A stretch of DNA of 64,000 nt from Kutzneria chonburiensis (GTDB lineage: Bacteria > Actinomycetota > Actinomycetes > Mycobacteriales > Pseudonocardiaceae): positions 5,890,001 through 5,954,000 of the forward strand of contig NZ_CP097263.1 of assembly GCF_028622115.1 (NCBI RefSeq), given 5' to 3'. The position numbers were made by a program, and so were the translations under genes. Positions 1 through 64,000 of this stretch are shown here, one piece after another; position 1 is the first letter of the stretch, and each line of letters starts with the position of its first letter. A model generated the notes under the pieces. It saw only the letters and a list, made by a program, of their open reading frames with translations. It ran no database searches and was not told the origin of the DNA.

Positions 1-2184
1 CAGGTCGAATTCCTTGCGCAGGGCCGTGACCAGGCGCGCGGCGGCCGGCGGGCGCAGCAGGCCGGCCATGTCCTTGATCGCCAGCACGTGCGCGCCGGCC
101 CCGACGATCTGCTCGGCCAGCTTGAGGTAGTAGTCCAGGGTGTAGAGCTGCTCCCCCGGGTCGGACAGGTCGGCGGTGTAGCAGAGCGACACCTCGGCGA
201 TCGACTTGCCGGTCTCCCGCACGGCCTCGATCGCCGGCCGCATCTGCTCGATGTCGTTGAGCGCGTCGAAGATGCGGAAGATGTCGATGCCGGTCTCGGT
301 CGCCTCCTCGACGAACGCCCTGGTCACCGCTTCCGGGTAGGGCGTGTAGCCGACGGTGTTGCGGCCGCGCAGCAGCATCTGGAGACAGAGGTTCGGCACG
401 GACTCGCGCAGCGCGGCCAGCCGCTCCCACGGGTCCTCGGCCAGGAAGCGCAACGCCACGTCGTACGTCGCGCCGCCCCAGCACTCCAGCGACAGCAGCT
501 CCGGCGTCATGCGGGCCACGTGCGGCGCGACCTGCAACAAGTCCTTGGTCCGGACCCGGGTGGCCAGCAGCGACTGGTGCGCGTCACGGAAGGTCGTGTC
601 GGTGACCAGCACACCCGGCTCGTTGCGCAGCCAGGCGGCGAAGCCCTCCGGGCCCAGCTCGGTCAGCCGTTGCTTGGAGCCGGCCGGCGGCTCGGTCGAC
701 AGGTTCAGCTTGGGCAGCTTGGCCCACGGGTCGATCACCTGCGGCCGCGGGCCGTTGGGCTTGTTCACCGTGACATCGGCCAGGTAGGTCAGCAGCTTGG
801 TGCCGCGGTCGGCCGACTGCCGAGCCGTCAGCAGCTCCGGCCGCTCCTCGATGAACGCCGTGGTCACGCGGCCGTTGCGGAAGTCGTCGTCGTCCAGCAC
901 GGCCTGGAGGAACGGGATGTTCGTGGAGACGCCGCGGATACGGAACTCGGCCACCGCGCGCCGGGCCCTGGCCACCGCCGCCTCGAAGTTGCGGCCGCGG
1001 CAGGTCAGCTTGACCAGCATCGAGTCGAAGTGCGCGCCGACCGTGCTGCCGGCGCCGATCGCGCCGCCGTCCAGCCGGATGCCGGAGCCGCCGGGCGAGC
1101 GGTAGGCGCTGATCACGCCGGTGTCCGGACGGAAGCCGTTCACCGGGTCCTCGGTGGTGATCCGGCACTGCAAGGCGTTGCCGCGCAGGTAGATCGCGTC
1201 CTGGCTCAGGCCGAGGTCGGCCAGCGTCTCGCCGGCGGCGATGCGCAGCTGCGACTGCACCAGGTCGACGTCGGTGACCTCCTCGGTCACCGTGTGCTCG
1301 ACCTGGATGCGCGGGTTCATCTCGATGAAGACGTGGTTGCCGCGCTCGTCGAGCAGGAACTCGACGGTGCCGGCGTTGCGGTAGCCGATCTGCCGGGCGA
1401 AGGCCACCGCGTCGGCGCAGATCCGGTCCCGGATCGCCGGGTCCAGGTTGGGCGCCGGGGCCAGCTCGATCACCTTCTGGTGGCGCCGCTGCACCGAGCA
1501 GTCGCGCTCGTAGAGGTGGATCACGTTGCCGGCGCCGTCGGCCAGGATCTGCACCTCGATGTGCCGCGGCCGCACGACCGCCTGCTCGAGGAACACGGTC
1601 GGGTCGCCGAAGGCCGACTCGGCCTCGCGCATCGCCGCCTCGATCGACTCGCGCAGCACGGCCGGGTCCTCGACCCGCCGCATGCCGCGCCCGCCACCGC
1701 CGGCCACCGCCTTGACGAAGATCGGGAAGCCGACCTCGCCGGCCGCCGCCAGCAGCGCGTCCACATCGCTGGACGGCTCGGAGGACTTCAGCGTCGGCAG
1801 GCCGGCCGCCTTGGCCGCGGCGATGGCCCGAGCCTTGTTGCCGGTCAGCTCCAGCACCTCGGTCGGCGGACCGACGAAGGTGATGCCGGCCGCCGCGCAG
1901 GCCGCCGACAGCTCCGGGTTCTCCGACAGGAAGCCGTAACCGGGATAGATGGCGTCGGCGCCGGCCTTGCGGGCCGCCTCGACGACCTCGTCGACCGACA
2001 GGTACGCCCGCACCGGGTGGCCCGGCTCGCCGATCTCGTACGCCTCGTCGGCCTTCAGCCGGTGCAGCGAGTTGCGATCCTCGTACGGGAACACCGCGAC
2101 CGTCCCGGCGCCCAGCTCGTAGGCGGCGCGGAAGGCGCGGATGGCGATCTCGCCGCGGTTGGCGACGAGCACCTTGGTGAACAT
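1..2184 (-). CDS. pyc: Pyruvate carboxylase, 5' part (gene runs off the window)
   Basis: Biotin-dependent cytoplasmic enzyme that carboxylates pyruvate to oxaloacetate (anaplerosis). About 728 codons are present of a usual ~1,125. The N-terminus reads MFTKVLVANRGEIAIRAFRA, typical of biotin carboxylase. The ATP-grasp glycine loop AGGGGRGM lies near residue 165, and the carboxyltransferase domain begins around residue 530 with DTTFRDAHQS, followed by FRIFDALND and IKDMAGLL close to the window edge. The rest of the CT domain and the biotin carrier domain lie outside the window. The ATG at 2184 is preceded by GGGAGGAA. It is divergent from the ugp-type operon, with a 250-bp gap holding a palindrome at 2290-2308. 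Confidence 0.95.
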   Translation of the reverse strand, partial: MFTKVLVANRGEIAIRAFRAAYELGAGTVAVFPYEDRNSLHRLKADEAYEIGEPGHPVRAYLSVDEVVEAARKAGADAIYPGYGFLSENPELSAACAAAGITFVGPPTEVLELTGNKARAIAAAKAAGLPTLKSSEPSSDVDALLAAAGEVGFPIFVKAVAGGGGRGMRRVEDPAVLRESIEAAMREAESAFGDPTVFLEQAVVRPRHIEVQILADGAGNVIHLYERDCSVQRRHQKVIELAPAPNLDPAIRDRICADAVAFARQIGYRNAGTVEFLLDERGNHVFIEMNPRIQVEHTVTEEVTDVDLVQSQLRIAAGETLADLGLSQDAIYLRGNALQCRITTEDPVNGFRPDTGVISAYRSPGGSGIRLDGGAIGAGSTVGAHFDSMLVKLTCRGRNFEAAVARARRAVAEFRIRGVSTNIPFLQAVLDDDDFRNGRVTTAFIEERPELLTARQSADRGTKLLTYLADVTVNKPNGPRPQVIDPWAKLPKLNLSTEPPAGSKQRLTELGPEGFAAWLRNEPGVLVTDTTFRDAHQSLLATRVRTKDLLQVAPHVARMTPELLSLECWGGATYDVALRFLAEDPWERLAALRESVPNLCLQMLLRGRNTVGYTPYPEAVTRAFVEEATETGIDIFRIFDALNDIEQMRPAIEAVRETGKSIAEVSLCYTADLSDPGEQLYTLDYYLKLAEQIVGAGAHVLAIKDMAGLLRPPAAARLVTALRKEFDL

Positions 2185-2289
2185 CTGGCGTTCCTCCCGT
2201 TTTCCTGGGGATCGTCCAGACCGGCACGTTACCGTTGCCATCCATTCATGTGGGAGAACCATCCCGCGTGATGGACATAACGGAACACA

Positions 2290-2308
2290 CACGGTCCGGC
2301 CGACCGTG
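2290..2308. promoter_or_regulatory. Palindrome between pyc and the ugp-like operon
   Basis: Perfect inverted repeat CACGGTC-N5-GACCGTG. It lies about 23 bp upstream of a TAGCCT box (2331-2336) that could be the -10 of the ugp-like operon. Its size fits a dimeric repressor operator. No regulator gene is adjacent, so the binding protein is unknown. Confidence 0.35.
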
Positions 2309-2342
2309 AGCGAGGTCACGCCCCTTGGCTTAGCCTGCGCCA

Positions 2343-2435
2343 ATGTCCCGTGATGACCCCTCGACCGAGCGTGACGTCAGCTCCGTGTCGACTGTCGGCA
2401 ACGCGGAATTCACCGCAAGCCCCCGAACGGCCTAG
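2343..2435 (+). CDS. Possible 30-codon leader ORF coupled to the first permease gene
   Basis: An ATG at 2343 opens a 30-residue frame (starts MSRDDPSTERD) whose TAG stop at 2433-2435 shares its G with the GTG start of the following permease. A TAGCCT hexamer ends 6 bp before the ATG, so the message could be leaderless. The permease start itself has no obvious ribosome binding site, so translation may depend on coupling from this ORF. Nothing in the peptide suggests a function. It could also be a chance ORF. Confidence 0.3.
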   Translation: MSRDDPSTERDVSSVSTVGNAEFTASPRTA

Positions 2436-3358
2436 TGACCGCCGCAGACTCCGCGTCTGTGTCACAGTCAGTCATCAGCCGCTGGAACCCGCGCGAGCTG
2501 GCGCTCACCGTGTTGTTCCTGGCGCCCGCGGTCGTCGGGCTCGGCGCCTTCGTGATCTTCCCGCTGTTCCAGGCGGTCTACCTGGCCACCATGGGCAGCG
2601 ACATCCTCGGCAACCCCACCCGCTTCGTCGGCTTCCAGCACTTCGAGGAGCTGTTCACGCCGGACTTCGGCGCGGTGCTGGCCCGCACCGCCGCCTTCAC
2701 CCTCATGGTGGTGGTCGCCGGTGTCGTGCTGCCGATGACCTTGGCCGTGCCGCTGAGCCAGCGGCTGCCCGGCATGCGGGTCTTCCGCACCCTGTTCACG
2801 CTGCCGTTCGCCTACTCGGCCTCGGCCGCGTCGGTGGTCTGGCTGCTCATGCTCAACCCGGCCATGTCACCGGTGAACTGGCTGCTCCAGCTGGTCGGCG
2901 TGGCCGCGCCGGGCTGGACCACCGACTCCGGCTGGGCGCTGGTCACGGTGGCCGGCGTGACGGTGTGGATGGTGTCCGGCTTCAACCTGCTGGTGCTGGC
3001 GGCCGGACTGGCCGGCCTTGACGAGCAGGTGCTGGAGGCGGCCCGCATCGACGGCGCCTCGGGCGTGCGGCACTTCACCGGCATCGTGCTGCCGATGATC
3101 TCGCCCAGCCTGTTCTTCGTGATCGTCACGACCACGCTGACCGCGCTGCAGAGCCTGGGCCAGCCCCAGGTGATGACCGACGGCGGGCCCAACGGCGCGA
3201 CCAGCACGCTGGTCTACTCGATCTTCAACCAGGCGTTCCACAACAACAACAGCAACTACGGCCTGGCCAGCGCGCAGGGCCTGGTCCTGCTGATCGTCGG
3301 CGTGCTGCTGGCCGCCGTGCAGTTCGGCGTCATCGAGAGGCGGGTGCACTACCGGTGA
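2435..3358 (+). CDS. ugpA: ABC importer permease, UgpA-like
   Basis: 307-residue inner-membrane permease of a carbohydrate or glycerol-3-phosphate class ABC importer. Six hydrophobic segments are visible, the first at about residues 25-50 (LTVLFLAPAVVGLGAFVIF). The cytoplasmic EAA loop, EAARIDGASGVRHFTGIVLP, is near residues 205-225 and contacts the ATPase. It is first in a three-gene operon and overlaps the next permease by 4 bp (GTGA). The GTG start overlaps the stop of a short upstream ORF. Substrate class is inferred from the UgpB-like binding protein downstream. Confidence 0.88.
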   Translation: MTAADSASVSQSVISRWNPRELALTVLFLAPAVVGLGAFVIFPLFQAVYLATMGSDILGNPTRFVGFQHFEELFTPDFGAVLARTAAFTLMVVVAGVVLPMTLAVPLSQRLPGMRVFRTLFTLPFAYSASAASVVWLLMLNPAMSPVNWLLQLVGVAAPGWTTDSGWALVTVAGVTVWMVSGFNLLVLAAGLAGLDEQVLEAARIDGASGVRHFTGIVLPMISPSLFFVIVTTTLTALQSLGQPQVMTDGGPNGATSTLVYSIFNQAFHNNNSNYGLASAQGLVLLIVGVLLAAVQFGVIERRVHYR

Positions 3359-4194
3359 GCCGGTTGAACCGACCTGGGCGTGTGACCAGCACGTTCACCT
3401 ACATCTGGCTCGTGGTGGCGGCCGTCGTGCTGCTGTTCCCGATCCTGCTGACCGTGCTCGGCGGCTTCCTGCCGTCGATCGACCTGCTGCGCCAGCCGCC
3501 CAACCTGCTCGGCCACTACACCGTGGACAGCTATATCGGTGCGTTGCGGCAGACGGTGGTGCCGCTGCTGCCGGCGTTCGGCAACTCCCTGTTCGTCGGC
3601 CTGGTGATCATGCTGGCCCACCTGGCCACCTCGTGCCTGGCCGCCTATGCGCTGGTGTTCCTGCGCACGCCGCTGCGGACCCCGCTGTTCTGGCTGTTCA
3701 TGGCCACGATCATGGTCCCGTACGAGGCGATCGTGGTGCCCAACGCGCTGTTCATCCGCAGCCTTGGCATCGGTGACAGCCGCTTCGCGCTGGTGCTGCC
3801 GTTCCTGGCCAACGGGTTCGGCGTGTTCCTGCTGCGGCAGGCATTCCGGCAGTTCCCCGGCGAGCTGCGCGACGCCGCCACCATCGACGGCTGCGGACAC
3901 GTCCGCTTCCTGTTCACCATCCTGCTGCCGGGCTGCCGGCCGGCGATCGCCGCGCTGGCCGTCTGGTCGTTCCTGCAGGGCTGGAACATGTACTTCTGGC
4001 CGTTGATCATCTCGTCGACCAACAACTCGCTGAACACCCTGCAGACCGCGGTGTTCGCCTTGCGCAGCAACGACAGCGCCGATCCCGGCCTGTTGCTGGC
4101 CGGCATCACGATCACGCTGCTGCCGACCCTGCTGCTCGTGCTGTTCGGCCAGCGCTGGCTGGTTCGCGGCTTCACCGCCGGAGCCGTGAAATGA
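3355..4194 (+). CDS. ugpE: ABC importer permease, UgpE-like
   Basis: 279-residue second permease of the importer. It has six predicted membrane segments, starting at residues 12-35, and an EAA-type loop, DAATIDGCGHVRFLFTILLP, near residues 175-195. The GTG start overlaps the stop of the first permease and the stop overlaps the ATG of the binding protein (ATGA), so all three genes should be translationally coupled. The length is normal for the MalG/UgpE family. Confidence 0.88.
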   Translation: MSRLNRPGRVTSTFTYIWLVVAAVVLLFPILLTVLGGFLPSIDLLRQPPNLLGHYTVDSYIGALRQTVVPLLPAFGNSLFVGLVIMLAHLATSCLAAYALVFLRTPLRTPLFWLFMATIMVPYEAIVVPNALFIRSLGIGDSRFALVLPFLANGFGVFLLRQAFRQFPGELRDAATIDGCGHVRFLFTILLPGCRPAIAALAVWSFLQGWNMYFWPLIISSTNNSLNTLQTAVFALRSNDSADPGLLLAGITITLLPTLLLVLFGQRWLVRGFTAGAVK

Positions 4195-5600
4195 CCTACC
4201 GAGGGAGAATTCAGGTGCGTACCAAGTTGGGGCTGGTGGCCGTCGCCGTCGCGGCCGCCACCGCCGTCACCGCGTGCAGCTCGGCCGCCAGCTCCGGCGG
4301 CTCCGGCTCCGGCGACCTGTCCGCGCCGGCCGCCAACGCGCTGGACGGCAAGGGCGAAACCGACATCACGTTCTGGCACGCGATGACCGGGACCAACGGC
4401 GAGACGCTGAAGAAGCTCACCGACCAGTTCAACGCGGCCAACCAGGGCAAGATCAAGGTGACCCTGGCCTTCAAGAACAACTACGACGACACGCTGTCGG
4501 CGTACAAGAACTCGCTCAAGGGCGGCGAGCTGCCCGACCTGCTCCAGGTGTACGACGTCGGCACCCAGTTCATGATCGACTCCAAGGCCACCGTTCCGGC
4601 CCAGTCGTTCATCGACGTCGACAAGTACGACGTGAGCGGCATCCAGCCCAACATCGCCGGCTACTACTCGGTCGGCGGCAAGCTGAACTCGATGCCGTTC
4701 AACACCTCGATGCCCTTGCTGTACATCAACAAGGACGCCTTCACCCGGGCCGGCCTCGACCCCAACAAGCCGCCGACGACTCTCGACGAGATCAAGGCCG
4801 ACGCCGAGAAGCTGACCGTCAAGGACGCCAGCGGCAACACCACCCAGTACGGCTTCGGCGCCTCGCTCTACGGCTGGTTCCTCGAGCAGTGGACCGCGGT
4901 GGCCAACGCCGCGTACTGCAATCCCGACAACGGCCGCAACGGCCGGGCCACCGCGGCCAACTTCGCGACCGACAACAACGTGAAGCTGCTGACCTGGTGG
5001 AAGTCCATGGTGGACCAGGGTCTTGCGCTCAAGCTGGACAGCGACACCAAGAACGGCGACTCGGCCTTCGTGGCCGGCAAGGACGCCATCACGCTGGAGT
5101 CCACCGGCTCGCTCGGCGACTTCACCAAGGCCGGTTTCCAGGTCGGCACCGGCTTCTACCCGAAGATCAACGCCTTCGACACCGGCGGCCCGATCATCGG
5201 CGGCGCGTCGCTGTGGATCGTCGGCAAGGGCAAGGACGACGCCCACAAGCGGGCGTCCTGGGAGTTCGTGAAGTTCCTGGAGACCAAGGACTCGCAGGCC
5301 ACCTGGCACACCTCGACCGGCTACTTCCCGGTCAGCAAGGCCGCGCTGGACACCGACGTGGACAAGGCGTGGGTGGCGTCCAAGCCGCAGTTCCAGACGG
5401 CCATCACGCAGCTGCAGAGCACCAAGCTGACCACTGCCACCCAGGGCTGCCTGTTCGGCGTGATGCCCCAGGTCCGCAAGGCCGCGGAGAACGCCATGCA
5501 GGCCGCGGTGTTGCAGGGCAAGGACCCCAAGCAGGCCCTCACCGACGCCGCCAACTCCCTCTCCCAGCCCATCAAGGACTACAACGACTCCGTCAAGTAA
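4191..5600 (+). CDS. ugpB: Lipoprotein substrate-binding protein, UgpB-like
   Basis: 469-residue extracellular binding lipoprotein. The signal peptide ends in the lipobox VTAC near residue 27. The mature part begins with ITFWHAMTG and continues through LLQVYDVGTQFM and MPFNTSMPLLYINKDAF, the pattern of UgpB proteins that bind glycerol-3-phosphate or glycerophosphodiesters; the ligand is an inference. ATG 4191 overlaps the upstream stop and has GGAG 7 bp before it. A GTG at 4215 preceded by GAGGGAG would give a shorter but equally good signal peptide. No UgpC-type ATPase gene follows, so a shared ATPase elsewhere must energise the importer. Confidence 0.85.
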   Translation: MTYRGRIQVRTKLGLVAVAVAAATAVTACSSAASSGGSGSGDLSAPAANALDGKGETDITFWHAMTGTNGETLKKLTDQFNAANQGKIKVTLAFKNNYDDTLSAYKNSLKGGELPDLLQVYDVGTQFMIDSKATVPAQSFIDVDKYDVSGIQPNIAGYYSVGGKLNSMPFNTSMPLLYINKDAFTRAGLDPNKPPTTLDEIKADAEKLTVKDASGNTTQYGFGASLYGWFLEQWTAVANAAYCNPDNGRNGRATAANFATDNNVKLLTWWKSMVDQGLALKLDSDTKNGDSAFVAGKDAITLESTGSLGDFTKAGFQVGTGFYPKINAFDTGGPIIGGASLWIVGKGKDDAHKRASWEFVKFLETKDSQATWHTSTGYFPVSKAALDTDVDKAWVASKPQFQTAITQLQSTKLTTATQGCLFGVMPQVRKAAENAMQAAVLQGKDPKQALTDAANSLSQPIKDYNDSVK

Positions 5601-5601
5601 C

Positions 5602-5690
5602 ACCCCCGCGAGTCCCGCTCAGCGTCACACCGAAATGTTGAATCCGTTTCAGCGTTTCGGTGTGACTGTGGGCGGGACTCGCCGGGGTTT
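5602..5690. repeat. Dispersed long hairpin, family 1, copy A
   Basis: Long imperfect palindrome between two convergent genes. The left arm starts CCCCGCGAGTCCCGCTCAGC and the right arm ends GGCGGGACTCGCCGGGG followed by four T. The centre is TGAATCCGTTTCA. A second copy with its centre in the opposite orientation is at 47939-48026. The position, GC-rich stem and T-run suggest a bidirectional transcription terminator. The T-run overlaps the stop codon of sthA. Confidence 0.75.
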
Positions 5691-7093
5691 TAGGTGCTGA
5701 GGCGTTCGATCTGGCGGATCTTGTTCATGGCGTCCAGGGCGGCGACCTTGTAGGACTCGGCCAGGGTGGGGTAGTTGAAGACGGCGTCGACCAGGTAGTC
5801 GACGGTGCCGCCGCAGCCCATCACGGCCTGGCCGATGTGGATCAGCTCGGTCGCCCCGGTGCCGAACACGTGCACACCGAGGATGGACCGGTCCTCCGGC
5901 GACACCAGCAGCTTGAGCACGCCGTAGGAGTCGCCGATGATCTGGCCGCGGGCCAGCTCCCGATAGCGGGAAACGCCGATCTCGAACGGCACCCGGTCGT
6001 TGGTCAGCTGGTCCTCGGTCCGGCCGATGAAGCTGATCTCCGGAATGGTGTAGATGCCGATCGGCTGTAGCGTGGACATGGCCTGGACCGGCTCGCCGCA
6101 GGCGTGGTACGCCGCCAGCCGGCCCTGCTCCATCGACGTCGCGGCCAGCGCCGGGAAGCCGATCACGTCGCCGACCGCGTAGATGTGCGGCACCGGGGTG
6201 CGGAAGTACTCGTCGACCTGGATCCGGCCGCGCTTGTCGGCCTGCAGGCCGGCCTTGTCCAGCTGGAGCGTCTCGGTCATGCCCTGCCGGCCGGCCGAGT
6301 ACATGACCACCTCGGCCGGGATCTTCTTGCCGCTCTCCAGCACCGCGATCGCGCCCCGCTCGTGCCGCTCCACCGCGGCCACCGTCTCCCGGAACCGGAA
6401 CGTGACGGCCAGGTCCCGCAGGTGGTACTTGAGCGCTTCGACCACCTCGGCGTCGCAGAACTCCAGCATGCGCTCGCGCGACTCCACCACCGTGACCTTG
6501 GTGCCCAGCGCCGCGAACATGGACGCGTACTCGATGCCGATCACACCGGCGCCGACCACGATCATCGACTGCGGCACCCGCTCCAGGGCCAGGATGCCGT
6601 CCGAGTCGATGATCGTCTTGCCGTCGAAGTCCACTGTGGGCGGCCGGGCCGGCAGTGTGCCGGTGGCGATCACGATCTTGTCCGCCGTCACCGTCAGCTC
6701 GCGGCCGGAGCCGTCGACCACCTCGACCGTGTGCTCGTCCACAAAGTGGCCCATGCCCGGCAGCATCGCCACGTGGTTGCGGGTCAGCTGGCTGCGGATC
6801 ACCTCGACCTCGCGGCCGATCACGTGATTGGTGCGGGCCAGCAGGTCGGCGACGGTGATGTCCTCCTTGACCTGGTAGCTCGCGCCGTACATCTCGCGCT
6901 GGTTGAGCCCGGTCAGGTAGAGGACCGCCTCCCGCAGTGTCTTGGACGGGATCGTGCCGGTCTGGATGCACACCCCGCCCACCATGTCGCGCCGCTCCAC
7001 CACGGCCGCCTTCTTGCCCAGCTTGGCCGTCGCGATGGCGGCCTTCTGCCCACCAGGCCCGGACCCCAGCACCAGCACATCAAAGTCGCGCAC
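5690..7093 (-). CDS. sthA: Soluble (Si-specific) NAD(P)+ transhydrogenase
   Basis: 467-residue cytosolic flavoprotein that exchanges reducing equivalents between NADPH and NAD+. The FAD motif GSGPGG is at about residues 8-13, a second dinucleotide motif [12 protein letters not shown] is near 180, and IYAVGDVIG is near 305. The region [13 protein letters not shown] keeps only the first of the two redox cysteines of dihydrolipoamide-type reductases (Thr replaces the second), which is characteristic of SthA rather than a disulfide reductase. GTG 7093 places the FAD motif correctly. The frame stays open upstream into the next gene, but that extension is not protein-like. Confidence 0.92.
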
Positions 7094-7184
7094 GCGGCCA
7101 GTCTGCCCCCTGTCGACCAACCCCGACACCCTGTCGGCGTAGTACGTTAGGGCCGCGTCGCCCACCTTCACCCGGCTGCCACGA

Positions 7185-8558
7185 CTAGTTGCCGAAGATG
7201 TCGCCCGCGGTGCACACCAGCGTGCCGGAGGGTGCGGCGCGGACGGTATTCCTGGCGCACAGGGCGTAGCGCATCCTCTCCGGCTCCGCGGCAGGCACCG
7301 CGGCGGCCTTTGTGCGCAGCCCACGGGCCAACCGGGGGCCATCGACAGACCTGGCCCACTTGGCTTCGCCGGCCAACACCGGCCGCCGGGTGCGACCGGC
7401 CAGCACCACGGCGTCGATCTCCACATCGGACTTGTCGTTCCACCACGACCCGACCGCGACGATCTCCTCGCCCAGTGCCCCGGTTGCAGCCACGGCGCGC
7501 AGGTGGGCGCGGAACATCTCCTCCCAGCGGGGCCCCATGAAATGGTCGAGGCAGTCCACCACCACCGGCAGAATGCTCTCGCCGAGCCCGCGCTCGATCT
7601 CACCGCGGAACCGGGCCACGATCTCCAGGTAGAAGGCAAGGAAGTTGTCCGCAACCCGGTACATCGCCTGCCGGGTGACGCGACCGGCCTCGGTCACCGG
7701 CACCATGCGCTCCACCAGCCGCAACTCGACCAGTCGCTCCAGTGTCCTGGCCGGCTCCGCCCGCAGTGCGTCCTTGATCTCCCCGTAGCGTGTGCGGCCC
7801 GACGCGATCGCGTGCAGCGCCGCGGACGGGTACTCGCCGCGTTCGACCTCCGTCGCCAGCACCAACTGTCCCTCGGTCAGTAAAGGAGCACCCGGCTGGC
7901 AGATGAGCCGTCGGAGGTTGGCGGTGACATCAGCAGCCTGGTCCCACCACGTCAGGTAGAGCGGGATGCCACCGACCAGGCCGTAGACGAGAGCCCGATC
8001 CTCGGGCGGCAGGTCGGGCAGCAGCAAGGCGGCGTCGGCCGGGCGGAACGGGTGCACCTGTAGCGACAGATCGAACCGCCCGTACAGCGGGGCGCGCTGC
8101 TCCTGCAACGCCTCCATGTGCCGGACCGCCGAGCCGCACAGCAGGATACGCAGCAACGTCCGGTCGCCGGCGCGGTCGAGAAACGCCCGCAGCACGCCCG
8201 GCAACTCGGGTGAGGCCGCCACGAGCTCGGGAAACTCGTCGAGCACCAGCAGCAGCGGCTCATCGACCGCGAGTTGGGCGAGACCGTCCAAAGCGTCGTC
8301 CCAGTCCGTGTACGGCCGGGCGGCGAGATCACGCAGCTGGCCCGGCGCCACGGTCGCGGCCTGCCGAGCCAGCAGGGCCAGCTCGCCGGCAACCGGGCGG
8401 CCCGCGGCGGTGTGGAAGATCGCCCGCCGGTCGGCGGCGAAGTGCTGGATCAGTGCGGTTTTGCCGACGCGTCGGCGGCCCCACACGACCGCTGGCCGGC
8501 GACCGTGCTCGTACCACTGCCGCAGCGCGGCCAGCTCGTCCACCCGGTTTACGAACAC
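7185..8558 (-). CDS. ATPase of the AAA / DUF234 (archaeal ATPase-like) family
   Basis: 457 residues. It has Walker A GRRRVGKT at about 27-34, Walker [12 protein letters not shown] near 100-110, a winged-helix middle region around 240-310, and a C-terminal DUF234-type domain with EIDAVVL followed by LAGEAKW, the D...ExK spacing of PD-(D/E)xK nuclease folds. Proteins of this family are abundant in archaea and sporadic in bacteria, and their role is not established. The gene stands alone downstream of recG. Immediately upstream of its GTG start is an array of four 16-bp repeats (8582-8645). Function unknown; a nuclease or toxin-like role is only a possibility. Confidence 0.8.
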
Positions 8559-8581
8559 GCCGCCACCATACTCACGCCAGC

Positions 8582-8645
8582 CGTAACTTACAACGGACGT
8601 AACTTACAACAGACGTAAGTTACCTCTGACGTGAGTTACCTCGAT
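8582..8645. repeat. Four tandem 16-bp repeats with GTAANTTAC dyads
   Basis: Four directly adjacent 16-bp units at 8582, 8598, 8614 and 8630. Units 1 and 2 are CGTAACTTACAACGGA and CGTAACTTACAACAGA; units 3 and 4 are CGTAAGTTACCTCTGA and CGTGAGTTACCTCGAT. Each begins with a 9-bp dyad GTAANTTAC (unit 4 has one mismatch). The array fills most of the 94-bp gap upstream of the ATPase gene. Regularly phased dyads look like a cooperative operator or an iteron, and are far too short for a CRISPR. Confidence 0.85.
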
Positions 8646-8652
8646 CGCGGCC

Positions 8653-10821
8653 TCAGCTTTTCTCCAGGTATTCGGCTCGGGACGCGTCAACGACCTCCCG
8701 GAGCATCTGCGCGAGACCGGGGTGCTCCGTCAGGTCGGGGTCGTCGGCGATGACACGCTGGGCCTCGGCGCGGGCCTCCTCGATCACGTCGAGGTCGTCG
8801 AGCAGGGAGAGCATCTTCAGGCCGGACTTCACGCCGGACTGGGCGGCGCCGAGGATGTCGCCCTCGCGGCGCAGCTCAAGGTCCATCTGGGCCAGCTCGA
8901 AACCGTCGAGGGTGTCGGCGACGGCCTGCAGGCGCTGCATGGTGGACGTGCCGGCGGGCACCTCGGAAACGAGCAGGCAGAGGCCGGCGGCGCTGCCCCG
9001 GCCGACGCGGCCGCGCAGCTGGTGCAACTGGCTGACGCCGAACCGGTCGGCGTCCATGATCACCATGACGGTCGCGTTCGGCACGTTCACGCCGACCTCG
9101 ATCACCGTGGTGGCCACCAGGACCTGCACGTCGTTGGCGGCGAACGCGCGCATCACGGCGTCCTTGTCCTCCGGCGGCATCTTGCCGTGCAGCATCTCGA
9201 CCCGAAGCCCCTTGAGCGGACCGGCGACCAGGCGCGGCAGCACGTCGGTGACGGCGAGCGGCGGCCGCTGGTCGGAGTTGCCGCCTTTGGGCTCGGCGTC
9301 CTCGTCGTCGCCGATACGCGGGCAGACGACGTACGCCTGGTGCCCGGCGGCGACCTCCTCGCGGATCCGCTCCCAGGCCCGCCGCAGCCAGTCCGGCTTC
9401 TCCGCGATCGGCACCACGGAGCTGGTGATCGGGGACCGGCCCTGCGGCAGTTCACGCAGCGCCGAGACCTCGAGGTCGCCGTAGACGGTCATGGCCACGG
9501 TGCGCGGAATCGGCGTCGCCGTCATCACGAGCACATGCGGGCTGACGCCCTCCCCCGACTTGCCGCGCAACGCGTCCCGCTGCTCGACACCGAACCGGTG
9601 CTGCTCGTCGACGACGACAAAACCCAGTTCCGCGAAGGAAACCTTGTCCTGGATCAACGCGTGCGTGCCGACCACGATGCCGGCCGTGCCGGACGCGATG
9701 TCCAGCGACGCCTGCCGCCGCTGCGCGGTGTTCATCGAACCGGTCAGCAACACGACCCGCGTCGCCTCCTCGGGCGCGCCCAGCTCGCCGGCCGTGGCCA
9801 GCTCGCCCAACATGTCACGCAGCGAGCGGGCATGTTGCGCCGCAAGGACTTCCGTCGGCGCCAGCATCGCAGCCTGCTTGCCGGCGTCCACCACCTGGAG
9901 CATGCCGCGCAGCGCCACCAGCGTCTTGCCCGAACCGACCTCGCCCTGGAGCAACCGGTTCATCGGGTGCGTGCCGCCGAGCTCCTCGGCCAGCACCTCG
10001 CCGATCTCGCGCTGGCCGTTGGTCAGCTTGAACGGCAGCCGCTCGTCGAACGCGTCCAGCAGACCGCCCGCGCGCCGCGTGCTCGGCTTGGCCGGCCGGG
10101 CCGCCGCCGACTTCCGCCGCTGCGCCAACGCCAACTGGATCGACAGCGCCTCGTCCCAGCGCAGCCGGCGCTTGGCCTCGTCGATCGCCGACTGGCTGTC
10201 CGGCAGGTGGATCAGCTTCAGCGCCGACTCCAGGTCGAGCAGGCTGTACCGCTTGATCAGGTCGTCCGGCAGCGGGTCGACGATGCCGTCCCACATCCCC
10301 AGCACCTGCTCGACGCAGCGCGCGATGCTCCACGTCGGCAGGCCGCTGACCGCCGGATACACCGGGATCAGCTTGCGGGCGAAGGAGGCCACCGCCTTCT
10401 CGCTGTCCTCGTCGTCGAGCAGCTGGAACTCCGGGTGGGTCAGCTGCACCGTCTTGTTGAACTTGCCGACCTTGCCGGCGAACAACCCCCGCGCGCCCGG
10501 CACCAGCTTGCTCAGGTTCGGGATCTTCTGGCTGAAGAAGACCAGGCTCAGCGGCCGCGTGCCGTCGGTGACGATCACCTCGGTCATCGTGCCCCGCCGG
10601 GCCCGCATCGGCTTGCGCGTCACCTTGGCCACGTCCGCCAGCACCGTGACATGCTCGTCCAGCTCGAGGCTGGCGATGGACGTCAGCTTGCCGCGCTCGT
10701 CGTAACGGCGTGGGTAGTGCCGCAGCAGGTCGCCCACCGTGTGCAGGTCGAGCCCGTCGGCCAGCGCGTCCGCCGACTTCTTGCCCAGCAGCGGTCCGAG
10801 GGAGTCGTCGATGGCAGTCAT
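8653..10821 (-). CDS. recG: ATP-dependent DNA helicase RecG
   Basis: 722-residue superfamily 2 helicase that remodels stalled replication forks and Holliday junctions. An N-terminal wedge/OB region spans roughly residues 55-165. Walker A GEVGSGKTLVAL is near 295, the DEQH box VVVDEQHRFGVEQR near 395, and helicase C-terminal motifs include ATTVIEVGVNVPNA and QLRGRVGRG near 590-620. The length is normal for actinobacteria. It is followed on the same strand by the ATPase gene with a 94-bp gap, and is divergent from the TetR-family gene. Confidence 0.95.
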   Translation of the reverse strand: MTAIDDSLGPLLGKKSADALADGLDLHTVGDLLRHYPRRYDERGKLTSIASLELDEHVTVLADVAKVTRKPMRARRGTMTEVIVTDGTRPLSLVFFSQKIPNLSKLVPGARGLFAGKVGKFNKTVQLTHPEFQLLDDEDSEKAVASFARKLIPVYPAVSGLPTWSIARCVEQVLGMWDGIVDPLPDDLIKRYSLLDLESALKLIHLPDSQSAIDEAKRRLRWDEALSIQLALAQRRKSAAARPAKPSTRRAGGLLDAFDERLPFKLTNGQREIGEVLAEELGGTHPMNRLLQGEVGSGKTLVALRGMLQVVDAGKQAAMLAPTEVLAAQHARSLRDMLGELATAGELGAPEEATRVVLLTGSMNTAQRRQASLDIASGTAGIVVGTHALIQDKVSFAELGFVVVDEQHRFGVEQRDALRGKSGEGVSPHVLVMTATPIPRTVAMTVYGDLEVSALRELPQGRSPITSSVVPIAEKPDWLRRAWERIREEVAAGHQAYVVCPRIGDDEDAEPKGGNSDQRPPLAVTDVLPRLVAGPLKGLRVEMLHGKMPPEDKDAVMRAFAANDVQVLVATTVIEVGVNVPNATVMVIMDADRFGVSQLHQLRGRVGRGSAAGLCLLVSEVPAGTSTMQRLQAVADTLDGFELAQMDLELRREGDILGAAQSGVKSGLKMLSLLDDLDVIEEARAEAQRVIADDPDLTEHPGLAQMLREVVDASRAEYLEKS

Positions 10822-10916
10822 CGGGTGCTATTCAACCCCCAACCCCCGACACCGCTAATCTGACCGCCCCCTGTCGCAGTGACATTGCCCCGCACCCCAC
10901 CCCCAGGAGATGCCCC

Positions 10917-11522
10917 ATGCCGCGCCCCAGCGTCGAGGTCGAGCGGCGGGCGCAGATCCTGCGGGCCACCTGCCAGGTGATCGCCGACGGCGGGCTGCGC
11001 AACCTGCGCATCTCCGATGTCGCCCGGCTGGCCGGCGTCTCCGGCGGGACCGTGCACTACTACTTCGACACCAAGCAGGACCTGGCCCAGGCCGCGTTCG
11101 AGGACTGCTACGAGCGGTCGCTCGAACGGCGGCGCTGGCTGCTCGACTCGCGGGGCGACTCGCTGACCCGCCTGCGCCAGATCGTCGACTCGTACGTGCC
11201 CGGCAGCCCCGAGACCATCGAGGCATGGAAGGTCTGGGTCGAGTTATGGGCCGAGAGCCCCCGCTCCCCTCGCCTGCGTGAGCTCAACGACCGCCTCTAC
11301 GGCGACTGGCGCCGCATCGTCGCCGACATCGTCCGTGACGGCCAGGCCCGTGGGCAGCTGACCGACGGCGATCCGTTCGTGCTGGCCAACATGCTCGTCG
11401 GCATGATCGACGGGCTGGCCGTCCAGGTGCTCGCCGGCTCGCAGAGCATGACCGCCGGGCGCATGCGCGCCACCTGCCTCGCCTTCGTCGACACCGTCCT
11501 GGCGCGCGCTCACTCCAGGTGA
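10917..11522 (+). CDS. TetR-family transcriptional regulator
   Basis: 201 residues. An N-terminal helix-turn-helix, ISDVARLAGVSGGTVHYYF, spans about residues 35-55, followed by an all-helical ligand domain. The TetR_C part (RLRQIVDSYVPGSPETIEAW) resembles the BetI-like subgroup. ATG 10917 has AGGAG at 10905-10909. It converges with the dehydrogenase gene downstream with only 4 bp between stops. The 95-bp divergent gap to recG is the only obvious place for an autoregulatory site. The effector is unknown. Confidence 0.88.
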   Translation: MPRPSVEVERRAQILRATCQVIADGGLRNLRISDVARLAGVSGGTVHYYFDTKQDLAQAAFEDCYERSLERRRWLLDSRGDSLTRLRQIVDSYVPGSPETIEAWKVWVELWAESPRSPRLRELNDRLYGDWRRIVADIVRDGQARGQLTDGDPFVLANMLVGMIDGLAVQVLAGSQSMTAGRMRATCLAFVDTVLARAHSR

Positions 11523-11526
11523 GCGC

Positions 11527-12705
11527 TCACGCCGCGGAGCCGAACTTGGCGTCGATGTCGCGGACGGCCAGGTCAGCAATACGCGCGGCGGCGGCGCGGG
11601 GTGTGATGGCGGCGTGGTCGGCCTCGTCGAGCACGGCGTTGACCAGGCGGCGCATGGCGGAGCGGATCTTGGTGAACGCGCTGTCGGAGTCGGGCTGCAC
11701 GTCGCCGAACAGGGTCCACCACCACCAACTGCCGCTGGCGGAGTTGGCGACGACGTCGGGGATGACGAGCGCGCCACGCTGCACGAGGCGGCGTTCGGCC
11801 TCGGGAAGCACGGGCATGTTGGCCGCCTCGACGACGACGCGGGCCTTGACCTGGTCGACGTTGCGCTCATCGACGGCGTAGGACACGGCCGCGGGGACGA
11901 GGACATCGGCCTCGACGTCGAGCCACTGGTCGCCGGGCAGCAGATGGTCGCCGGGGGCGAGGTCATCACGGTCGACGGTGCCGTGGGAGTCGCGCCCGCG
12001 CAGCAGGCGTTCCACGTCGAGACCGTCCTGATTGGCCACGATGCCCTTCACATCGGCGATGCCGACGACCTGCACGCCGGCCTCGGCGAGGAAGCGGGCG
12101 GTGGAGCCGCCGATCGCGCCGAAACCCTGGACGAAGGCGCGGACATCCTTGGCCGGCAAGGCCAGCCGGTCGAGGGCGACGAGGGCCGCCTCGGCCACGC
12201 CGCAGCCGCCGACGAGCTCCTTGAGCCGCAGCCCGCCGACCCGCACCTGGGCCGCCTTGCGCAGCCGCGCCCGCGCCGCCCGCTCGTCGTCGAGCAGCGG
12301 GTAGACGGCCTGGATCGACGAGGAGAAGCCGAGTTCGGCCAGCACCTTGTCGATCGTGGACTGTCGCAGCCCGAGATCTTCGCCCATGGTCCAGAACCGC
12401 TCGACGTACGGCCGCATCGCGGTCAGGTAACGCCGGAGCACATCGGTGGCCCGAGGGTCGTACGGATCCCAGTCGATGCCGCCTTTCGCGCCGCCCAAAG
12501 GGATGTAGCGGCCGGTGGGGTCGTAGTTGAGCGCCTCCTTGACCGAAACGCCCGCGGCCAGCCCGCGAACCTCGTCCAAGGTGCAGCCCGCTCGCATCCG
12601 CAGTCCGCCACTGCTCACGCCGCGCACCAGCCGGTCGATCACGAGATAGCCGTGACAACCGGTCACGGGGTCGGTCCAGGTGACCTGAAGGTAGGGTTCA
12701 CGCAC
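11527..12705 (-). CDS. Glu/Leu/Phe/Val dehydrogenase family protein
   Basis: 392-residue NAD(P)-dependent amino acid dehydrogenase fold. The substrate domain contains IPLGGAKGGI (catalytic lysine region, about residues 68-77) and TMGEDLG; the coenzyme domain has GFGAIGGSTARFLAEAG near 190-206 and EAANMPVLPEA near 290. It is shorter than the ~445-residue glutamate dehydrogenases and nearer the size of leucine/phenylalanine dehydrogenases, so the substrate cannot be assigned. GTG 12705 follows a strong AGGAGG. It converges with the TetR gene. The 264-bp gap upstream holds no convincing gene. Confidence 0.85.
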   Translation of the reverse strand: MREPYLQVTWTDPVTGCHGYLVIDRLVRGVSSGGLRMRAGCTLDEVRGLAAGVSVKEALNYDPTGRYIPLGGAKGGIDWDPYDPRATDVLRRYLTAMRPYVERFWTMGEDLGLRQSTIDKVLAELGFSSSIQAVYPLLDDERAARARLRKAAQVRVGGLRLKELVGGCGVAEAALVALDRLALPAKDVRAFVQGFGAIGGSTARFLAEAGVQVVGIADVKGIVANQDGLDVERLLRGRDSHGTVDRDDLAPGDHLLPGDQWLDVEADVLVPAAVSYAVDERNVDQVKARVVVEAANMPVLPEAERRLVQRGALVIPDVVANSASGSWWWWTLFGDVQPDSDSAFTKIRSAMRRLVNAVLDEADHAAITPRAAAARIADLAVRDIDAKFGSAA

Positions 12706-12969
12706 CTGGCCACCTCCTCGCTGGTGACGTGCGGATATGCAGGTACCGCACAGTTGACCCGACGGCTGACTGATGTGTCAATCAACGCGCCTGGACCGCA
12801 ACCGAGGCGTCAGCTGCCGGACACCCAAGGGGTTCCAGCAGCGCCGCAACAGGTCGTGAGGCGATGGCGACGATGCGTGCGCATGAGCCTCGACGGTCGC
12901 GCTCGGTGATCACGGGAATGGCACCGAAGTCCACTGTGGACGATCCGAACAGAACCGTCCACACCGGAC

Positions 12970-14547
12970 CTATTCGACGCCGATGAGCGCGACCGTGCCC
13001 GGCTGGCCGCCCGGATATCCGGTCAGCTCGACCTCGGGATGACTCAGCCGCAAATGCCGGCCCAGTTCGTCATCCAGGCCGCCGGGAGCGTCCGCACCTG
13101 CGAAAACGGTCACCAGCTCGCCGCCGGCGTCGAGCATCCGGTCGACCAGCCGGCAGGCCGCGGCGACCAGGTCGGCCGGGGCCGGCTCGATCAGCACGAC
13201 CTCGCCGTCGATCAGGCCGAGCGCGTCGCCGGGCTGGCAGCGGCCGACCCACGTGATGGCCTCGCGTTTGGCGATCACGAGTTCGCCACGCCTCATCGCC
13301 GCGGCGGCCTCGGCCATGGCAACGACATCGTCGCCGGGCCGTCGCGTGGGGTCGTGCACGGCGAGCGCGGCCAGGCCCTGCACCGGCGACACCGTCGGCA
13401 CCACGACAACGTCGCGGCCGTCGCGTTCGGCGGCCTCTGCGACGAGGCCGGCCAGCCCGATGTCGTTGGGCAGCACCACAACCTGCGCCGCGCCGGTCTC
13501 GGCCAACACGTCGAGCAGATCGGCGACGGCCGGCTCGCGGCCGGGCGGCAGCACCAGCACCGAGGCGCCCTCGGCCCGGAACAGCTCGGCGGCGTCCTCG
13601 CCGGCGACGATGGCCACGACCGCCCGGTCCCGCGCGTAGCGGGCCTTCTGGTCGGCGAAACGCGTGACGGTGATGCGGTGCGGCCGGCCGTTCTCAATGC
13701 CGACCTCGATCGCGGCGCCCACGTCGTCACAGTGCACGTGGACCGACCACAGCCCGTGACCGTCGCCGGCCACCACCACGCTGTCGCCGAGCCGGGCCAG
13801 CCGCTCACGCAGCGCCTGCTCGTCGGCCAAGCCGTCGAGCAGGTACATCACCTCGTACTCGAAGCCGCTGCTCTCGTGCACCAAAGCTGCTTTGGGCGCG
13901 CTCATCGGCGGCAAATCGTGTTCGACGTCACCGTCGAGGCGTTCGGAGACCACGGTCGCCAGGGCGTCCAGGAGCAGCAGCAGCCCGCGGCCGCCGGCGT
14001 CGACAACGCCGCGCTCGGCCAGCACAGCCAGCTGCCTCGGCGTGTCCGCAAGCGCTTGCGCAGCGGCCTTCACCGCCGCGCCGGCCACGTCGTCCAGCAG
14101 GTCGGAGCCGCATTCCTCGGCGGCGTCGGCCGCCGCCGTCAGCACCGACAACACGGTGCCGGCGACCGGCTTGGCCACGGCGGCCGTGGCCAGTTCGTCG
14201 GCCCGGCGCAGGGCGGTCCTGAGCGCGGTGCCGCTGACCGTCAGCGCGCCCTCCCAGCTCTCGGCCAGCCCGCGCAGCACCTGCGAGAGGATCACGCCCG
14301 AGTTGCCCCGCGCGCCCGCCACCGCCCCCTTGGCCAGCGCCGACACCGCCGCGCCGACCGCGTCCGCCGGGTCGCGGACCAGGGCGTCCAGCGCCGAGCG
14401 CATGGTGTGCAGCAGGTTCGTGCCGGTGTCGCCGTCGGCGACCGGGTAGACGTTGATGCGGTCGATGGCCTCGCGGTCCGCGTCCAGCGCGCGCACCCCG
14501 GCCGCCGCCCACCGGCGGACCGCGTCGGCGTCCAGCGCCTCCAGCAC
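12970..14547 (-). CDS. DAK2-domain protein (YloV/FakA-like)
   Basis: 525 residues. The N-terminal DAK2 kinase-type domain (about 1-200) contains VYPVADGDTGTNLLHTM with the metal-binding aspartates and asparagine, then a long C-terminal region typical of FakA, the ATP-binding subunit of fatty acid kinase in Firmicutes. In actinobacteria the family sits between recG and rpmB, as here, and its substrate is not settled. No FakB (DegV) partner is in the window. GTG 14547 follows AGGAGG. It is divergent from rpmB. Confidence 0.88.
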   Translation of the reverse strand: MLEALDADAVRRWAAAGVRALDADREAIDRINVYPVADGDTGTNLLHTMRSALDALVRDPADAVGAAVSALAKGAVAGARGNSGVILSQVLRGLAESWEGALTVSGTALRTALRRADELATAAVAKPVAGTVLSVLTAAADAAEECGSDLLDDVAGAAVKAAAQALADTPRQLAVLAERGVVDAGGRGLLLLLDALATVVSERLDGDVEHDLPPMSAPKAALVHESSGFEYEVMYLLDGLADEQALRERLARLGDSVVVAGDGHGLWSVHVHCDDVGAAIEVGIENGRPHRITVTRFADQKARYARDRAVVAIVAGEDAAELFRAEGASVLVLPPGREPAVADLLDVLAETGAAQVVVLPNDIGLAGLVAEAAERDGRDVVVVPTVSPVQGLAALAVHDPTRRPGDDVVAMAEAAAAMRRGELVIAKREAITWVGRCQPGDALGLIDGEVVLIEPAPADLVAAACRLVDRMLDAGGELVTVFAGADAPGGLDDELGRHLRLSHPEVELTGYPGGQPGTVALIGVE

Positions 14548-14739
14548 GTCCGAGCCCTCCTGTTCGCAGCCTCCGCGGCCGAGGGTAGCGGGGCCGGTTT
14601 GGAGCCCCGCCGGATCACCGGTTACCCTGTCATGGTTGCTCTGGTCCGTGGTTGGCCCGGATCAGCGCGCGTCCGTGCCGGTGGCAACGCTCGGTCGGAT
14701 GCCCCGTGAGGACCATCATTACTTGAAGGAGTGTCTGAC

Positions 14740-14931
14740 ATGGCTGCCGTCTGCGACGTCTGCGGCAAGGGGCCGGGCTTCGGCATGTCGGTCTCGCACT
14801 CGCACCGCCGGACCAACCGTCGGTGGAACCCGAACATCCAGTCGGTGCGCGCCAAGGTCGCGCCCGGCCAGCGTGCCCGGGTCAACGTGTGCACCTCGTG
14901 CCTGAAGGCCGGCAAGGTCGTCCGCGGCTGA
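14740..14931 (+). CDS. rpmB: 50S ribosomal protein L28 (zinc-binding form)
   Basis: 63-residue ribosomal protein of the large subunit. It keeps two CxxC pairs (CDVC at residues 5-8, CTSC near 53-56), so it is the zinc-containing C+ form. ATG 14740 is preceded by AAGGAG, a better start than the in-frame GTG at 14731. A perfect stem-loop terminator lies 15 bp after the stop. The gene is transcribed away from the DAK2 gene. Confidence 0.97.
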
Positions 14932-14946
14932 GCCGAAGGGGACCGT

Positions 14947-14980
14947 AGGGGCCGTGTGGACTTCGTCCACACGGCCCCTT
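14947..14980 (+). terminator. Rho-independent-like terminator of rpmB
   Basis: Perfect 15-bp stem AGGGGCCGTGTGGAC / GTCCACACGGCCCCT with a TTC loop, followed by TTCT. It sits between rpmB and the end of the convergent transporter gene and could serve both. Confidence 0.85.
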
Positions 14981-14993
14981 CTCTGTGCTTGTT

Positions 14994-15971
14994 TCAGCCA
15001 ACGAGCGCGGCCTCCGGGCTGGGCGCGGGAGTCCGGGCGAAGCGCTGGGCCAGCCAGGCACAGACCATGAGCTGGATCTGGTGAAACAGCATCAGCGGCA
15101 GCACGATCAAGCCGACCGAGGCCGCCGGGAACAGCACTCCGGCCATCGGCAGGCCGCTGGCCAGGGACTTCTTCGACCCGGCGAACATGATCGTGATCCG
15201 GTCCTCGCGGGAGAACCCGAGCCACTTCGGGACGTACCAGGTAAATGCGAGCACGAGGCCCAGCAGCGCGACGTTCACGCCGACGAGTACCAGCAGGCTC
15301 GTCAGCGAGAGCCGGCCCCAGATGCCCGCGACCACGCCTTCGCTGAACGCCGTGTAGACGACCAGCAGCACCGAGCCGCGGTCGACCAGGCCCAGCACCG
15401 CCTTGTGCCGCGTGACGAATCCCGTCAGCCAGCGGCGGGCCAGTTGGCCGAGCACGAACGGCAGCAGCAGTTGGAGCGTGATGTCCAGCAGGGCCTGGGC
15501 CGAGAAGCCGCCACCCCTGGTCGTCAGCAGGGCGCCGACCAGCAGCGGCGTCAGCACGATGCCGACCAGGTTCGAGAACGAGGCCGCGCAGATCGCCGCC
15601 GACACGTTGCCGCGGGCGATCGAGGTGAAGGCGATCGAGGACTGCACCGTCGACGGCAGGAAGCATACGTAGAGCAGGCCGAGGTACAGCTCCGGCGAGA
15701 TCACTCCCGGCACCAGGAACCTCAGCCCCAGTCCCAGCAGCGGGAACAGCACGAAGGTCGCCGCGAACACCGTGCCGTGCAGGCGCCAGTGCTTGATGCC
15801 GGCGAGCGCGTCCTGCGGCGACAGGCGGATGCCGTACAGGAAGAACAGCAGGCCGATCGCCACCGTCGTCGCGTCGCCGAACACCGGCACCCACACCCCG
15901 CGGGCCGGCAGTACTGACGCCAGCGCCACTGTTCCGAGGATGGCCACGATGTAGGGGTCGATGCGACGCAT
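14994..15971 (-). CDS. Bile acid:sodium symporter-like (SBF-like) membrane transporter, copy 1
   Basis: 325 residues, about ten membrane segments, with the signatures LPSTVQSSIAFTSIARGNV (about 110-128) and AGSKKSLASGLPMAGVLFPA (about 268-287) of the SBF_like family (YfeH type). The family is distantly related to bile acid:Na+ symporters and includes proteins implicated in calcium or organic anion transport; the substrate here is unknown. A clear paralogue is encoded 2.6 kb away at 18563-19540. It is monocistronic and converges with rpmB. Confidence 0.88.
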   Translation of the reverse strand: MRRIDPYIVAILGTVALASVLPARGVWVPVFGDATTVAIGLLFFLYGIRLSPQDALAGIKHWRLHGTVFAATFVLFPLLGLGLRFLVPGVISPELYLGLLYVCFLPSTVQSSIAFTSIARGNVSAAICAASFSNLVGIVLTPLLVGALLTTRGGGFSAQALLDITLQLLLPFVLGQLARRWLTGFVTRHKAVLGLVDRGSVLLVVYTAFSEGVVAGIWGRLSLTSLLVLVGVNVALLGLVLAFTWYVPKWLGFSREDRITIMFAGSKKSLASGLPMAGVLFPAASVGLIVLPLMLFHQIQLMVCAWLAQRFARTPAPSPEAALVG

Positions 15972-16073
15972 ACATCCAGGATCGATGCAGATCAGCGATT
16001 CGGAAACACGCTAACCGCTCTGACTGTGTTCACGAAACGCGATAACGTCGGCCTCGGCCGCACAATGGGCTCC

Positions 16074-16292
16074 ATGTGCCGATCCATCAAGACCTTGCGC
16101 CCGCCGTTCACCGACCACGTCACGGACTCCGACATCCGCGCCGCCGCCCTCCAGTACGTCCGCAAGCTCTCCGGCTTCCGCGCCCCCGCCGCCCACAACG
16201 CCGAGGCCTTCGCCCGTGCCGTCGACGCCGTGGCCGCCGCCACCGCCGACCTGTTGTCGTCCTTGGAGGTCCGCGGCCAGCACCAGCACTAG
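16074..16292 (+). CDS. DUF2277 family protein
   Basis: 72-residue small protein of the widespread DUF2277 family, recognised from the start MCRSIKTLRPPF and the block IRAAALQYVRKLSGFRAP. The Cys near the N-terminus and the following helical segment are family features. Function unknown. The ATG at 16074 is chosen because family members start MCR. Its stop overlaps by 4 bp that of the convergent membrane protein gene. Confidence 0.85.
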   Translation: MCRSIKTLRPPFTDHVTDSDIRAAALQYVRKLSGFRAPAAHNAEAFARAVDAVAAATADLLSSLEVRGQHQH

Positions 16293-16837
16293 CTCTTGCG
16301 ACGCCGGAGCACGACCTGCCACGCGCTCAACGCCGCCAGCTCGGCCAGCAGCACCGCGAGCACAATGCCGTCGCGCTCGGGGTAGCCGTCCCAGAGCCGT
16401 GGCGGCGACAGGACCATGCCGGCCGCCAGCAACAGCGCCAGGATCGCTACCGCGACCAGCGCTGGCGTACCGGCTTCGCGCAGCACCTCTGGCGTGCACC
16501 GGTTGGCCAACCCCTGGCGTCGGAACAACATCGCCACCAGGCCGTACAGGATCAGCACCAGCACGGCCGGCACAACCGGGCCGAGCCTCGGGGCCAGGAT
16601 CGCGGCGAGGCTGCCGAACAGCACGGCCGCGATCACGTGCGGCAGGAACGGAAAGAGCATCCGAGCCGGGTGCCGGCGCGGTGCCGGTGCTGCCGGAGGC
16701 GTCGACTCGTTGACGATGTAGACGTCACGGAGCTGGTACACGTCGCGGATGTCGCGGGCCTGGACCACGTTGCCCGGATCGCCGGTCAGCTCGTTCTTCG
16801 TCTCACCCGGCTCGGGTATGTCTTCTTCCTCCGTCAC
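16289..16837 (-). CDS. Small polytopic membrane protein with a VVQARDI-type N-terminus
   Basis: 182 residues. A hydrophilic acidic N-terminus (about 1-60) contains the motif [20 protein letters not shown], which resembles the short VVQA-D-I segments in front of various actinobacterial regulatory or conflict proteins. Then come four hydrophobic segments (about 65-85, 88-107, 125-147, 155-175) and a basic tail RRRKS. The GTG at 16837 overlaps the ung stop (GTGA), so it is co-translated with ung. No known family could be named. Confidence 0.7.
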
Positions 16838-17511
16838 GGCAACTTCCACTCGATCGGCTGCGCCCCCTGCCGTACGAGCAGGTCGTTGGCTCGGCTGAAC
16901 GGCTTCGAGCCGAAGAACCCCCGGTCCGCCGACATCGGGCTCGGGTGGGCCGACTCGATGCACGGCACCCCCGACAGGAGCGGCGCCAGGCTTCGGGCAT
17001 TGCTGCCCCACAGGATCGCCACCAGCGGCGTCCTCCGCGCGTGCAGCGCCCGGATCGCCTGCTCCGTCACCTGTTCCCAGCCCTTGCCCTTGTGCGAGTT
17101 CGGCCGCCCCGGCGCCACCGTCAGCGACCTGTTCAGCAGCAGCACCCCTTGCTCCGCCCAGGGCGACAGATCCCCGTTCGACGGCCTCGGCAGGCCCAGG
17201 TCCGATTCCATCTCCGTGTAGATGTTGGCCAGGCTCCTCGGAATCGGCCGCACCTCCGGCGCGACGGAGAAGCTCAGGCCGACGGCGTGCCCGGGCGTCG
17301 GGTAGGGGTCCTGGCCGACGATGAGCACCCGCACGTCCGCGAACGGCTGCTTGAACGCGCGCAGCACGTTCTCCCCCGCCGGCAGATACGTGCGCCCCGC
17401 CGCCACTTCGGCGCGTAGGAAGTCGCCCATCTCACTGATCCGGTCCGCGACCGGCTCCAACGCCTGCGCCCAGCCGGCTTCGACAACTTCGTTCAACGGA
17501 CGGGAAGACAT
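16834..17511 (-). CDS. ung: Uracil-DNA glycosylase, family 1
   Basis: 225-residue base-excision repair enzyme that removes uracil from DNA. The water-activating motif [18 protein letters not shown] is at about residues 63-80 with the catalytic Asp, and the leucine-loop motif appears as [13 protein letters not shown] near 190 (Met replaces the common Leu, a tolerated variation). ATG 17511 fits the family length. It is in an operon with the downstream membrane protein and divergent from the DUF6928-like gene. Confidence 0.95.
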
Positions 17512-17628
17512 GCCGCGAACTGTATCCGGCGCCACCGACACTTCCGGACGGGGCAACCGCCGCCTCGATGTCAGGGGTGGTGGATACGGTGCGGACCACT
17601 TGACCATCTGACTTCGTGGAGGACAGGG

Positions 17629-18390
17629 GTGGGCGCGAAGACAGCGCTGCTGGCGTTGGCCGACGGCGACATCCGACCGGTGTTGGCGACCGGTGCACGC
17701 TCGACACAGGCCGAGGCCGAAGAGTTGGTGCGCCGGGTCTTTCCGGGCTACTCGACCGAGTCCATCGGTGAGGGCTCGCTGTTCGAGCACGAGTACCCGC
17801 CGGATGACATCGCCTACGCCACCGCGCTGCCCGGGGTGGAGTTGTTGAGCGACCGGCGGCTCGCACGCGACCTACCGTCGGAGCTGCCGGTTCACCTGCG
17901 CAAGCTGGGCGCCGGGCGGCGAATCATCATGCACGGCATGCATTCGGTGGTGGACTGGCTCGGCTTCGCCGTGTGGGAGGACGGCGAGCTGGTCCGCTCG
18001 CTGAGCCTGTCACCCGACGACGGCATCGTGGAGAACATCGGCCAGCCCTACGACTTCGAGTTGCCGTACTGGGCGGGTGACCATCCGGTCGAGCCCATCC
18101 CCGGCTGGCCGAACCAGAGGCCGTATCCGTTGCCGTTTCATCCCCTGGAGCTGGGCGAACTGGCGCTGCGCGCGCTGTTCGGATTCGTGATCGAAGGCTA
18201 TCCCGACCCGAACGACATCGATACCGGGAGCGTTCCACTGCACGGCTTCCGCGTGACGGATCCCGCTGGGCACGAGCAGGCCGCGCGTGAAGCCGCCCGC
18301 GCGAGGACGCTCGCGATGATGGGACCGCCGCGGATGTTCCGGATGGGACCCGATGGGACGATGCAAGAGACCACGCTCGACAACCCGTAG
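17629..18390 (+). CDS. Conserved actinobacterial protein, DUF6928-like
   Basis: 253 residues starting [19 protein letters not shown], which I associate with the DUF6928 family of actinobacteria. It is soluble, with no signal peptide or membrane segment. Conserved-looking stretches include [28 protein letters not shown] in the middle. Function unknown. GTG 17629 is preceded by GGAGGACAGG. A strong hairpin terminator follows at 18467-18509. Confidence 0.75.
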
Positions 18391-18466
18391 CGGTCTCGCG
18401 GCGAACACTGCCCGCCGATCCGGACGGCTGCTGACTTTCAATCCTGACCAGTTCCAAAGTTCTCAT

Positions 18467-18509
18467 CCCCTTCCGGCGGCGCGGCAGCCGCTCGCGCCGC
18501 CGGAAGGGG
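18467..18509. terminator. Strong hairpin between convergent genes
   Basis: Perfect 17-bp stem CCCCTTCCGGCGGCGCG / CGCGCCGCCGGAAGGGG with a 9-nt loop. It separates the DUF6928-like gene from the convergent transporter gene. There is no T-run, as is common in actinobacterial I-shaped terminators. Confidence 0.8.
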
Positions 18510-18562
18510 CGGATGGGCGGGAGAGGTGGCCAGGACAGGACCCCACGGCCGCCCACCCGGTA

Positions 18563-19540
18563 TCAAGCGCTGGCCAGGGCGACGGACTCCTTGCGGGTGC
18601 CGTAGCGACGGGCCAGCCAAGCGCAGACCATGAGCTGGAGCTGGTGGAAGAGCATGAGAGGCAAGACCGCAAGGCCGACGGTGGCGGCGGGAAAGAGGAC
18701 GGTGGCCATGGGGAGGCCACTCGCGAGGGACTTCTTGGAGCCGCAGAAGACGATGGCGATCTCGTCCTCGGTGGAGAACTGCAGGCGCCGGGCGGCGTAG
18801 GTGGTGACGGCCATGACCACGGCCAGCAACACCAGGTTGACGGCCAACAACACGAGCAAAGAGAGCCAAGAGAGGCGGCCCCAGATGCCGGCTACGACGC
18901 CCTCGGAAAAGGCGGCGTAGACGACCAAGAGGATGGAACCGCGGTCGACGTAGCCGAGGATTCGGCGGTGGTGGGAGAGGAAGCCACCGATCCAACGGCG
19001 GAGGAGCTGACCGGCGAGGAAAGGGGCCAAGAGCTGCAAGGTGATGTCGCGCACGGCACCGAGGGAGATGCCGCCGGTGCCGGTGAAGAGGAAGACGGTG
19101 ACGAGCAAGGGCGTCAACAAGATGCCGATGAGGTTGGAGAAGGACGCCGAACAGATGGCGGCGGCGACGTTGCCGCGGGCGATGGAGGTGAAGGCGATGG
19201 AGGACTGGACGGTGGACGGCAGACAGCAGAGGAACATCAAGCCGGTCCACAGCTCGGGGGTCAGGGCCCACGGAACCAGCAGCCGGGAGAGCAAACCCAA
19301 CAGGGGGAACAGGACGAAGGTCGACAAGAAGACCAAGCCGTGCAGTCGCCAGTGGCGGAGGCCGTCGAGGGCCTCACGGGTGGAAAGCCTTGCGCCGTAG
19401 AGGAAGAACAGCAGACCGATGGCGAAGGTCGTGACGAGGCCGAAGCCGGTGGCCACCGCCCCGCTCGCCGGGAGCAGCGAGGCGACGGCCACCGTCAACA
19501 GCAGGGCCACGATGTAGGGATCAACCCGCAACCGTGACAT
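18563..19540 (-). CDS. Bile acid:sodium symporter-like (SBF-like) membrane transporter, copy 2
   Basis: 325 residues, the same length as the protein at 14994-15971 and clearly paralogous: both contain LPSTVQSSIAFTSIARGNV and GSKKSLASGLPMA. There are about ten membrane segments. ATG 19540 gives a start MSRLRVDPYIVALL, parallel to MRRIDPYIVAIL of copy 1. The start lies 20 bp inside the end of the upstream PEP-mutase-family gene, so the two are probably one operon, unlike copy 1. Substrate unknown. Confidence 0.88.
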   Translation of the reverse strand: MSRLRVDPYIVALLLTVAVASLLPASGAVATGFGLVTTFAIGLLFFLYGARLSTREALDGLRHWRLHGLVFLSTFVLFPLLGLLSRLLVPWALTPELWTGLMFLCCLPSTVQSSIAFTSIARGNVAAAICSASFSNLIGILLTPLLVTVFLFTGTGGISLGAVRDITLQLLAPFLAGQLLRRWIGGFLSHHRRILGYVDRGSILLVVYAAFSEGVVAGIWGRLSWLSLLVLLAVNLVLLAVVMAVTTYAARRLQFSTEDEIAIVFCGSKKSLASGLPMATVLFPAATVGLAVLPLMLFHQLQLMVCAWLARRYGTRKESVALASA

Positions 19541-20393
19541 CGCGACGATCCAACTTGGGGTGGTGCCGGGAAATGTTGCGCTCCAACAGGTCGATGGACG
19601 CGGCGACGCCGACGTCACCCTCGGAGACCTCGGGCAGGCGGCCGTCGTTGGCCCGGAGCTCGAGCAAAGCGTTGTCGATGGCGGTGTGAGCGGCGAAAAG
19701 GCACGGCGTGGAGTAGATCGCGACGTTGACGCCGAGGTCCTCGAGCTCGGTGAGAGACAGGCGCGGGGACTTGCCGCCGGCGATCTGGTTGAACAACAGC
19801 GGCTTGTCGCCGATCACGGCCCGCACCTTGCGGATCCAGTCGACGCTGCGCACCCCGTCGACCAACAGCACGTCGGCATCGGTCTGGGCCAACGCCTCGG
19901 CCCGGCGCAGGATCTCGGACTCCTCGGTGGCGTCGGTCCGGGCCACCACGACGAGATCCTTACGGGTCTCCAACACCAGATTGAGCTTCTCGAGGTACTC
20001 CTCGAGCGGGAGGATCTGCTTGCCGTCGACGTGACCGCAGCGGCGCGGCCGCTTCTGGTCCTCGAGGATCACGCCGGAAGCGCCGATGCGCTCCAGGTTC
20101 TCCACGACGTGGCACGCGACCTCGGGATCGACGTAGCCGTCGTCGATGTCCACGAGCAGGTGCTGCTGCGGGAAGGCCAACCGCAGCCGCTGCACGAAGT
20201 TGACCATGTCGGGCCAGGCGATGAAGCCGATGTCGGGTAGCCCGTAGTAGGACGCGGCGAAACCGAATCCGGAGACGAACATGCCGCCGTAGTGCTGCGC
20301 GGACAGCGATGCCGAGAACATGTCGAACACGCCGATCAGCGGCGTGATGCTGTCGCTTTGCACATCGCGGCGCAGAGCGCTGCCGTAAGTCAT
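19521..20393 (-). CDS. Isocitrate lyase / PEP mutase superfamily protein
   Basis: 290-residue TIM-barrel enzyme. It carries EDQKRPRRCGHVDGK near residues 117-131, the KxCGH-type active-site loop of lyases that cleave C-C bonds next to a carboxylate (isocitrate, methylisocitrate), and metal-binding DIDDGY near 83-88 and VARTDA near 152-157. The exact substrate is not predictable. The presence of the loop cysteine argues for a lyase rather than a phosphonomutase. The gene overlaps and precedes the SBF-like transporter copy 2, which may export or import its substrate or product. Confidence 0.82.
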   Translation of the reverse strand: MTYGSALRRDVQSDSITPLIGVFDMFSASLSAQHYGGMFVSGFGFAASYYGLPDIGFIAWPDMVNFVQRLRLAFPQQHLLVDIDDGYVDPEVACHVVENLERIGASGVILEDQKRPRRCGHVDGKQILPLEEYLEKLNLVLETRKDLVVVARTDATEESEILRRAEALAQTDADVLLVDGVRSVDWIRKVRAVIGDKPLLFNQIAGGKSPRLSLTELEDLGVNVAIYSTPCLFAAHTAIDNALLELRANDGRLPEVSEGDVGVAASIDLLERNISRHHPKLDRRDVTVAG

Positions 20394-20801
20394 GCGTAAA
20401 CCCCTTTGAATGAGCGAAGACGTCTCATTGCCCCACAGTGAGATGCATTCGAACCGCGAAGGTCAAGAGAACATTACCTTGACCGTCACAACCGACGGTA
20501 GTGACTGAAGATCGGGACGACCAGCGTCCAATCGGGCAAACATCCCAGGTGAGTATCACTCACAGTAGCCAGATGCCACTCTTATGCAGTAACGATCGCC
20601 CCGCCTCCGACCAGACAAGGAGGCGCGGAAGAATCAAACGTAAAACCTGGGTAAAATAGAAGAGTGAGGTGGCACACCGATTGGTCTTCACGGGTTTTCC
20701 GATCGACGGTCGACGGTCATCGGCGACCCAAGCCACGGTAAAACGCGCCCGATCGGCGTCACCATAGCCCGACCGAGTGACTCTCATATTCACTCAGCGT
20801 G
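20394..20801. other. 408-bp gene-free, AT-richer gap with repeated GTGAGT/ACTCAC motifs
   Basis: No convincing coding frame on either strand; base composition is visibly less GC-rich than its surroundings. It contains a perfect dyad GTGAGT-ATC-ACTCAC (20549-20563), a second GAGTGA...TCACTC pair at about 20775-20795, and a related CTCAC-TCGG-GTGAG just inside the flanking gene end near 20817. Promoters for the PEP-mutase-family gene must lie at its left side. An unannotated small RNA is possible. Confidence 0.5.
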
Positions 20802-21734
20802 TCAGCGAAGTCGACCACTCACTCGGGTGAGCACAACGGCCGGCCAATCTGCGCCGTAAAGCAGTATTTCCACGTGACCGGGCGCCTCGGGATCCATACG
20901 CCACTTCTGGGGAACGGCGACCAGCGCGGCCAGCGGCCGGGTCGCGAGCCGGCGCGCCGACCACGGCAGCCGGGCGTGCGCGAGCAGGGTGCCCTCGTCC
21001 GGATCGGCCAGCACGACCCTGGTCCAGTCCCCGCGCACCGGCAGCAGCCGCACGTCCGTCCAATCAGGACCGTCCTGCAACCACTTCGACGCCACGGCGG
21101 CCTTGCCACGCAGGCGAAGCGGCACCAACAGGGGCGCGGTCGGGCCGGGGGCCTGGAACACGTGGCCGAACTGTCGCGGGCGTAAGAACTTACGGCCCTT
21201 TGGTTCGTACGGCAGGGACAACGGCAGCACCTGCTCGTCGCCGTCGAGCACGAGCACGCAGTGCCCGCCATGGTCGACGTCGCCCAGCAGCGTCGCCGGC
21301 GCGGGCTCGCCGTCCACCCGCAGCCCACCGACATCGATACCGTCCGGCACGCCGAACAACTGGTCGACGTGACCGCCCTCATCGGCGGCCACGGAGATCT
21401 CCGGGCGGGCCGGGCCACCCGGGCTGTACCAACGCATCTGGGCGTACACCCGGCGCTGCGGCTCGCGGTGCGCGACCAGCGAGATCAGCTCGTTGCGACG
21501 GGGTTCACGGGCACTGTCGCCGCGGATCAGGGACAGGCCGGTGGCGCCGAGCGCGATCGCGGAACCGACGAGCACCAGCCACAACGGCAGCCAGGCGGAC
21601 ACGAGGGCGATGACGATCGGGCCGACGATGCGTAACCACAGGGGCAGCCGCGAATGGGTGATCGGCGGCGGCGCGTCGAAGCGGGCCGGCAACACCAGCG
21701 CATCTGGTAACGCGTCGTCCTCGGCGGTGGCCAC
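20802..21734 (-). CDS. Membrane-anchored protein of unknown function
   Basis: 310 residues. Two closely spaced hydrophobic segments at about 32-52 and 54-70 (LRIVGPIVIALVSAWLPLWL and LVLVGSAIALGATGLSLI) are followed by a ~230-residue hydrophilic domain rich in Asp, Arg and Pro. I do not recognise the family. GTG start at 21734. It is followed by the 408-bp gap and preceded by the carbonic anhydrase gene on the same strand 32 bp away, so the two could be co-transcribed. Confidence 0.65.
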   Translation of the reverse strand: MATAEDDALPDALVLPARFDAPPPITHSRLPLWLRIVGPIVIALVSAWLPLWLVLVGSAIALGATGLSLIRGDSAREPRRNELISLVAHREPQRRVYAQMRWYSPGGPARPEISVAADEGGHVDQLFGVPDGIDVGGLRVDGEPAPATLLGDVDHGGHCVLVLDGDEQVLPLSLPYEPKGRKFLRPRQFGHVFQAPGPTAPLLVPLRLRGKAAVASKWLQDGPDWTDVRLLPVRGDWTRVVLADPDEGTLLAHARLPWSARRLATRPLAALVAVPQKWRMDPEAPGHVEILLYGADWPAVVLTRVSGRLR

Positions 21735-21766
21735 AACGCCCCTTTCCAGTGTCCCCCGGAAGGGTA

Positions 21767-22288
21767 CTAGTCGAGGCGGCGAAGACCGTGGCGATACGCC
21801 CGCGCGTTGCCGACATAAAGCTCGACGATGCCCTTGGTCATGTCCTCCGGGACCTCGTGCCCCTCACGGACCCGGGCCGGCACGCCCAGCGCCATCGCCC
21901 GCGCCGGCACGACACCGTTGAACGACACCACCGCGCCGGCCCCGACCACGGCCCCGTCACCGATCACGGAACCGTTGAGCACCACCGAACCCGACGCGAT
22001 CAGGCAGCGATCACCGACCGTCGCGCCCTCCACGTGCGCGTTGTGCCCGAGCACGCAGTCCGAGCCGATGACCGTGGCGTGGAACTGGGTGCAGTGCAGC
22101 ACCGTGCCGTCCTGGATGCTGGTGCGCTCGCCGACGGTGATCGTCCCGTAGTCGCCGCGCAGCACCGCCTGCGGCCACACCGAGGTGTCGGCGCCGATGG
22201 TCACCGCGCCGATCACGGTGGCGTCCGGATGCACGAAGGCGTCCGGATGCACGGACGGGACCAGATCACCCAATGCGTAGATGGCCAC
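21767..22288 (-). CDS. Gamma-carbonic anhydrase family (left-handed beta-helix) protein
   Basis: 173 residues made of hexapeptide repeats (for example VIGAVTIGADTSVWPQAVLR, then TVGDRCLIASGSVVLNGSVI). Candidate zinc ligands are His in VLHCTQ and the pair in GHNAHVEG. It belongs to the PaaY/YrdA type; many members have no proven carbonic anhydrase activity. It sits 14 bp downstream of thiL on the same strand. Confidence 0.88.
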   Translation of the reverse strand: MAIYALGDLVPSVHPDAFVHPDATVIGAVTIGADTSVWPQAVLRGDYGTITVGERTSIQDGTVLHCTQFHATVIGSDCVLGHNAHVEGATVGDRCLIASGSVVLNGSVIGDGAVVGAGAVVSFNGVVPARAMALGVPARVREGHEVPEDMTKGIVELYVGNARAYRHGLRRLD

Positions 22289-22302
22289 GAAGGTTTCCTT
22301 TG

Positions 22303-23268
22303 CTAACGCCAGTGTTCCCAGCCCGAGGTGCCCTCGTACGGCCGGCCGTCCACGGTCACGCCGGCGCCGCGGCGCACGGTGCCGATGGTGGCCCAGCCGT
22401 CGGGCACGTCGGCCGGCTCGGGGAAGGTGGCGGCCAGGGCGTGGTCCTCGCCGCCGGTGAGCACCCAGTGCCGCGGATTGGCGCCGAGCGCCGAGCCGAC
22501 GTCGATCAGCCGCTGGTGCACGGGGAGCAGATCGGTGCGGATGTCGATCGCCACGCCCGAGGCCTCCGCGATGTGGCCCACGTCACTGAGCAGCCCGTCG
22601 GAGATGTCGAGCATGGCCGACGCGCCGGCCTCGGCCGCCTGCGGCCCGGCGTGGTAGGGCGGCTCCGGCGCCTGCTGCGCGCCGACGATCGCCACCGGCG
22701 ATCGGAAGCCACGGCCGAGCACCGCCAACCCGGCGGCGGCCCAGCCGAGCCGACCGCACACGGCGAGCACGTCGCCGGGGGCAGCGCCCGAACGGGTAAC
22801 GGGAGCCAGTCCGCGCATGTCGCCGAGGGCTGTAATCGATATCACTACGGTCGGGCAGCTGACCATGTCCCCGCCGACCACCCCGGCGCCGGCCCGTCTT
22901 GCCTCGGCCCAGAGCCCGTCGGTGATGCCGTCGACCAGCGAGGTCGGTGTGTCGGCCGGGCAGGCCATGCCGACCAGCAGGGCCGTCGGGGCGGCCCCCA
23001 TGGCGGCCACGTCGGCCAGATTGACCGCGGCCGCCTTGCGTCCGACCTGCTCGGGAGACGACCAGTCCAGTCGGAAGTGGACACCCTCGACGAGCACGTC
23101 CGTGCTGGCCACCACCCGACCGTCGGGGGCGGCCACCACCGCGGCGTCGTCGCCGGGGCCGAGCAGGGTCGAGGACGGCTGCGCGCGGCCGCGCGTGACC
23201 CTCCTGATGAGACCGAACTCACCCACTCCGGCGACCGTGTCCGCGTCTGGTGGCGGCTCCGGGCGCAA
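22303..23268 (-). CDS. thiL: Thiamine-monophosphate kinase
   Basis: 321-residue ATP-dependent enzyme that phosphorylates thiamine monophosphate to thiamine pyrophosphate. Family marks are GEFGLIRRV at residues 15-23, GPGDDAAVV near 36-45 with the metal-binding aspartates, STDVLVEGVHF near 53-64, and GRKAAAVNLADVAAMGA. TTG 23268 preceded by GGAGG is the best start. It is divergent from the AsnC-like gene and likely leads an operon with the carbonic anhydrase and membrane protein genes. Confidence 0.93.
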   Translation of the reverse strand: MRPEPPPDADTVAGVGEFGLIRRVTRGRAQPSSTLLGPGDDAAVVAAPDGRVVASTDVLVEGVHFRLDWSSPEQVGRKAAAVNLADVAAMGAAPTALLVGMACPADTPTSLVDGITDGLWAEARRAGAGVVGGDMVSCPTVVISITALGDMRGLAPVTRSGAAPGDVLAVCGRLGWAAAGLAVLGRGFRSPVAIVGAQQAPEPPYHAGPQAAEAGASAMLDISDGLLSDVGHIAEASGVAIDIRTDLLPVHQRLIDVGSALGANPRHWVLTGGEDHALAATFPEPADVPDGWATIGTVRRGAGVTVDGRPYEGTSGWEHWR

Positions 23269-23364
23269 GATTGCCTCCGATCATGAGCAGTCGGAACCCC
23301 GACTGAGGTACGTTCTGGCCACGTTCCTACCCCGTGCCGGCTGATCGAGACGAAGGGGCGCGCC

Positions 23365-23598
23365 GTGGTCCACGCGTACATCCTGATCCAAACCGAGGTC
23401 GGAAAGGCGGCTGCGGTGGCAGCTGAGATCTCCGGCATAGCCGGCGTCACCACCGCGGAGGACGTCACCGGCCCGTACGACGTGATCGTGCGCGCCGACG
23501 CCGACACCGTCGACCAGCTGGGGCAGCTGGTGGTGGCCCGGATCCAGAACGTGGAGGGCATCACCCGGACCCTGACGTGTCCGGTCGTGCACCTGTGA
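23365..23598 (+). CDS. Stand-alone Lrp/AsnC ligand-binding (RAM) domain protein
   Basis: 77 residues forming only the beta-alpha-beta RAM domain of Lrp/AsnC regulators, with no DNA-binding helix-turn-helix. Typical blocks are VHAYILIQTEVGKA, VTTAEDVTGPYDVIVRADA and ITRTLTCPVV. Such proteins bind amino acids or modulate full-length Lrp regulators. GTG start 23365. It is followed after 12 bp by the DUF3515 gene, so probably co-transcribed. Confidence 0.88.
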   Translation: MVHAYILIQTEVGKAAAVAAEISGIAGVTTAEDVTGPYDVIVRADADTVDQLGQLVVARIQNVEGITRTLTCPVVHL

Positions 23599-23610
23599 TG
23601 GAGTAGCGGG

Positions 23611-24171
23611 GTGAGCGTCACCCCGTCCAAGCCCGTGCTGGCCGCCGCGATCGGCCTGCCGGCGCTGCTCGCCGTCGTCGTGGCGGCGATCGGCGTGATC
23701 GGCGGGCCGGCCGCGGCGCCGCCCGTGTCCTCCGGCGACAAGACCGGGCCGCTGGCCCTGGTCTCCATCGACGCGCCCGATGCGGGCTCGCCGGCGTGCG
23801 CGAATCTGCTCAAGGCGCTGCCGCAGCAGCTCACCGACTCCGGCGTGCAGGTGCCCAGACGTGAGCTGGCCAAGCCCGCGCCGGCGGCGACCGTGGCGTG
23901 GGGCGACGCGCAGCATGAGCCGATCGTGCTGCGGTGTGGGCTGGGCAAGCCACCCGAGCTGACGCAGACCGCGCAACTGGGGACCGTCAACGGCGTGCAG
24001 TGGCTGGACGTCGTCGGCGATGCCGGCACGTTGACGCACTACGTGGTGGACCGGTCGGTGTACATCGCCCTGACCGAGTCCAAGGACGCCGGCACCGGCC
24101 CCGTGCAGGAGGTGGCCGCCGCCGTCACCAAGACCCTGCCGGCGCAACCGATCGCCCCCAATCCGGGCTGA
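23611..24171 (+). CDS. DUF3515 family protein
   Basis: 186 residues with an N-terminal hydrophobic segment (about 10-32) that should anchor or export it. The DUF3515 core is recognised from RRELAKPAPAATVAWGD and IVLRCGLGKP. The family occurs between thiL and ddl in many actinobacteria and its role is unknown. GTG 23611. The gene ends at a family 2 hairpin shared with convergent ddl. Confidence 0.88.
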   Translation: MSVTPSKPVLAAAIGLPALLAVVVAAIGVIGGPAAAPPVSSGDKTGPLALVSIDAPDAGSPACANLLKALPQQLTDSGVQVPRRELAKPAPAATVAWGDAQHEPIVLRCGLGKPPELTQTAQLGTVNGVQWLDVVGDAGTLTHYVVDRSVYIALTESKDAGTGPVQEVAAAVTKTLPAQPIAPNPG

Positions 24172-24183
24172 GCCTGACGCTGT

Positions 24184-24226
24184 GAACGGACCATTCCAAA
24201 ACTCCGAGTAGAGGAATGGTCCGTTC
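24184..24226. repeat. Dispersed hairpin, family 2, copy A (convergent terminator)
   Basis: Perfect 14-bp stem GAACGGACCATTCC / GGAATGGTCCGTTC around a loop containing ACTCCGAGT. It lies between the convergent DUF3515 and ddl genes. The same element recurs at 43631-43673 and 57390-57432, with a relative at 49267-49309. Confidence 0.85.
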
Positions 24227-24245
24227 CGAACGTCAAGGGCACGGG

Positions 24246-25328
24246 TCAGCGCAGGCCGGTGCCGCGGGCGATGGCGGTGTCGATGAGGGTGGACAGCAGG
24301 GTCGGGTAGTCGACGCCGGTGACGGCCCACATCTTGGGGTACATGGACACGCTGGTGAAGCCGGGCATGGTGTTCAGCTCGTTGATCACCAGCTCGTCGT
24401 CCGGCGTGACGAAGAAGTCGACCCGGGCCAGACCCTGGCAGTCCAGCGCGGTGAAGGCGCGAACGGCCATCTCCCGCAGCCGGACGGTGACCTCGTCGTC
24501 CAGCTTGGCCGGGATGTCGAACTCGCAGGCGTCGTCGGTGTCCAGGTACTTGGAGTCGAAGTCGTACCAGTCGACGGTGTCGCTGATCATCCGGATCTCG
24601 GCCGGCAGCGAGGCCTCGACGCGGCCGTCCGGGAACTCGAGGACCCCGCACTCGACCTCGCGGCCGACGATGGTCGCCTCCACGAGCACCTTGGGGTCGA
24701 TGGCCCGGGCGTAGTCGATGGCGTGGTCAAGGTCGTCCCAGGAGGTGACCTTGGTGATGCCGGTGGACGAGCCGGCACGGGCCGGCTTCACGAACACGGG
24801 CAGCCCAAGGCGGTCCCGCTCCGCCTGCGGCAGCGTCGACTGACCGCGCCGGACCACGGCGTACGGGCCGACCGGCAGACCCTCGGCGGCCAGCAGCTTC
24901 TTGGTGAACTCCTTGTCCATCGCCACCGCGCTGGACAGCACGCCCGGCCCCACGTACGGGATGTCGGCCAGCTCGAGCAGACCCTGGATGGTGCCGTCCT
25001 CGCCATAGGCGCCGTGCAGCACCGGGAACACCACGTCGACGTGGGCCAGCGCCTCGCCGGCGCGGGACGGCTCCAGCGCGACCAGGTTGTGGTTGACCAG
25101 CGTCAGCTCCGCACCCGAGCTGACCTCGGGCAGCTCGCGGCCGGTGACGGCCAGCTGCTCGGCCGAACCCAGCACCCATGTGCCCTCGGTGGTGATGCCG
25201 ACCGGGACCACCTCGTAGCGCTCCTGGTCCAGGTGTCGGAGCACGCTGCCGGCCGAGACCGCCGACACGCCGTGCTCGGTGCTGCGGCCGCCGAACACCA
25301 CGGCGACGCGAATCCTGGGCTGGTTCAT
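24246..25328 (-). CDS. ddl: D-alanine--D-alanine ligase
   Basis: 360-residue ATP-grasp enzyme that makes the D-Ala-D-Ala dipeptide for peptidoglycan. It starts [22 protein letters not shown] (residues 1-22). [15 protein letters not shown] is near 105-119, the ATP-grasp segment [17 protein letters not shown] near 175-191, and the metal/substrate site [19 protein letters not shown] near 320-338. ATG 25328 is chosen because the upstream in-frame extension is not family-like. It is terminated by a family 2 hairpin. Confidence 0.95.
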
Positions 25329-25486
25329 AGGCAGCGACCATACCCGGCTGGCCGAAGGGTGGCGCTCAGCCACCAACTTGTCGCTCTCCGTGGTGAATTC
25401 ATACCCGGAACCGTCTCCCACCGTCGACTCCCACCTAGGGGTGCTCACGGATGTGTGACGCCGCAGCGGGCCGCAAAGTTGTTGGC

Positions 25487-26116
25487 ATGACGGCAAAAAG
25501 ATGGCGGCAGCTGGCGCTGTGGCTGCACGTCGTGTCCGGCGTCGGCTGGATGGCGCAGGCGCTGGCCCTGTTCAGCCTGGTCACGCTCGGTCTCGCGAAG
25601 CCGGACCAACTGCCGGCGGCGATGGACATGGCCGACCGGATCGACATGACATTGTTGGCGCAGATGGCCAACGTCTCCACGTTCACCGGCTTCATGCTGG
25701 CCGCCGCCACGGCGTGGGGCTTCTTCAAGCACTGGTGGGTGCTGGCCAAGTTCATGATCTCGACCGTGCAGCTGTATCTGGGGATCTTCGTGCTGTCGCC
25801 GACGCTGCGCGAGGGGCACGCGAGCGTGCCGATGGCGGTCGGCACGGTGCTGATGGCGAGCGCGATCGGTTTCCAGGCCTGGCTTTCCGTCGCCAAGCCG
25901 TGGGGCCGCACGCCGTTGTACGTGAAGCTGCCGACCGCGCCGCGCTGGGTGTTCGCGGCCACGACGCTGATCCCGTTGGCGGACTTGGCGATCGGCTACT
26001 CGCTGGGCTATCCGCTGCCGGCGCTGAGCCTGCTGTTCCTGCTGGGTTACGTGATCAGGAGGTCGATGAGCGGCGGCAGGACGCTGATGAGCTGGTCCCG
26101 CGAGCAGGCGGTGTAG
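25487..26116 (+). CDS. Polytopic membrane protein (DUF2269-like)
   Basis: 209 residues with about five membrane segments. The start [20 protein letters not shown] has the small-residue/His pattern of DUF2269-like integral membrane proteins. The assignment is tentative. ATG 25487 is used; an in-frame ATG at 25451 would add 12 residues. The 3' end overlaps the convergent MocR gene by 70 bp, an unusually long antisense overlap. It is divergent from ddl. Confidence 0.65.
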
Positions 26117-27429
26117 CCGATCGCGACGCCGTGCCAGCGCGACGGCCCGGTGTGGTGCCGTTCGAGACCGTCCAGTCGCACGCCGAGCCGGGTGGCCTGC
26201 CGGACCACCGACCGTTCCCGTTCCAGGGACGGCAACAGCACGACCACGTGCGAGCCGGCGTCGTCGCCGAGCACGGGAATCCCGGCCGTACGAAGGGTTT
26301 CCACCACCAGGACGCGTCGTTCGGACAGCTCGCGGCGCAGCCGGCGCAGATGCCGGCCGAGATCTCCGTTGCGGGCCAACTCGACCAGCACGCGCTGCCC
26401 GGCCGGGGCCGGCCCGGTGCCGGTGCGCTCCCGGTAGGCCAGCACCGTGCCGGCCAGCTGCGGCGGGCCGACGAGCCAGCCGGCGCCGAGCGTCGGCGTG
26501 AGGATCTTGCTGGTGGTGCCCAGGTGCACCACGACGTCCGGGGCCAATGCGGCCAGCAGCGGCAGCGGCGCCACGTCGTAGCGGAGCTCGCCGTCGTAGT
26601 CGTCCTCGATGATCAGCCAGCCCTCGCGGCGGGCCCGTTCCACCAGTGCAACGCGGCGGGCCGCCGGCAGTCGACTGCCGAGTGGGTACTGGTGCGCCGG
26701 CGAGCAGTAGACGGCCCGGATGCCGGACGGGATCTGGTCGACGAGGATGCCGTCCCGGTCCAGCGGGGCCGGCAGCACCTGGACGCCGGCGGCCTTGAGA
26801 GCCTCGACTGCGCGCTGATATCCGGGTTCCTCAACGGCAACGGTGTCGCCGGGCCGGAACGCGCTGACCGCCATCTCGGCCACGGCCGCGCTGGTGCCGC
26901 CGGTGGCCAGCACGGCCTCGGTCGCGAGCCCTCCTCGGATCGTCAGACCCCGGTGCCGCAGCAGGTGTTCGGCCACCGCCTCGCGGTACTCGGGCAGCCC
27001 GGCCGGATGGTGGCGTACCAACGGTTCGGTGTCGGCGGCCGACCGCCACGCCCGTCGCCAGGCGGCGCGGTCGAGCCCGCCGACCCACGGCCGGCCCAGT
27101 TCCAGCGACACCAGGTCCTGCTCGGCCGGCTCCGGTCGGGCCCGGTCCGGCACCGGCGATGATCCCGGCGGCGCGGTCGTCACGTACGTGCCGGAGCCGT
27201 GTTTGCCGACGATCCAGCCCTCGGCCAGCAGCTGGTCGTACGCCGCGGCGGTGACGGTCCGGCTCACCTTGAGGTGGCTGGCCAGGGTCCGGGTCGACGG
27301 CAGCCGGTCGCCGGCCCGCAGCTGCCCGGCCGCGGCGGCGGCCCGCAGGGCGTCGGCCAGCTGCACGGCCAGCGGGGTGCGGGCCTCGCGGTCCAGCGTG
27401 ATGAGCAGGGCGTCGTCCGACTCGGGCAA
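26047..27429 (-). CDS. MocR/PdxR-type GntR-aminotransferase regulator
   Basis: 460 residues. The N-terminal GntR winged helix (about 10-80) contains LRAGDRLPSTRTLASHLKVSR, followed by a class I aminotransferase-like domain with the PLP-lysine region HLGTTSKILTPTLGAGWL near 295 and EDDYDGELRYD near 265. Such regulators use PLP as effector and often control vitamin B6 genes. The divergent flavin/pyridoxamine-oxidase-like gene is a probable target. TTG 27429 preceded by AGAAGG is chosen because a longer frame would run into the divergent gene. Confidence 0.88.
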   Translation of the reverse strand: MPESDDALLITLDREARTPLAVQLADALRAAAAAGQLRAGDRLPSTRTLASHLKVSRTVTAAAYDQLLAEGWIVGKHGSGTYVTTAPPGSSPVPDRARPEPAEQDLVSLELGRPWVGGLDRAAWRRAWRSAADTEPLVRHHPAGLPEYREAVAEHLLRHRGLTIRGGLATEAVLATGGTSAAVAEMAVSAFRPGDTVAVEEPGYQRAVEALKAAGVQVLPAPLDRDGILVDQIPSGIRAVYCSPAHQYPLGSRLPAARRVALVERARREGWLIIEDDYDGELRYDVAPLPLLAALAPDVVVHLGTTSKILTPTLGAGWLVGPPQLAGTVLAYRERTGTGPAPAGQRVLVELARNGDLGRHLRRLRRELSERRVLVVETLRTAGIPVLGDDAGSHVVVLLPSLERERSVVRQATRLGVRLDGLERHHTGPSRWHGVAIGYTACSRDQLISVLPPLIDLLIT

Positions 27430-27477
27430 AGTGGCCTTCTCAATTCGGCAAGCAGTGGCTCTTTCATGATGCCACTT
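27428..27477. promoter_or_regulatory. Candidate MocR operator in the divergent gap
   Basis: The gap contains AAAGTGGCC (27428-27436), GCAGTGGCT (27452-27460) and, inverted, GCCACTT (27471-27477). The last two form AGTGGC-N11-GCCACT. Direct plus inverted AGTGG-type boxes are the known pattern for MocR/PdxR binding sites. One box overlaps the proposed TTG start of the regulator, suggesting autorepression. Confidence 0.45.
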
Positions 27478-27485
27478 ACCGGTCG

Positions 27486-28127
27486 ATGCTGGTGACCGTG
27501 AGCCGAACACCACTGTCACCGACACCACGGACCGTCGTCAACCGACATCGCGAACGCGCCGCCACCGACCGCGCGGCCCTGGACGACGTGCTCGACTCCG
27601 GCCTGATCTGCCACCTCGGCGTGGTCTGGGACGGCGCGCCGGTGGTGCTGCCCACCGGCTACGGCCGCGACGGCGACACGCTCTACCTGCACGGATCCAC
27701 CGGATCACGCAGCATGGGCGTCGGCCCGGTCTGCGTCACCGTGACGATCGTGGACGGCATCGTCTATGCCCGGTCGGTCATGCACCACTCCATGAACTAC
27801 CGCAGCGCCTGCGTGCTCGGGACCACCCGACTGGTCGACGACCCGACCGAGAAGCTACGGGGACTCGAGGTCGTCACCGAGCACCTCGCGCCGGGCTCCT
27901 GGGACCACGCGCGGCTGCCCAACAAGAAGGAGCTGGCCGCCACGGTCGTGCTGGCCCTTGACCTCACCGAGGCGTCGGTGAAGATCCGCAACGCGCCGCC
28001 GAACGACGAGGACTTCGACGTCGAGGCCAACACCGCCTGGGCCGGTGTGCTGCCGCTGACCATGGAATGGGGCGTGCCCGAGTCGGACTCCCCGCTGCCC
28101 GTGCCGGAGCACGTGCTCAAGCGGTGA
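27486..28127 (+). CDS. Pyridoxamine 5'-phosphate oxidase-like flavin protein
   Basis: 213-residue split-beta-barrel FMN-binding protein of the PNPOx-like/NimA type: LICHLGVVWDGAPVVLPTGY, then LYLHGSTGSRSM and YRSACVLGTTRLVDDP. Members bind FMN or F420 and act as oxidases or nitroreductases, so true PNPOx activity is not established. ATG 27486 has no clear ribosome binding site; GTG 27498 is an alternative. Divergent from the MocR regulator, which suggests control by PLP. Confidence 0.83.
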   Translation: MLVTVSRTPLSPTPRTVVNRHRERAATDRAALDDVLDSGLICHLGVVWDGAPVVLPTGYGRDGDTLYLHGSTGSRSMGVGPVCVTVTIVDGIVYARSVMHHSMNYRSACVLGTTRLVDDPTEKLRGLEVVTEHLAPGSWDHARLPNKKELAATVVLALDLTEASVKIRNAPPNDEDFDVEANTAWAGVLPLTMEWGVPESDSPLPVPEHVLKR

Positions 28128-28131
28128 CCGC

Positions 28132-28602
28132 TTACTCCTGAACCGGACCGTCCACCGGGTCGAAGCGGTACGGCGTCATGCGCTGCCGGGTCGGGCCGAA
28201 CACGTGGATGCTCACCGCAGGGTCAATGCCCTCGTTGCGCATCTGGTGCACGTAGTTCGGCCCGAACACCCGGGACTGGCCGGCGTGCAGCACGTGCAGC
28301 GCCTGGCCGTTGCGCCCCGGCTGGCCGACGATCTCGGTCAGGACGCCCTGGACCACGGTGAACGCGCCCTCGGCGCCGCCGTGGTCGTGCAGCTCGGCGC
28401 CCTGCCCGGGCAGCCAGCTCATCAGCCACACCTCGTAGCTGGACGTGCTCTGCACCAGCGCGGTCCAGCGCTCGACCGGGTCGTAGCGCAGCAGATGCGC
28501 CCAGCTCGAGCGGTCGGCGAGGACCTCGCGGAGGATCTTGGTGGGCTGCTGCGGGGCGACGCGGACGTCGGACAGCACGGTGTTTTCCGGAACGGCGAAC
28601 AT
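28132..28602 (-). CDS. Cysteine dioxygenase family protein
   Basis: 156-residue cupin. The iron ligands are visible as HDHGGAEGAF (H-x-H, about residues 73-82) and a third His in NYVHQMRNEG near 125, as in bacterial cysteine or 3-mercaptopropionate dioxygenases. These oxidise a thiol to a sulfinate. ATG 28602 is chosen; the longer frame lacks family similarity. It lies 129 bp downstream of the Cys/Met PLP enzyme gene on the same strand, a plausible functional pair in sulfur amino acid turnover. Confidence 0.85.
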   Translation of the reverse strand: MFAVPENTVLSDVRVAPQQPTKILREVLADRSSWAHLLRYDPVERWTALVQSTSSYEVWLMSWLPGQGAELHDHGGAEGAFTVVQGVLTEIVGQPGRNGQALHVLHAGQSRVFGPNYVHQMRNEGIDPAVSIHVFGPTRQRMTPYRFDPVDGPVQE

Positions 28603-28731
28603 GAGACGGGTGTCTTCCTGCTGGATGGGTGAGTGCGCGGGCAGATCACCGAGGAAGACACAGCGCGCCACAGACCCGGCAGAGGTCGATGTGACCCCGC
28701 CGTTCGGTCATGGCACGCAGCAACATGCCAG

Positions 28732-29832
28732 CTATTGAACCGGCGAGGCCAGCGCCCGGTCAAGCGCACCCACCACGTCCAGTACCAGATCGTGGGAATC
28801 CTCCAGTCCGGCGGAGAACCGGACGAGACCTTCCGGAACCGGGTCGCCCCACTGGGCCCGCCGGTCGGCCGTGCTGTGCAGGCCGCCGAAGCTGGTCGCC
28901 GAGGCCACCAGCCGGCTGGTGGCCAGGAACCGCGCCACCAGGTCGGCCGAGGCCAGTTCGAACGTGAAGACGCCGCCGAACCGGCGCATCTGCCGGGCGG
29001 CGACGGCGTGCGACGGGTCGTCGGGCGAGCCCGGCCAGCGCACGTTGGCCACGGCTTCATGCCCGCGCAGCTTGGCCACCAGCGCCGCGGCGTTCTCGGC
29101 CTGCCGGGCCAGCCGCACGTCCAGCGTGCCGAGGCCGCGGTGCACCATCCACGTCTCGAACGGGCCGGGAATCGCGCCGCTGAGACTGCGCTGCCGCTGC
29201 AACTCCGTCCACAGTGCCTCGTCGGTCACGGAGATGTGTCCGAAAAGGACGTCGCTGTGCCCGGCAACGGCCTTGGTGTCGCTGGCCACGGAGATGTCCG
29301 CACCGAGCTCCAGCGGCCGCTGGCCGATCGGCGTCGCCGTCGTGTTGTCCACCGCGACCAGCGCGCCGGCCGCGTGCGCCAGCTCGGCGATCGCCTTGAT
29401 GTCGCAGACGTCCAGGCCCGGATTGGACGGCGTTTCCAGCAGCACCAACCGTGCGCCTTCGACAACCTCCCGCGTCCACGGGCCAACCGTCGGCACCTCG
29501 CGGGCCTGGACGTCCAGTCCGGCGAGGAAGGTCCGCACGAGGTAATACCCATCAGCGGGTATGGCTATTACATCGCCGGGAGACAGCACCGTCCGCAGGA
29601 GCGTGGTGATCGCGGCCATGCCGGACGGGAACACCGTGCACAGGCCGCCGTCCAGCGCGCCGATGGCCGATTCCAGCGCCCGCCAGGTCGGGTTGCCGGC
29701 GCGACCGTAGAAGTCGTCGGCACCGAGATGGAAGGGGGCAGCCAGCACGGGTCCGGCCAGGAACGGTTGTCCGGCAACGGGTTCGGCCGCGCCCGCGTGC
29801 ACGCAGCGCGTGCCGTCGCCCCACTCGCTCAC
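28732..29832 (-). CDS. Cys/Met-metabolism PLP enzyme (cystathionine gamma-lyase-like)
   Basis: 366-residue fold-type I PLP enzyme. The PLP lysine lies in [15 protein letters not shown] near residues 180-194, with an aromatic/phosphate region [13 protein letters not shown] near 43-55 and the substrate-binding [12 protein letters not shown] near 320. It is somewhat shorter than typical MetB/CGL proteins (~380-400). Cystathionine gamma-lyase or synthase activity cannot be told apart from sequence. Its GTG start overlaps the gpsA stop (GTGA). Confidence 0.85.
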
Positions 29833-30839
29833 TGGCGTTCCGCCTTCTGGGCCCGGCCGAGCAGTTCCGCGGCCATGGCCCGCGGGTCCAGGCCGTCGTG
29901 GCAGACGCGACGCACGCCGTCGGTGATCGGCATGTCGACGCCGTGCTTCGCGCCAAGGTCCTGGATGGACGAGCACGACTTCACGCCCTCGGCGACCTGC
30001 CCGTGCGCGGCCTCCTGGGCCTGGGCCAGCGTCTCGCCCTTGCCCAGCCGCTCGCCGAAACTGCGGTTGCGGGACAGCGGCGAGGCGCAGGTGGCGACCA
30101 GGTCGCCTAGGCCGGCCAGGCCGGCGAAGGTCATCGGGTCCGCGCCGAGCGCCGCGCCGAGGCGAGCGGTTTCGGCCAGGCCACGGGTGATCAGCGAGGC
30201 CATGGTGTTGTCGCCGAAGCCGAGGCCGTGCGCGATGCCGCAGGCCAACGCGATCACGTTCTTGCACGCGCCGCCGAGCTCGCAGCCGACGACATCCGTA
30301 ATGGTGTACGGCCGGAAGTAGCCGTTGGCGCTGGCTCGCTGCACGGCCACCGCACGCTCATGGTCCATGCAGGCCACGACGGTCGCGGTCGGCTGCTGCG
30401 CGGCGATCTCCCGGGCCAGGTTCGGCCCCGACACGACCGCCACGTGCTCGCTCGGCACCTGCGCGACCTCGGCCACGACCTCGCTCATCCGCTTGCCGGT
30501 GCCCAGCTCGATGCCCTTGGCCAGGCTGACCAGCGTCACGCCCTCGGGCAGCAACTCCCGCCACGAGGCCAGATTGGCGCGCAGCGTCTGACTCGGCACG
30601 GCCAGCACCACGGCCTCGGCCCCGTCGAGGGCCAGGATCGGGTCGGCGGTGGCCCGCAGCGTCTCCGGCAGCCGGATGCCCGGCAGGTAGCCGGTGTTCA
30701 GCTTCTGGCCGGTGATCTCGTCGGCCACCTCCGGCCGGCGCGCCCACAGCACCACGTCGCGGCCGGCGTCGGCCAACACCTTGGCGAACGCGGTCCCCCA
30801 CGACCCGGCCCCCAGCACCGCGATGCGCTGCAGCTCCAC
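29829..30839 (-). CDS. gpsA: NAD(P)H-dependent glycerol-3-phosphate dehydrogenase
   Basis: 336-residue cytosolic enzyme reducing dihydroxyacetone phosphate to sn-glycerol-3-phosphate for phospholipid synthesis. The NAD motif [19 protein letters not shown] is at residues 8-26, substrate-site [11 protein letters not shown] near 140, and [23 protein letters not shown] near 190-212 with the catalytic Lys. It is followed by the PLP enzyme (4-bp overlap) and preceded by plsC with 1 bp between them, consistent with a glycerolipid operon. Confidence 0.95.
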
Positions 30840-30840
30840 G

Positions 30841-31575
30841 TCAGTCCCCGTTCTTCTCGGCCTTGGCCGGCGAGAAGAAACCCTCGGGCGCCTGCTCGCC
30901 GCGGGCCTGCTCGAGCAGCTCCTTGACCCGCCCCATGATCAGGTCCGTGACCTCGCGCAGCACCTGCGCGGTGACCGGCTGGCCCCGGTAGGCCGACAGG
31001 TCGATCGGCTCGCCGATGACCGAGGTGACCGTCTTGCGCGGGAACGGCCGGAACTTCTTGTTGTAGCCGTCGTAGATGGCCCGGGTGCCCCAGCGGGCGG
31101 CCGGGACCACCGGCACGTCGCTGGCCAGTGCCAGCCGGGCCGCACCGGTGCGGGCGGCCATCGGCCAGCCGTCCGGGTCCTTGGTGATCGTGCCCTCCGG
31201 GTAGATCACCAGCAGCTTGCCCTGCTCAAGGCCCTTGTTGGCGACGTCGATGCTCTCCTTGGCCGCGCGCAGGCTCTCCCTGGCGTCACCGCCGCGGAAC
31301 ACCGGCACCTGGCCGGCGCCGACCAGGACCTTGCCCAGCACCGGCACCTTCCACAGCGATGCCTTGGCCATGAAGCGCGGCACCCGCTCGTTGTTGTGCA
31401 CAAGGATGGCGTCGAACACCGGATCGAGATGCGAGACGTGGTTCATCACCAGCAGCACGCCGCCGTGCCGGGGCAGCTTCGGCCCCTTGTTCACCCGGCG
31501 CGCGAGCAGCTTCACCGTCGGATACAGGACGATGGCGCACATCCTGATCCACGGCCCGCCCTTCTCCTTGCGCAT
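30841..31575 (-). CDS. plsC: 1-acyl-sn-glycerol-3-phosphate acyltransferase
   Basis: 244 residues. It has the acyltransferase catalytic box NHVSHLDP (HX4D) at about residues 45-52, the FRGG block near 93 and the phosphate-binding PEGT near 125. It acylates lysophosphatidic acid at the membrane. An N-terminal amphipathic/hydrophobic stretch ([11 protein letters not shown]-like, about 13-25) could dock it to the membrane. It lies just upstream of gpsA, whose product makes the glycerol-3-phosphate precursor. Confidence 0.9.
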
Positions 31576-31643
31576 CGCACTCCCTCACGTTCGACAATCG
31601 CCCGCTGTTCGTTTTCGCCTGGCCGAGTCTGCATGATGGAGAA

Positions 31644-32282
31644 GTGCGGAGCTACCTCGACCTCGTGGTGCCGGTGAAGCGACTGGACCGGGCCAAGTCC
31701 CGGCTGGTCGGAGCGGCCGACGGCGGCATCGGCGACCCGCAGGCGCACGCGGACCTGGTGGTGGCGGTCGCGCTGGACACGATCCTGGCGGCGACGGCCG
31801 CGGACGGCGTGCGGGACGTGGTGGTCGTCACGTCCGATCCCATGCTGACGGCGGTGTTGCGGGCTGAGGGAATTCGGTGCGTGGCCGAGGCCGAGCCCGG
31901 TCTGAACGAGGCGTACCGGCACGGGGCGTCGGTGCTGGGTGGATCCGGGTCGGGCCGGCACGTCGGCGCGTTGCAGGCCGACCTGCCGGCGCTGCGGTCG
32001 GCCGAGCTGGCGGCCGCGATCGCCGCCGCCGACGGCAAGCGTGCGTTCGTCCCGGATCGTCAGGGCACCGGCACGACACTGCTCATCGGCGCGCCGGACG
32101 AACCGCTGGACCCGCGGTTCGGCGTCGGGTCGGCCGAGGCGCACCGAGCGTCCGGGGCGATCGAACTCATCGGCGACTGGCCGTCGCTGCGCTGCGACGT
32201 GGACACCGAAGCCGATCTCGCGGTGGCCGCACAGCTCGGTCTCGGTGCACGAACGCAGCAGCGGTTCCGGCTGTCGGCCTGA
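31644..32282 (+). CDS. cofC: Phosphoenolpyruvate/2-phospholactate guanylyltransferase (F420 pathway)
   Basis: 212-residue nucleotidyltransferase (CofC/FbiD) that activates 2-phospholactate or phosphoenolpyruvate with GTP in coenzyme F420 synthesis. The start LDLVVPVKRLDRAKSRL has the nucleotide-binding KxLxxAKSRL motif; VVVTSDP and LQADLPALRSAEL follow, with the metal-binding Asp. GTG 31644 follows GATGGAG. Divergent from plsC. Synteny with M. tuberculosis fbiD (between gpsA and ppk) supports the call. Confidence 0.9.
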   Translation: MRSYLDLVVPVKRLDRAKSRLVGAADGGIGDPQAHADLVVAVALDTILAATAADGVRDVVVVTSDPMLTAVLRAEGIRCVAEAEPGLNEAYRHGASVLGGSGSGRHVGALQADLPALRSAELAAAIAAADGKRAFVPDRQGTGTTLLIGAPDEPLDPRFGVGSAEAHRASGAIELIGDWPSLRCDVDTEADLAVAAQLGLGARTQQRFRLSA

Positions 32283-32312
32283 TCCACAGTGGACCGCGCT
32301 AGGCTGGCCGTC

Positions 32313-32501
32313 ATGGAGCAGGCCACCGTGCACACCCTGCACGGCGACGGTTCGGCCACTGTCCTGCGCGACGACGGTCTGCTGGTCGAGGTGCCCGCGG
32401 CGGCGGTTTCGGCCGGCGGCTGGCGCGCGCCGCGGCCCGGACAGCGGGTGACATTGCGCCGGGACAACGGCGTGGTCGTCGAGATGAAACCGCCTTCGTA
32501 G
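32313..32501 (+). CDS. Small conserved-looking protein between cofC and ppk
   Basis: 62 residues beginning MEQATVHTLHGDGSATVL, with alternating hydrophobic residues that suggest a small beta-barrel (DGLLVEVPAAAV, then GQRVTLRRDNGVVVEM). No family recognised; it could be an OB-like or cold-shock-like fold. Codon bias at third positions is typical of a real gene. ATG 32313 is preferred over 32289. It is 30 bp after cofC and just before ppk. Confidence 0.6.
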   Translation: MEQATVHTLHGDGSATVLRDDGLLVEVPAAAVSAGGWRAPRPGQRVTLRRDNGVVVEMKPPS

Positions 32502-32561
32502 CTCTGGGTGTTCATCGTGTCGTTCCTCGCCAGCAGCGCCTTTGGTTCGCTCTGGGGAACA

Positions 32562-35438
32562 ATGGCCACCGTGCGTACGGAAACCAACGACGAGGCCACG
32601 GCCGAGCAGACCAAGCCCGCCACCGCCAGGGCGCGGCAGCCACGAGCGACCCCCAGGCGGACGAGCACCCGTAGCACCGCGGCCACCGCCAAGGCCGCGG
32701 CGGACACCCCCGCGCCCACCCGGCGGCGCGGCACCGCGAAGGCGGAACCCCAGGCCGAACCGGTGGCCAAGCCCAAGGCGACACGGGCTCGTGCCGCGAA
32801 GACGACGGAACCAGCGGCGGAGGCCAAGCCGACCCGCAGCCGAGCCAAAGCCGCAACACCGGCGGCCAAGACCACAACGGCGAAGGCCCCAGCGGCCAAG
32901 ACCACTGCGGCCAAGCCGAAGACCCAGGCCGCGCGCACCACAGCCGCCAAGCCAAAGGCGGCCGCCACGCCGACCCCAGCCGACACCGCGGCCACGCCCA
33001 AGACGCCGACAACGCCCACACCGGCCGCGGCGAAGGCGCCGGCCGACAAAACCACCGCGGCCACGCCCACGACTCAGGCCGCGCGCACCGCCGCGAAGAC
33101 GGCGGCCACTCGCACGTCAGCCAAGCCGGCCGCCGCAAAAACCGCCGCCGCGCCGAAAACGCGGGCGCCGCGGACTCGCGCCACACCGCCGCCTGCCCCG
33201 ACCGTCTCCCCGGTGGTCGAGGCCAGGGCAGAGATCACGCCGCTGACCGAAAGCAGGACCGCCGTCGTGACGCCGGTTCCGCCGGCTGAACGCACGCGCC
33301 GCCCGCGTCCCGCCGAAGGCCCGGCCCACCGCGTCATCACGCCGCCGGCCGCGACGCAGGACATCGGCGTCACCGATCTGCCCGACGACCGCTACTTCAA
33401 CCGTGAGCTGTCGTGGCTGGACTTCAACGCCCGCGTGCTGGCGCTGGCTGAGGACGCCTCGCAGCCGCTGCTGGAGCGGGCCAAGTTCCTCGCCATCTTC
33501 GCGTCGAACCTGGACGAGTTCTACATGGTGCGGGTGGCCGGCCTGAAGCGCCGTGAGGAGACCGGCCTGACCGTGCGCAGCGCCGACGGCCTGACGCCGA
33601 GCGAGCAGCTGAGCCGGATCGCCGCCCGCAGCCAGGAACTGGTCGACCAGCACGCCAAGGCGTTCCTCAACGAGATCCGGCCCGGACTCGAGCAGCACGG
33701 CGTGCGCATCGTGTCCTGGCAGGACCTGGAGGAGCCGGACCAGCTGCGGCTGTCCAACTACTTCAGCGAACAGGTGTTCCCGGTGCTCACGCCGCTCGCG
33801 GTCGACCCGGCGCACCCCTTCCCTTATATCTCCGGGCTGTCGCTCAACCTGGCCGTCACGGTCCGCACGCCCGAAGGCGGCCCCGAGCAGTTCGCCCGCG
33901 TGAAGGTGCCGGACAACGTGCCGCGGCTGATCCGCGTCGAGGCCGACCGGCGCAGCGGCACCGCGACGTTCCTGCCGCTGGAAGAACTGATCGCCGCGCA
34001 CCTGCGCGAGTTGTTCGCCGGCATGGACATCATCGAGTGCCACGTCTTCCGTATCACCCGCAACGCCGACCTCGAGGTCGAGGAGGACCAGGACGAGGAC
34101 CTGCTCAAGGCGCTGGAACGGGAACTGGCCCGGCGCCGGTTCGGCCCGCCGGTGCGGCTCGAGGTCGGCGACGACATGACCGACCACGTGCTTCGCCTGC
34201 TGCTGCGGGAGATGGACGTGGAGCCGGACGAGGTCGTCGAGGTGCCCGGTCTGCTGGACCTGTCCTGCCTGTGGCAGGTGTACGGGGTGGATCGCAAGGA
34301 GCTCAAGGATCCCCCGTTCGTGCCGGCCACCCATCCGGCGTTCGCCGACCGGGAGACGCCGCGCAGCGTGTTCGCCACACTGCGGGACGGGGACGTGCTC
34401 GTGCACCATCCCTACGATTCCTTCTCCACCAGCGTGCAGCGTTTCATCGAGCAGGCCGCGGCCGACCCGAACGTGCTGGCCATCAAGCAGACGCTGTACC
34501 GCACCTCGGGCGACTCGCCGATCGTCGACGCGCTGATGGACGCGGCCGAGGCCGGCAAGCAGGTGGTGGCGCTGGTCGAGCTGAAGGCGCGGTTCGACGA
34601 GGAGGCCAACATCAAGTGGGCCCGTGCGCTGGAAAAGGCCGGCGTGCACGTGGTCTACGGCCTTGTCGGCCTGAAGACGCACTGCAAGACCGCGCTGGTG
34701 ATCCGCCAGGAGGGCTCGTCCATCAAGCGGTACTGCCACATCGGCACCGGCAACTACAACCCGAAGACCGCCCGGTTGTACGAGGACGTCGGCATCCTGA
34801 CCGCGGAGCCGGCGATCGGCGCGGACCTCACCGACCTGTTCAACGTGTTGACCGGCTATGCCCGGCAGGAGAACTACCGCACGCTGATGGTCGCGCCCTA
34901 CGGCGTGCGCCGCGGCATCGTGCAGCGGATCGAGCAGGAGATCGAGCACGCGCGAGCCGGCCGCAAGTCGGGCGTGCGGCTCAAGGCCAACTCGCTCGTG
35001 GACGAACAGGTCATCGACGCCCTCTACCGCGCTTCGCAGGCCGGCGTGCCTATCGAGGTGATCGTGCGCGGCATCTGCGCGATCAAGCCGGGAGTGCCGG
35101 GTCTGTCCGAGAACATCAAGGTCCGCTCGATCCTGGGACGTTTCCTCGAGCACTCGCGGATCGTGCGGTTCGCCGGTTCGGACGAACTGTGGATCGGCAG
35201 CCCCGACATGATGCACCGCAATCTGGACCGGCGGGTCGAGGTGCTGGTGAAGGTGACCGACCCGAAACTGGTCGCGCAGTTGGACAGCGTGCTGGATTCG
35301 ACGATGGATCCGGCCACCCGGTGCTGGGAGCTCACCTCCGCCGGGAACTGGGATCCGTCCCCGGCGGACGGTTCCCGTGTTCGCGACCATCAGGTCGAAC
35401 TGATGAAACTCCACAGTGCGAAGGAACAGCAGGTGTGA
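32562..35438 (+). CDS. ppk: Polyphosphate kinase 1 with a long histone-H1-like N-terminal extension
   Basis: 958 residues versus ~690-740 for usual PPK1. The catalytic core begins near residue 272 ([20 protein letters not shown]). The phosphorylated His is in [21 protein letters not shown] (two blocks, near residue 728), and the second active-site region [20 protein letters not shown] is near 865. PPK1 makes polyphosphate from ATP. Residues ~1-270 are low-complexity Ala/Lys/Pro/Thr/Arg (many AAKTTAAKP-like repeats), strongly basic and resembling histone H1 or the HU tail. ATG 32562 fits better than an upstream TTG/ATG. The stop overlaps the next gene (GTGA). Confidence 0.93.
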
Positions 35439-36337
35439 CTATCCGAGCCGCCGGCGCCGTTGTGTGGCGTCCCAGCAGTGTCACCGAGCAGGTCGAAGTG
35501 GCCGTGGTGCATCGACCACGATATGACGATTGGTCACTGCCCAAGGGAAAATTGGACGCTGACGAAACGACACCGTCGGCGGCGGTTCGAGAAGTGCTGG
35601 AGGAGACCGGCTTCTCGATCGCCTTGGGCCGCCGTCTGCCGTCCGCCGAATACGTGGTGGACGGCCGACGGAAGGTCGTCGAGTACTTCTCGGCCCGCTT
35701 CCTCGATGGCGACTTCGAGGCCAACGATGAGGTCGGTCGGCTGAAATGGGTTTCCCCCGATGCCGCCGGGGATCTGTTGAGCTATCAGCACGACCGGCTG
35801 GTGCTGGCCGAGTTCACCGCGCTACCGGCCCGTTTGAGCACGCTTCTGCTGGTCAGGCACGCCAAGGCGGGCAAGCGCGACGAGTGGGACGGCGACGACG
35901 ACCTGCGGCCGCTGAGCCCGTCCGGACAGCGGCAGGCCGCGGCACTGGCCCGGATTCTGCCGCTGTTCGGGGCTGATCGCGTCCATGCGGCCCCCAGGAC
36001 CCGGTGCGAGGACACGGTGGCCGGGCTGGGTATGGAGATCCGCAGCGAGCCACTGCTGTCCGAGGAGGGCTACTGGGTGAGCCCGTCGGCCGGGGTGGCC
36101 CGGTTGCTGGACATCGTGGCCGCCGGCGGCACGCCCGTGGTGAGCAGCCAGGGCGGCGTGATTCCCGATGTGGTCGCCCGATTGGCCGACCTCAACGGCG
36201 TGCGCCTTGACGAAATCCCCAGCAAGAAGGCCAGTTTCTGGGTGCTCTCGTTCCGGCCGCCGACGCGGCGCCGGGAGCCGCGGCTGGTCGCCGCCGACTA
36301 CTTTCCCAGCCCCCTGCCGAAACCGGCCGGTCGCTAG
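35435..36337 (+). CDS. mutT1: MutT1-like Nudix hydrolase fused to a histidine phosphatase domain
   Basis: 300 residues. The Nudix domain (about 1-140) has a complete Nudix box [23 protein letters not shown] near 46-68 (GX5EX7REXXEEXG). A SixA-like histidine phosphatase domain follows, with the catalytic RHAKAG near 146-151. Mycobacterial MutT1 has the same two-domain layout and degrades 8-oxo-(d)GTP and diadenosine polyphosphates. GTG 35435 overlaps the ppk stop. The frame is open far upstream inside ppk, but that part is out of phase with ppk and not protein-like. Confidence 0.92.
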
Positions 36338-36433
36338 CCCTAGGGGTCGGCAGACCCCTTGTACCCCACGGGTTGTGGTCATACCCCCTGGGGTGCGGGG
36401 GTTTTCCCTAATGTTGTAGCCCCACAAAAGGAT

Positions 36434-36464
36434 CAGGGGCCCATGCTGGATGCACGGGCCCCTG
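36434..36464. terminator. Hairpin between convergent mutT1 and hupB
   Basis: 9-bp stem CAGGGGCCC / GGGCCCCTG with a 13-nt loop, in the 223-bp gap between mutT1 and hupB. It is placed to terminate hupB and perhaps also the ppk-mutT1 transcript. Additional C-run/G-run segments lie just before it (36340-36410). Confidence 0.6.
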
Positions 36465-36560
36465 GCTCCTGAACGAACCGGTACGCGCGGGTCGTGCACC
36501 GGATTCGCTTCTACTTCGTCAGATCACGCCCGGCCGAGCGGGTGACTCGGCCGCACATGG

Positions 36561-37196
36561 TCACTTCTTGGCGGCAGCGGCCTTCTTCGGCGCGGCCTTC
36601 TTCGCGGTGGCGGTCGCGGCCTTCTTCGGCGCGGCCTTGGTCGCGGCCGGCTTCGCGGCAGCGGTGGTGGCCGCAGCGGCCGGCTTGGCGGCGGCCGTGG
36701 CGCGCTTCGGCGCGGCCTTCCGCGTGGTGGCGGGCTTCGCGGCGGCAGCGGCCGGCTTGGCGGCAGCGGTGCGACGCGTGGTGGCCGGCTTCGCGGCGGC
36801 AGCGGCCGGCTTGGCGGCAGCGGTGCGACGCGTGGTGGTGGCCGGCTTCGCGGCGGCAGCAGCGGTCGTGGTCGCCTTGGCGGCGGCGGCCGGCTTGGCG
36901 GCAACGGCCTTCGGCAGCTTCTTGGCGCCGCTGATGACGTCCTTGAACGTCGTGCCGGCACGGAAAGCGGGAACGTTGGTCTTCTTGACCTTCACCGTCT
37001 CACCGGTGCGCGGGTTGCGCGCGGTGCGAGCGGCGCGAGCCCGCTTCTCGAACACACCGAAGCCCGTGACGTTGACCTTCTCGCCCTTTTGGACGGTGCG
37101 CACGACGATGTCGACGATGCCGTCGACGGCCGAGCTGGCGGCCTTCTTGTCGCCGAGACGCTCGGCCAGAGCCTCAATGAGTTGGGCCTTGTTCAC
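36561..37196 (-). CDS. hupB: HU-family nucleoid protein with a histone-H1-like tail
   Basis: 211 residues. The HU DNA-binding fold is at about 1-92: [20 protein letters not shown] at the start, then [18 protein letters not shown] and the flexible arm around [23 protein letters not shown] ~115-residue Ala/Lys/Pro/Thr tail follows, with three repeats of the type [18 protein letters not shown] and a C-terminal APKKA series, as in mycobacterial HupB (Hlp). It compacts DNA and affects transcription. GTG 37196 follows GGGAGGG. The neighbour ppk carries a compositionally similar tail. Confidence 0.95.
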
Positions 37197-37366
37197 TTCA
37201 GTCCCTCCCAGGACACCATCGGCCCTGTAGTTGGGCCACTTCTGGCACACGGTAAGCCAACGCGCCAAGAATTTCCACGCGCCACGCCCATTTTTTTGCT
37301 GATGGCACGTTGTTTCCGCCCCACCGGGGGACATAAGCCCGGTTTTCGGGGCGGCGTGGGAGGGTT

Positions 37367-37401
37367 GGGAGGCCGCCGGATTCGAGTCGCGGCGGCCTCC
37401 C
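37367..37401 (-). terminator. Terminator of the leuCD operon
   Basis: Perfect 12-bp stem GGGAGGCCGCCG / CGGCGGCCTCCC with an 11-nt loop, starting 4 bp after the leuD stop on the minus strand. No T-run. Confidence 0.75.
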
Positions 37402-37404
37402 CGA

Positions 37405-38007
37405 TCAGCCCGCCGTGACTGGGTTCGTTGTGGGCAGCCAAGTCGCGCGGCCCGTCTCGAATTCCCCGATCGCGTCGACGTTTCGCAAGGTCAGGCCGAT
37501 ATCGTCGAGTCCTTCCAGCAGCCGCCAACGGGTGTAGTCGTCGATCTGGAAGGGGGCCGAGAAGTCCTTGGCGCGGACCGTCTTCGCGGTCAGGTCGACC
37601 GTGACCTCGGTGCCGGGCTCGTTCTCGAGCAGCTTCCACAACAGTTCGATGTCGGACTGCTCACACTGCGCCGCCACGAGGCCCTGCTTGCCGGCGTTGC
37701 CCCGGAAGATGTCGGCGAACCGGGACGAGACAACCACCCGGAAGCCGTAGTCCATCAGCGCCCACACGGCGTGCTCACGGGACGAGCCGGTGCCGAAGTC
37801 GGGGCCCGCGACCAGAACACTGCCGGCGCGGAAGGGTCCCTGGTTGAGGATGAAGTTCTCGTCCGCGCGCCAGGCGGCGAACAGGCCGTCCTCGAAGCCG
37901 GTGCGGGTGACGCGCTTCAGATAGACGGCGGGGATGATCTGGTCGGTGTCCACGTTGGACCGGCGCAGCGGGACGCCGACCCCGGTGTGGCTGGTGAACG
38001 GTTCCAT
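37405..38007 (-). CDS. leuD: 3-isopropylmalate dehydratase, small subunit
   Basis: 200-residue small subunit of isopropylmalate isomerase (leucine synthesis; also used on citramalate for isoleucine). Family motifs are [20 protein letters not shown] near residues 16-35 and [17 protein letters not shown] near 69-85. ATG 38007 gives a family-like start. It follows leuC by 11 bp. Confidence 0.96.
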
Positions 38008-38018
38008 GGCGTTGCTCC

Positions 38019-39422
38019 TCAGTCCAGGTCGGCCGGCGACGACAGCGTGCCGCGCACCGCGGTGGCCGCGGCGACCAGCGGCGACACCAGGTGGGTTCGG
38101 CCGCCCTTGCCCTGGCGGCCCTCGAAGTTGCGGTTGGAGGTCGAGGCGCTGCGCTCGCCCGGCTTGAGCTGATCGGGGTTCATGCCAAGGCACATGGAGC
38201 AGCCCGCGGACCGCCACTCGGCGCCCGCGTCGGTGAAGACCTTGTCCAGTCCCTCGGACTCCGCCTGCGCGCGCACCCGCATCGAACCGGGCACCACCAG
38301 CATGCGTACGTCCGATGCGACCTTGCGGCCCTGTAGAACCGCCGCCGCCGCACGGAGGTCCTCGATGCGACCGTTGGTGCAGGAGCCGAGGAAGACGGTG
38401 TCGACGTGGATGTCACGCAGCGGCGTGCCCGGCTCCAGGCCCATGTAGGCCAGTGCCTTCTCGGCCGCCACCTTGGCGTTCTCGTCGCCGATGTCCTCCG
38501 GGTTCGGCACCCGGTCGCCCAGCGGCAGGCCCTGTCCCGGATTCGTGCCCCAGGTGACGAACGGCGTCAGCGTGTCCGCGTCGATGTCCACCTCGGTGTC
38601 GAAGGTGGCGTCGTCGTCCGTGCGCAGCGAGCGCCAGTACTCGACAGCCGCGTCCCAATCCGCGCCCTTCGGCGCGTGCGGGCGGCCGTTGATGTAGTCG
38701 AACGTCGTGTCGTCCGGCGCGATCATGCCGGCGCGGGCGCCTGCTTCGATCGACATGTTGCACACCGTCATGCGGGCTTCCATCGACATCGCCTCGATGG
38801 CCTCGCCGCGGTACTCCAGGATGTAGCCCTGGCCGCCGCCGGTGCCGATCTTCGCGATCACCGCCAGGATCACGTCCTTGGACGTGACGCCCGGGCGCAG
38901 CGTGCCGTTGACGTTGATCGCCATGGTCTTGAAGGGCTTCAGCGGCAGCGTCTGGGTGGCCATCACGTGCTCGACCTCAGACGTCCCGATCCCGAAGGCG
39001 ATCGACCCGAACGCGCCGTGCGTAGAGGTGTGGCTGTCGCCGCAGACCACCGTCATACCCGGCTGGGTCAGGCCCAGCTGCGGGCCGACCACGTGCACGA
39101 TGCCCTGTTCCGCGTCGCCCATCGGGTGCAGTCGAACGCCGAACTCCGCGCAGTTGCGCCGAAGCGTCTCCACCTGGGTGCGGGACACCGGGTCGGCGAT
39201 CGGAAGTTCGACGTCCACCGTAGGAACGTTGTGGTCCTCGGTGGCGATGGTCAGGTCCGGCCGACGGAGTTTCCGGCCGGCGAGCCGCAGCCCGTCGAAG
39301 GCCTGCGGGCTGGTGACTTCGTGCACCAGGTGCAGGTCGATGTAGATGAGGTCCGGTTCGGCTCCGTCGCCCTTGCGCACCAGGTGCGCGTCCCAGACTT
39401 TCTCCGCGAGCGTGCGGCCCAT
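38019..39422 (-). CDS. leuC: 3-isopropylmalate dehydratase, large subunit
   Basis: 467-residue aconitase-superfamily subunit with a [4Fe-4S] cluster. Cluster cysteines are in [13 protein letters not shown] near residue 345 and the pair in [13 protein letters not shown] near 405-410. [20 protein letters not shown] is near 127-146. With LeuD it isomerises isopropylmalate and probably also citramalate made by CimA. It is divergent from the IclR regulator, with a dyad in the 94-bp gap. Confidence 0.97.
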
Positions 39423-39484
39423 GGGCTCCTCCCCTTCGGGGATGTCGTGTCAGTTCGGGTTTCCCAGATGGTGGCGCGGCTGGA

Positions 39485-39510
39485 CTTCCCACATCGCGGG
39501 AAGCTAGTAT
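39485..39510. promoter_or_regulatory. Dyad and -10 box between leuC and the IclR regulator
   Basis: CTTCCC-N7-GGGAAG (39485-39503) is immediately followed by TAGTAT (39505-39510), a good -10 for the rightward gene, ending 6 bp before its GTG. This suggests leaderless, autoregulated transcription of the IclR gene. The site also fits regulation of leuCD by this NdgR/LtbR-type regulator. Confidence 0.5.
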
Positions 39511-39516
39511 CGCGAC

Positions 39517-40218
39517 GTGGGACAGCATAGCGGGATCGGCGTTCTGGACAAGGCGGTGGCGGTGCTCAGCGCCGTCGCCAAGGACCCTTGCGGCCTGGCG
39601 GAACTCTGCAACCGCACGGGTCTTCCCCGTGCCACCGCCCATCGCCTCGCCGTAGGCCTCGAGGTGCATCGCTTGCTGCGCCGCGGTTCCGACGGCCGTT
39701 GGCGCCCCGGGGCGGCCCTGGCCGAGCTGGCCGGTGGGGCCACCGACCCCCTCCTCGACGCGGCTTCTTCCGTCCTTCCCCGCCTCCGCGACATCACCGG
39801 CGAGTCCGTGCAGCTCTACCGTCGTGACGGCATGCAGCGCATCTGCGTAGCCGCCGCCGAGCCCCCCAGTGGCCTCCGCGACACCGTGCCGGTGGGCGCC
39901 CGCCTTCCCATGACCGCCGGCTCCGGCGCCAAGGTCCTGGCCGCGTGGGCCGATTCCCCCACCCAGCGCGCCCTCCTCTCCGACGCCCTCTTCGGCGAGC
40001 GCACCCTCCTTGAGGTCCGCCGCCGCGGTTGGGCACAGTCGGTCGGCGAACGCGAACCTGGCGTAGCCAGCGTTTCCGCCCCCGTCCGCGACTCTTCCGG
40101 CTCCGTCATAGCCGCCGTCTCCGTCTCCGGCCCCGTGGACCGCATCGGCCGCCGCCCCGGCGGCCGCTGGGCCGCCGACCTCCTGGCCGCCGCCGAGGCC
40201 CTCCAAAACCGCCTCTAA
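39517..40218 (+). CDS. IclR-family regulator, NdgR-like
   Basis: 233 residues with an N-terminal winged helix (GLAELCNRTGLPRATAHRLA, about residues 26-45) and a C-terminal IclR effector domain. A gene of this family divergent from leuCD is a conserved actinobacterial arrangement (NdgR in Streptomyces, LtbR in Corynebacterium), where it controls leuCD and other amino acid genes. GTG 39517 with a -10 box 6 bp upstream and no ribosome binding site points to a leaderless message. Followed by a hairpin terminator. Confidence 0.88.
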   Translation: MGQHSGIGVLDKAVAVLSAVAKDPCGLAELCNRTGLPRATAHRLAVGLEVHRLLRRGSDGRWRPGAALAELAGGATDPLLDAASSVLPRLRDITGESVQLYRRDGMQRICVAAAEPPSGLRDTVPVGARLPMTAGSGAKVLAAWADSPTQRALLSDALFGERTLLEVRRRGWAQSVGEREPGVASVSAPVRDSSGSVIAAVSVSGPVDRIGRRPGGRWAADLLAAAEALQNRL

Positions 40219-40236
40219 CTCCCCCTCACCCTCTCC

Positions 40237-40268
40237 GCGGGGTAGGCGAGCCCCCTCGCCTACCCCGC
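40237..40268 (+). terminator. Terminator of the IclR regulator gene
   Basis: Perfect 14-bp stem GCGGGGTAGGCGAG / CTCGCCTACCCCGC with a CCCC loop, 18 bp after the stop; the next bases are ACTTTTTG. Confidence 0.85.
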
Positions 40269-40279
40269 ACTTTTTGGGG

Positions 40280-40990
40280 GCGCGCGGAAGGCGGGAACAG
40301 ACAGGCAACGACACCCCCTGGCAGGCCGACGCGGAAGCAAGGAGGAGCAAGGACAGGCGGCCCTCACTCACCGCCCGGCAGCCCCAGCAAAGCGGGACAC
40401 GGAAACGGAAGGCCAGGAAGCACGGCAAAGACCCCGGTACCCGAGAAACCACCAAAGAGGAAGGCAACCGACAGAAGGAAGAAAGAGTCGCGAGAAGAAA
40501 GACAGGAGGACCCCGACGGGACAGGAGCCGCCAGCGGGACGAAGCACCAGCAGGACGCCGAAGCCGATGCAGGCCGCAAGGCGGCAAGGCGAAGCACCAG
40601 GCCGAAGGCCAGGCAGGACAGCTAAACACGAGCCGAAGCCGAGGCGGCCGAAGCCGAAGGCGAGGCAGGCCACAAGGCCGCAAGGCGACAGGCGAAGCAG
40701 CAGCCCGAAGGCCAGGCAGGACGGCTCAACACGAGCCGAAGCCAAAGGTGGACAAGCGAAGCAGCAAGCCGAAGGCAAAGCGGGACGCTGAAGCACGAGC
40801 CGGGCAGGCGACAGACAACGCCGAACCCCACGGCGAGCGAAGCGAAGCCCACCCCCACCAGGGCGAGCGAAGCGAAGCCCGAACCCCACCACCGAGGGCG
40901 AGCGAAGCGAAGCCCGCAGCGAAGGCGAAGCCGAGCCAAGGGGGTGCAGGGGGCGAAGCCCGCCCTGCCTTGGGGTCTGGGGCGAGAGCC
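40280..40990. repeat. ~700-bp low-complexity, purine-biased degenerate repeat tract
   Basis: Purine-rich on the plus strand and made of degenerate copies of short units. CCGAAGGCCAGGCAGGAC-like blocks followed by an ACACGAGCCGAAGCC-type block occur at about 40602 and 40705, with a decayed one at 40769. A tight series of GGCGAGCGAAGCGAAGCCC occurs at 40831-40850, 40861-40880 and 40896-40915. It ends with GGGGTCTGGGGCGAGAGCCCC. Long frames exist on both strands, but their translations are compositional artefacts. No promoter or gene is recognised. Confidence 0.7.
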
Positions 40991-41007
40991 CCAGTGAGAA
41001 AACGAAA

Positions 41008-41038
41008 GATCCCCGTGCTTCGAAGAAGCACAGGGATC
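41008..41038 (-). terminator. Terminator of the tRNA pair
   Basis: Stem GATCCC-C-GTGCTTC / GAAGCAC-A-GGGATC with one C/A mismatch and a GAA loop, just downstream of the minus-strand tRNA-Glu. On the minus strand it is followed by TTTCGTTTTC. Confidence 0.8.
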
Positions 41039-41051
41039 GCCCGATCTTGAG

Positions 41052-41124
41052 TAGCCCCGACGGGATTCGAACCCGCGCTACCGCCTTGAGAGGGCGGCGT
41101 CCTAGGCCGCTAGACGACGGGGCC
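41052..41124 (-). tRNA. tRNA-Glu (anticodon CTC)
   Basis: 73-nt cloverleaf. Acceptor GGCCCCG pairs with CGGGGCT (one G-U), the D arm is GTC...GAC, the anticodon arm GCCGC-CCTCTCA-AGGCGG gives anticodon CTC (codon GAG), and the T arm has GGTTCGAATCC. No CCA is encoded. It lies downstream of tRNA-Gln, probably co-transcribed. Confidence 0.93.
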
Positions 41125-41180
41125 AGGACTTAGTTTTCTTGCTGGGAGGTACCCTAGCACATCGCTTTGGGTGCCTCACG

Positions 41181-41252
41181 CTGGGGTACCAGGACTCGAA
41201 CCTAGACTAACTGAACCAGAATCAGTCGTGCTGCCAATTACACCATACCCCA
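41181..41252 (-). tRNA. tRNA-Gln (anticodon CTG)
   Basis: 72-nt cloverleaf. Acceptor TGGGGTA pairs with TACCCCA, the anticodon arm ACTGA-TTCTGGT-TCAGT gives anticodon CTG (codon CAG), the T arm has GGTTCGAGTCC, and the discriminator is G. No CCA is encoded. In this organism Gln-tRNA is likely made through Glu-tRNA(Gln) by GatCAB, whose gatB and gatA are at the right end of the window. Confidence 0.93.
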
Positions 41253-41369
41253 TTGGCATTCTGGATCAGCTTTGGTGTTGCCGGAGGCCGTCCGCCCTGC
41301 CGGAATGAATACTAGACCATGGCGGGCCCGATCACGAAATCGGGCCGCGGCGGTGCCTGATCGCGCAGG

Positions 41370-42116
41370 TCAGAGGGCGTCGAGGCCGGGGGTGGAGAGC
41401 TCGCAGACGACGAGTTCGGGGAGCTCGGCGAGGCTGTTGATGGTCCATACGCCGGCGGGCGCGAGCTGGGGGTCGAGACCGTCGCGGTTGAGCCATACGC
41501 CGTGCATGCCGGCGTCGCGGGCGCCGATGGCGTCGAGGTCGAGGCGGTCGCCGACGTGCACGGTCTCGGCGGGCAGCACGTCGAGGTCGAGGCAGGCGGT
41601 GTGGAAAATCACGGGGTCGGGCTTGGCGACACCGAGCTCACCTGCGATGACGACGTGGTCGAAGAATTCGGACAGGCCGACGGCGGCGATCTTGGCGCGC
41701 TGCCGGGAGCCGGAGGCGTTGGTCACGGCGGCGACCTTGATGCCGCTGGCCCGCAGCCAGTCGAGCAGGGGCATGGTGTCGTCGAACACCCGCCATGAGC
41801 GTTCCATGACGGCGAGGCGGCTGTCTTCGCGCCGCCGGACTTCGGCGTCGTCGAGGTGTTCGCCGAGCACGGCGAAGAAGGCTTTGGTGCGCCGCCAGCG
41901 CATGGTGTCGTAGTCGAACTCGCCGGAGATGGCGCGGGCCACGTGCTCGTCGGTGGTGCGCTGCCATGCGGGCCACGCCTCGTCGTGTCCGACAAGGGCG
42001 GTCAACGCGGTTCTCGCCGATCCGTCGTAGTCAATCAGCGTGTCGTCGATGTCCAGGCAAACGGCGCGGATTTCGACGGTGGTGCGGGTGGTGAATGCGG
42101 AGAGAACTGGCGTCAC
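41370..42116 (-). CDS. HAD-superfamily hydrolase
   Basis: 248-residue phosphatase-type hydrolase with a helical cap. HAD motif I is CLDIDDTLID near residues 19-28 (nucleophile and acid/base aspartates), motif II VTNASG near 128, motif III lysine in GVAKPDPVIF near 155-164, and motif IV HVGDRLDLDAIGARDAG near 178. Substrate not predictable. GTG start 42116. It is transcribed from the gap shared with the divergent monooxygenase gene. Confidence 0.85.
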   Translation of the reverse strand: MTPVLSAFTTRTTVEIRAVCLDIDDTLIDYDGSARTALTALVGHDEAWPAWQRTTDEHVARAISGEFDYDTMRWRRTKAFFAVLGEHLDDAEVRRREDSRLAVMERSWRVFDDTMPLLDWLRASGIKVAAVTNASGSRQRAKIAAVGLSEFFDHVVIAGELGVAKPDPVIFHTACLDLDVLPAETVHVGDRLDLDAIGARDAGMHGVWLNRDGLDPQLAPAGVWTINSLAELPELVVCELSTPGLDAL

Positions 42117-42375
42117 CAGGAGAGGCTAGGTGCGGATCCCTTGTCCGCGATTCGGCTAACAAGGTGAAGCTACCCCTTGATCGTGGTCACTCTCCGCCGT
42201 CCCGCGATTCCGCTGCGCGTGCGACAGGTCACGTTTCTCGGTGTCCGACAACGGGTTTCTCCGAGTCGTGGCGCATCGGTGACGGCGTGCGACCGGCGGC
42301 CGTAACGCGGGTCACGTGTGCCTGTCCGGGTGAAGCGGGTTGACGGCGGTGCCGGGCGCGAGCATCCTGAGATTA

Positions 42376-42391
42376 TTCAACAAGCGTTGAA
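42376..42391. promoter_or_regulatory. Palindrome upstream of the FAD monooxygenase gene
   Basis: Perfect inverted repeat TTCAAC-N4-GTTGAA ending 13 bp before the ATG at 42405, so a bound protein would block initiation. Half-site and spacing are like TetR- or MarR-type operators. No regulator of those families is adjacent. Confidence 0.45.
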
Positions 42392-42404
42392 AAGAGGGAT
42401 GGCG

Positions 42405-43625
42405 ATGGAACGGACGACGTGCTGCGTGGTGGGCGGCGGCCCGGCCGGGATGATGCTGGGGCTGCTGCTGGCCAGGGCCGGGGTGGACGTGACCGTGCTG
42501 GAGAAGCACGGCGACTTCCTGCGGGACTTCCGCGGCGACACGGTGCACGCCTCGACACTGCGGCTGCTGGACGAGCTGGGCCTGGCCGAGAACTTCGCCA
42601 AGGTGCCGCACCGGCTGCTGACGCAGATCGGCTTCCCGGCGGGGCCGGAGACCACGGTCGGCGTGGATCTGAGCGGTTTGCCCGGCCCGCACAAGCACAT
42701 CGCGATGGTGCCGCAGTGGGACTTCCTCGACATGATCGCCGACGCGGCGTCGACCGAGCCGACGTTCCACCTGCGCATGAACACCGAGGCGACCGGCCTG
42801 ACCACGAAGGACGGCCGCGTCACCGGCATCACCTACCGCACCAAGGACGGCGAGAGCGGCGAGATCCAGGCCGATCTCACGGTGGCGTGCGACGGTCGCC
42901 GTTCGATCCTGCGCAGCGCGCTGGGGCTGGGGATTCGCAGCTGGCGGGTGCCGATGGACTGCTGGTGGCTGCGGGTGCCGCGGCATGAGGGCGACCCGAT
43001 CGGCATCGGCGGCATGATCGGCAGCGGCCGCATGGTCGTCTACATCGACCGCGGCGACTACTTCCAGCTGGCCTTCCTGATCGAGAAGGGCTCGGACGCG
43101 CGCTGGCGCAAGGCCGGCCTGCAGGCGTTCCGGGACAGCGTCGCCGGCGTGCTGCCGTGGCTGGCCGACCGGGTTGACGCCATCGAGTCGCTGGACGACG
43201 CCAAGCTGCTCGACGTGAAACTGGACCGGCTGACCCAGTGGTACAGCGACGGTCTGCTGTGCATCGGTGACGCGGCGCACGCCATGTCGCCGGTCGGCGG
43301 CGTCGGTATCAACCTGGCCGTGCAGGATGCCGTTGCAGCGGCAAGGATCCTGGCCGCCCCGCTGCGCCGAGGGACCGTCACGACCGAGGATCTGGCCAAG
43401 GTGCAGCGCCGGCGCGGTCCGGCCACCACCATCACGCAGGGCATGCAGCGGCTGATGCATGACAACGCTGTCGGCCCGGCGCTGAGCGGCCGTGTCGATC
43501 TGATGAAGCGAACGCCGCTCGCATTGCGGCTGCTGAACCGTTTCCCCAAGCTCGGCCTGATTCCGGCCTACCTGGTGGCAATCGGTTTCCGCCCGGAACA
43601 CGCGCCCGATTTCGCCCGCCGGTGA
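42405..43625 (+). CDS. FAD-dependent oxidoreductase / aromatic-ring monooxygenase family
   Basis: 406 residues of the PHBH-fold FAD_binding_3 type. The N-terminal ADP-binding motif VVGGGPAGMMLGLLLARAG is at about 6-24, VACDGRRSILRSALG near 160 (DG motif), and GDAAHAMSPVGGVGINLAVQDA near 280-301 (second FAD motif). The substrate is unknown; family members hydroxylate aromatics or process polyketides and antibiotics. ATG 42405 has AAAGAGGG 7 bp upstream; ATG 42399 is too close. A family 2 hairpin follows. Confidence 0.87.
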   Translation: MERTTCCVVGGGPAGMMLGLLLARAGVDVTVLEKHGDFLRDFRGDTVHASTLRLLDELGLAENFAKVPHRLLTQIGFPAGPETTVGVDLSGLPGPHKHIAMVPQWDFLDMIADAASTEPTFHLRMNTEATGLTTKDGRVTGITYRTKDGESGEIQADLTVACDGRRSILRSALGLGIRSWRVPMDCWWLRVPRHEGDPIGIGGMIGSGRMVVYIDRGDYFQLAFLIEKGSDARWRKAGLQAFRDSVAGVLPWLADRVDAIESLDDAKLLDVKLDRLTQWYSDGLLCIGDAAHAMSPVGGVGINLAVQDAVAAARILAAPLRRGTVTTEDLAKVQRRRGPATTITQGMQRLMHDNAVGPALSGRVDLMKRTPLALRLLNRFPKLGLIPAYLVAIGFRPEHAPDFARR

Positions 43626-43630
43626 GTTCG

Positions 43631-43673
43631 GAACGGACCATTCCTCAACTCGGAGTTCAGGAAAGGCGCGTTC
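43631..43673. repeat. Dispersed hairpin, family 2, copy B
   Basis: GAACGGACCATTCCTCAACTC then GAGTTCAGGAAAGGCGCGTTC around a central G; the right arm has three changes from perfect pairing. It lies between the convergent monooxygenase and response-regulator genes. Confidence 0.75.
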
Positions 43674-43688
43674 TCGTCACCGGGGGGC

Positions 43689-44336
43689 TCAGCGCGGCAC
43701 CCGTCCACTGAGGACCATCGCCACGACCTGGGCGCGGTCCTTTGCGCCGAGTTTGCGGAGAATGGCCTTCACGTGGGTCTTGACGGTGTCCGTGCTGATG
43801 AACAGGTGGTGCGCGATGGTCTGGTTGTCCAGGCCCTTGATCATCTCGGCCAGCACGTCGAACTCGCGGGCCGACAGCTGGGGCAGCACGGCATGCGGGG
43901 GCAGGTCGGCCGAGAGCTGGACCTGCCCGCCGAGGCGGGGATCGAGCACGTGGGTGGCGCCGGCCAGCACCTCGCTGAACACCGACACCAACTCCCGCAG
44001 CGGTGTCGTCTTGAGCAGGTACGCCGAGGCGCCCTGGTTCAGCGCCGCCTTGGCCCATTCCGGGCTGTCCATCTCGCTGACGACCACGGTGGTCGCCGAC
44101 GGGCGCTGGGCCCGCACGTCGCGAACCGTGCGCAGGGCACCGGCGCCGGGCACGGCCAGATCGGTCACGACCAGGTCCACCAGCAGCCCACGCAGGCAGC
44201 GCAGCGCCTCGGACGAGGTGTGCGCCACACCGACCACCCGGAAACGTTGCGTGCGCTGCAAACAGACGCGCAGCCCCTCGGTGATCAGCTGAGAGGCGTC
44301 GACCAACAGCACCCTTGCGGGATCGGGCACCACCAT
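43689..44336 (-). CDS. NarL/LuxR-type response regulator, orphan
   Basis: 215 residues. The receiver domain (about 1-120) has phosphoacceptor Asp in LVVTDLAVPGA near 59 and Lys in YLLKTTP near 109, but the usual acidic pair near the N-terminus is VDAS instead of VDDH, so one acidic-pocket residue is missing. The C-terminal LuxR helix-turn-helix, LSAREFDVLAEMIKGLDNQT followed by VKTHVKAILRKL, spans about 150-200. No histidine kinase gene is nearby. It may act with reduced or no phosphorylation. Confidence 0.87.
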   Translation of the reverse strand: MVVPDPARVLLVDASQLITEGLRVCLQRTQRFRVVGVAHTSSEALRCLRGLLVDLVVTDLAVPGAGALRTVRDVRAQRPSATTVVVSEMDSPEWAKAALNQGASAYLLKTTPLRELVSVFSEVLAGATHVLDPRLGGQVQLSADLPPHAVLPQLSAREFDVLAEMIKGLDNQTIAHHLFISTDTVKTHVKAILRKLGAKDRAQVVAMVLSGRVPR

Positions 44337-44452
44337 GCCATCACCTCCGCTGCGCTGCGGCCAACCGGTCGGGGCCAGATTGCTGACCTCACTGGTTTCG
44401 CAATCGGCTCAACGCGGGATAGCACGCCATGGTTCAGCAGCGGAAGCGCCAA

Positions 44453-44490
44453 AAGGGCCGGACGGCGCGAAGTTGCGCCGACCGGCCCTT
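44453..44490 (-). terminator. Terminator downstream of the FAH-family gene
   Basis: Stem AAGGGCCGG-A-CGGCGC / GCGCCG-A-CCGGCCCTT with a 6-nt loop and a single A/A mismatch, on the minus-strand downstream side of the FAH-family gene; followed there by TTGG. Confidence 0.8.
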
Positions 44491-44509
44491 CGATCATGGG
44501 CCAAGGCGA

Positions 44510-45283
44510 CTAGACGGCGGCGACCTTGTTGGTGAGTGTGCCGATCCCCTCGATGGACACCGACACGGTCTGCCCGTCGGTCATCGGGCCGACGCCGGCC
44601 GGCGTGCCGGTGAGCACCACGTCCCCGGGCAGCAGCGTCATGCCGGCAGTGATCCACTCCAGGATCTCGCCGATGCCGTGCAGCAGGTCGCTGGTGTTGC
44701 CGTCCTGCTTGAGCTCGCCGTCCAGCTCGGTGCGCAGGTCGAGGCCGGCCGGGTCGAGGTTGGTCTCGATCCACGGCCCCAGCGGGCAGAACGTGTCGTG
44801 GCCCTTGCCGCGCGTCCACTGGCCGTCGGCCTTCTGCTGCTCACGGGCCGTGACATCGTTGGCGATGGTGTACCCGAGGATGGCCGAGCTCGCGTCCTCG
44901 GCCTTGAGCCGGCGCACCGGCAGGCCGCCGATGACGATCGCCAGCTCGCCCTCGTAGTCGACGCGGCCGAGGCCGGCCGGCACCTCGATGGTCGCGTCCG
45001 GGCCGATCACCGAGGTCGACGGCTTGATGAAGATGACGGGGTCGGCCGGCGGCTCGCCGCCCATCTCGCGGGCGTGGTCGGCGTAGTTCTTGCCGATGCA
45101 CACCACCTTGGACGGGCGGATCGGGGCCAGCAGCTGTACCGCGGCCAGTGGCCACGTCCGGCCGGTGAACTTCGGGTCCTCGAACACCGAGGTCGACAGT
45201 TCCGCAGCGATCAGGCTGTCCGGCTCGCCGCCGATGGCGACGAAGGACGCCCCTTCCGAATGAGAAATCCTGGCGAATCGCAC
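44510..45283 (-). CDS. Fumarylacetoacetate hydrolase family protein
   Basis: 257 residues. The C-terminal FAH domain carries the motifs VVCIGKNYADHAREMG (about 60-75), IFIKPSTSVIGPDATIEVP (about 84-102), VDYEGELAIVIG (metal-binding acidic residues, about 108-119) and GDVVLTGTPAGVG near 225. Family members are hydrolases, decarboxylases or isomerases of 2-oxo acids; the substrate is uncertain. The orthologue lies at the same place (Rv2993c) in M. tuberculosis. GTG start 45283. It is 49 bp downstream of cimA on the same strand. Confidence 0.88.
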   Translation of the reverse strand: MRFARISHSEGASFVAIGGEPDSLIAAELSTSVFEDPKFTGRTWPLAAVQLLAPIRPSKVVCIGKNYADHAREMGGEPPADPVIFIKPSTSVIGPDATIEVPAGLGRVDYEGELAIVIGGLPVRRLKAEDASSAILGYTIANDVTAREQQKADGQWTRGKGHDTFCPLGPWIETNLDPAGLDLRTELDGELKQDGNTSDLLHGIGEILEWITAGMTLLPGDVVLTGTPAGVGPMTDGQTVSVSIEGIGTLTNKVAAV

Positions 45284-45332
45284 GGGACCGAGCCTAATAG
45301 GACGGGCCGCGGTGCGGCCCGTCAGCTACGTC

Positions 45333-46946
45333 TCACGCCAGGGCGCGCACCCGCATCGCCTTGTGGGCCAGGGCGTCGCAGAGGGCCAGCCAGCTCGCCT
45401 CGACGATGTTGTTGTGCACGCCGACCGTCGTCCACTCGTGCTCGCCGTCGGTCGACTCCACGAGCACGCGGGTGATGGCGTCGGTGCCCGGGTGGTCGGT
45501 CAGGATGCGCACCTTGTAGTCGGCCAGCTCCACACTGTCCATCCAGGACAGGTGTGGCCGGAGTGCCTGGCGCAGCGCGGCATCCAGCGCGTGCACGGGA
45601 CCGTTGCCCTCGGCGGTGGCGATCACGCGCTCGCCGCCGACGTGCACCTTGACCGTGGCCTCGGACACGATCACGCCGTCCTGCCGGTGATCCAGCAGCA
45701 CCCGGTAGGACTCCAAAGTGAACGGTGGTTCGTCCACTTCGGACAGCTCGTTGCGCAGCAACAGTTCCAGCGAGGCATCGGCGGCCTCGAAGGACCAGCC
45801 CTTGGCCTCCAGCTCCTTCACCTTCTGCACGGCGCTGCCGACGGCGTCGGGCCGGCCGGCCAGGTCGAGCCCGAGCTCTCGTCCCTTGAGCTCAAGACTC
45901 GCCCGGCCGGCCATCTCGGTGACCAGGACCCGCATGCCGTTGCCGACGGTGGCCGGATCGATGTGGTTGTAGAGATCCGGATCCACCTTGATCGCGCTCG
46001 CGTGCAGCCCCGCCTTGTGGGCGAAGGCCGACGCCCCGACATAGGCCTGGTGGGTGTCGGGGGCGATGTTCGCGATCTCGGCGAGGGCATGGGACACGCG
46101 GGTCAGCTCGGCGACGGAGTCGGCGGGTACCACCGGCATCCCGAGCTTGGTCACGAGGTTCCCGATGACGGCGAACAGGTCGGCGTTGCCGGCCCGCTCC
46201 CCGTAGCCGTTGGCCGTGCACTGCACATGGGTCGCGCCGGCCTGCACCGCCGCGAGAGTGTTGGCCACCGCGCAGGACGTGTCGTCCTGGCAGTGGATGC
46301 CGACGCGCAGCCCGGTGCGGGCCATCACCTCGGTGACGGTCTGTCCGAGCCCGACCGGCAGCTGGCCGCCGTTGGTGTCGCACAGCACCACCACGTCGGC
46401 CCCGGCCTCGCCGGCCGCCTGGAGGACGCGCAGCGCGCACTCCGGGTCGTAGGCGTAGCCGTCGAAGAAGTGCTCCGCATCCAGGAAAACGCGGCGGCCC
46501 TGGGCCACCAGGTACCGGACGGTGTCGGCGACCATGGCGCAGTTCTCGTCGACGGTCGTGCGCAGCGCCCGTTCGATGTGCCGACGGTCGGACTTGGCCA
46601 CCAGCGTGACGACCGGGGCCTGCGAGTCGAGCAGGGCCTGCACCTGAAGGTCGTCCTCGACCTTCACGCCGGCCTTGCGGGTCGACCCGAACGCCACCAG
46701 CACCGCGTGCTTGAGCTCCAGCTCGCCGGCCGCGGCGCGGGCGAAGAACTCCGTGTCCTTGGGCAGCGCGCCCGGCCAGCCGCCCTCGATGAAGCCGACG
46801 CCGATGCCGTCGAGCAGGCGGGCCACGGCCAGCTTGTCCGTCACCGAATACGTGATGCCCTCGCGCTGGGCGCCGTCCCGCAGGGTGGTGTCGAAGACGT
46901 GGAAGCCGTCGCCCAGCGGCGTCCCGGCCGGTGTAGTCCTGCTCAA
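45333..46946 (-). CDS. cimA: (R)-citramalate synthase
   Basis: 537 residues. The HMGL-like TIM-barrel has VFDTTLRDGAQREGITYSV near residues 19-37 (catalytic Arg/Asp) and the metal-binding HCQDDTSCAVAN near 203. The C-terminal LeuA-type allosteric domain runs from about 400. The insertion FIEGGWPGALPKDTEFF is characteristic of CimA-type (TIGR00977) rather than LeuA. It condenses pyruvate and acetyl-CoA to citramalate, giving 2-oxobutyrate for isoleucine via LeuCD and LeuB. TTG 46946 follows AAGGAG. A transcription attenuator with an Ile-rich leader peptide precedes it. Confidence 0.92.
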   Translation of the reverse strand: MSRTTPAGTPLGDGFHVFDTTLRDGAQREGITYSVTDKLAVARLLDGIGVGFIEGGWPGALPKDTEFFARAAAGELELKHAVLVAFGSTRKAGVKVEDDLQVQALLDSQAPVVTLVAKSDRRHIERALRTTVDENCAMVADTVRYLVAQGRRVFLDAEHFFDGYAYDPECALRVLQAAGEAGADVVVLCDTNGGQLPVGLGQTVTEVMARTGLRVGIHCQDDTSCAVANTLAAVQAGATHVQCTANGYGERAGNADLFAVIGNLVTKLGMPVVPADSVAELTRVSHALAEIANIAPDTHQAYVGASAFAHKAGLHASAIKVDPDLYNHIDPATVGNGMRVLVTEMAGRASLELKGRELGLDLAGRPDAVGSAVQKVKELEAKGWSFEAADASLELLLRNELSEVDEPPFTLESYRVLLDHRQDGVIVSEATVKVHVGGERVIATAEGNGPVHALDAALRQALRPHLSWMDSVELADYKVRILTDHPGTDAITRVLVESTDGEHEWTTVGVHNNIVEASWLALCDALAHKAMRVRALA

Positions 46947-46987
46947 CGGTCTGCTCCTTGCGAGAGGGAAGCTGTAAGTGGCCCTGA

Positions 46988-47058
46988 AAAGCAAAAGACC
47001 CCCTGCGAATGCAAGAGGTCTGCGCGCCGGGTGCCGTCAGGGGCACTACCCGGCGCGC
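46988..47058 (-). promoter_or_regulatory. Transcription attenuator of cimA
   Basis: On the minus strand, a perfect 11-bp stem (GCGCGCCGGGT and ACCCGGCGCGC, 47022-47032 with 47048-47058) is followed by a second stem AGACCTC/GGGGTCT (47021-47015 with 47002-46996) and a TTTTGCTTTT run. The second hairpin is a classical rho-independent terminator located 42 bp before the cimA start. The first stem overlaps the last codons and stop of an Ile-rich leader peptide, so ribosome stalling would decide which structure forms. Confidence 0.75.
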
Positions 47059-47090
47059 TGCGCAATGATGATCACGGTGTGGAGAGCCAC
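47046..47090 (-). CDS. Leader peptide of the cimA attenuator
   Basis: Short frame reading MALHTVIIIAQRAG if it starts at GTG 47090, or MIIIAQRAG from GTG 47075. Three consecutive Ile codons (ATC ATC ATT) sense charged tRNA-Ile. A second mini-frame from ATG 47098 (MRVWLSTP) overlaps the inner GTG by four bases and could couple to it. No strong ribosome binding site is visible, so the true start is uncertain. Confidence 0.6.
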   Translation of the reverse strand: MALHTVIIIAQRAG

Positions 47091-47193
47091 ACCCGCATGC
47101 TGCCACACCCGGCCCGAACTGACCAAGCGTCGGACGAAACTTCCCACCAGTCGGGAATTTTAACCGAAACAGCCCATGACCGGTCCACCTTGC

Positions 47194-47217
47194 CGAAATT
47201 GGACTGGTCCAATTTCG
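47194..47217. promoter_or_regulatory. 24-bp perfect palindrome upstream of the Tm-1-like pseudogene
   Basis: Arms CGAAATTGGAC and GTCCAATTTCG separated by TG. The core TTGGAC-TG-GTCCAA is of the form bound by GntR-family (FadR/LldR-like) repressors. It lies 53 bp before the GTG of the broken gene and about 100 bp from the cimA leader start, on the opposite side. No GntR regulator is encoded next to it. Confidence 0.6.
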
Positions 47218-47269
47218 ATGGAAGGAGCAGCCTGGTCGTCAGCCGCCTTCGTCGAAGGGAGAAGGCTGC

Positions 47270-47937
47270 GTGGTCACTGTCGTCCTGCTGGGCGCGCCGA
47301 ACGCCGAAGGCGCCGAGTACGCCTGGCTGATGGACCGCGTCCGCGTCGGGGGCTGCGAGCCGGTCGCGCTCGACGGCGTCGGGGCCGCTGACGTCCTGGT
47401 CAAGCTGCACGAACAGGGCCGCTTACACGGCGTCCTGGCCGTCGGCGGGCCTACCGGCGGCTCCCCGCCTTCGCGGCCCTACGCGCGTTACCGATCGGGG
47501 TGCCCAAGCTGCTCGTCACCGCTCGGGACCACCACACCCACGGCGGCGTCACCGACGTCACCACCATGCACTCCGTGGTCGACATCGTCGGCATCGACCA
47601 GGTCTCCGAGCGCATCCTCGACAACGCCGCCGCCGCCATCACCGGCATGGCCCGCAGCTACCACGCCGGCCGGCACAACCCGACCCGCCACCACCGGCCG
47701 CTGGTCGCCACCACCGTGCCGGCCACCCGGCCCCGTCTCGAGCACTGGGGCTACGCCGTCGTCGTCGTGCCGGACAGCCGCCCGCTGCCGTCCCTTGTGG
47801 ACAGCGGCTTCCTCGCCGGCGTCATCTCCACCGACCCGGCCGCCACGTACGACGTCCCCCACGTGGTCTGCGACGACGCCGCCTTCGCCACCGACGCCGC
47901 CGACGACCTCCACCACGTCATCACCGGCTCCCCCTAA
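47270..47937 (+). pseudogene. Tm-1-like (UPF0261) ATP-binding protein, frameshifted and shortened
   Basis: The first ~62 codons (VTVVLLGAPNAEGAEYAWLM, later LHGVLAVGGPTGG) are in one frame. From about 47460 the continuation, LPAFAALRALPIGVPKLLVT and then TMHSVVDIVGIDQVSERIL, is in the -1 frame to 47937. These blocks match the Tm-1-like/UPF0261 family, normally ~400 residues; here about 220 remain. The family's N-terminal domain appears to have an internal deletion (after VALDGVG) and the C-terminal half is degenerate. One net base loss near 47450-47465 would explain the shift. Sequencing error could explain the frameshift but not the short length. Confidence 0.75.
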
Positions 47938-47938
47938 A

Positions 47939-48026
47939 CCCCGCGAGTCCCGCTTAGCGTCAGGGTGAATGCGTGAAACGGATTCACACATTCGGTGTGA
48001 CGCTGAGCGGGACTCACGGGGGTTTT
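47939..48026. repeat. Dispersed long hairpin, family 1, copy B
   Basis: Left arm CCCCGCGAGTCCCGCTTAGC (47939-47958), right arm GCTGAGCGGGACTCACGGGG, then TTTT. The centre TGAAACGGATTCA is the reverse complement of the centre of copy A at 5602-5690. It sits between the convergent pseudogene and leuB. Confidence 0.8.
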
Positions 48027-48032
48027 GGTGGG

Positions 48033-49073
<1,041 letters not shown>

Positions 49074-49266
49074 CCACACACCTCCCGGAGTTCGGTCCCA
49101 TCACGGGACCATCCATCTCTCGCGTGAGGCTACCCGTACTTCCCCTACTAATCGGAGTCCGAACACGCTTCTGGGGTGATCTCTCCCGAAGTGCGGGACA
49201 CCCGGATGGCGCAATCGCCACCCGTACGGGTGACATTGCGCCCCTGACCGGCCCCAACCTGCCGTG

Positions 49267-49309
49267 AAGGGGGCCTTCCTCCACTCCGAGTGCAGGAAGG
49301 CCCCCTTCC
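49267..49309. repeat. Dispersed hairpin, family 2 variant
   Basis: 15-bp perfect stem GAAGGGGGCCTTCCT / AGGAAGGCCCCCTTC around a loop with ACTCCGAGT, the same loop core as the other family 2 hairpins but with a different stem. Located 12 bp after serA on the minus strand, upstream of leuB; a terminator for serA. Confidence 0.8.
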
Positions 49310-49320
49310 TGACAAAACGG

Positions 49321-50919
49321 TCAGATCAGTGAGATGGAGCGCACGGTGTGGGCGCCGACGGCGGCGCCGATCGGCTCCAGCACGCCGGCGTCGACCGGGC
49401 GGTCGGCGCGCAGCAGCATGACGGCGTCGGAGCCGTCCTTGGTCTGCGAGATCTGCGCCGCCTCGATGTTGACGCCGGCCTCGCCGAGCAGGGTGCCGAC
49501 GGTGCCCATGACGCCCGGCCGGTCCTGGTACTCCAGCAGCACGAGCTCGCCGCCGGCCCGCAGGTCGAAGCCGCGGCCGTTGACCTCGACGAGCTTCTCC
49601 ACGCCGTCGAGGCCGGACAGCGTGCCGGAGACGCGCAGCGCGGTGCCGTCCGGCAGCGCGGCGCTCACGGTCAGCAGGCTGCGGTGGTTGGCGCTCTCCG
49701 CCTCCTTGACCAGGTTGACCGACACGCCAAGGGTCTCGGCCAGCGTCGGCGCGTTCACGAACGTGACCTGCTCGTCGACGATGCCGGAGAACACGCCGCG
49801 CAGCGCGGCCAGCGGCAGCACCGAGACGTCCTCGTTGGACAGTTCGCCACGGACGGTCACGGTCACCGAGGCCGGGGCCTTGCCGGCCAGGGCCGACAGC
49901 ACCACGCCGAGCTTCTGGGCCAGCGGCAGGTACGGGCGCACCTCGTCGTTGACCACACCGCCGCTGGCCACGTTGACCGCGTCAGGCACGAAGTCGCCGC
50001 GCAGGGCCAGCCGCACCGAGCGGGCCACGTCGGTGCCGGCGCGGTCCTGGGCCTCGGCGGTCGAGGCGCCGAGGTGCGGCGTCACCACGACGTTGGGCAG
50101 CTCGAACAGCGGCGAGGACGTGGTCGGCTCGGTCTCGAAGACGTCGATGCCGGCGCCGCCGACGTGACCGTCCCGAATGGACTCGGCCAGCGCCGTCTCG
50201 TCGACGAGGCCGCCACGGGCGGCGTTGACGATGATGACGCCCTTCTTAGTCCGGGCCAGCTGCTCCTTGCCGATCAGGCCCTTGGTCTCCGGGGTCTTCG
50301 GCAGGTGGATGGAGATCGCGTCGGCCCGCTCGAGGAGCTCGTCCAGGCTGACCAGCTCGATGCCCAGCTGCGCGGCGCGGGCCGGCGCGACGTACGGGTC
50401 GTACGCGATCAGCTCGGTGCCGAAGGCGGCGATACGGGCCGCGAACAGCTGGCCGATCTTGCCGAGGCCGACCACACCGACGGTCTTGCCCAGCAGCTCG
50501 ACGCCGGAGAACGAGCTGCGCTTCCAGGCGCCGCCGCGCAGGCTGGCCGAGGCCTCCGGGATGCGGCGGGCCACCGCCAGCAGCAGGCCGACGGCGTGCT
50601 CGGCGGCCGAGGTGATGTTGGACGTGGGCGCGTTGACCACCAGCACACCGTGCTTGGTGGCGGCCGGCACCTCCACGTTGTCCAGGCCGACGCCGGCGCG
50701 GGCGACCACCTTGAGCTTGCTCGTCGCCGCGAACACCTCGGCGTCCACCTGGGTGGCCGAGCGGACCAGCAGCGCGTCCGCGTCGGCGACGGCGGACAGC
50801 AGGGCGGCCCGGTCGGTGCCGTCGACGTGGCGGATCTCCACCTCGTCCCCGAACACCTCGATGGTGGATGGCGCGAGCTTCTCGGCGATCAGAACGACGG
50901 GACGACTGGCATTGGTCAC
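49321..50919 (-). CDS. serA: D-3-phosphoglycerate dehydrogenase
   Basis: 532-residue first enzyme of serine synthesis, the long type-I form. The NAD motif VGLGKIGQLFAARIAAFG is near residues 150-167, catalytic Arg in NAARGGLVDE near 230 and His in VVTPHLGASTAEAQDR near 280. An allosteric substrate-binding domain (about 320-450) and a C-terminal ACT domain (YQDRPGVMGTVGTLLGEAGV near 460) allow L-serine feedback. It lies between leuB and ilvC as in mycobacteria. Confidence 0.97.
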   Translation of the reverse strand: MTNASRPVVLIAEKLAPSTIEVFGDEVEIRHVDGTDRAALLSAVADADALLVRSATQVDAEVFAATSKLKVVARAGVGLDNVEVPAATKHGVLVVNAPTSNITSAAEHAVGLLLAVARRIPEASASLRGGAWKRSSFSGVELLGKTVGVVGLGKIGQLFAARIAAFGTELIAYDPYVAPARAAQLGIELVSLDELLERADAISIHLPKTPETKGLIGKEQLARTKKGVIIVNAARGGLVDETALAESIRDGHVGGAGIDVFETEPTTSSPLFELPNVVVTPHLGASTAEAQDRAGTDVARSVRLALRGDFVPDAVNVASGGVVNDEVRPYLPLAQKLGVVLSALAGKAPASVTVTVRGELSNEDVSVLPLAALRGVFSGIVDEQVTFVNAPTLAETLGVSVNLVKEAESANHRSLLTVSAALPDGTALRVSGTLSGLDGVEKLVEVNGRGFDLRAGGELVLLEYQDRPGVMGTVGTLLGEAGVNIEAAQISQTKDGSDAVMLLRADRPVDAGVLEPIGAAVGAHTVRSISLI

Positions 50920-51046
50920 GACACAGCTCCAGGTTTGACGCGCGCGACTTACTCGGACGGGCCACCGGCACGACGCTGTGCTGGACCTCGTCGCATCCTA
51001 CGAGTTGGCCGCCGTGATGGAAGGGGTGATGTTAACTTCCCCGTAA

Positions 51047-51316
51047 CTACCAGGGCTCATCGAACTCGCCGTCCCGCGCGCCTTTCACGAAGGCGTCCCA
51101 CTCCGCGGGAGTGAACACCAGAACGGGCCCGGTCGGCTGGGCGGAATTACGCATCGCCACGTAGGTGACGCCGTCGGTGTGCGGCACGAAGGCCACCTCG
51201 ACGTGCTCGCCCTCGGTGTCGTCGCCGTCACCGCGCTGCCACCGCACGCCGGTCAGGTCCAGGCTGCCGCGGACCTGCTTCTTGTCGTCATAGATCGGCA
51301 CGGAGTCGTTGCTCAC
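51047..51316 (-). CDS. DUF397-like protein
   Basis: 89 residues. The C-terminal block VAMRNSAQPTGPVLVFTPAE followed by WDAFVKGARDGEFD is the DUF397 signature. DUF397 genes usually pair with an XRE helix-turn-helix gene in actinobacteria and act in development or as toxin-antitoxin-like pairs, but no XRE partner is present here, so this is a solitary member. GTG 51316 gives a normal-length protein; the longer frame would include the ilvC terminator. Confidence 0.82.
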   Translation of the reverse strand: MSNDSVPIYDDKKQVRGSLDLTGVRWQRGDGDDTEGEHVEVAFVPHTDGVTYVAMRNSAQPTGPVLVFTPAEWDAFVKGARDGEFDEPW

Positions 51317-51336
51317 GCCCGGCAGCGTAACGGCGA

Positions 51337-51368
51337 ACGGCCCCCGCTCCGCAGGGAGCGAGGGCCGT
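51337..51368 (-). terminator. Terminator of the ilvBNC operon
   Basis: 14-bp stem ACGGCCCCCGCTCC / GGAGCGAGGGCCGT with one C/A mismatch and a 4-nt loop, 14 bp after the ilvC stop on the minus strand. Confidence 0.8.
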
Positions 51369-51381
51369 CCAGGGGGAAAGC

Positions 51382-52936
<1,555 letters not shown>

Positions 52937-52937
<1 letters not shown>

Positions 52938-54775
52938 CACACGTCCTCGTCGAACAGCGGGCGGATGCCGCGGGCGGCCATGATCTGGTCGTTGCCGGTG
53001 CCGGCAGCCACCATCGGCCACACCTGCGCGTCCTTGCCGACCACGAAGTCGATCACGACCGGGCGGTCGTTGATCTCCATCGCCTGCTGGATCGTGGCGT
53101 CCACGTCCTCCTTGGACTCACAGCGCAGCCCGGCGCAGCCCAGCGCCTCGGCCAGCATCTTGAAGTCCGGGATGCGGTGCTTGTGGGTGCCGAGGTCGGT
53201 GTGCGAGTACCGCTCCGAATAGAACAGGTTCTGCCACTGCCGGACCATGCCGAGGTTGCCGTTGTTGATCACGGCGACCTTGATCGGCGCACCCTCGATG
53301 GCGCAGGTGGCCAGCTCCTGGTTGGTCATCTGGAAGCAGCCGTCGCCGTCGATGGCCCAGACCACCTTGTCCGGCGCGCCGAACTTGGCGCCCATGGCGG
53401 CCGGCACGGCGAAGCCCATGGTGCCGAGGCCGCCGGAGTTGATCCAGCTGCTGGGACGCTCGTACTTGATGAACTGAGCGGCCCACATCTGGTGCTGCCC
53501 GACGCCGGCGGCGTAGATCGCGTCCGGGCCGGCGATCTGCCCGATGCGCTCGATCACGTACTGCGGGGCCAGCGCGCCGTCGGACGGCCAGTCGTAGCCC
53601 AGCGGATAGGTCTCCCGCCAGCCGTACGTCTCGGTGACCCACGGCGCGATGTCGGCGGTCGCGGTGTGCTCCCGCTCGGCCTTCACGGCGGCGATCAGGT
53701 CGCCCAGGATCTCCTTGCAGTCGCCGACGATCGGCACGTCCGCGCGGCGGTTCTTGGAGATCTCGGCCGGGTCGATGTCGGCGTGCACGATCTGCGCGTC
53801 CGGCGCGAACGAGCTGAGCTGCCCGGTGACCCGGTCGTCGAAGCGGGTGCCCAGCGCGATCAGCAGGTCGGCCTTCTGCATGGCCGCGACGGCCGCGACC
53901 GTGCCGTGCATGCCGGGCATGCCCAGGTGCTGCGGGTGCGAGTCCGGGAACGCGCCGCGGGCCATCAGCGTGGTGACCACGGGGATACCGGTCAGCTCGG
54001 CCAGCTCCAGCAGCTCGGCGGTGGCGCCGGACTTGATGATGCCGCCGCCGACGTAGAGCACCGGCCGGTGTGCGCCGGTGATCAGCTTGGCCGCCTCGCG
54101 GACCTGCTTGCCGTGCGGGCGGGTGGTCGGGCGGTAGCCCGGCAGGCGCAGCTCGGGCGGCCAGGAGAAGGAGGTGGTCTCCTGGAGCACGTCCTTGGGG
54201 ATGTCGACCAGGACCGGGCCGGGTCGGCCGGTGCTGGCGATGTGGAACGCCTCGGCGATCGCCCGCGGGATCTCCGCCGGGTCGGTCACGAGCACGTTGT
54301 GCTTGGTGATCGGCATGGTGATGCCGCAGATGTCGGCTTCCTGGAACGCGTCGGTGCCGATCAGCGCCCGGCTCTGCTGGCCGGTGATGGCGACCACCGG
54401 GACGGAGTCCATGTAGGCGTCGGCCAGCGGCGTCACCAGGTTGGTCGCGCCGGGGCCGGAGGTGGCCATGCACACGCCGACCTTGCCGGTGGCCTGCGCG
54501 TAGCCGGTGGCGGCGTGGCCGGCACCCTGCTCGTGGCGGACGAGCACGTGGCGCAGCGTCGTGGAGTCGAGCAGCGCGTCATAGGCCGGCATGATCGTGC
54601 CGCCGGGAATGCCGAACACGACCTCGCAGCCGACGGCCTCGAGCGAGCGCACGAGCGAGGCGGAGCCGGTCACGCGGACCGGGGCGCCGCCGGGCGGCGC
54701 GGGTTTCGGTGGCGGGCCGGGGCGCGGCGGAGTCGCGCCGGGGACCGGGGCTTGTCGCGAGGGTGCGCTGGTCAT
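52937..54775 (-). CDS. ilvB: Acetolactate synthase, large catalytic subunit
   Basis: 612-residue ThDP enzyme that forms acetolactate or acetohydroxybutyrate. The catalytic Glu lies in [20 protein letters not shown] near residues 65-84. The ThDP-Mg motif is [19 protein letters not shown], then [12 protein letters not shown], near 470-510. An extra ~35-residue Pro/Gly-rich N-terminus ([15 protein letters not shown]...) precedes the core. It is first in ilvBNC and preceded by a leader-peptide attenuator. Confidence 0.97.
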
Positions 54776-54830
54776 CGGGGCTGCCTCGGGGTCGGTGGTC
54801 CTGCGGAGGATTCATGGTGCAACAAGCATG

Positions 54831-54917
54831 AAAAAACCCCCGTCAACCACACTCGAAACGTGGTCGAACGAGGGTCGCGCGCCGACGCGGACTCATGGTC
54901 CCTAGGCGTCGGCGCGC
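54831..54917 (-). promoter_or_regulatory. Transcription attenuator of ilvBNC
   Basis: On the minus strand, a 12-bp perfect stem GCGCGCCGACGC / GCGTCGGCGCGC (54906-54917 with 54877-54888) is followed by a terminator hairpin (54875-54860 with 54850-54837, roughly ACCCTCGTTCGACCAC against GTGGTTGACGGGGGT) and a run of six T at 54831-54836. The first stem overlaps the end of a Leu/Val-containing leader peptide. This is the classical ribosome-mediated attenuation layout known upstream of actinobacterial ilvB. Confidence 0.85.
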
Positions 54918-54949
54918 CTCGGAAGTACGAGGCCGGTGTCACGCAGCAT
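54902..54949 (-). CDS. Leader peptide of the ilvBNC attenuator
   Basis: 15-residue peptide MLRDTGLVLPRRADA. The regulatory codons CTC-GTA-CTT (Leu-Val-Leu) include GTA and CTT, which are rare in this GC-rich genome and should heighten sensitivity to charged tRNA levels. A TACCGT hexamer ends 7 bp before the ATG and there is no ribosome binding site, so the transcript is probably leaderless. Confidence 0.75.
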   Translation of the reverse strand: MLRDTGLVLPRRADA

Positions 54950-55040
54950 GGCTCGGACGGTACTGCTGGCCGGGTCCGGGCGTCAACTCTGCGGGAAAAC
55001 GCTCCCGGATGGTGGAACGAAAAGCCCAGGTGCGAGGATC

Positions 55041-55460
55041 GTGAACGTGAGTGAGTCCGCCCCGCCGTCCGTCCAACGAGTGATCTTTCGCGTGCCGACG
55101 ACCGGCCTGCTCCCGCTGGGTCTGCTGGCCATCTGCGAGTCGCCGGTGGTGGCGTCCACCAACGCGGTGTTCGCGCTGCTCTACCTGATCCCGATCGTGG
55201 GCGCGGTGTGGATCCTGCGCACCCGCACGGTGGTCGACTCCGAGCAGCTGCGCACCCGGACCCTGTTCGGCTCCCGCACGCTGGCCTGGGCCGACATCCG
55301 CTCGCTCAAGCTGCCCCGCCGCGGCTGGCTCAACGCCGTGCTGGCCGGGGACGAGCTGGTCCCGCTGCCCGGCGTGCGCACCCGGCACCTGCCGATGCTG
55401 GCGGCACTGTCCGGCGGCCGGCTGTCCGATCCCGACGCCGCCGCCGGGGACGCGGAGTAA
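55041..55460 (+). CDS. PH-domain membrane protein (bPH type)
   Basis: 139 residues. Two hydrophobic segments lie at about 22-36 and 42-58 (FALLYLIPIVGAVWIL), then a small bacterial PH-like domain (VVDSEQLRTRTLFGSRTLAW, then LPRRGWLNAVLAGDELVPLP). The family is found between ilvB and ilvD in many actinobacteria; its function is unknown. GTG 55041 or 55047 are both possible starts. Divergent from ilvB. Confidence 0.82.
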   Translation: MNVSESAPPSVQRVIFRVPTTGLLPLGLLAICESPVVASTNAVFALLYLIPIVGAVWILRTRTVVDSEQLRTRTLFGSRTLAWADIRSLKLPRRGWLNAVLAGDELVPLPGVRTRHLPMLAALSGGRLSDPDAAAGDAE

Positions 55461-55529
55461 CCTGGTCTGCGAGCCGCGACCCGGTCCACGTCAACTTTTC
55501 CGCAAGGCCAATCAGTTTTTGGAGGAGCA

Positions 55530-57374
55530 GTGCCCCAGCTGCGCTCCCGCACCACGACCCACGGACGCAACGCCGCGGGCGCCCGCGCGCTGTGGCGGGC
55601 CACCGGCATGACCGACAGCGATTTCGGCAAGCCGATCGTGGCGATCGCCAACTCCTACACCCAGTTCGTGCCGGGCCACGTGCACCTGCGTGATCTCGGC
55701 GACATCGTGGCCGAGGGCGTGCGCGCGGCCGGCGGCGTGCCGCGTGAGTTCCACACCATCGCGGTCGACGACGGCATCGCCATGGGCCACGGCGGCATGC
55801 TCTACTCGCTGCCCTCCCGCGAGATCATCGCCGACTCGGTCGAGTACATGGTCAACGCCCACCAGGCCGACGCGCTGGTGTGCATCTCCAACTGCGACAA
55901 GATCACCCCGGGCATGCTCAACGCCGCGCTGCGGCTGAACATCCCGGTGGTCTTCGTCTCCGGTGGTCCGATGGAGGCCGGCAAGGCCGTGGTCGTCGGT
56001 GGCGTGGCGCAGGCCCCGACCGACCTGATCACCGCCATCTCGGCCTCGGCCAGCCAGGAGGTCGACGACGACGGCCTCACCGTCGTCGAGCGTTCGGCCT
56101 GCCCGACCTGCGGTTCGTGCTCGGGCATGTTCACCGCCAACTCGATGAACTGCCTCACCGAGGCGCTCGGCCTCTCGCTGCCCGGCAACGGCTCCACGCT
56201 GGCCACCCACGCGGCCCGGCGGTCGCTGTTCGAGAAGGCCGGCACCACCGTCGTCGAGCTGTGCAAGCGCTGGTACGGCGAGGACGACGACTCCGTGCTG
56301 CCGCGCTCCATCGCCAACCGCAAGGCGTTCGAGAACGCCATGGCGCTGGACATGGCCATGGGCGGCTCCACCAACACCGTGCTGCACATCCTCGCCGCCG
56401 CGCGGGAGGGTGAGATCGACTTCACGCTGGCCGACATCGACGCGGTCGGCCGTCGCGTGCCCTGCCTGTCCAAGGTGTCGCCGAACTCCGACTACCACAT
56501 GGAGGACGTGCACCGGGCCGGTGGCATTCCCGCGCTGCTGGGCGAGCTGTGGCGGGGCGGGCTGCTCAACGAGGACGTGCACTCGGTGCACAGCCCTTCG
56601 CTGTCGGAGTGGCTGTCCACTTGGGACATTCGCGCCGCGTCGCCGTCCGAGGAGGCGCTGGAACTGTTCCACGCCGCGCCGGGCGGAGTCCGCACCACGC
56701 AGGCCTTCTCCACCGAGGCGCGGTGGTCCTCTTTGGACACCGACGCCGATGGCGGCTGCATCCGCGACGTCGCGCACGCGTACACCAAGGACGGCGGCCT
56801 CGCGGTGCTGCGCGGCAACCTGTCCGTGGACGGCGCCGTGATCAAGTCCGCCGGCATCGAGGAAGAGCTGTGGCGCTTCCAGGGGCCGGCGCGGGTCGTG
56901 GAGAGCCAGGAGGAGGCCGTTTCGGTCATCCTCAACAAGGAGGTCCAGCCGGGCGAGGTCATCGTCGTGCGCTACGAGGGCCCGGCCGGCGGTCCCGGCA
57001 TGCAGGAGATGCTGCACCCGACCGCGTTCCTCAAGGGCTCCGGCCTCGGCAAGAAGTGCGCGCTGATCACCGACGGCCGGTTCTCCGGCGGCTCGTCGGG
57101 CATCTCCGTCGGGCACATCTCGCCCGAGGCCGCGCACGGCGGCGTCATCGGCCTGGTCGAGAACGGCGACCAGATCCTGATCGACGTGCACGAGCGCAAG
57201 CTGGAACTGCTGGTCGACGAGGCCGTGCTGGCCGAGCGCCGGGCCAAGATGGAGTCCAGCGAGCGGCCGTGGCAGCCGCGTGACCGGCAGCGCCAGGTCA
57301 CCCTGGCCCTGCGCGCCTACGCCAAGCTCACCACCTCAGCCGCCACCGGCGCCGTCCGCGACCCCTCTCTGTAA
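55530..57374 (+). CDS. ilvD: Dihydroxy-acid dehydratase
   Basis: 614-residue Fe-S enzyme, third common step of valine, isoleucine and leucine synthesis. Cluster cysteines lie in [13 protein letters not shown] (near residue 115-123) and [20 protein letters not shown] (near 190-209). Substrate/metal residues are in [17 protein letters not shown] near 515. GTG 55530 follows GGAGGAGCA. It ends at a perfect family 2 hairpin. Confidence 0.97.
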
Positions 57375-57389
57375 CCGCTTCAGCGGTCG

Positions 57390-57432
57390 GAACGGACCAT
57401 TCCAAAACTCGGAGTTTTGGAATGGTCCGTTC
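57390..57432. repeat. Dispersed hairpin, family 2, copy C
   Basis: The most perfect copy: 14 bases GAACGGACCATTCC plus AAAACTC pair fully with GAGTTTT plus GGAATGGTCCGTTC around a single G, a 21-bp stem. Between convergent ilvD and the GNAT gene; it overlaps the GNAT stop codon. Confidence 0.87.
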
Positions 57433-57982
57433 ACAACTTCCAGGGGCGGGGGTCGGTCACCAGGAGTGACCAGATTTCCGAGTCGTGGCGGCGGCCGCCG
57501 AACAGGTAGGACTCGCGCAGGACGCCGTCCAGGGTCATGCCGAGGCGCTTGGCCGCGGCCTTGCTGCGCTCGTTGGCCGTCATCGTGATCCACTCGATGC
57601 GGTGCATGCCCCGCACGTCGAAGGCCCAGTCGATCATCAGCTGGGCCGCCTTGGTGATCAGGCCGTGGCCCTGGGCGTGCGGGGCCAGCCAGACGCCCAG
57701 CTCGCAGTTGCCGGTGGTCAGGTCGAACTGCACGAACAGGATCGCGCCGACCAGCTCGCCGCGCAGCCGGATGCCCAGCAGCCGGCCGGCCCCGGCCGCC
57801 TGGTGGTCGGCGTAGCGCTGGAGCAGCTCCCGTGCGCTCTCGGTGTCGGTCACCGTGCTGGCCAGCGGGATCCACGGAGCCAGGTGCGCGCGGTGCCGGT
57901 CGATGTGCTCGGCGAACTCGTCCGCCTGCCAGGGTTCGAGCGGGGTCAGTTCGGCGTCTTCAGCCAGCGGCAAGGAGAGCAT
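57431..57982 (-). CDS. GNAT N-acetyltransferase (RimJ/RimL type)
   Basis: 183 residues. The acetyl-CoA site is seen as LGVWLAPHAQGHGLITKAAQ near residues 95-114 (Q-x-x-G-x-G/A variant), with a typical GNAT fold ending in LRESYLFGGRRHDSEIWSLL. Family members acetylate N-termini of ribosomal or other proteins, or small amines; the target is unknown. It is followed by a hairpin and preceded on the same strand by the DoxX gene, 7 bp away. Confidence 0.87.
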   Translation of the reverse strand: MLSLPLAEDAELTPLEPWQADEFAEHIDRHRAHLAPWIPLASTVTDTESARELLQRYADHQAAGAGRLLGIRLRGELVGAILFVQFDLTTGNCELGVWLAPHAQGHGLITKAAQLMIDWAFDVRGMHRIEWITMTANERSKAAAKRLGMTLDGVLRESYLFGGRRHDSEIWSLLVTDPRPWKL

Positions 57983-57989
57983 GGGTCAG

Positions 57990-58571
57990 TTATCTCAGCA
58001 GCAGTTGCAGCGCGGCAACCGCGATAACGGCCAGCGAGAACAGCGAGGTGCCGTAGGCCAGGGCGTGCCGGTACCAGGGCGTGCGACGGTCCAGCGAGAT
58101 CCGGCCCGGGCCGGCGAACAGCACCGCGAAGGCCGCGCCGGCCAGGGCCACCGCCAGCTCGTAGTCGTTCAGGCCGCCGTTCCACTGCAGGATGATCGTG
58201 TTGCCCACCACCGCCAGCACCGCGGCCGCCGCGAGCGGCGTGAACAGGCCGAGGATGATCAGCACCGCACCGCCCAGCTCGGCATAGCCCAGGGCCGGCG
58301 CGAGGATGTCCGTGTAGCGGAAACCCGCCTGCTGCAACGACTTCGCGAAGTCGCCGAGCCCGTGGCCGCCGAACCAGCCCAGCGTGCGCTGCGCGCCGTG
58401 CACTCCGACCAGGCCGCCCAGCATCAGGCGCAGGCCGAGCAGCCCCAGGTCCGCCCCGCCGTGCCAGGGCGCGACCGGCCGGGATGGTGGTTCCTCGTAC
58501 GCGAGCGTGGTGCCGTACTCGGGCTCTTCGTCGTCATCGAGGTGGTGCAACCCCGTTTCGAAGGTGCTCAC
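57990..58571 (-). CDS. DoxX-family membrane protein
   Basis: 193 residues. A hydrophilic acidic N-terminus (about 1-45) is followed by four membrane segments of the DoxX type (LGLLGLRLMLGGLVGVHGAQ, ALGYAELGGAVLIILGLFTP, ALAGAAFAVLFAG, LFSLAVIAVAALQLLL). The family is linked to redox or sulfur metabolism membrane complexes. GTG 58571 has a TATCCT box 7 bp upstream and no ribosome binding site, so it may be leaderless; TTG 58589 is an alternative. Syntenic with Rv3005c in M. tuberculosis. Confidence 0.83.
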   Translation of the reverse strand: MSTFETGLHHLDDDEEPEYGTTLAYEEPPSRPVAPWHGGADLGLLGLRLMLGGLVGVHGAQRTLGWFGGHGLGDFAKSLQQAGFRYTDILAPALGYAELGGAVLIILGLFTPLAAAAVLAVVGNTIILQWNGGLNDYELAVALAGAAFAVLFAGPGRISLDRRTPWYRHALAYGTSLFSLAVIAVAALQLLLR

Positions 58572-58627
58572 CGGCGGCAGGATAGGCAACCTTCGGCCGC
58601 CGAACGACCGCCGAACAGAGCAGTCGG

Positions 58628-59554
58628 TTAGTACTCGCCGTGTACCAGGTTGCGCGGTTCTTCACCTTTGACGAACCTCGCCACCTCCGCTGCCGCCACC
58701 CCGTACGCCCTCTTCTCCCGCCCCGTGCAGCTGCCGGCGACGTGCGGCGTGAGCAGCAGGCCGTCCACACTCCACAGTGGATGACCTTCCGGCAGCGGTT
58801 CCGGCTCCGTCACATCCAGCGCCGCCCTGATCCTCCCTGTCTGCAACTCGGCCACCAGCGCATCCGTGTCCACCACCGGCCCCCGCGCCCCGTTGACGAG
58901 AATCGCCCCGTCCTTCATCCGCGCCAGAAACTGCGCGTCCACCATCCCCGTCGTGTCGGATGTGAGCGGTACTACCATCACCACCACGTCGTACTGTCCG
59001 ATGAGGTTCGGCAGCTCCTCTTCCCCCCGCACGCCTTCCCGAGCCGTGCGCCCCACGATCGTCGTCTCCACGTCGAACGGTTCAAGCCTCTTCGCGAGCT
59101 GATGGCCCAGATCCCCCGCCCCCACGATCAGCACCCGCTTGTCCTGAAGCGTGTCCGTGACCTGGAACGCCCAGCGCCCTTCCCGCTGCGCGTCCAGGAA
59201 ATACGGCAGGTGCCGGTAGAAGGACAGCAGCACTCCCACCACCCACTCCGCCGTGCTCCCCCCGTGGGCTCCCCGGCACGTCGACAGCTTCACCCCTTCC
59301 GGCAGCCGGCCCAGCCACACCTCCGCCCCCGCGCTCAGCAGTTGCACCAGCTTCAGCTTCGGCAGCTTCTCCACCAGCGGCACCGCTCGCTTGCCCGCCA
59401 GGAACGGCGGTATCAGCACCTCCGCCTCCCCCGCCTCCGCCGGCAGCTCCCCTTCGACGTCGTACCGCACCGTCCGGACACCCTCGACCGCCGCCAGCGC
59501 CTCCAGCGCATGCTCGTCGGGCACCAGCACAGTGATCGCCTCGTGATCGGTCAC
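58628..59554 (-). CDS. D-isomer-specific 2-hydroxyacid dehydrogenase family protein
   Basis: 308 residues. The NAD-binding motif VLIVGAGDLGHQLAKRLEPF is near 140-159, catalytic Arg in VNGARGPVVDTDALV near 222, Glu in LDVTEPEPLPEGHPLW near 248, and His in LTPHVAGSCTG near 272. It is short for the family, similar to glyoxylate/hydroxypyruvate reductases of actinobacteria. The physiological substrate is not predictable. Followed by the DoxX gene after 56 bp. Confidence 0.88.
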   Translation of the reverse strand: MTDHEAITVLVPDEHALEALAAVEGVRTVRYDVEGELPAEAGEAEVLIPPFLAGKRAVPLVEKLPKLKLVQLLSAGAEVWLGRLPEGVKLSTCRGAHGGSTAEWVVGVLLSFYRHLPYFLDAQREGRWAFQVTDTLQDKRVLIVGAGDLGHQLAKRLEPFDVETTIVGRTAREGVRGEEELPNLIGQYDVVVMVVPLTSDTTGMVDAQFLARMKDGAILVNGARGPVVDTDALVAELQTGRIRAALDVTEPEPLPEGHPLWSVDGLLLTPHVAGSCTGREKRAYGVAAAEVARFVKGEEPRNLVHGEY

Positions 59555-59678
59555 GCCCCGACCCTAGTCCGCACGGCCTGCTCCCGGTCCCGTCTCGTGC
59601 TTGTCGCCCGGGAAGGGGGCACGGGGTACAGGGGGTGCTCACCTGGGGTTCACGTGGGCGCGCTTACGCTCGGGCATC

Positions 59679-60860
59679 ATGCGGAGAGCTAGCCGGGTTG
59701 TTGCCTCGTCGGTGGCGCTCGGACTGCTGCTCGGCGGGTGTGCGAGCTTCCCGGATCAGTCGAACGGGGCGGGCGTCCAGGACTGGCAGCCGCAGCCGAA
59801 GCTGACCGAGGCGCCGGGACCTGAGCCGAATGCGCCGGGCGGGTCGAACGCGGAGGGCGGCGGGAACGTCCAAGGGCCGAACGGGACGCCCCGGCAGGTG
59901 CCGCCGCCGCAAGGGTGCACGGACTTCGACCAAAACGTGATCGGCACGTGCATGGCGCCGCTCGCCGCGGTGGCGGCGCTGCCGGGCGGGGCTAGTGGCC
60001 TGGCGGCGGAGCGGACGACGGGCCGGGTGCTGGCGGTGCAAAGGGGCCAAGAGCCGAAGCCGGTGGCGACGATCCAAGTGGACGCGGCGACGGACGGCGG
60101 GCTGACGGGGCTGGCGCTGTCGCCGACGTACCAGCAAGACCAACTGGTGTACGCCTACGTGACGACGGCGACGGACAACCGGGTGATGCGGTTCGCGGTC
60201 GGGGACACGCCGAAGCCGGTCCTGACGGGCATCCCGAAGGGCCCGACGCACAACCGGGGCGTGCTGGCGGTGGACCGGAGCGGCGCACTGCTGGTGGCGA
60301 CGGGAGACGCGGGCAACGCGGCGGCGGCGAACGACCCGTCGACGCTGGCGGGCAAGGTGCTGCGCATCGACGGCCTGGGCCACCCGGCGGCAGGCAACCC
60401 GAACCCGTCCTCGGCGGTGGTGATCAGCGGCCTGCAAGACCCGGGCGGCATGTGCACGGCGGCGGACGGCAGCGCGGCCTGGGTGACGGACCAGACGCCG
60501 AACGCGGACCAGCTGTACCGGATCACGCCGGGCCAACCCCAACTGGGCACACCGGCCTGGAGCTGGCCGGACAAGCCGGGCGTGGCGGGCTGCGCGGCGT
60601 TCACGGACGAGATCAGCGTGGCGACGGTGCACAAGCCGGGCATCCAGGTGCTGGTACTGGCCAAGACGGGCGGCTTCACCGGCAAGCCGAGCACGATCAT
60701 GGACGGCCCGGGCGGCTACGGCCTGATCGGCGCGATGGACGTGGTGGACCAGAACACGCTCCTGGTCGGCACGGTCAACAAGGACGGCGGCAAGCCGGTG
60801 TCCAGCGACGACCGGGCGATCATCATCCCGAAGCCCAACGGCGGCCAGCCCAAGGACTGA
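59679..60860 (+). CDS. lppZ: LppZ-like lipoprotein with a sorbosone/glucose dehydrogenase-type beta-propeller
   Basis: 393 residues. The signal peptide RRASRVVASSVALGLLLGGC ends at a lipobox Cys near residue 21. A ~60-residue Pro/Gly/Asn-rich linker precedes a beta-propeller resembling PQQ-type sugar dehydrogenases (GLTGLALSPTYQQDQLVYAY, LLVATGDAGNAAAANDPSTL). Key catalytic residues of true dehydrogenases are not obvious, so it may be a surface binding protein. Position next to DoxX and near gatB matches M. tuberculosis lppZ. ATG 59679; a TACGCT box lies 8 bp upstream. Confidence 0.82.
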   Translation: MRRASRVVASSVALGLLLGGCASFPDQSNGAGVQDWQPQPKLTEAPGPEPNAPGGSNAEGGGNVQGPNGTPRQVPPPQGCTDFDQNVIGTCMAPLAAVAALPGGASGLAAERTTGRVLAVQRGQEPKPVATIQVDAATDGGLTGLALSPTYQQDQLVYAYVTTATDNRVMRFAVGDTPKPVLTGIPKGPTHNRGVLAVDRSGALLVATGDAGNAAAANDPSTLAGKVLRIDGLGHPAAGNPNPSSAVVISGLQDPGGMCTAADGSAAWVTDQTPNADQLYRITPGQPQLGTPAWSWPDKPGVAGCAAFTDEISVATVHKPGIQVLVLAKTGGFTGKPSTIMDGPGGYGLIGAMDVVDQNTLLVGTVNKDGGKPVSSDDRAIIIPKPNGGQPKD

Positions 60861-60864
60861 CTCA

Positions 60865-60882
60865 TATTCTAGCGCTAGAATA
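60865..60882. promoter_or_regulatory. 18-bp perfect palindrome at the PadR-fusion promoter
   Basis: TATTCTAGC-GCTAGAATA. The right half contains TAGAAT (60876-60881), a good -10 ending 7 bp before the ATG at 60889, so a bound repressor would occlude RNA polymerase. It is the best candidate for autoregulation by the PadR domain. Confidence 0.65.
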
Positions 60883-60888
60883 GGGGGC

Positions 60889-62028
60889 ATGGCCGAGCTG
60901 ACCGATGGCGAGTTGACGGTGCTGGGGCTGGTGGTCGAACAGCCACGTCACGGCTACGAGCTGGAGAGGGTGATCGAAGAGCGGGGTGTGCGCGCATGGA
61001 CGGCGCTCGGCTTCTCCTCGATCTACTACGTGCTGGACAAGCTGGCCAAACGCGGCCTGATCGAGACGGCCGGTGCTCCCCCGTCGGGTAAGTCACGGGC
61101 GACCTTCCGTGCGACGGAGGAAGGCCGTGAACTGTGCGTAAAGGCCACGCGTGAGGCGCTGGCGACGCTGACGCCCGTACGAGCGCGGGTCCTGATCGGC
61201 CTGGCGAACAGCCCGGGCCTGCCGGACAAGGACGTGGCCACAGGACTGACGGAGCGCCTGGAGAAGCTGCGCCGGCAGCACGAAGAGGTCAGGGCGGTCC
61301 GCGCCGAGCAGGAACCGCTGCCGACGGCGGCGACGGCGATCTTCGACTACAGCGAAGCCATGCTCGCGGCGGACATCGGCTGGACCGAGGCGACGCTGGC
61401 CATGCAGACCTCGATGGACAAGTACGACATCAAGAAGGCCCATCGGGCGCTCTACTCGCCGTCGTCGAAGGACTTCGCCCTGGTCGACGTGCCCGAGCTC
61501 CGGTACATCGCGGTCGACGGGCGTGGCGATCCGAACACCTCGAACGAATACGCCAGTGCGATCGAAGCGCTGTACGGGGTGGCCTACACCCTGAAATTCG
61601 CCAGCAAGAAGACCCTCGGTAAAGATTTCACGGTCGGACCGCTGGAAGGACTGTGGCGCGCTGATGATCCGTCCGTGTTCACCGCACGACACAAACAGTC
61701 GTGGGAATGGACCATGATGATCAGTCAGCCGGACTGGATCACGGAGGACATGGTGCGCTCCGCGGTCGATGCCGTCGCCAAGAAGAAAGAGAACCCCGCG
61801 CTCGACAAGGTCCGCCTGCACACCTTCACCGAGGGAAAATGCGTGCAGATCCTGCACATCGGCCCCTACGACGACGAAACCGCCACGCTGGACCGCCTGC
61901 ACAACCACTATCTCCCCGACAACGGCCTGACCTTCAACGGCGACCACCACGAGATCTATCTCAGCGACGCCCGCCGAACGGCGCCGGCCAAGCTGAAAAC
62001 GATCCTGCGGCAGCCGGTCAAGCAATGA
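60889..62028 (+). CDS. PadR-family regulator fused to a GyrI-like effector domain
   Basis: 379 residues. The PadR winged helix is at about 1-85 (LGLVVEQPRHGYELERVIEE, then FSSIYYVLDKLAKRGLIET), followed by the helical Vir/dimerisation region to ~175. A complete GyrI-like domain follows from ~176 to 379, beginning MDKYDIKKAHRALYSPSSKD and containing VPELRYIAVDGRGDPN and LHIGPYDDE. GyrI-like proteins of this form usually are separate ~200-residue proteins that bind small toxic compounds. The fusion suggests a one-component xenobiotic sensor. Probably leaderless from the palindromic promoter. Confidence 0.88.
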   Translation: MAELTDGELTVLGLVVEQPRHGYELERVIEERGVRAWTALGFSSIYYVLDKLAKRGLIETAGAPPSGKSRATFRATEEGRELCVKATREALATLTPVRARVLIGLANSPGLPDKDVATGLTERLEKLRRQHEEVRAVRAEQEPLPTAATAIFDYSEAMLAADIGWTEATLAMQTSMDKYDIKKAHRALYSPSSKDFALVDVPELRYIAVDGRGDPNTSNEYASAIEALYGVAYTLKFASKKTLGKDFTVGPLEGLWRADDPSVFTARHKQSWEWTMMISQPDWITEDMVRSAVDAVAKKKENPALDKVRLHTFTEGKCVQILHIGPYDDETATLDRLHNHYLPDNGLTFNGDHHEIYLSDARRTAPAKLKTILRQPVKQ

Positions 62029-62062
62029 AAAAGGCCGTTCCCGAAGCCGGGAACGGCCTTTT
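62029..62062. terminator. Bidirectional terminator between the PadR fusion and gatB
   Basis: Perfect 15-bp stem AAAAGGCCGTTCCCG / CGGGAACGGCCTTTT with an AAGC loop, with A/T tails on both sides, between convergent genes. Confidence 0.92.
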
Positions 62063-62073
62063 CACACAACGAG

Positions 62074-63576
62074 TCAGCTACAGCGCTCGATGATCAGCTC
62101 ACGGACGCGCTTGGCGTCGGCCTGGCCCTTGGTGGCCTTCATGACGGCGCCGACGATGGCCCCGGCGGCGGCGACCTTGCCGGCGCGGATCTTGTCGGCG
62201 ACGTCGGGCTGGGCGGCCAAGGCGTCGTCGATGGCGGCGGTCAGGGCGGAGTCGTCGGAGACGACCTTGAGGCCCCGGGCCTCCACCACGGCGTCCGGCT
62301 CACCCTCGCCGGCCAGCACGCCGTCGACGACGGTACGGGCCAGCTTGTTGGTGAGGCTGCCGTCGGCGACCAGGGCGACGACCCGCGCCACCTGGGCCGG
62401 CGTGATCGGCAGCTCGGCCAGCTCCTTGTTCAGGGTCTTGGCCTGCTGCGACAGGTACGACACCCACCACGACCGGGCGTCGTCCGGCTTGGCCCCGGCC
62501 TCGACGGTGGCCGAAACCAGGTCCAACGCGTCGGCGTTGACCAGGTCCCGCAGCTCGGCGTCGCTGAGGCCCCACTCCTGCTGGATCTGCTTGCGCCGCA
62601 CCCACGGCGGCTGCGGCAGGCTGTCCCGCAGCTGCGCGACCCACTCCCGCGACGGCGCGATGGGCACCAGGTCGGGCTCGGGGAAGTAGCGGTAGTCCTC
62701 GGCGGTCTCCTTCGTGCGCCCGGCCCGCGTGGTGGCGGTGGACTCGTCGAAGTGCCGGGTCTCCTGCTTGATCGTCCCGCCGCCGGCCAGCACGGCGGCG
62801 TGCCGGGTCATCTCGTAGCGCACGGCCCGCTCGACCGACCGCAGCGAGTTGACGTTCTTGGTCTCGGTGCGGGTGCCGAACTCGGTGGCGTCCTTGGCCA
62901 TCAGCGACACGTTGGCGTCGCAGCGCATGGAGCCCTGGTCCATCCGCACGTCGGAGACGTTCAGCCCCCGCAGCAGCTCCCGCAGCGTGGCCACGTAGGC
63001 CCGGGCGATCTCCGGCGCGCGGGCCCCGGTGCCGGTGATCGGCTTGGTGACGATCTCGATCAGCGGCACGCCGGCCCGGTTGTAGTCGAGCAGCGAGTAG
63101 TCGGCGCCGTGGATGCGGCCGGTGGCCCCACCGACGTGCAGCGACTTGCCGGTGTCCTCCTCCATGTGGGCCCGCTCGATGTCCACCCGGAAGATCGTGC
63201 CGTCGTCCAGCTCCACGTCGAGGTAGCCGTTGAAGGCGATCGGCTCGTCGTACTGCGAGGTCTGGAAGTTCTTCGGCATGTCCGGGTAGAAGTAGTTCTT
63301 CCGGGCGAACCGGCACCACTGCGCGATCTCGCAGTTCAGCGCCAGGCCGATGCGCATGGCCGACTCGACGGCCTTGCCGTTCACGGCCGGCAGCGCGCCG
63401 GGCATGCCGAGGCACACCGGGCACACGTGGGTGTTGGGCTCGCCGCCGAACACGTTGGCGCAGCCGCAGAACATCTTGGTGTTGGTGTTGAGCTCGACGT
63501 GCACCTCGAGCCCGAGCACGGGGTCGAACCGCTCGAGGACCTCGTCGTAGTCCATCACCTCGGCCACGGCGGTCAC
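62074..63576 (-). CDS. gatB: Asp-tRNA(Asn)/Glu-tRNA(Gln) amidotransferase subunit B
   Basis: 500-residue kinase/tRNA-binding subunit of GatCAB. It starts with ...[21 protein letters not shown]; zinc cysteines are in [10 protein letters not shown] and [10 protein letters not shown] (near residues 37-62). [12 protein letters not shown] and [16 protein letters not shown] are near 138-175. The C-terminal YqeY-like tail runs from ~350. GTG 63576 overlaps the stop of the small membrane protein gene. It converts misacylated Glu-tRNA(Gln), relevant to the tRNA-Gln gene in this window. Confidence 0.97.
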
Positions 63577-63770
63577 GCGTCCCCGTCCTTTCGGGCCCCA
63601 CGGATGGCCAGCGCCCCACCGGTGACCGCGACCAGCACGCTGGCCAGCGCGTTCACCAGGGACAGCTTGTCGTTCTTGGCCACGGCCTTGCGGGCCTGGG
63701 CGCCGGCCGCGACCACGCCGATCAGCGAGCCGACGATGGTGATGGCCAGGCGGATCTTGTTCACGTTCAT
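63573..63770 (-). CDS. Small membrane protein between gatA and gatB
   Basis: 65 residues with two hydrophobic segments (about 6-24, [19 protein letters not shown], and 38-55, [16 protein letters not shown]) separated by a basic linker [14 protein letters not shown] 63770 overlaps the gatA stop (ATGA) and its stop overlaps the gatB start (GTGA), so it is translationally locked into the gat operon. Family and function not recognised. Confidence 0.78.
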
Positions 63771-64000
63771 CGGGAGATCGCCTCCAGTTCGGGCACGCGG
63801 TTGATCAGCGGGCCGCCCTGCGCGGCGTCGCGGGCGACCTCGTAGGCGGCGGCGACGCGGTACATCCGCTCGTCGGCCAGCGCGGGCGCCATCACCTGAA
63901 GACCGGTCGGCAGGCCGTCCTCGGCGGCCAGCCCGGCCGGCACGCTCAGCGCGGCGTTGCCGGCCAGGTTGGACGGGATGGTGCACAGGTCGTTGAGGTA
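63767..64000 (-). CDS. gatA: Asp-tRNA(Asn)/Glu-tRNA(Gln) amidotransferase subunit A, 3' end
   Basis: Last 77 codons of the amidase-signature subunit that releases ammonia from glutamine. The visible C-terminus, [20 protein letters not shown] then [20 protein letters not shown], is typical of GatA. The catalytic Ser-cisSer-Lys triad lies upstream outside the window. Its TGA overlaps the ATG of the small membrane protein. Confidence 0.95.

Follow-up and report, generated by a model that had tools for sequence, protein, structure and literature searches.

The window analysed here, a stretch of 64,000 nucleotides from Kutzneria chonburiensis, raises the question of whether and how cimA, the citramalate synthase gene, is tied to isoleucine supply through the leader that lies 5' of it. 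The leader is very probably a ribosome-mediated transcription attenuator letting charged tRNA-Ile control cimA. Such control was the core of the original prediction, and it is largely supported, at the level of sequence, by the Ile codons kept among relatives, the terminator and the co-occurrence of leader and cimA. If true, the citramalate route to isoleucine gains a feedback switch that senses charged tRNA-Ile alone.

The gene behind the leader (45333..46946, minus strand, TTG start) is cimA as originally named, matching TIGR00977 with 599.5 bits against a cut-off of 450. The same strand also carries leuB, serA, ilvC and ilvB further 5' of cimA. The whole element occupies 47126-46986 and, like all of its parts described below, is on the minus strand. 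Its leader peptide gene (47046..47090) runs from GTG at 47090-47088 to the stop codon TAG at 47048-47046 and encodes the 14-codon peptide VALHTVIIIAQRAG. The short frame with three consecutive Ile codons that had been predicted is thus present, the regulatory codons ATC ATC ATT standing at 47064..47072. The end of the frame is buried, again as foreseen, in a perfect 11-bp stem: the left arm A of stem 1, GCGCGCCGGGT (47048..47058), pairs with the right arm B, ACCCGGCGCGC (47022..47032), and the stem overlaps the last leader-peptide codons and the first base of TAG. A single spacer base at 47021, an A here that could pair with U 46996 to close the terminator, separates stem 1 from the terminator stem. 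The terminator hairpin (C and D arms, 46996..47021), AGACCTCTTGC-ATTC-GCAGGGGGTCT, has 11 pairs and is followed by the T-rich tail TTTGCTTTTC (46986..46995), so that by sequence an intrinsic terminator of the predicted kind stands between the leader frame and cimA. The 42 bp given earlier as its distance to the TTG holds when counted from 46988; counted from the final T of that tail (46987), the distance to the TTG (46946) is 40 bases. AAGGAG precedes the TTG at 46959-46954. When the region 46940-47125 was folded it beat 199 of 200 shuffles (z -2.93).

Conservation was followed in the best 80 of 134 relatives, ranked by protein similarity, all of them named loci; together with the Kutzneria window they form an alignment of 81 sequences. 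Within these best 80 of 134, the leader lies 5' of cimA in 80/80 loci and the closest named CimA relatives are from Kutzneria. Judged by their titles, nearly all of the 80 loci are from genera of Pseudonocardiaceae; one is titled Nocardia. The leader start codon falls in the same column in 81/81 sequences (ATG in 38, GTG in 43, preceded by C in 76), and the leader most likely starts at GTG 47090. The promoter directly 5' of this codon would also be part of the element. A presumed -35 box, TTGGTC (47121..47126), contains a nearly invariant TGG (T 81/81, G 80/81, G 79/81; the first T of the box in 56/81). Eighteen bases further in the window is a putative -10 box, CAGCAT (47097..47102), within the conserved stretch TGTGGCAnnAT (47107-47097); its positions 2, 5 and 6 are A in 76/81, A in 77/81 and T in 81/81, and six bases separate it from the GTG. 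A simple sigma-70 scan found no promoter site at the leader. Of the extent first proposed for the element, 46988..47098, the hairpins and the frame were confirmed; the start is more likely GTG 47090, and the promoter upstream belongs to it too. Long minus- and plus-strand frames that overlap the leader were taken as chance frames of G+C-rich sequence.

The regulatory triplet reads Ile-Ile-Ile in 69/81 leaders and still has two Ile in the remaining 12 (231 of 243 codons), so the expected retention of Ile codons, at least two of the three, is seen in 81/81. Within cimA bodies only about 2.5% of codons are Ile (1005/40000; first 500 codons of 80 genes). ATT makes up 120/231 of the leader Ile codons vs 42/1005 of those in the gene bodies. 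The Ile run is retained while leader codons 2-5 vary. Pairing and spacing were examined in alignment A1. The 81 sequences comprise 75 distinct leaders, and A1 uses 66 of these, near copies being left out by hand. Between start codon and stem there are 32 bases in 58 sequences, 29 in 7 and 35 in 1, so the length changes by threes; the stem 1 loop (11-30 bases) follows no such rule, and the terminator loop has 4-7 bases. The frame is open and varies like coding sequence, and the fixed start codon together with indels by threes argues that it is probably translated. Leader L010 (Kutzneria sp. CA-103260) has an earlier stop directly before stem 1 (VALHTVIIIS), the sole case among 81 and a natural variant of the element. 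From leader to cimA the gap is 9-110 bases in the 12 of 140 Pseudonocardiaceae genomes compared by eye.

Both hairpins are kept. Stem 1 and the terminator are separated by exactly 1 base in 66/66 distinct leaders, and 99.1% of stem cells in A1 are paired vs 39.9-58.8% with the partners slid. The terminator, whose persistence in close relatives had been named as a check, is paired in all 66, with 100% of cells in its 10 aligned pairs. Covarying hairpins had also been anticipated, and here the outcome is divided. None of 500 shuffles reached the paired fraction, the 33 cells with two-sided changes or the covariation score. Pairs with two-sided change (4 vs a shuffle mean of 2.5) were reached by 30/500, and the count of further pair types by 223/500. 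Since these two of five pair-change measures are not clearly above the shuffles, the covariation is real but modest. Three pairs of stem 1 show two-sided changes.

The attenuator would work as follows. RNA polymerase would start at the leader start codon, giving a leaderless message. With isoleucine plentiful, a ribosome at the stop codon would cover the left arm of stem 1, which could then not form; the terminator would fold and transcription would end before cimA. With isoleucine scarce, the ribosome would wait at the Ile codons just 5' of stem 1 and the stem would form. Lying against the terminator, stem 1 may hinder its closing, so that polymerase reads into cimA; this is the least certain step.

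Folding with a ribosome mask bears on the middle of this scheme. Stem 1 has a mean probability of 0.96 both without a ribosome and with one at Ile 1; this drops to 0.76 for Ile 2 and 0.41 for Ile 3, where the mask already weakens the stem, and to 0.00 for the stop. This order fits stem 1 as the antiterminating structure that is removed by a ribosome at the stop. The terminator has a mean probability of 0.92 without ribosome (minimum 0.00) and at least 0.99 at all four ribosome positions. In the folding model, then, stem 1 follows the ribosome position, yet pairing does not exclude the terminator, and because the terminator is at 0.99 or above in every masked case, thermodynamics alone gives no switch.

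A switch by pairing is what the classical trp-type arrangement, the textbook form of an attenuator, would offer: stem 1 would be a pause hairpin, and on stalling a separate antiterminator would share bases with the terminator. Many of 18 sequences inspected do have a weak alternative between the B and D arms, but no shared-base alternative is conserved. Keeping the left arm of the terminator unpaired costs 9.4 kcal/mol on average and 4.3 at least. Before the right arm is made, this left arm is mostly unpaired with the ribosome at Ile 1 or 2 (pairing above 0.5 in 0/66), the exceptions being 27/66 at Ile 3 and 2/66 without ribosome. Neither the alignment nor the folding yielded a conserved antiterminator that would use bases of the terminator, and no conserved helix of the transcribed part stood out in the 81 sequences besides stem 1 and the terminator. 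In 49/81 sequences the early leader can pair with the right arm of the terminator, which was taken as chance. The trp-type arrangement is accordingly judged unlikely here. The gap fixed at 1 base indicates that stem 1 of the cimA attenuator may interfere physically with the terminator. With so constant a gap (1 base before cimA, 0-1 before ilvB), a completed stem 1 may take up the space that the foot of the terminator stem would need in order to close within polymerase. How a hairpin without shared bases could prevent a terminator is a clean question, testable in purified transcription.

The leader goes with the gene. A covariance model, R1, was built from the cimA leaders and searched across genomes. 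In the 10.4-Mb Kutzneria genome it gives one strong match (E 5.4e-25) and one weak (15.5 bits, E 4.2). Among 150 Pseudonocardiaceae genomes it matches 141, of which 140 at E <1e-15, and CimA is encoded in 140/150, exactly those with the strong match. The other 10 have neither CimA nor the full leader, G430 having a weak, partial R1 match. Two genomes, G437 and G391, carry a second, more distant CimA copy each (61% and 72% identity) and one R1 leader per genome. Across a phylum sample of 296 genomes R1 matches 42 and CimA is found in 218; within the same class as the window the leader is present in 12/13 genomes of this sample with CimA. The R1 search finds no leader in G214, a genome of this class with CimA. 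Outside the class at least two genomes, G252 and G188 of family f30, have an R1 match immediately 5' of CimA. Of 31 R1 loci (L092-L122), 13 have CimA (at least 53% identity) and 10 have IlvB; two have distant CimA-like genes (28%), probably LeuA, and six are others, including plain hairpins by eye.

Beyond the class the hairpins differ, as judged by eye in small sets. The cimA leaders of f30 and f36 have three or four Ile codons, a stop, a stem and then a terminator about 2-6 bases on, so the 1-base gap is no general rule. In those of f48, f17 and f40 an Ile run is followed by a stem that has its right arm within the loop of a second hairpin; the two structures should therefore exclude each other, and no T-rich tail or terminator was seen in these leaders. 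This loop-overlap design was noted before distant cimA at L138, L141-L145, L147, L200, L201 and L222-L224. Among 60 upstream regions of distant cimA, hand-picked from the matches listed and non-random (f30, f17 and f48 are over-represented), an Ile run near a stop occurs in 13/60 on the sense strand vs 0/60 on the other; among these, L215 seems spurious, and L258 and L259 repeat genomes already counted. As distant families combine the run with other hairpins, the Ile run of cimA may be older than any one RNA design. The designs of f48, f17 and f40, with Ile run and stem 1 and no T-rich terminator by eye, would suit a leader that acts on translation or decay of the cimA mRNA in place of termination. 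For the leader of the window this is improbable, given a T-tailed hairpin in 66/66 of the distinct Pseudonocardiaceae leaders aligned.

A T-box or metabolite riboswitch, i.e. a leader that is not translated, is more improbable still. Both kinds of element regulate amino-acid genes, T-boxes having been described upstream of actinobacterial ileS (part of PMC1262725), but only tRNA reached its Rfam family threshold in the window. Near the leader Rfam gives just two hits, both to unrelated families (E 3.2 and 7.6), and the indels by threes and fixed start codon point to translation.

The same window holds a second attenuator of like layout, before ilvB (54831..54949, minus strand), with the predicted peptide MLRDTGLVLPRRADA. 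The gene call rests on NF005860/PRK07789 (1123 bits), a model that we take to be that of the acetolactate synthase large subunit. The leader frame has ATG at 54949-54947, Leu-Val-Leu at 54931-54923 and its stop at 54904-54902; a stem pairs 54918-54906 with 54888-54877, the terminator arms lie at 54876-54869 and from 54842, and the T tract extends to 54831. The layout was found in 29/30 Pseudonocardiaceae ilvB loci examined. In it a codon triplet is followed by two more codons and then by R-[AVT] codons within the stem, which stands 0-1 base from the terminator arm; the cimA leader, with its gap of 1 base in 66/66, shares this actinobacterial ilvB-type layout. Before ilvB the gap is 0 or 1 base in 41/43 loci (gaps of 0-4 searched; the other two unread). 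Five ilvB leaders were taken from f2, of the same order and presumably mycobacterial; three were recognised, with stem 1 adjoining the terminator by eye.

The codons differ between the two genes. The ilvB triplet, read in 28 of the 30 loci, is Leu-Val-Leu in 23, Leu-Val-Ile in 4 and Ile-Val-Leu in 1. When the comparison was widened to a four-codon run and more genomes (1 of 43 loci, L178, being left out), Ile was present in the ilvB run of 10/10 genomes without cimA vs 8/32 examined with cimA. These 32 are those read of the 140, and five were picked as close relatives of cimA-less genomes. The Fisher value, about 4e-5 as computed on 8/31, should not be taken at face value, as the cimA-less genomes are not independent: mapping the absence of cimA onto an IlvB tree takes 4 changes, of which well-supported branches force at least two. 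The ten cimA-less genomes fall in few lineages and represent perhaps two to four events, not ten. In f5, which we guess to be Streptomyces, the ilvB leader L196, from a genome with CimA, has an Ile codon in its run, which counts against a strict division of labour between cimA and ilvB.

Leaders of the same layout occur before further genes. Two or three Ile codons precede a gene of the Glu/Leu/Phe/Val dehydrogenase family in four Pseudonocardiaceae genomes (L183 in G315, L184 in G379, L185 in G334 and L186 in G401). The gene at L183 (1150-2409) has domains PF02812 and PF00208, and NCBIfam matches are below cut-off for all four loci. By eye, L107 and L120 have Leu runs in the same layout before probable leuA genes. 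One actinobacterial layout can hence be recognised before cimA, ilvB and the dehydrogenase-family gene, and probably leuA.

The class of mechanism and its ilvB form are already known; the cimA case appears to be new, as none of the open-licence PMC papers listed is, by title and abstract start, about a cimA attenuator, in line with the original reading, which knew of no such description. Actinobacterial ilvB leaders resemble the cimA leader in having branched-chain codons, a hairpin and a terminator with a U run (parts of PMC1262725 and PMC8079986). The 2005 actinobacterial survey names no cimA leader in the portion available (PMC1262725), and the table of 8 Streptomyces lividans leaders in the part available of PMC8079986 has no cimA or citramalate entry, whereas f5 genomes here carry a cimA leader. 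The S. lividans IlvL peptide, MRTRILVLGKRVG, ends in R-V-G and is reported as leaderless (same part of PMC8079986). The available part of PMC13236596 describes, for ilvB1 of Mycobacterium tuberculosis, branched-chain codons in a small upstream frame, an intrinsic terminator, and a hairpin prevented by a ribosome at the stop codon, the logic proposed here for cimA; that system has mixed Leu-Val-Ile codons before ilvB, in contrast to Ile only before cimA. Changing its LVVI to AAAA gave low reporter expression that was unchanged with chlorflavonin dose (PMC13236596, same part). Earlier work cited in PMC1262725, in the portion available, found regulation unaffected when codons of the ilvB leader of Streptomyces coelicolor were changed, which counts against the model of sensing by Ile codons. 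The ilvB-II motif of Corynebacterium likewise has an upstream frame over the first stem and then a terminator, but its proposed antiterminator, the right shoulder of the terminator with the loop of the first stem (part of PMC10272879), is not conserved in cimA leaders.

If the Ile switch of cimA does stand beside a mainly Leu/Val switch of ilvB, a pathway of shared enzymes would answer its three end products separately. A wider reading can be offered tentatively and is on balance doubtful: in Actinomycetota, a set of branched-chain leaders with one layout and exchangeable codons, Ile-only for cimA and mainly Leu-Val for ilvB, in which the ilvB run has an Ile codon where cimA is lost, with a cimA Ile run older than any single RNA design and, in the class of the window, a steric antitermination free of base sharing.

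Ordinary intergenic terminators are common, but that these hairpins merely end a neighbouring upstream gene or are plain 5' structure, with the Ile run due to chance, is hardly credible, since the nearest family-matching frame upstream, part of UPF0261 (47500-47934, plus strand; PF06792, E 1.4e-12), is oriented opposite to cimA, the T-rich tail shares the strand of cimA, a residue as sparse in cimA as Ile fills at least two of three codons in every leader, and the conservation of the leader contradicts the upstream-gene reading. A plus-strand frame at 47270 matched no Pfam or NCBIfam family. The region 47270-47937 (plus strand) is perhaps one shifted, decaying gene. Also 5' of the leader, at 47194-47217 of the window, is the palindrome CGAAATTGGAC TG GTCCAATTTCG, a possible operator of the plus-strand gene.
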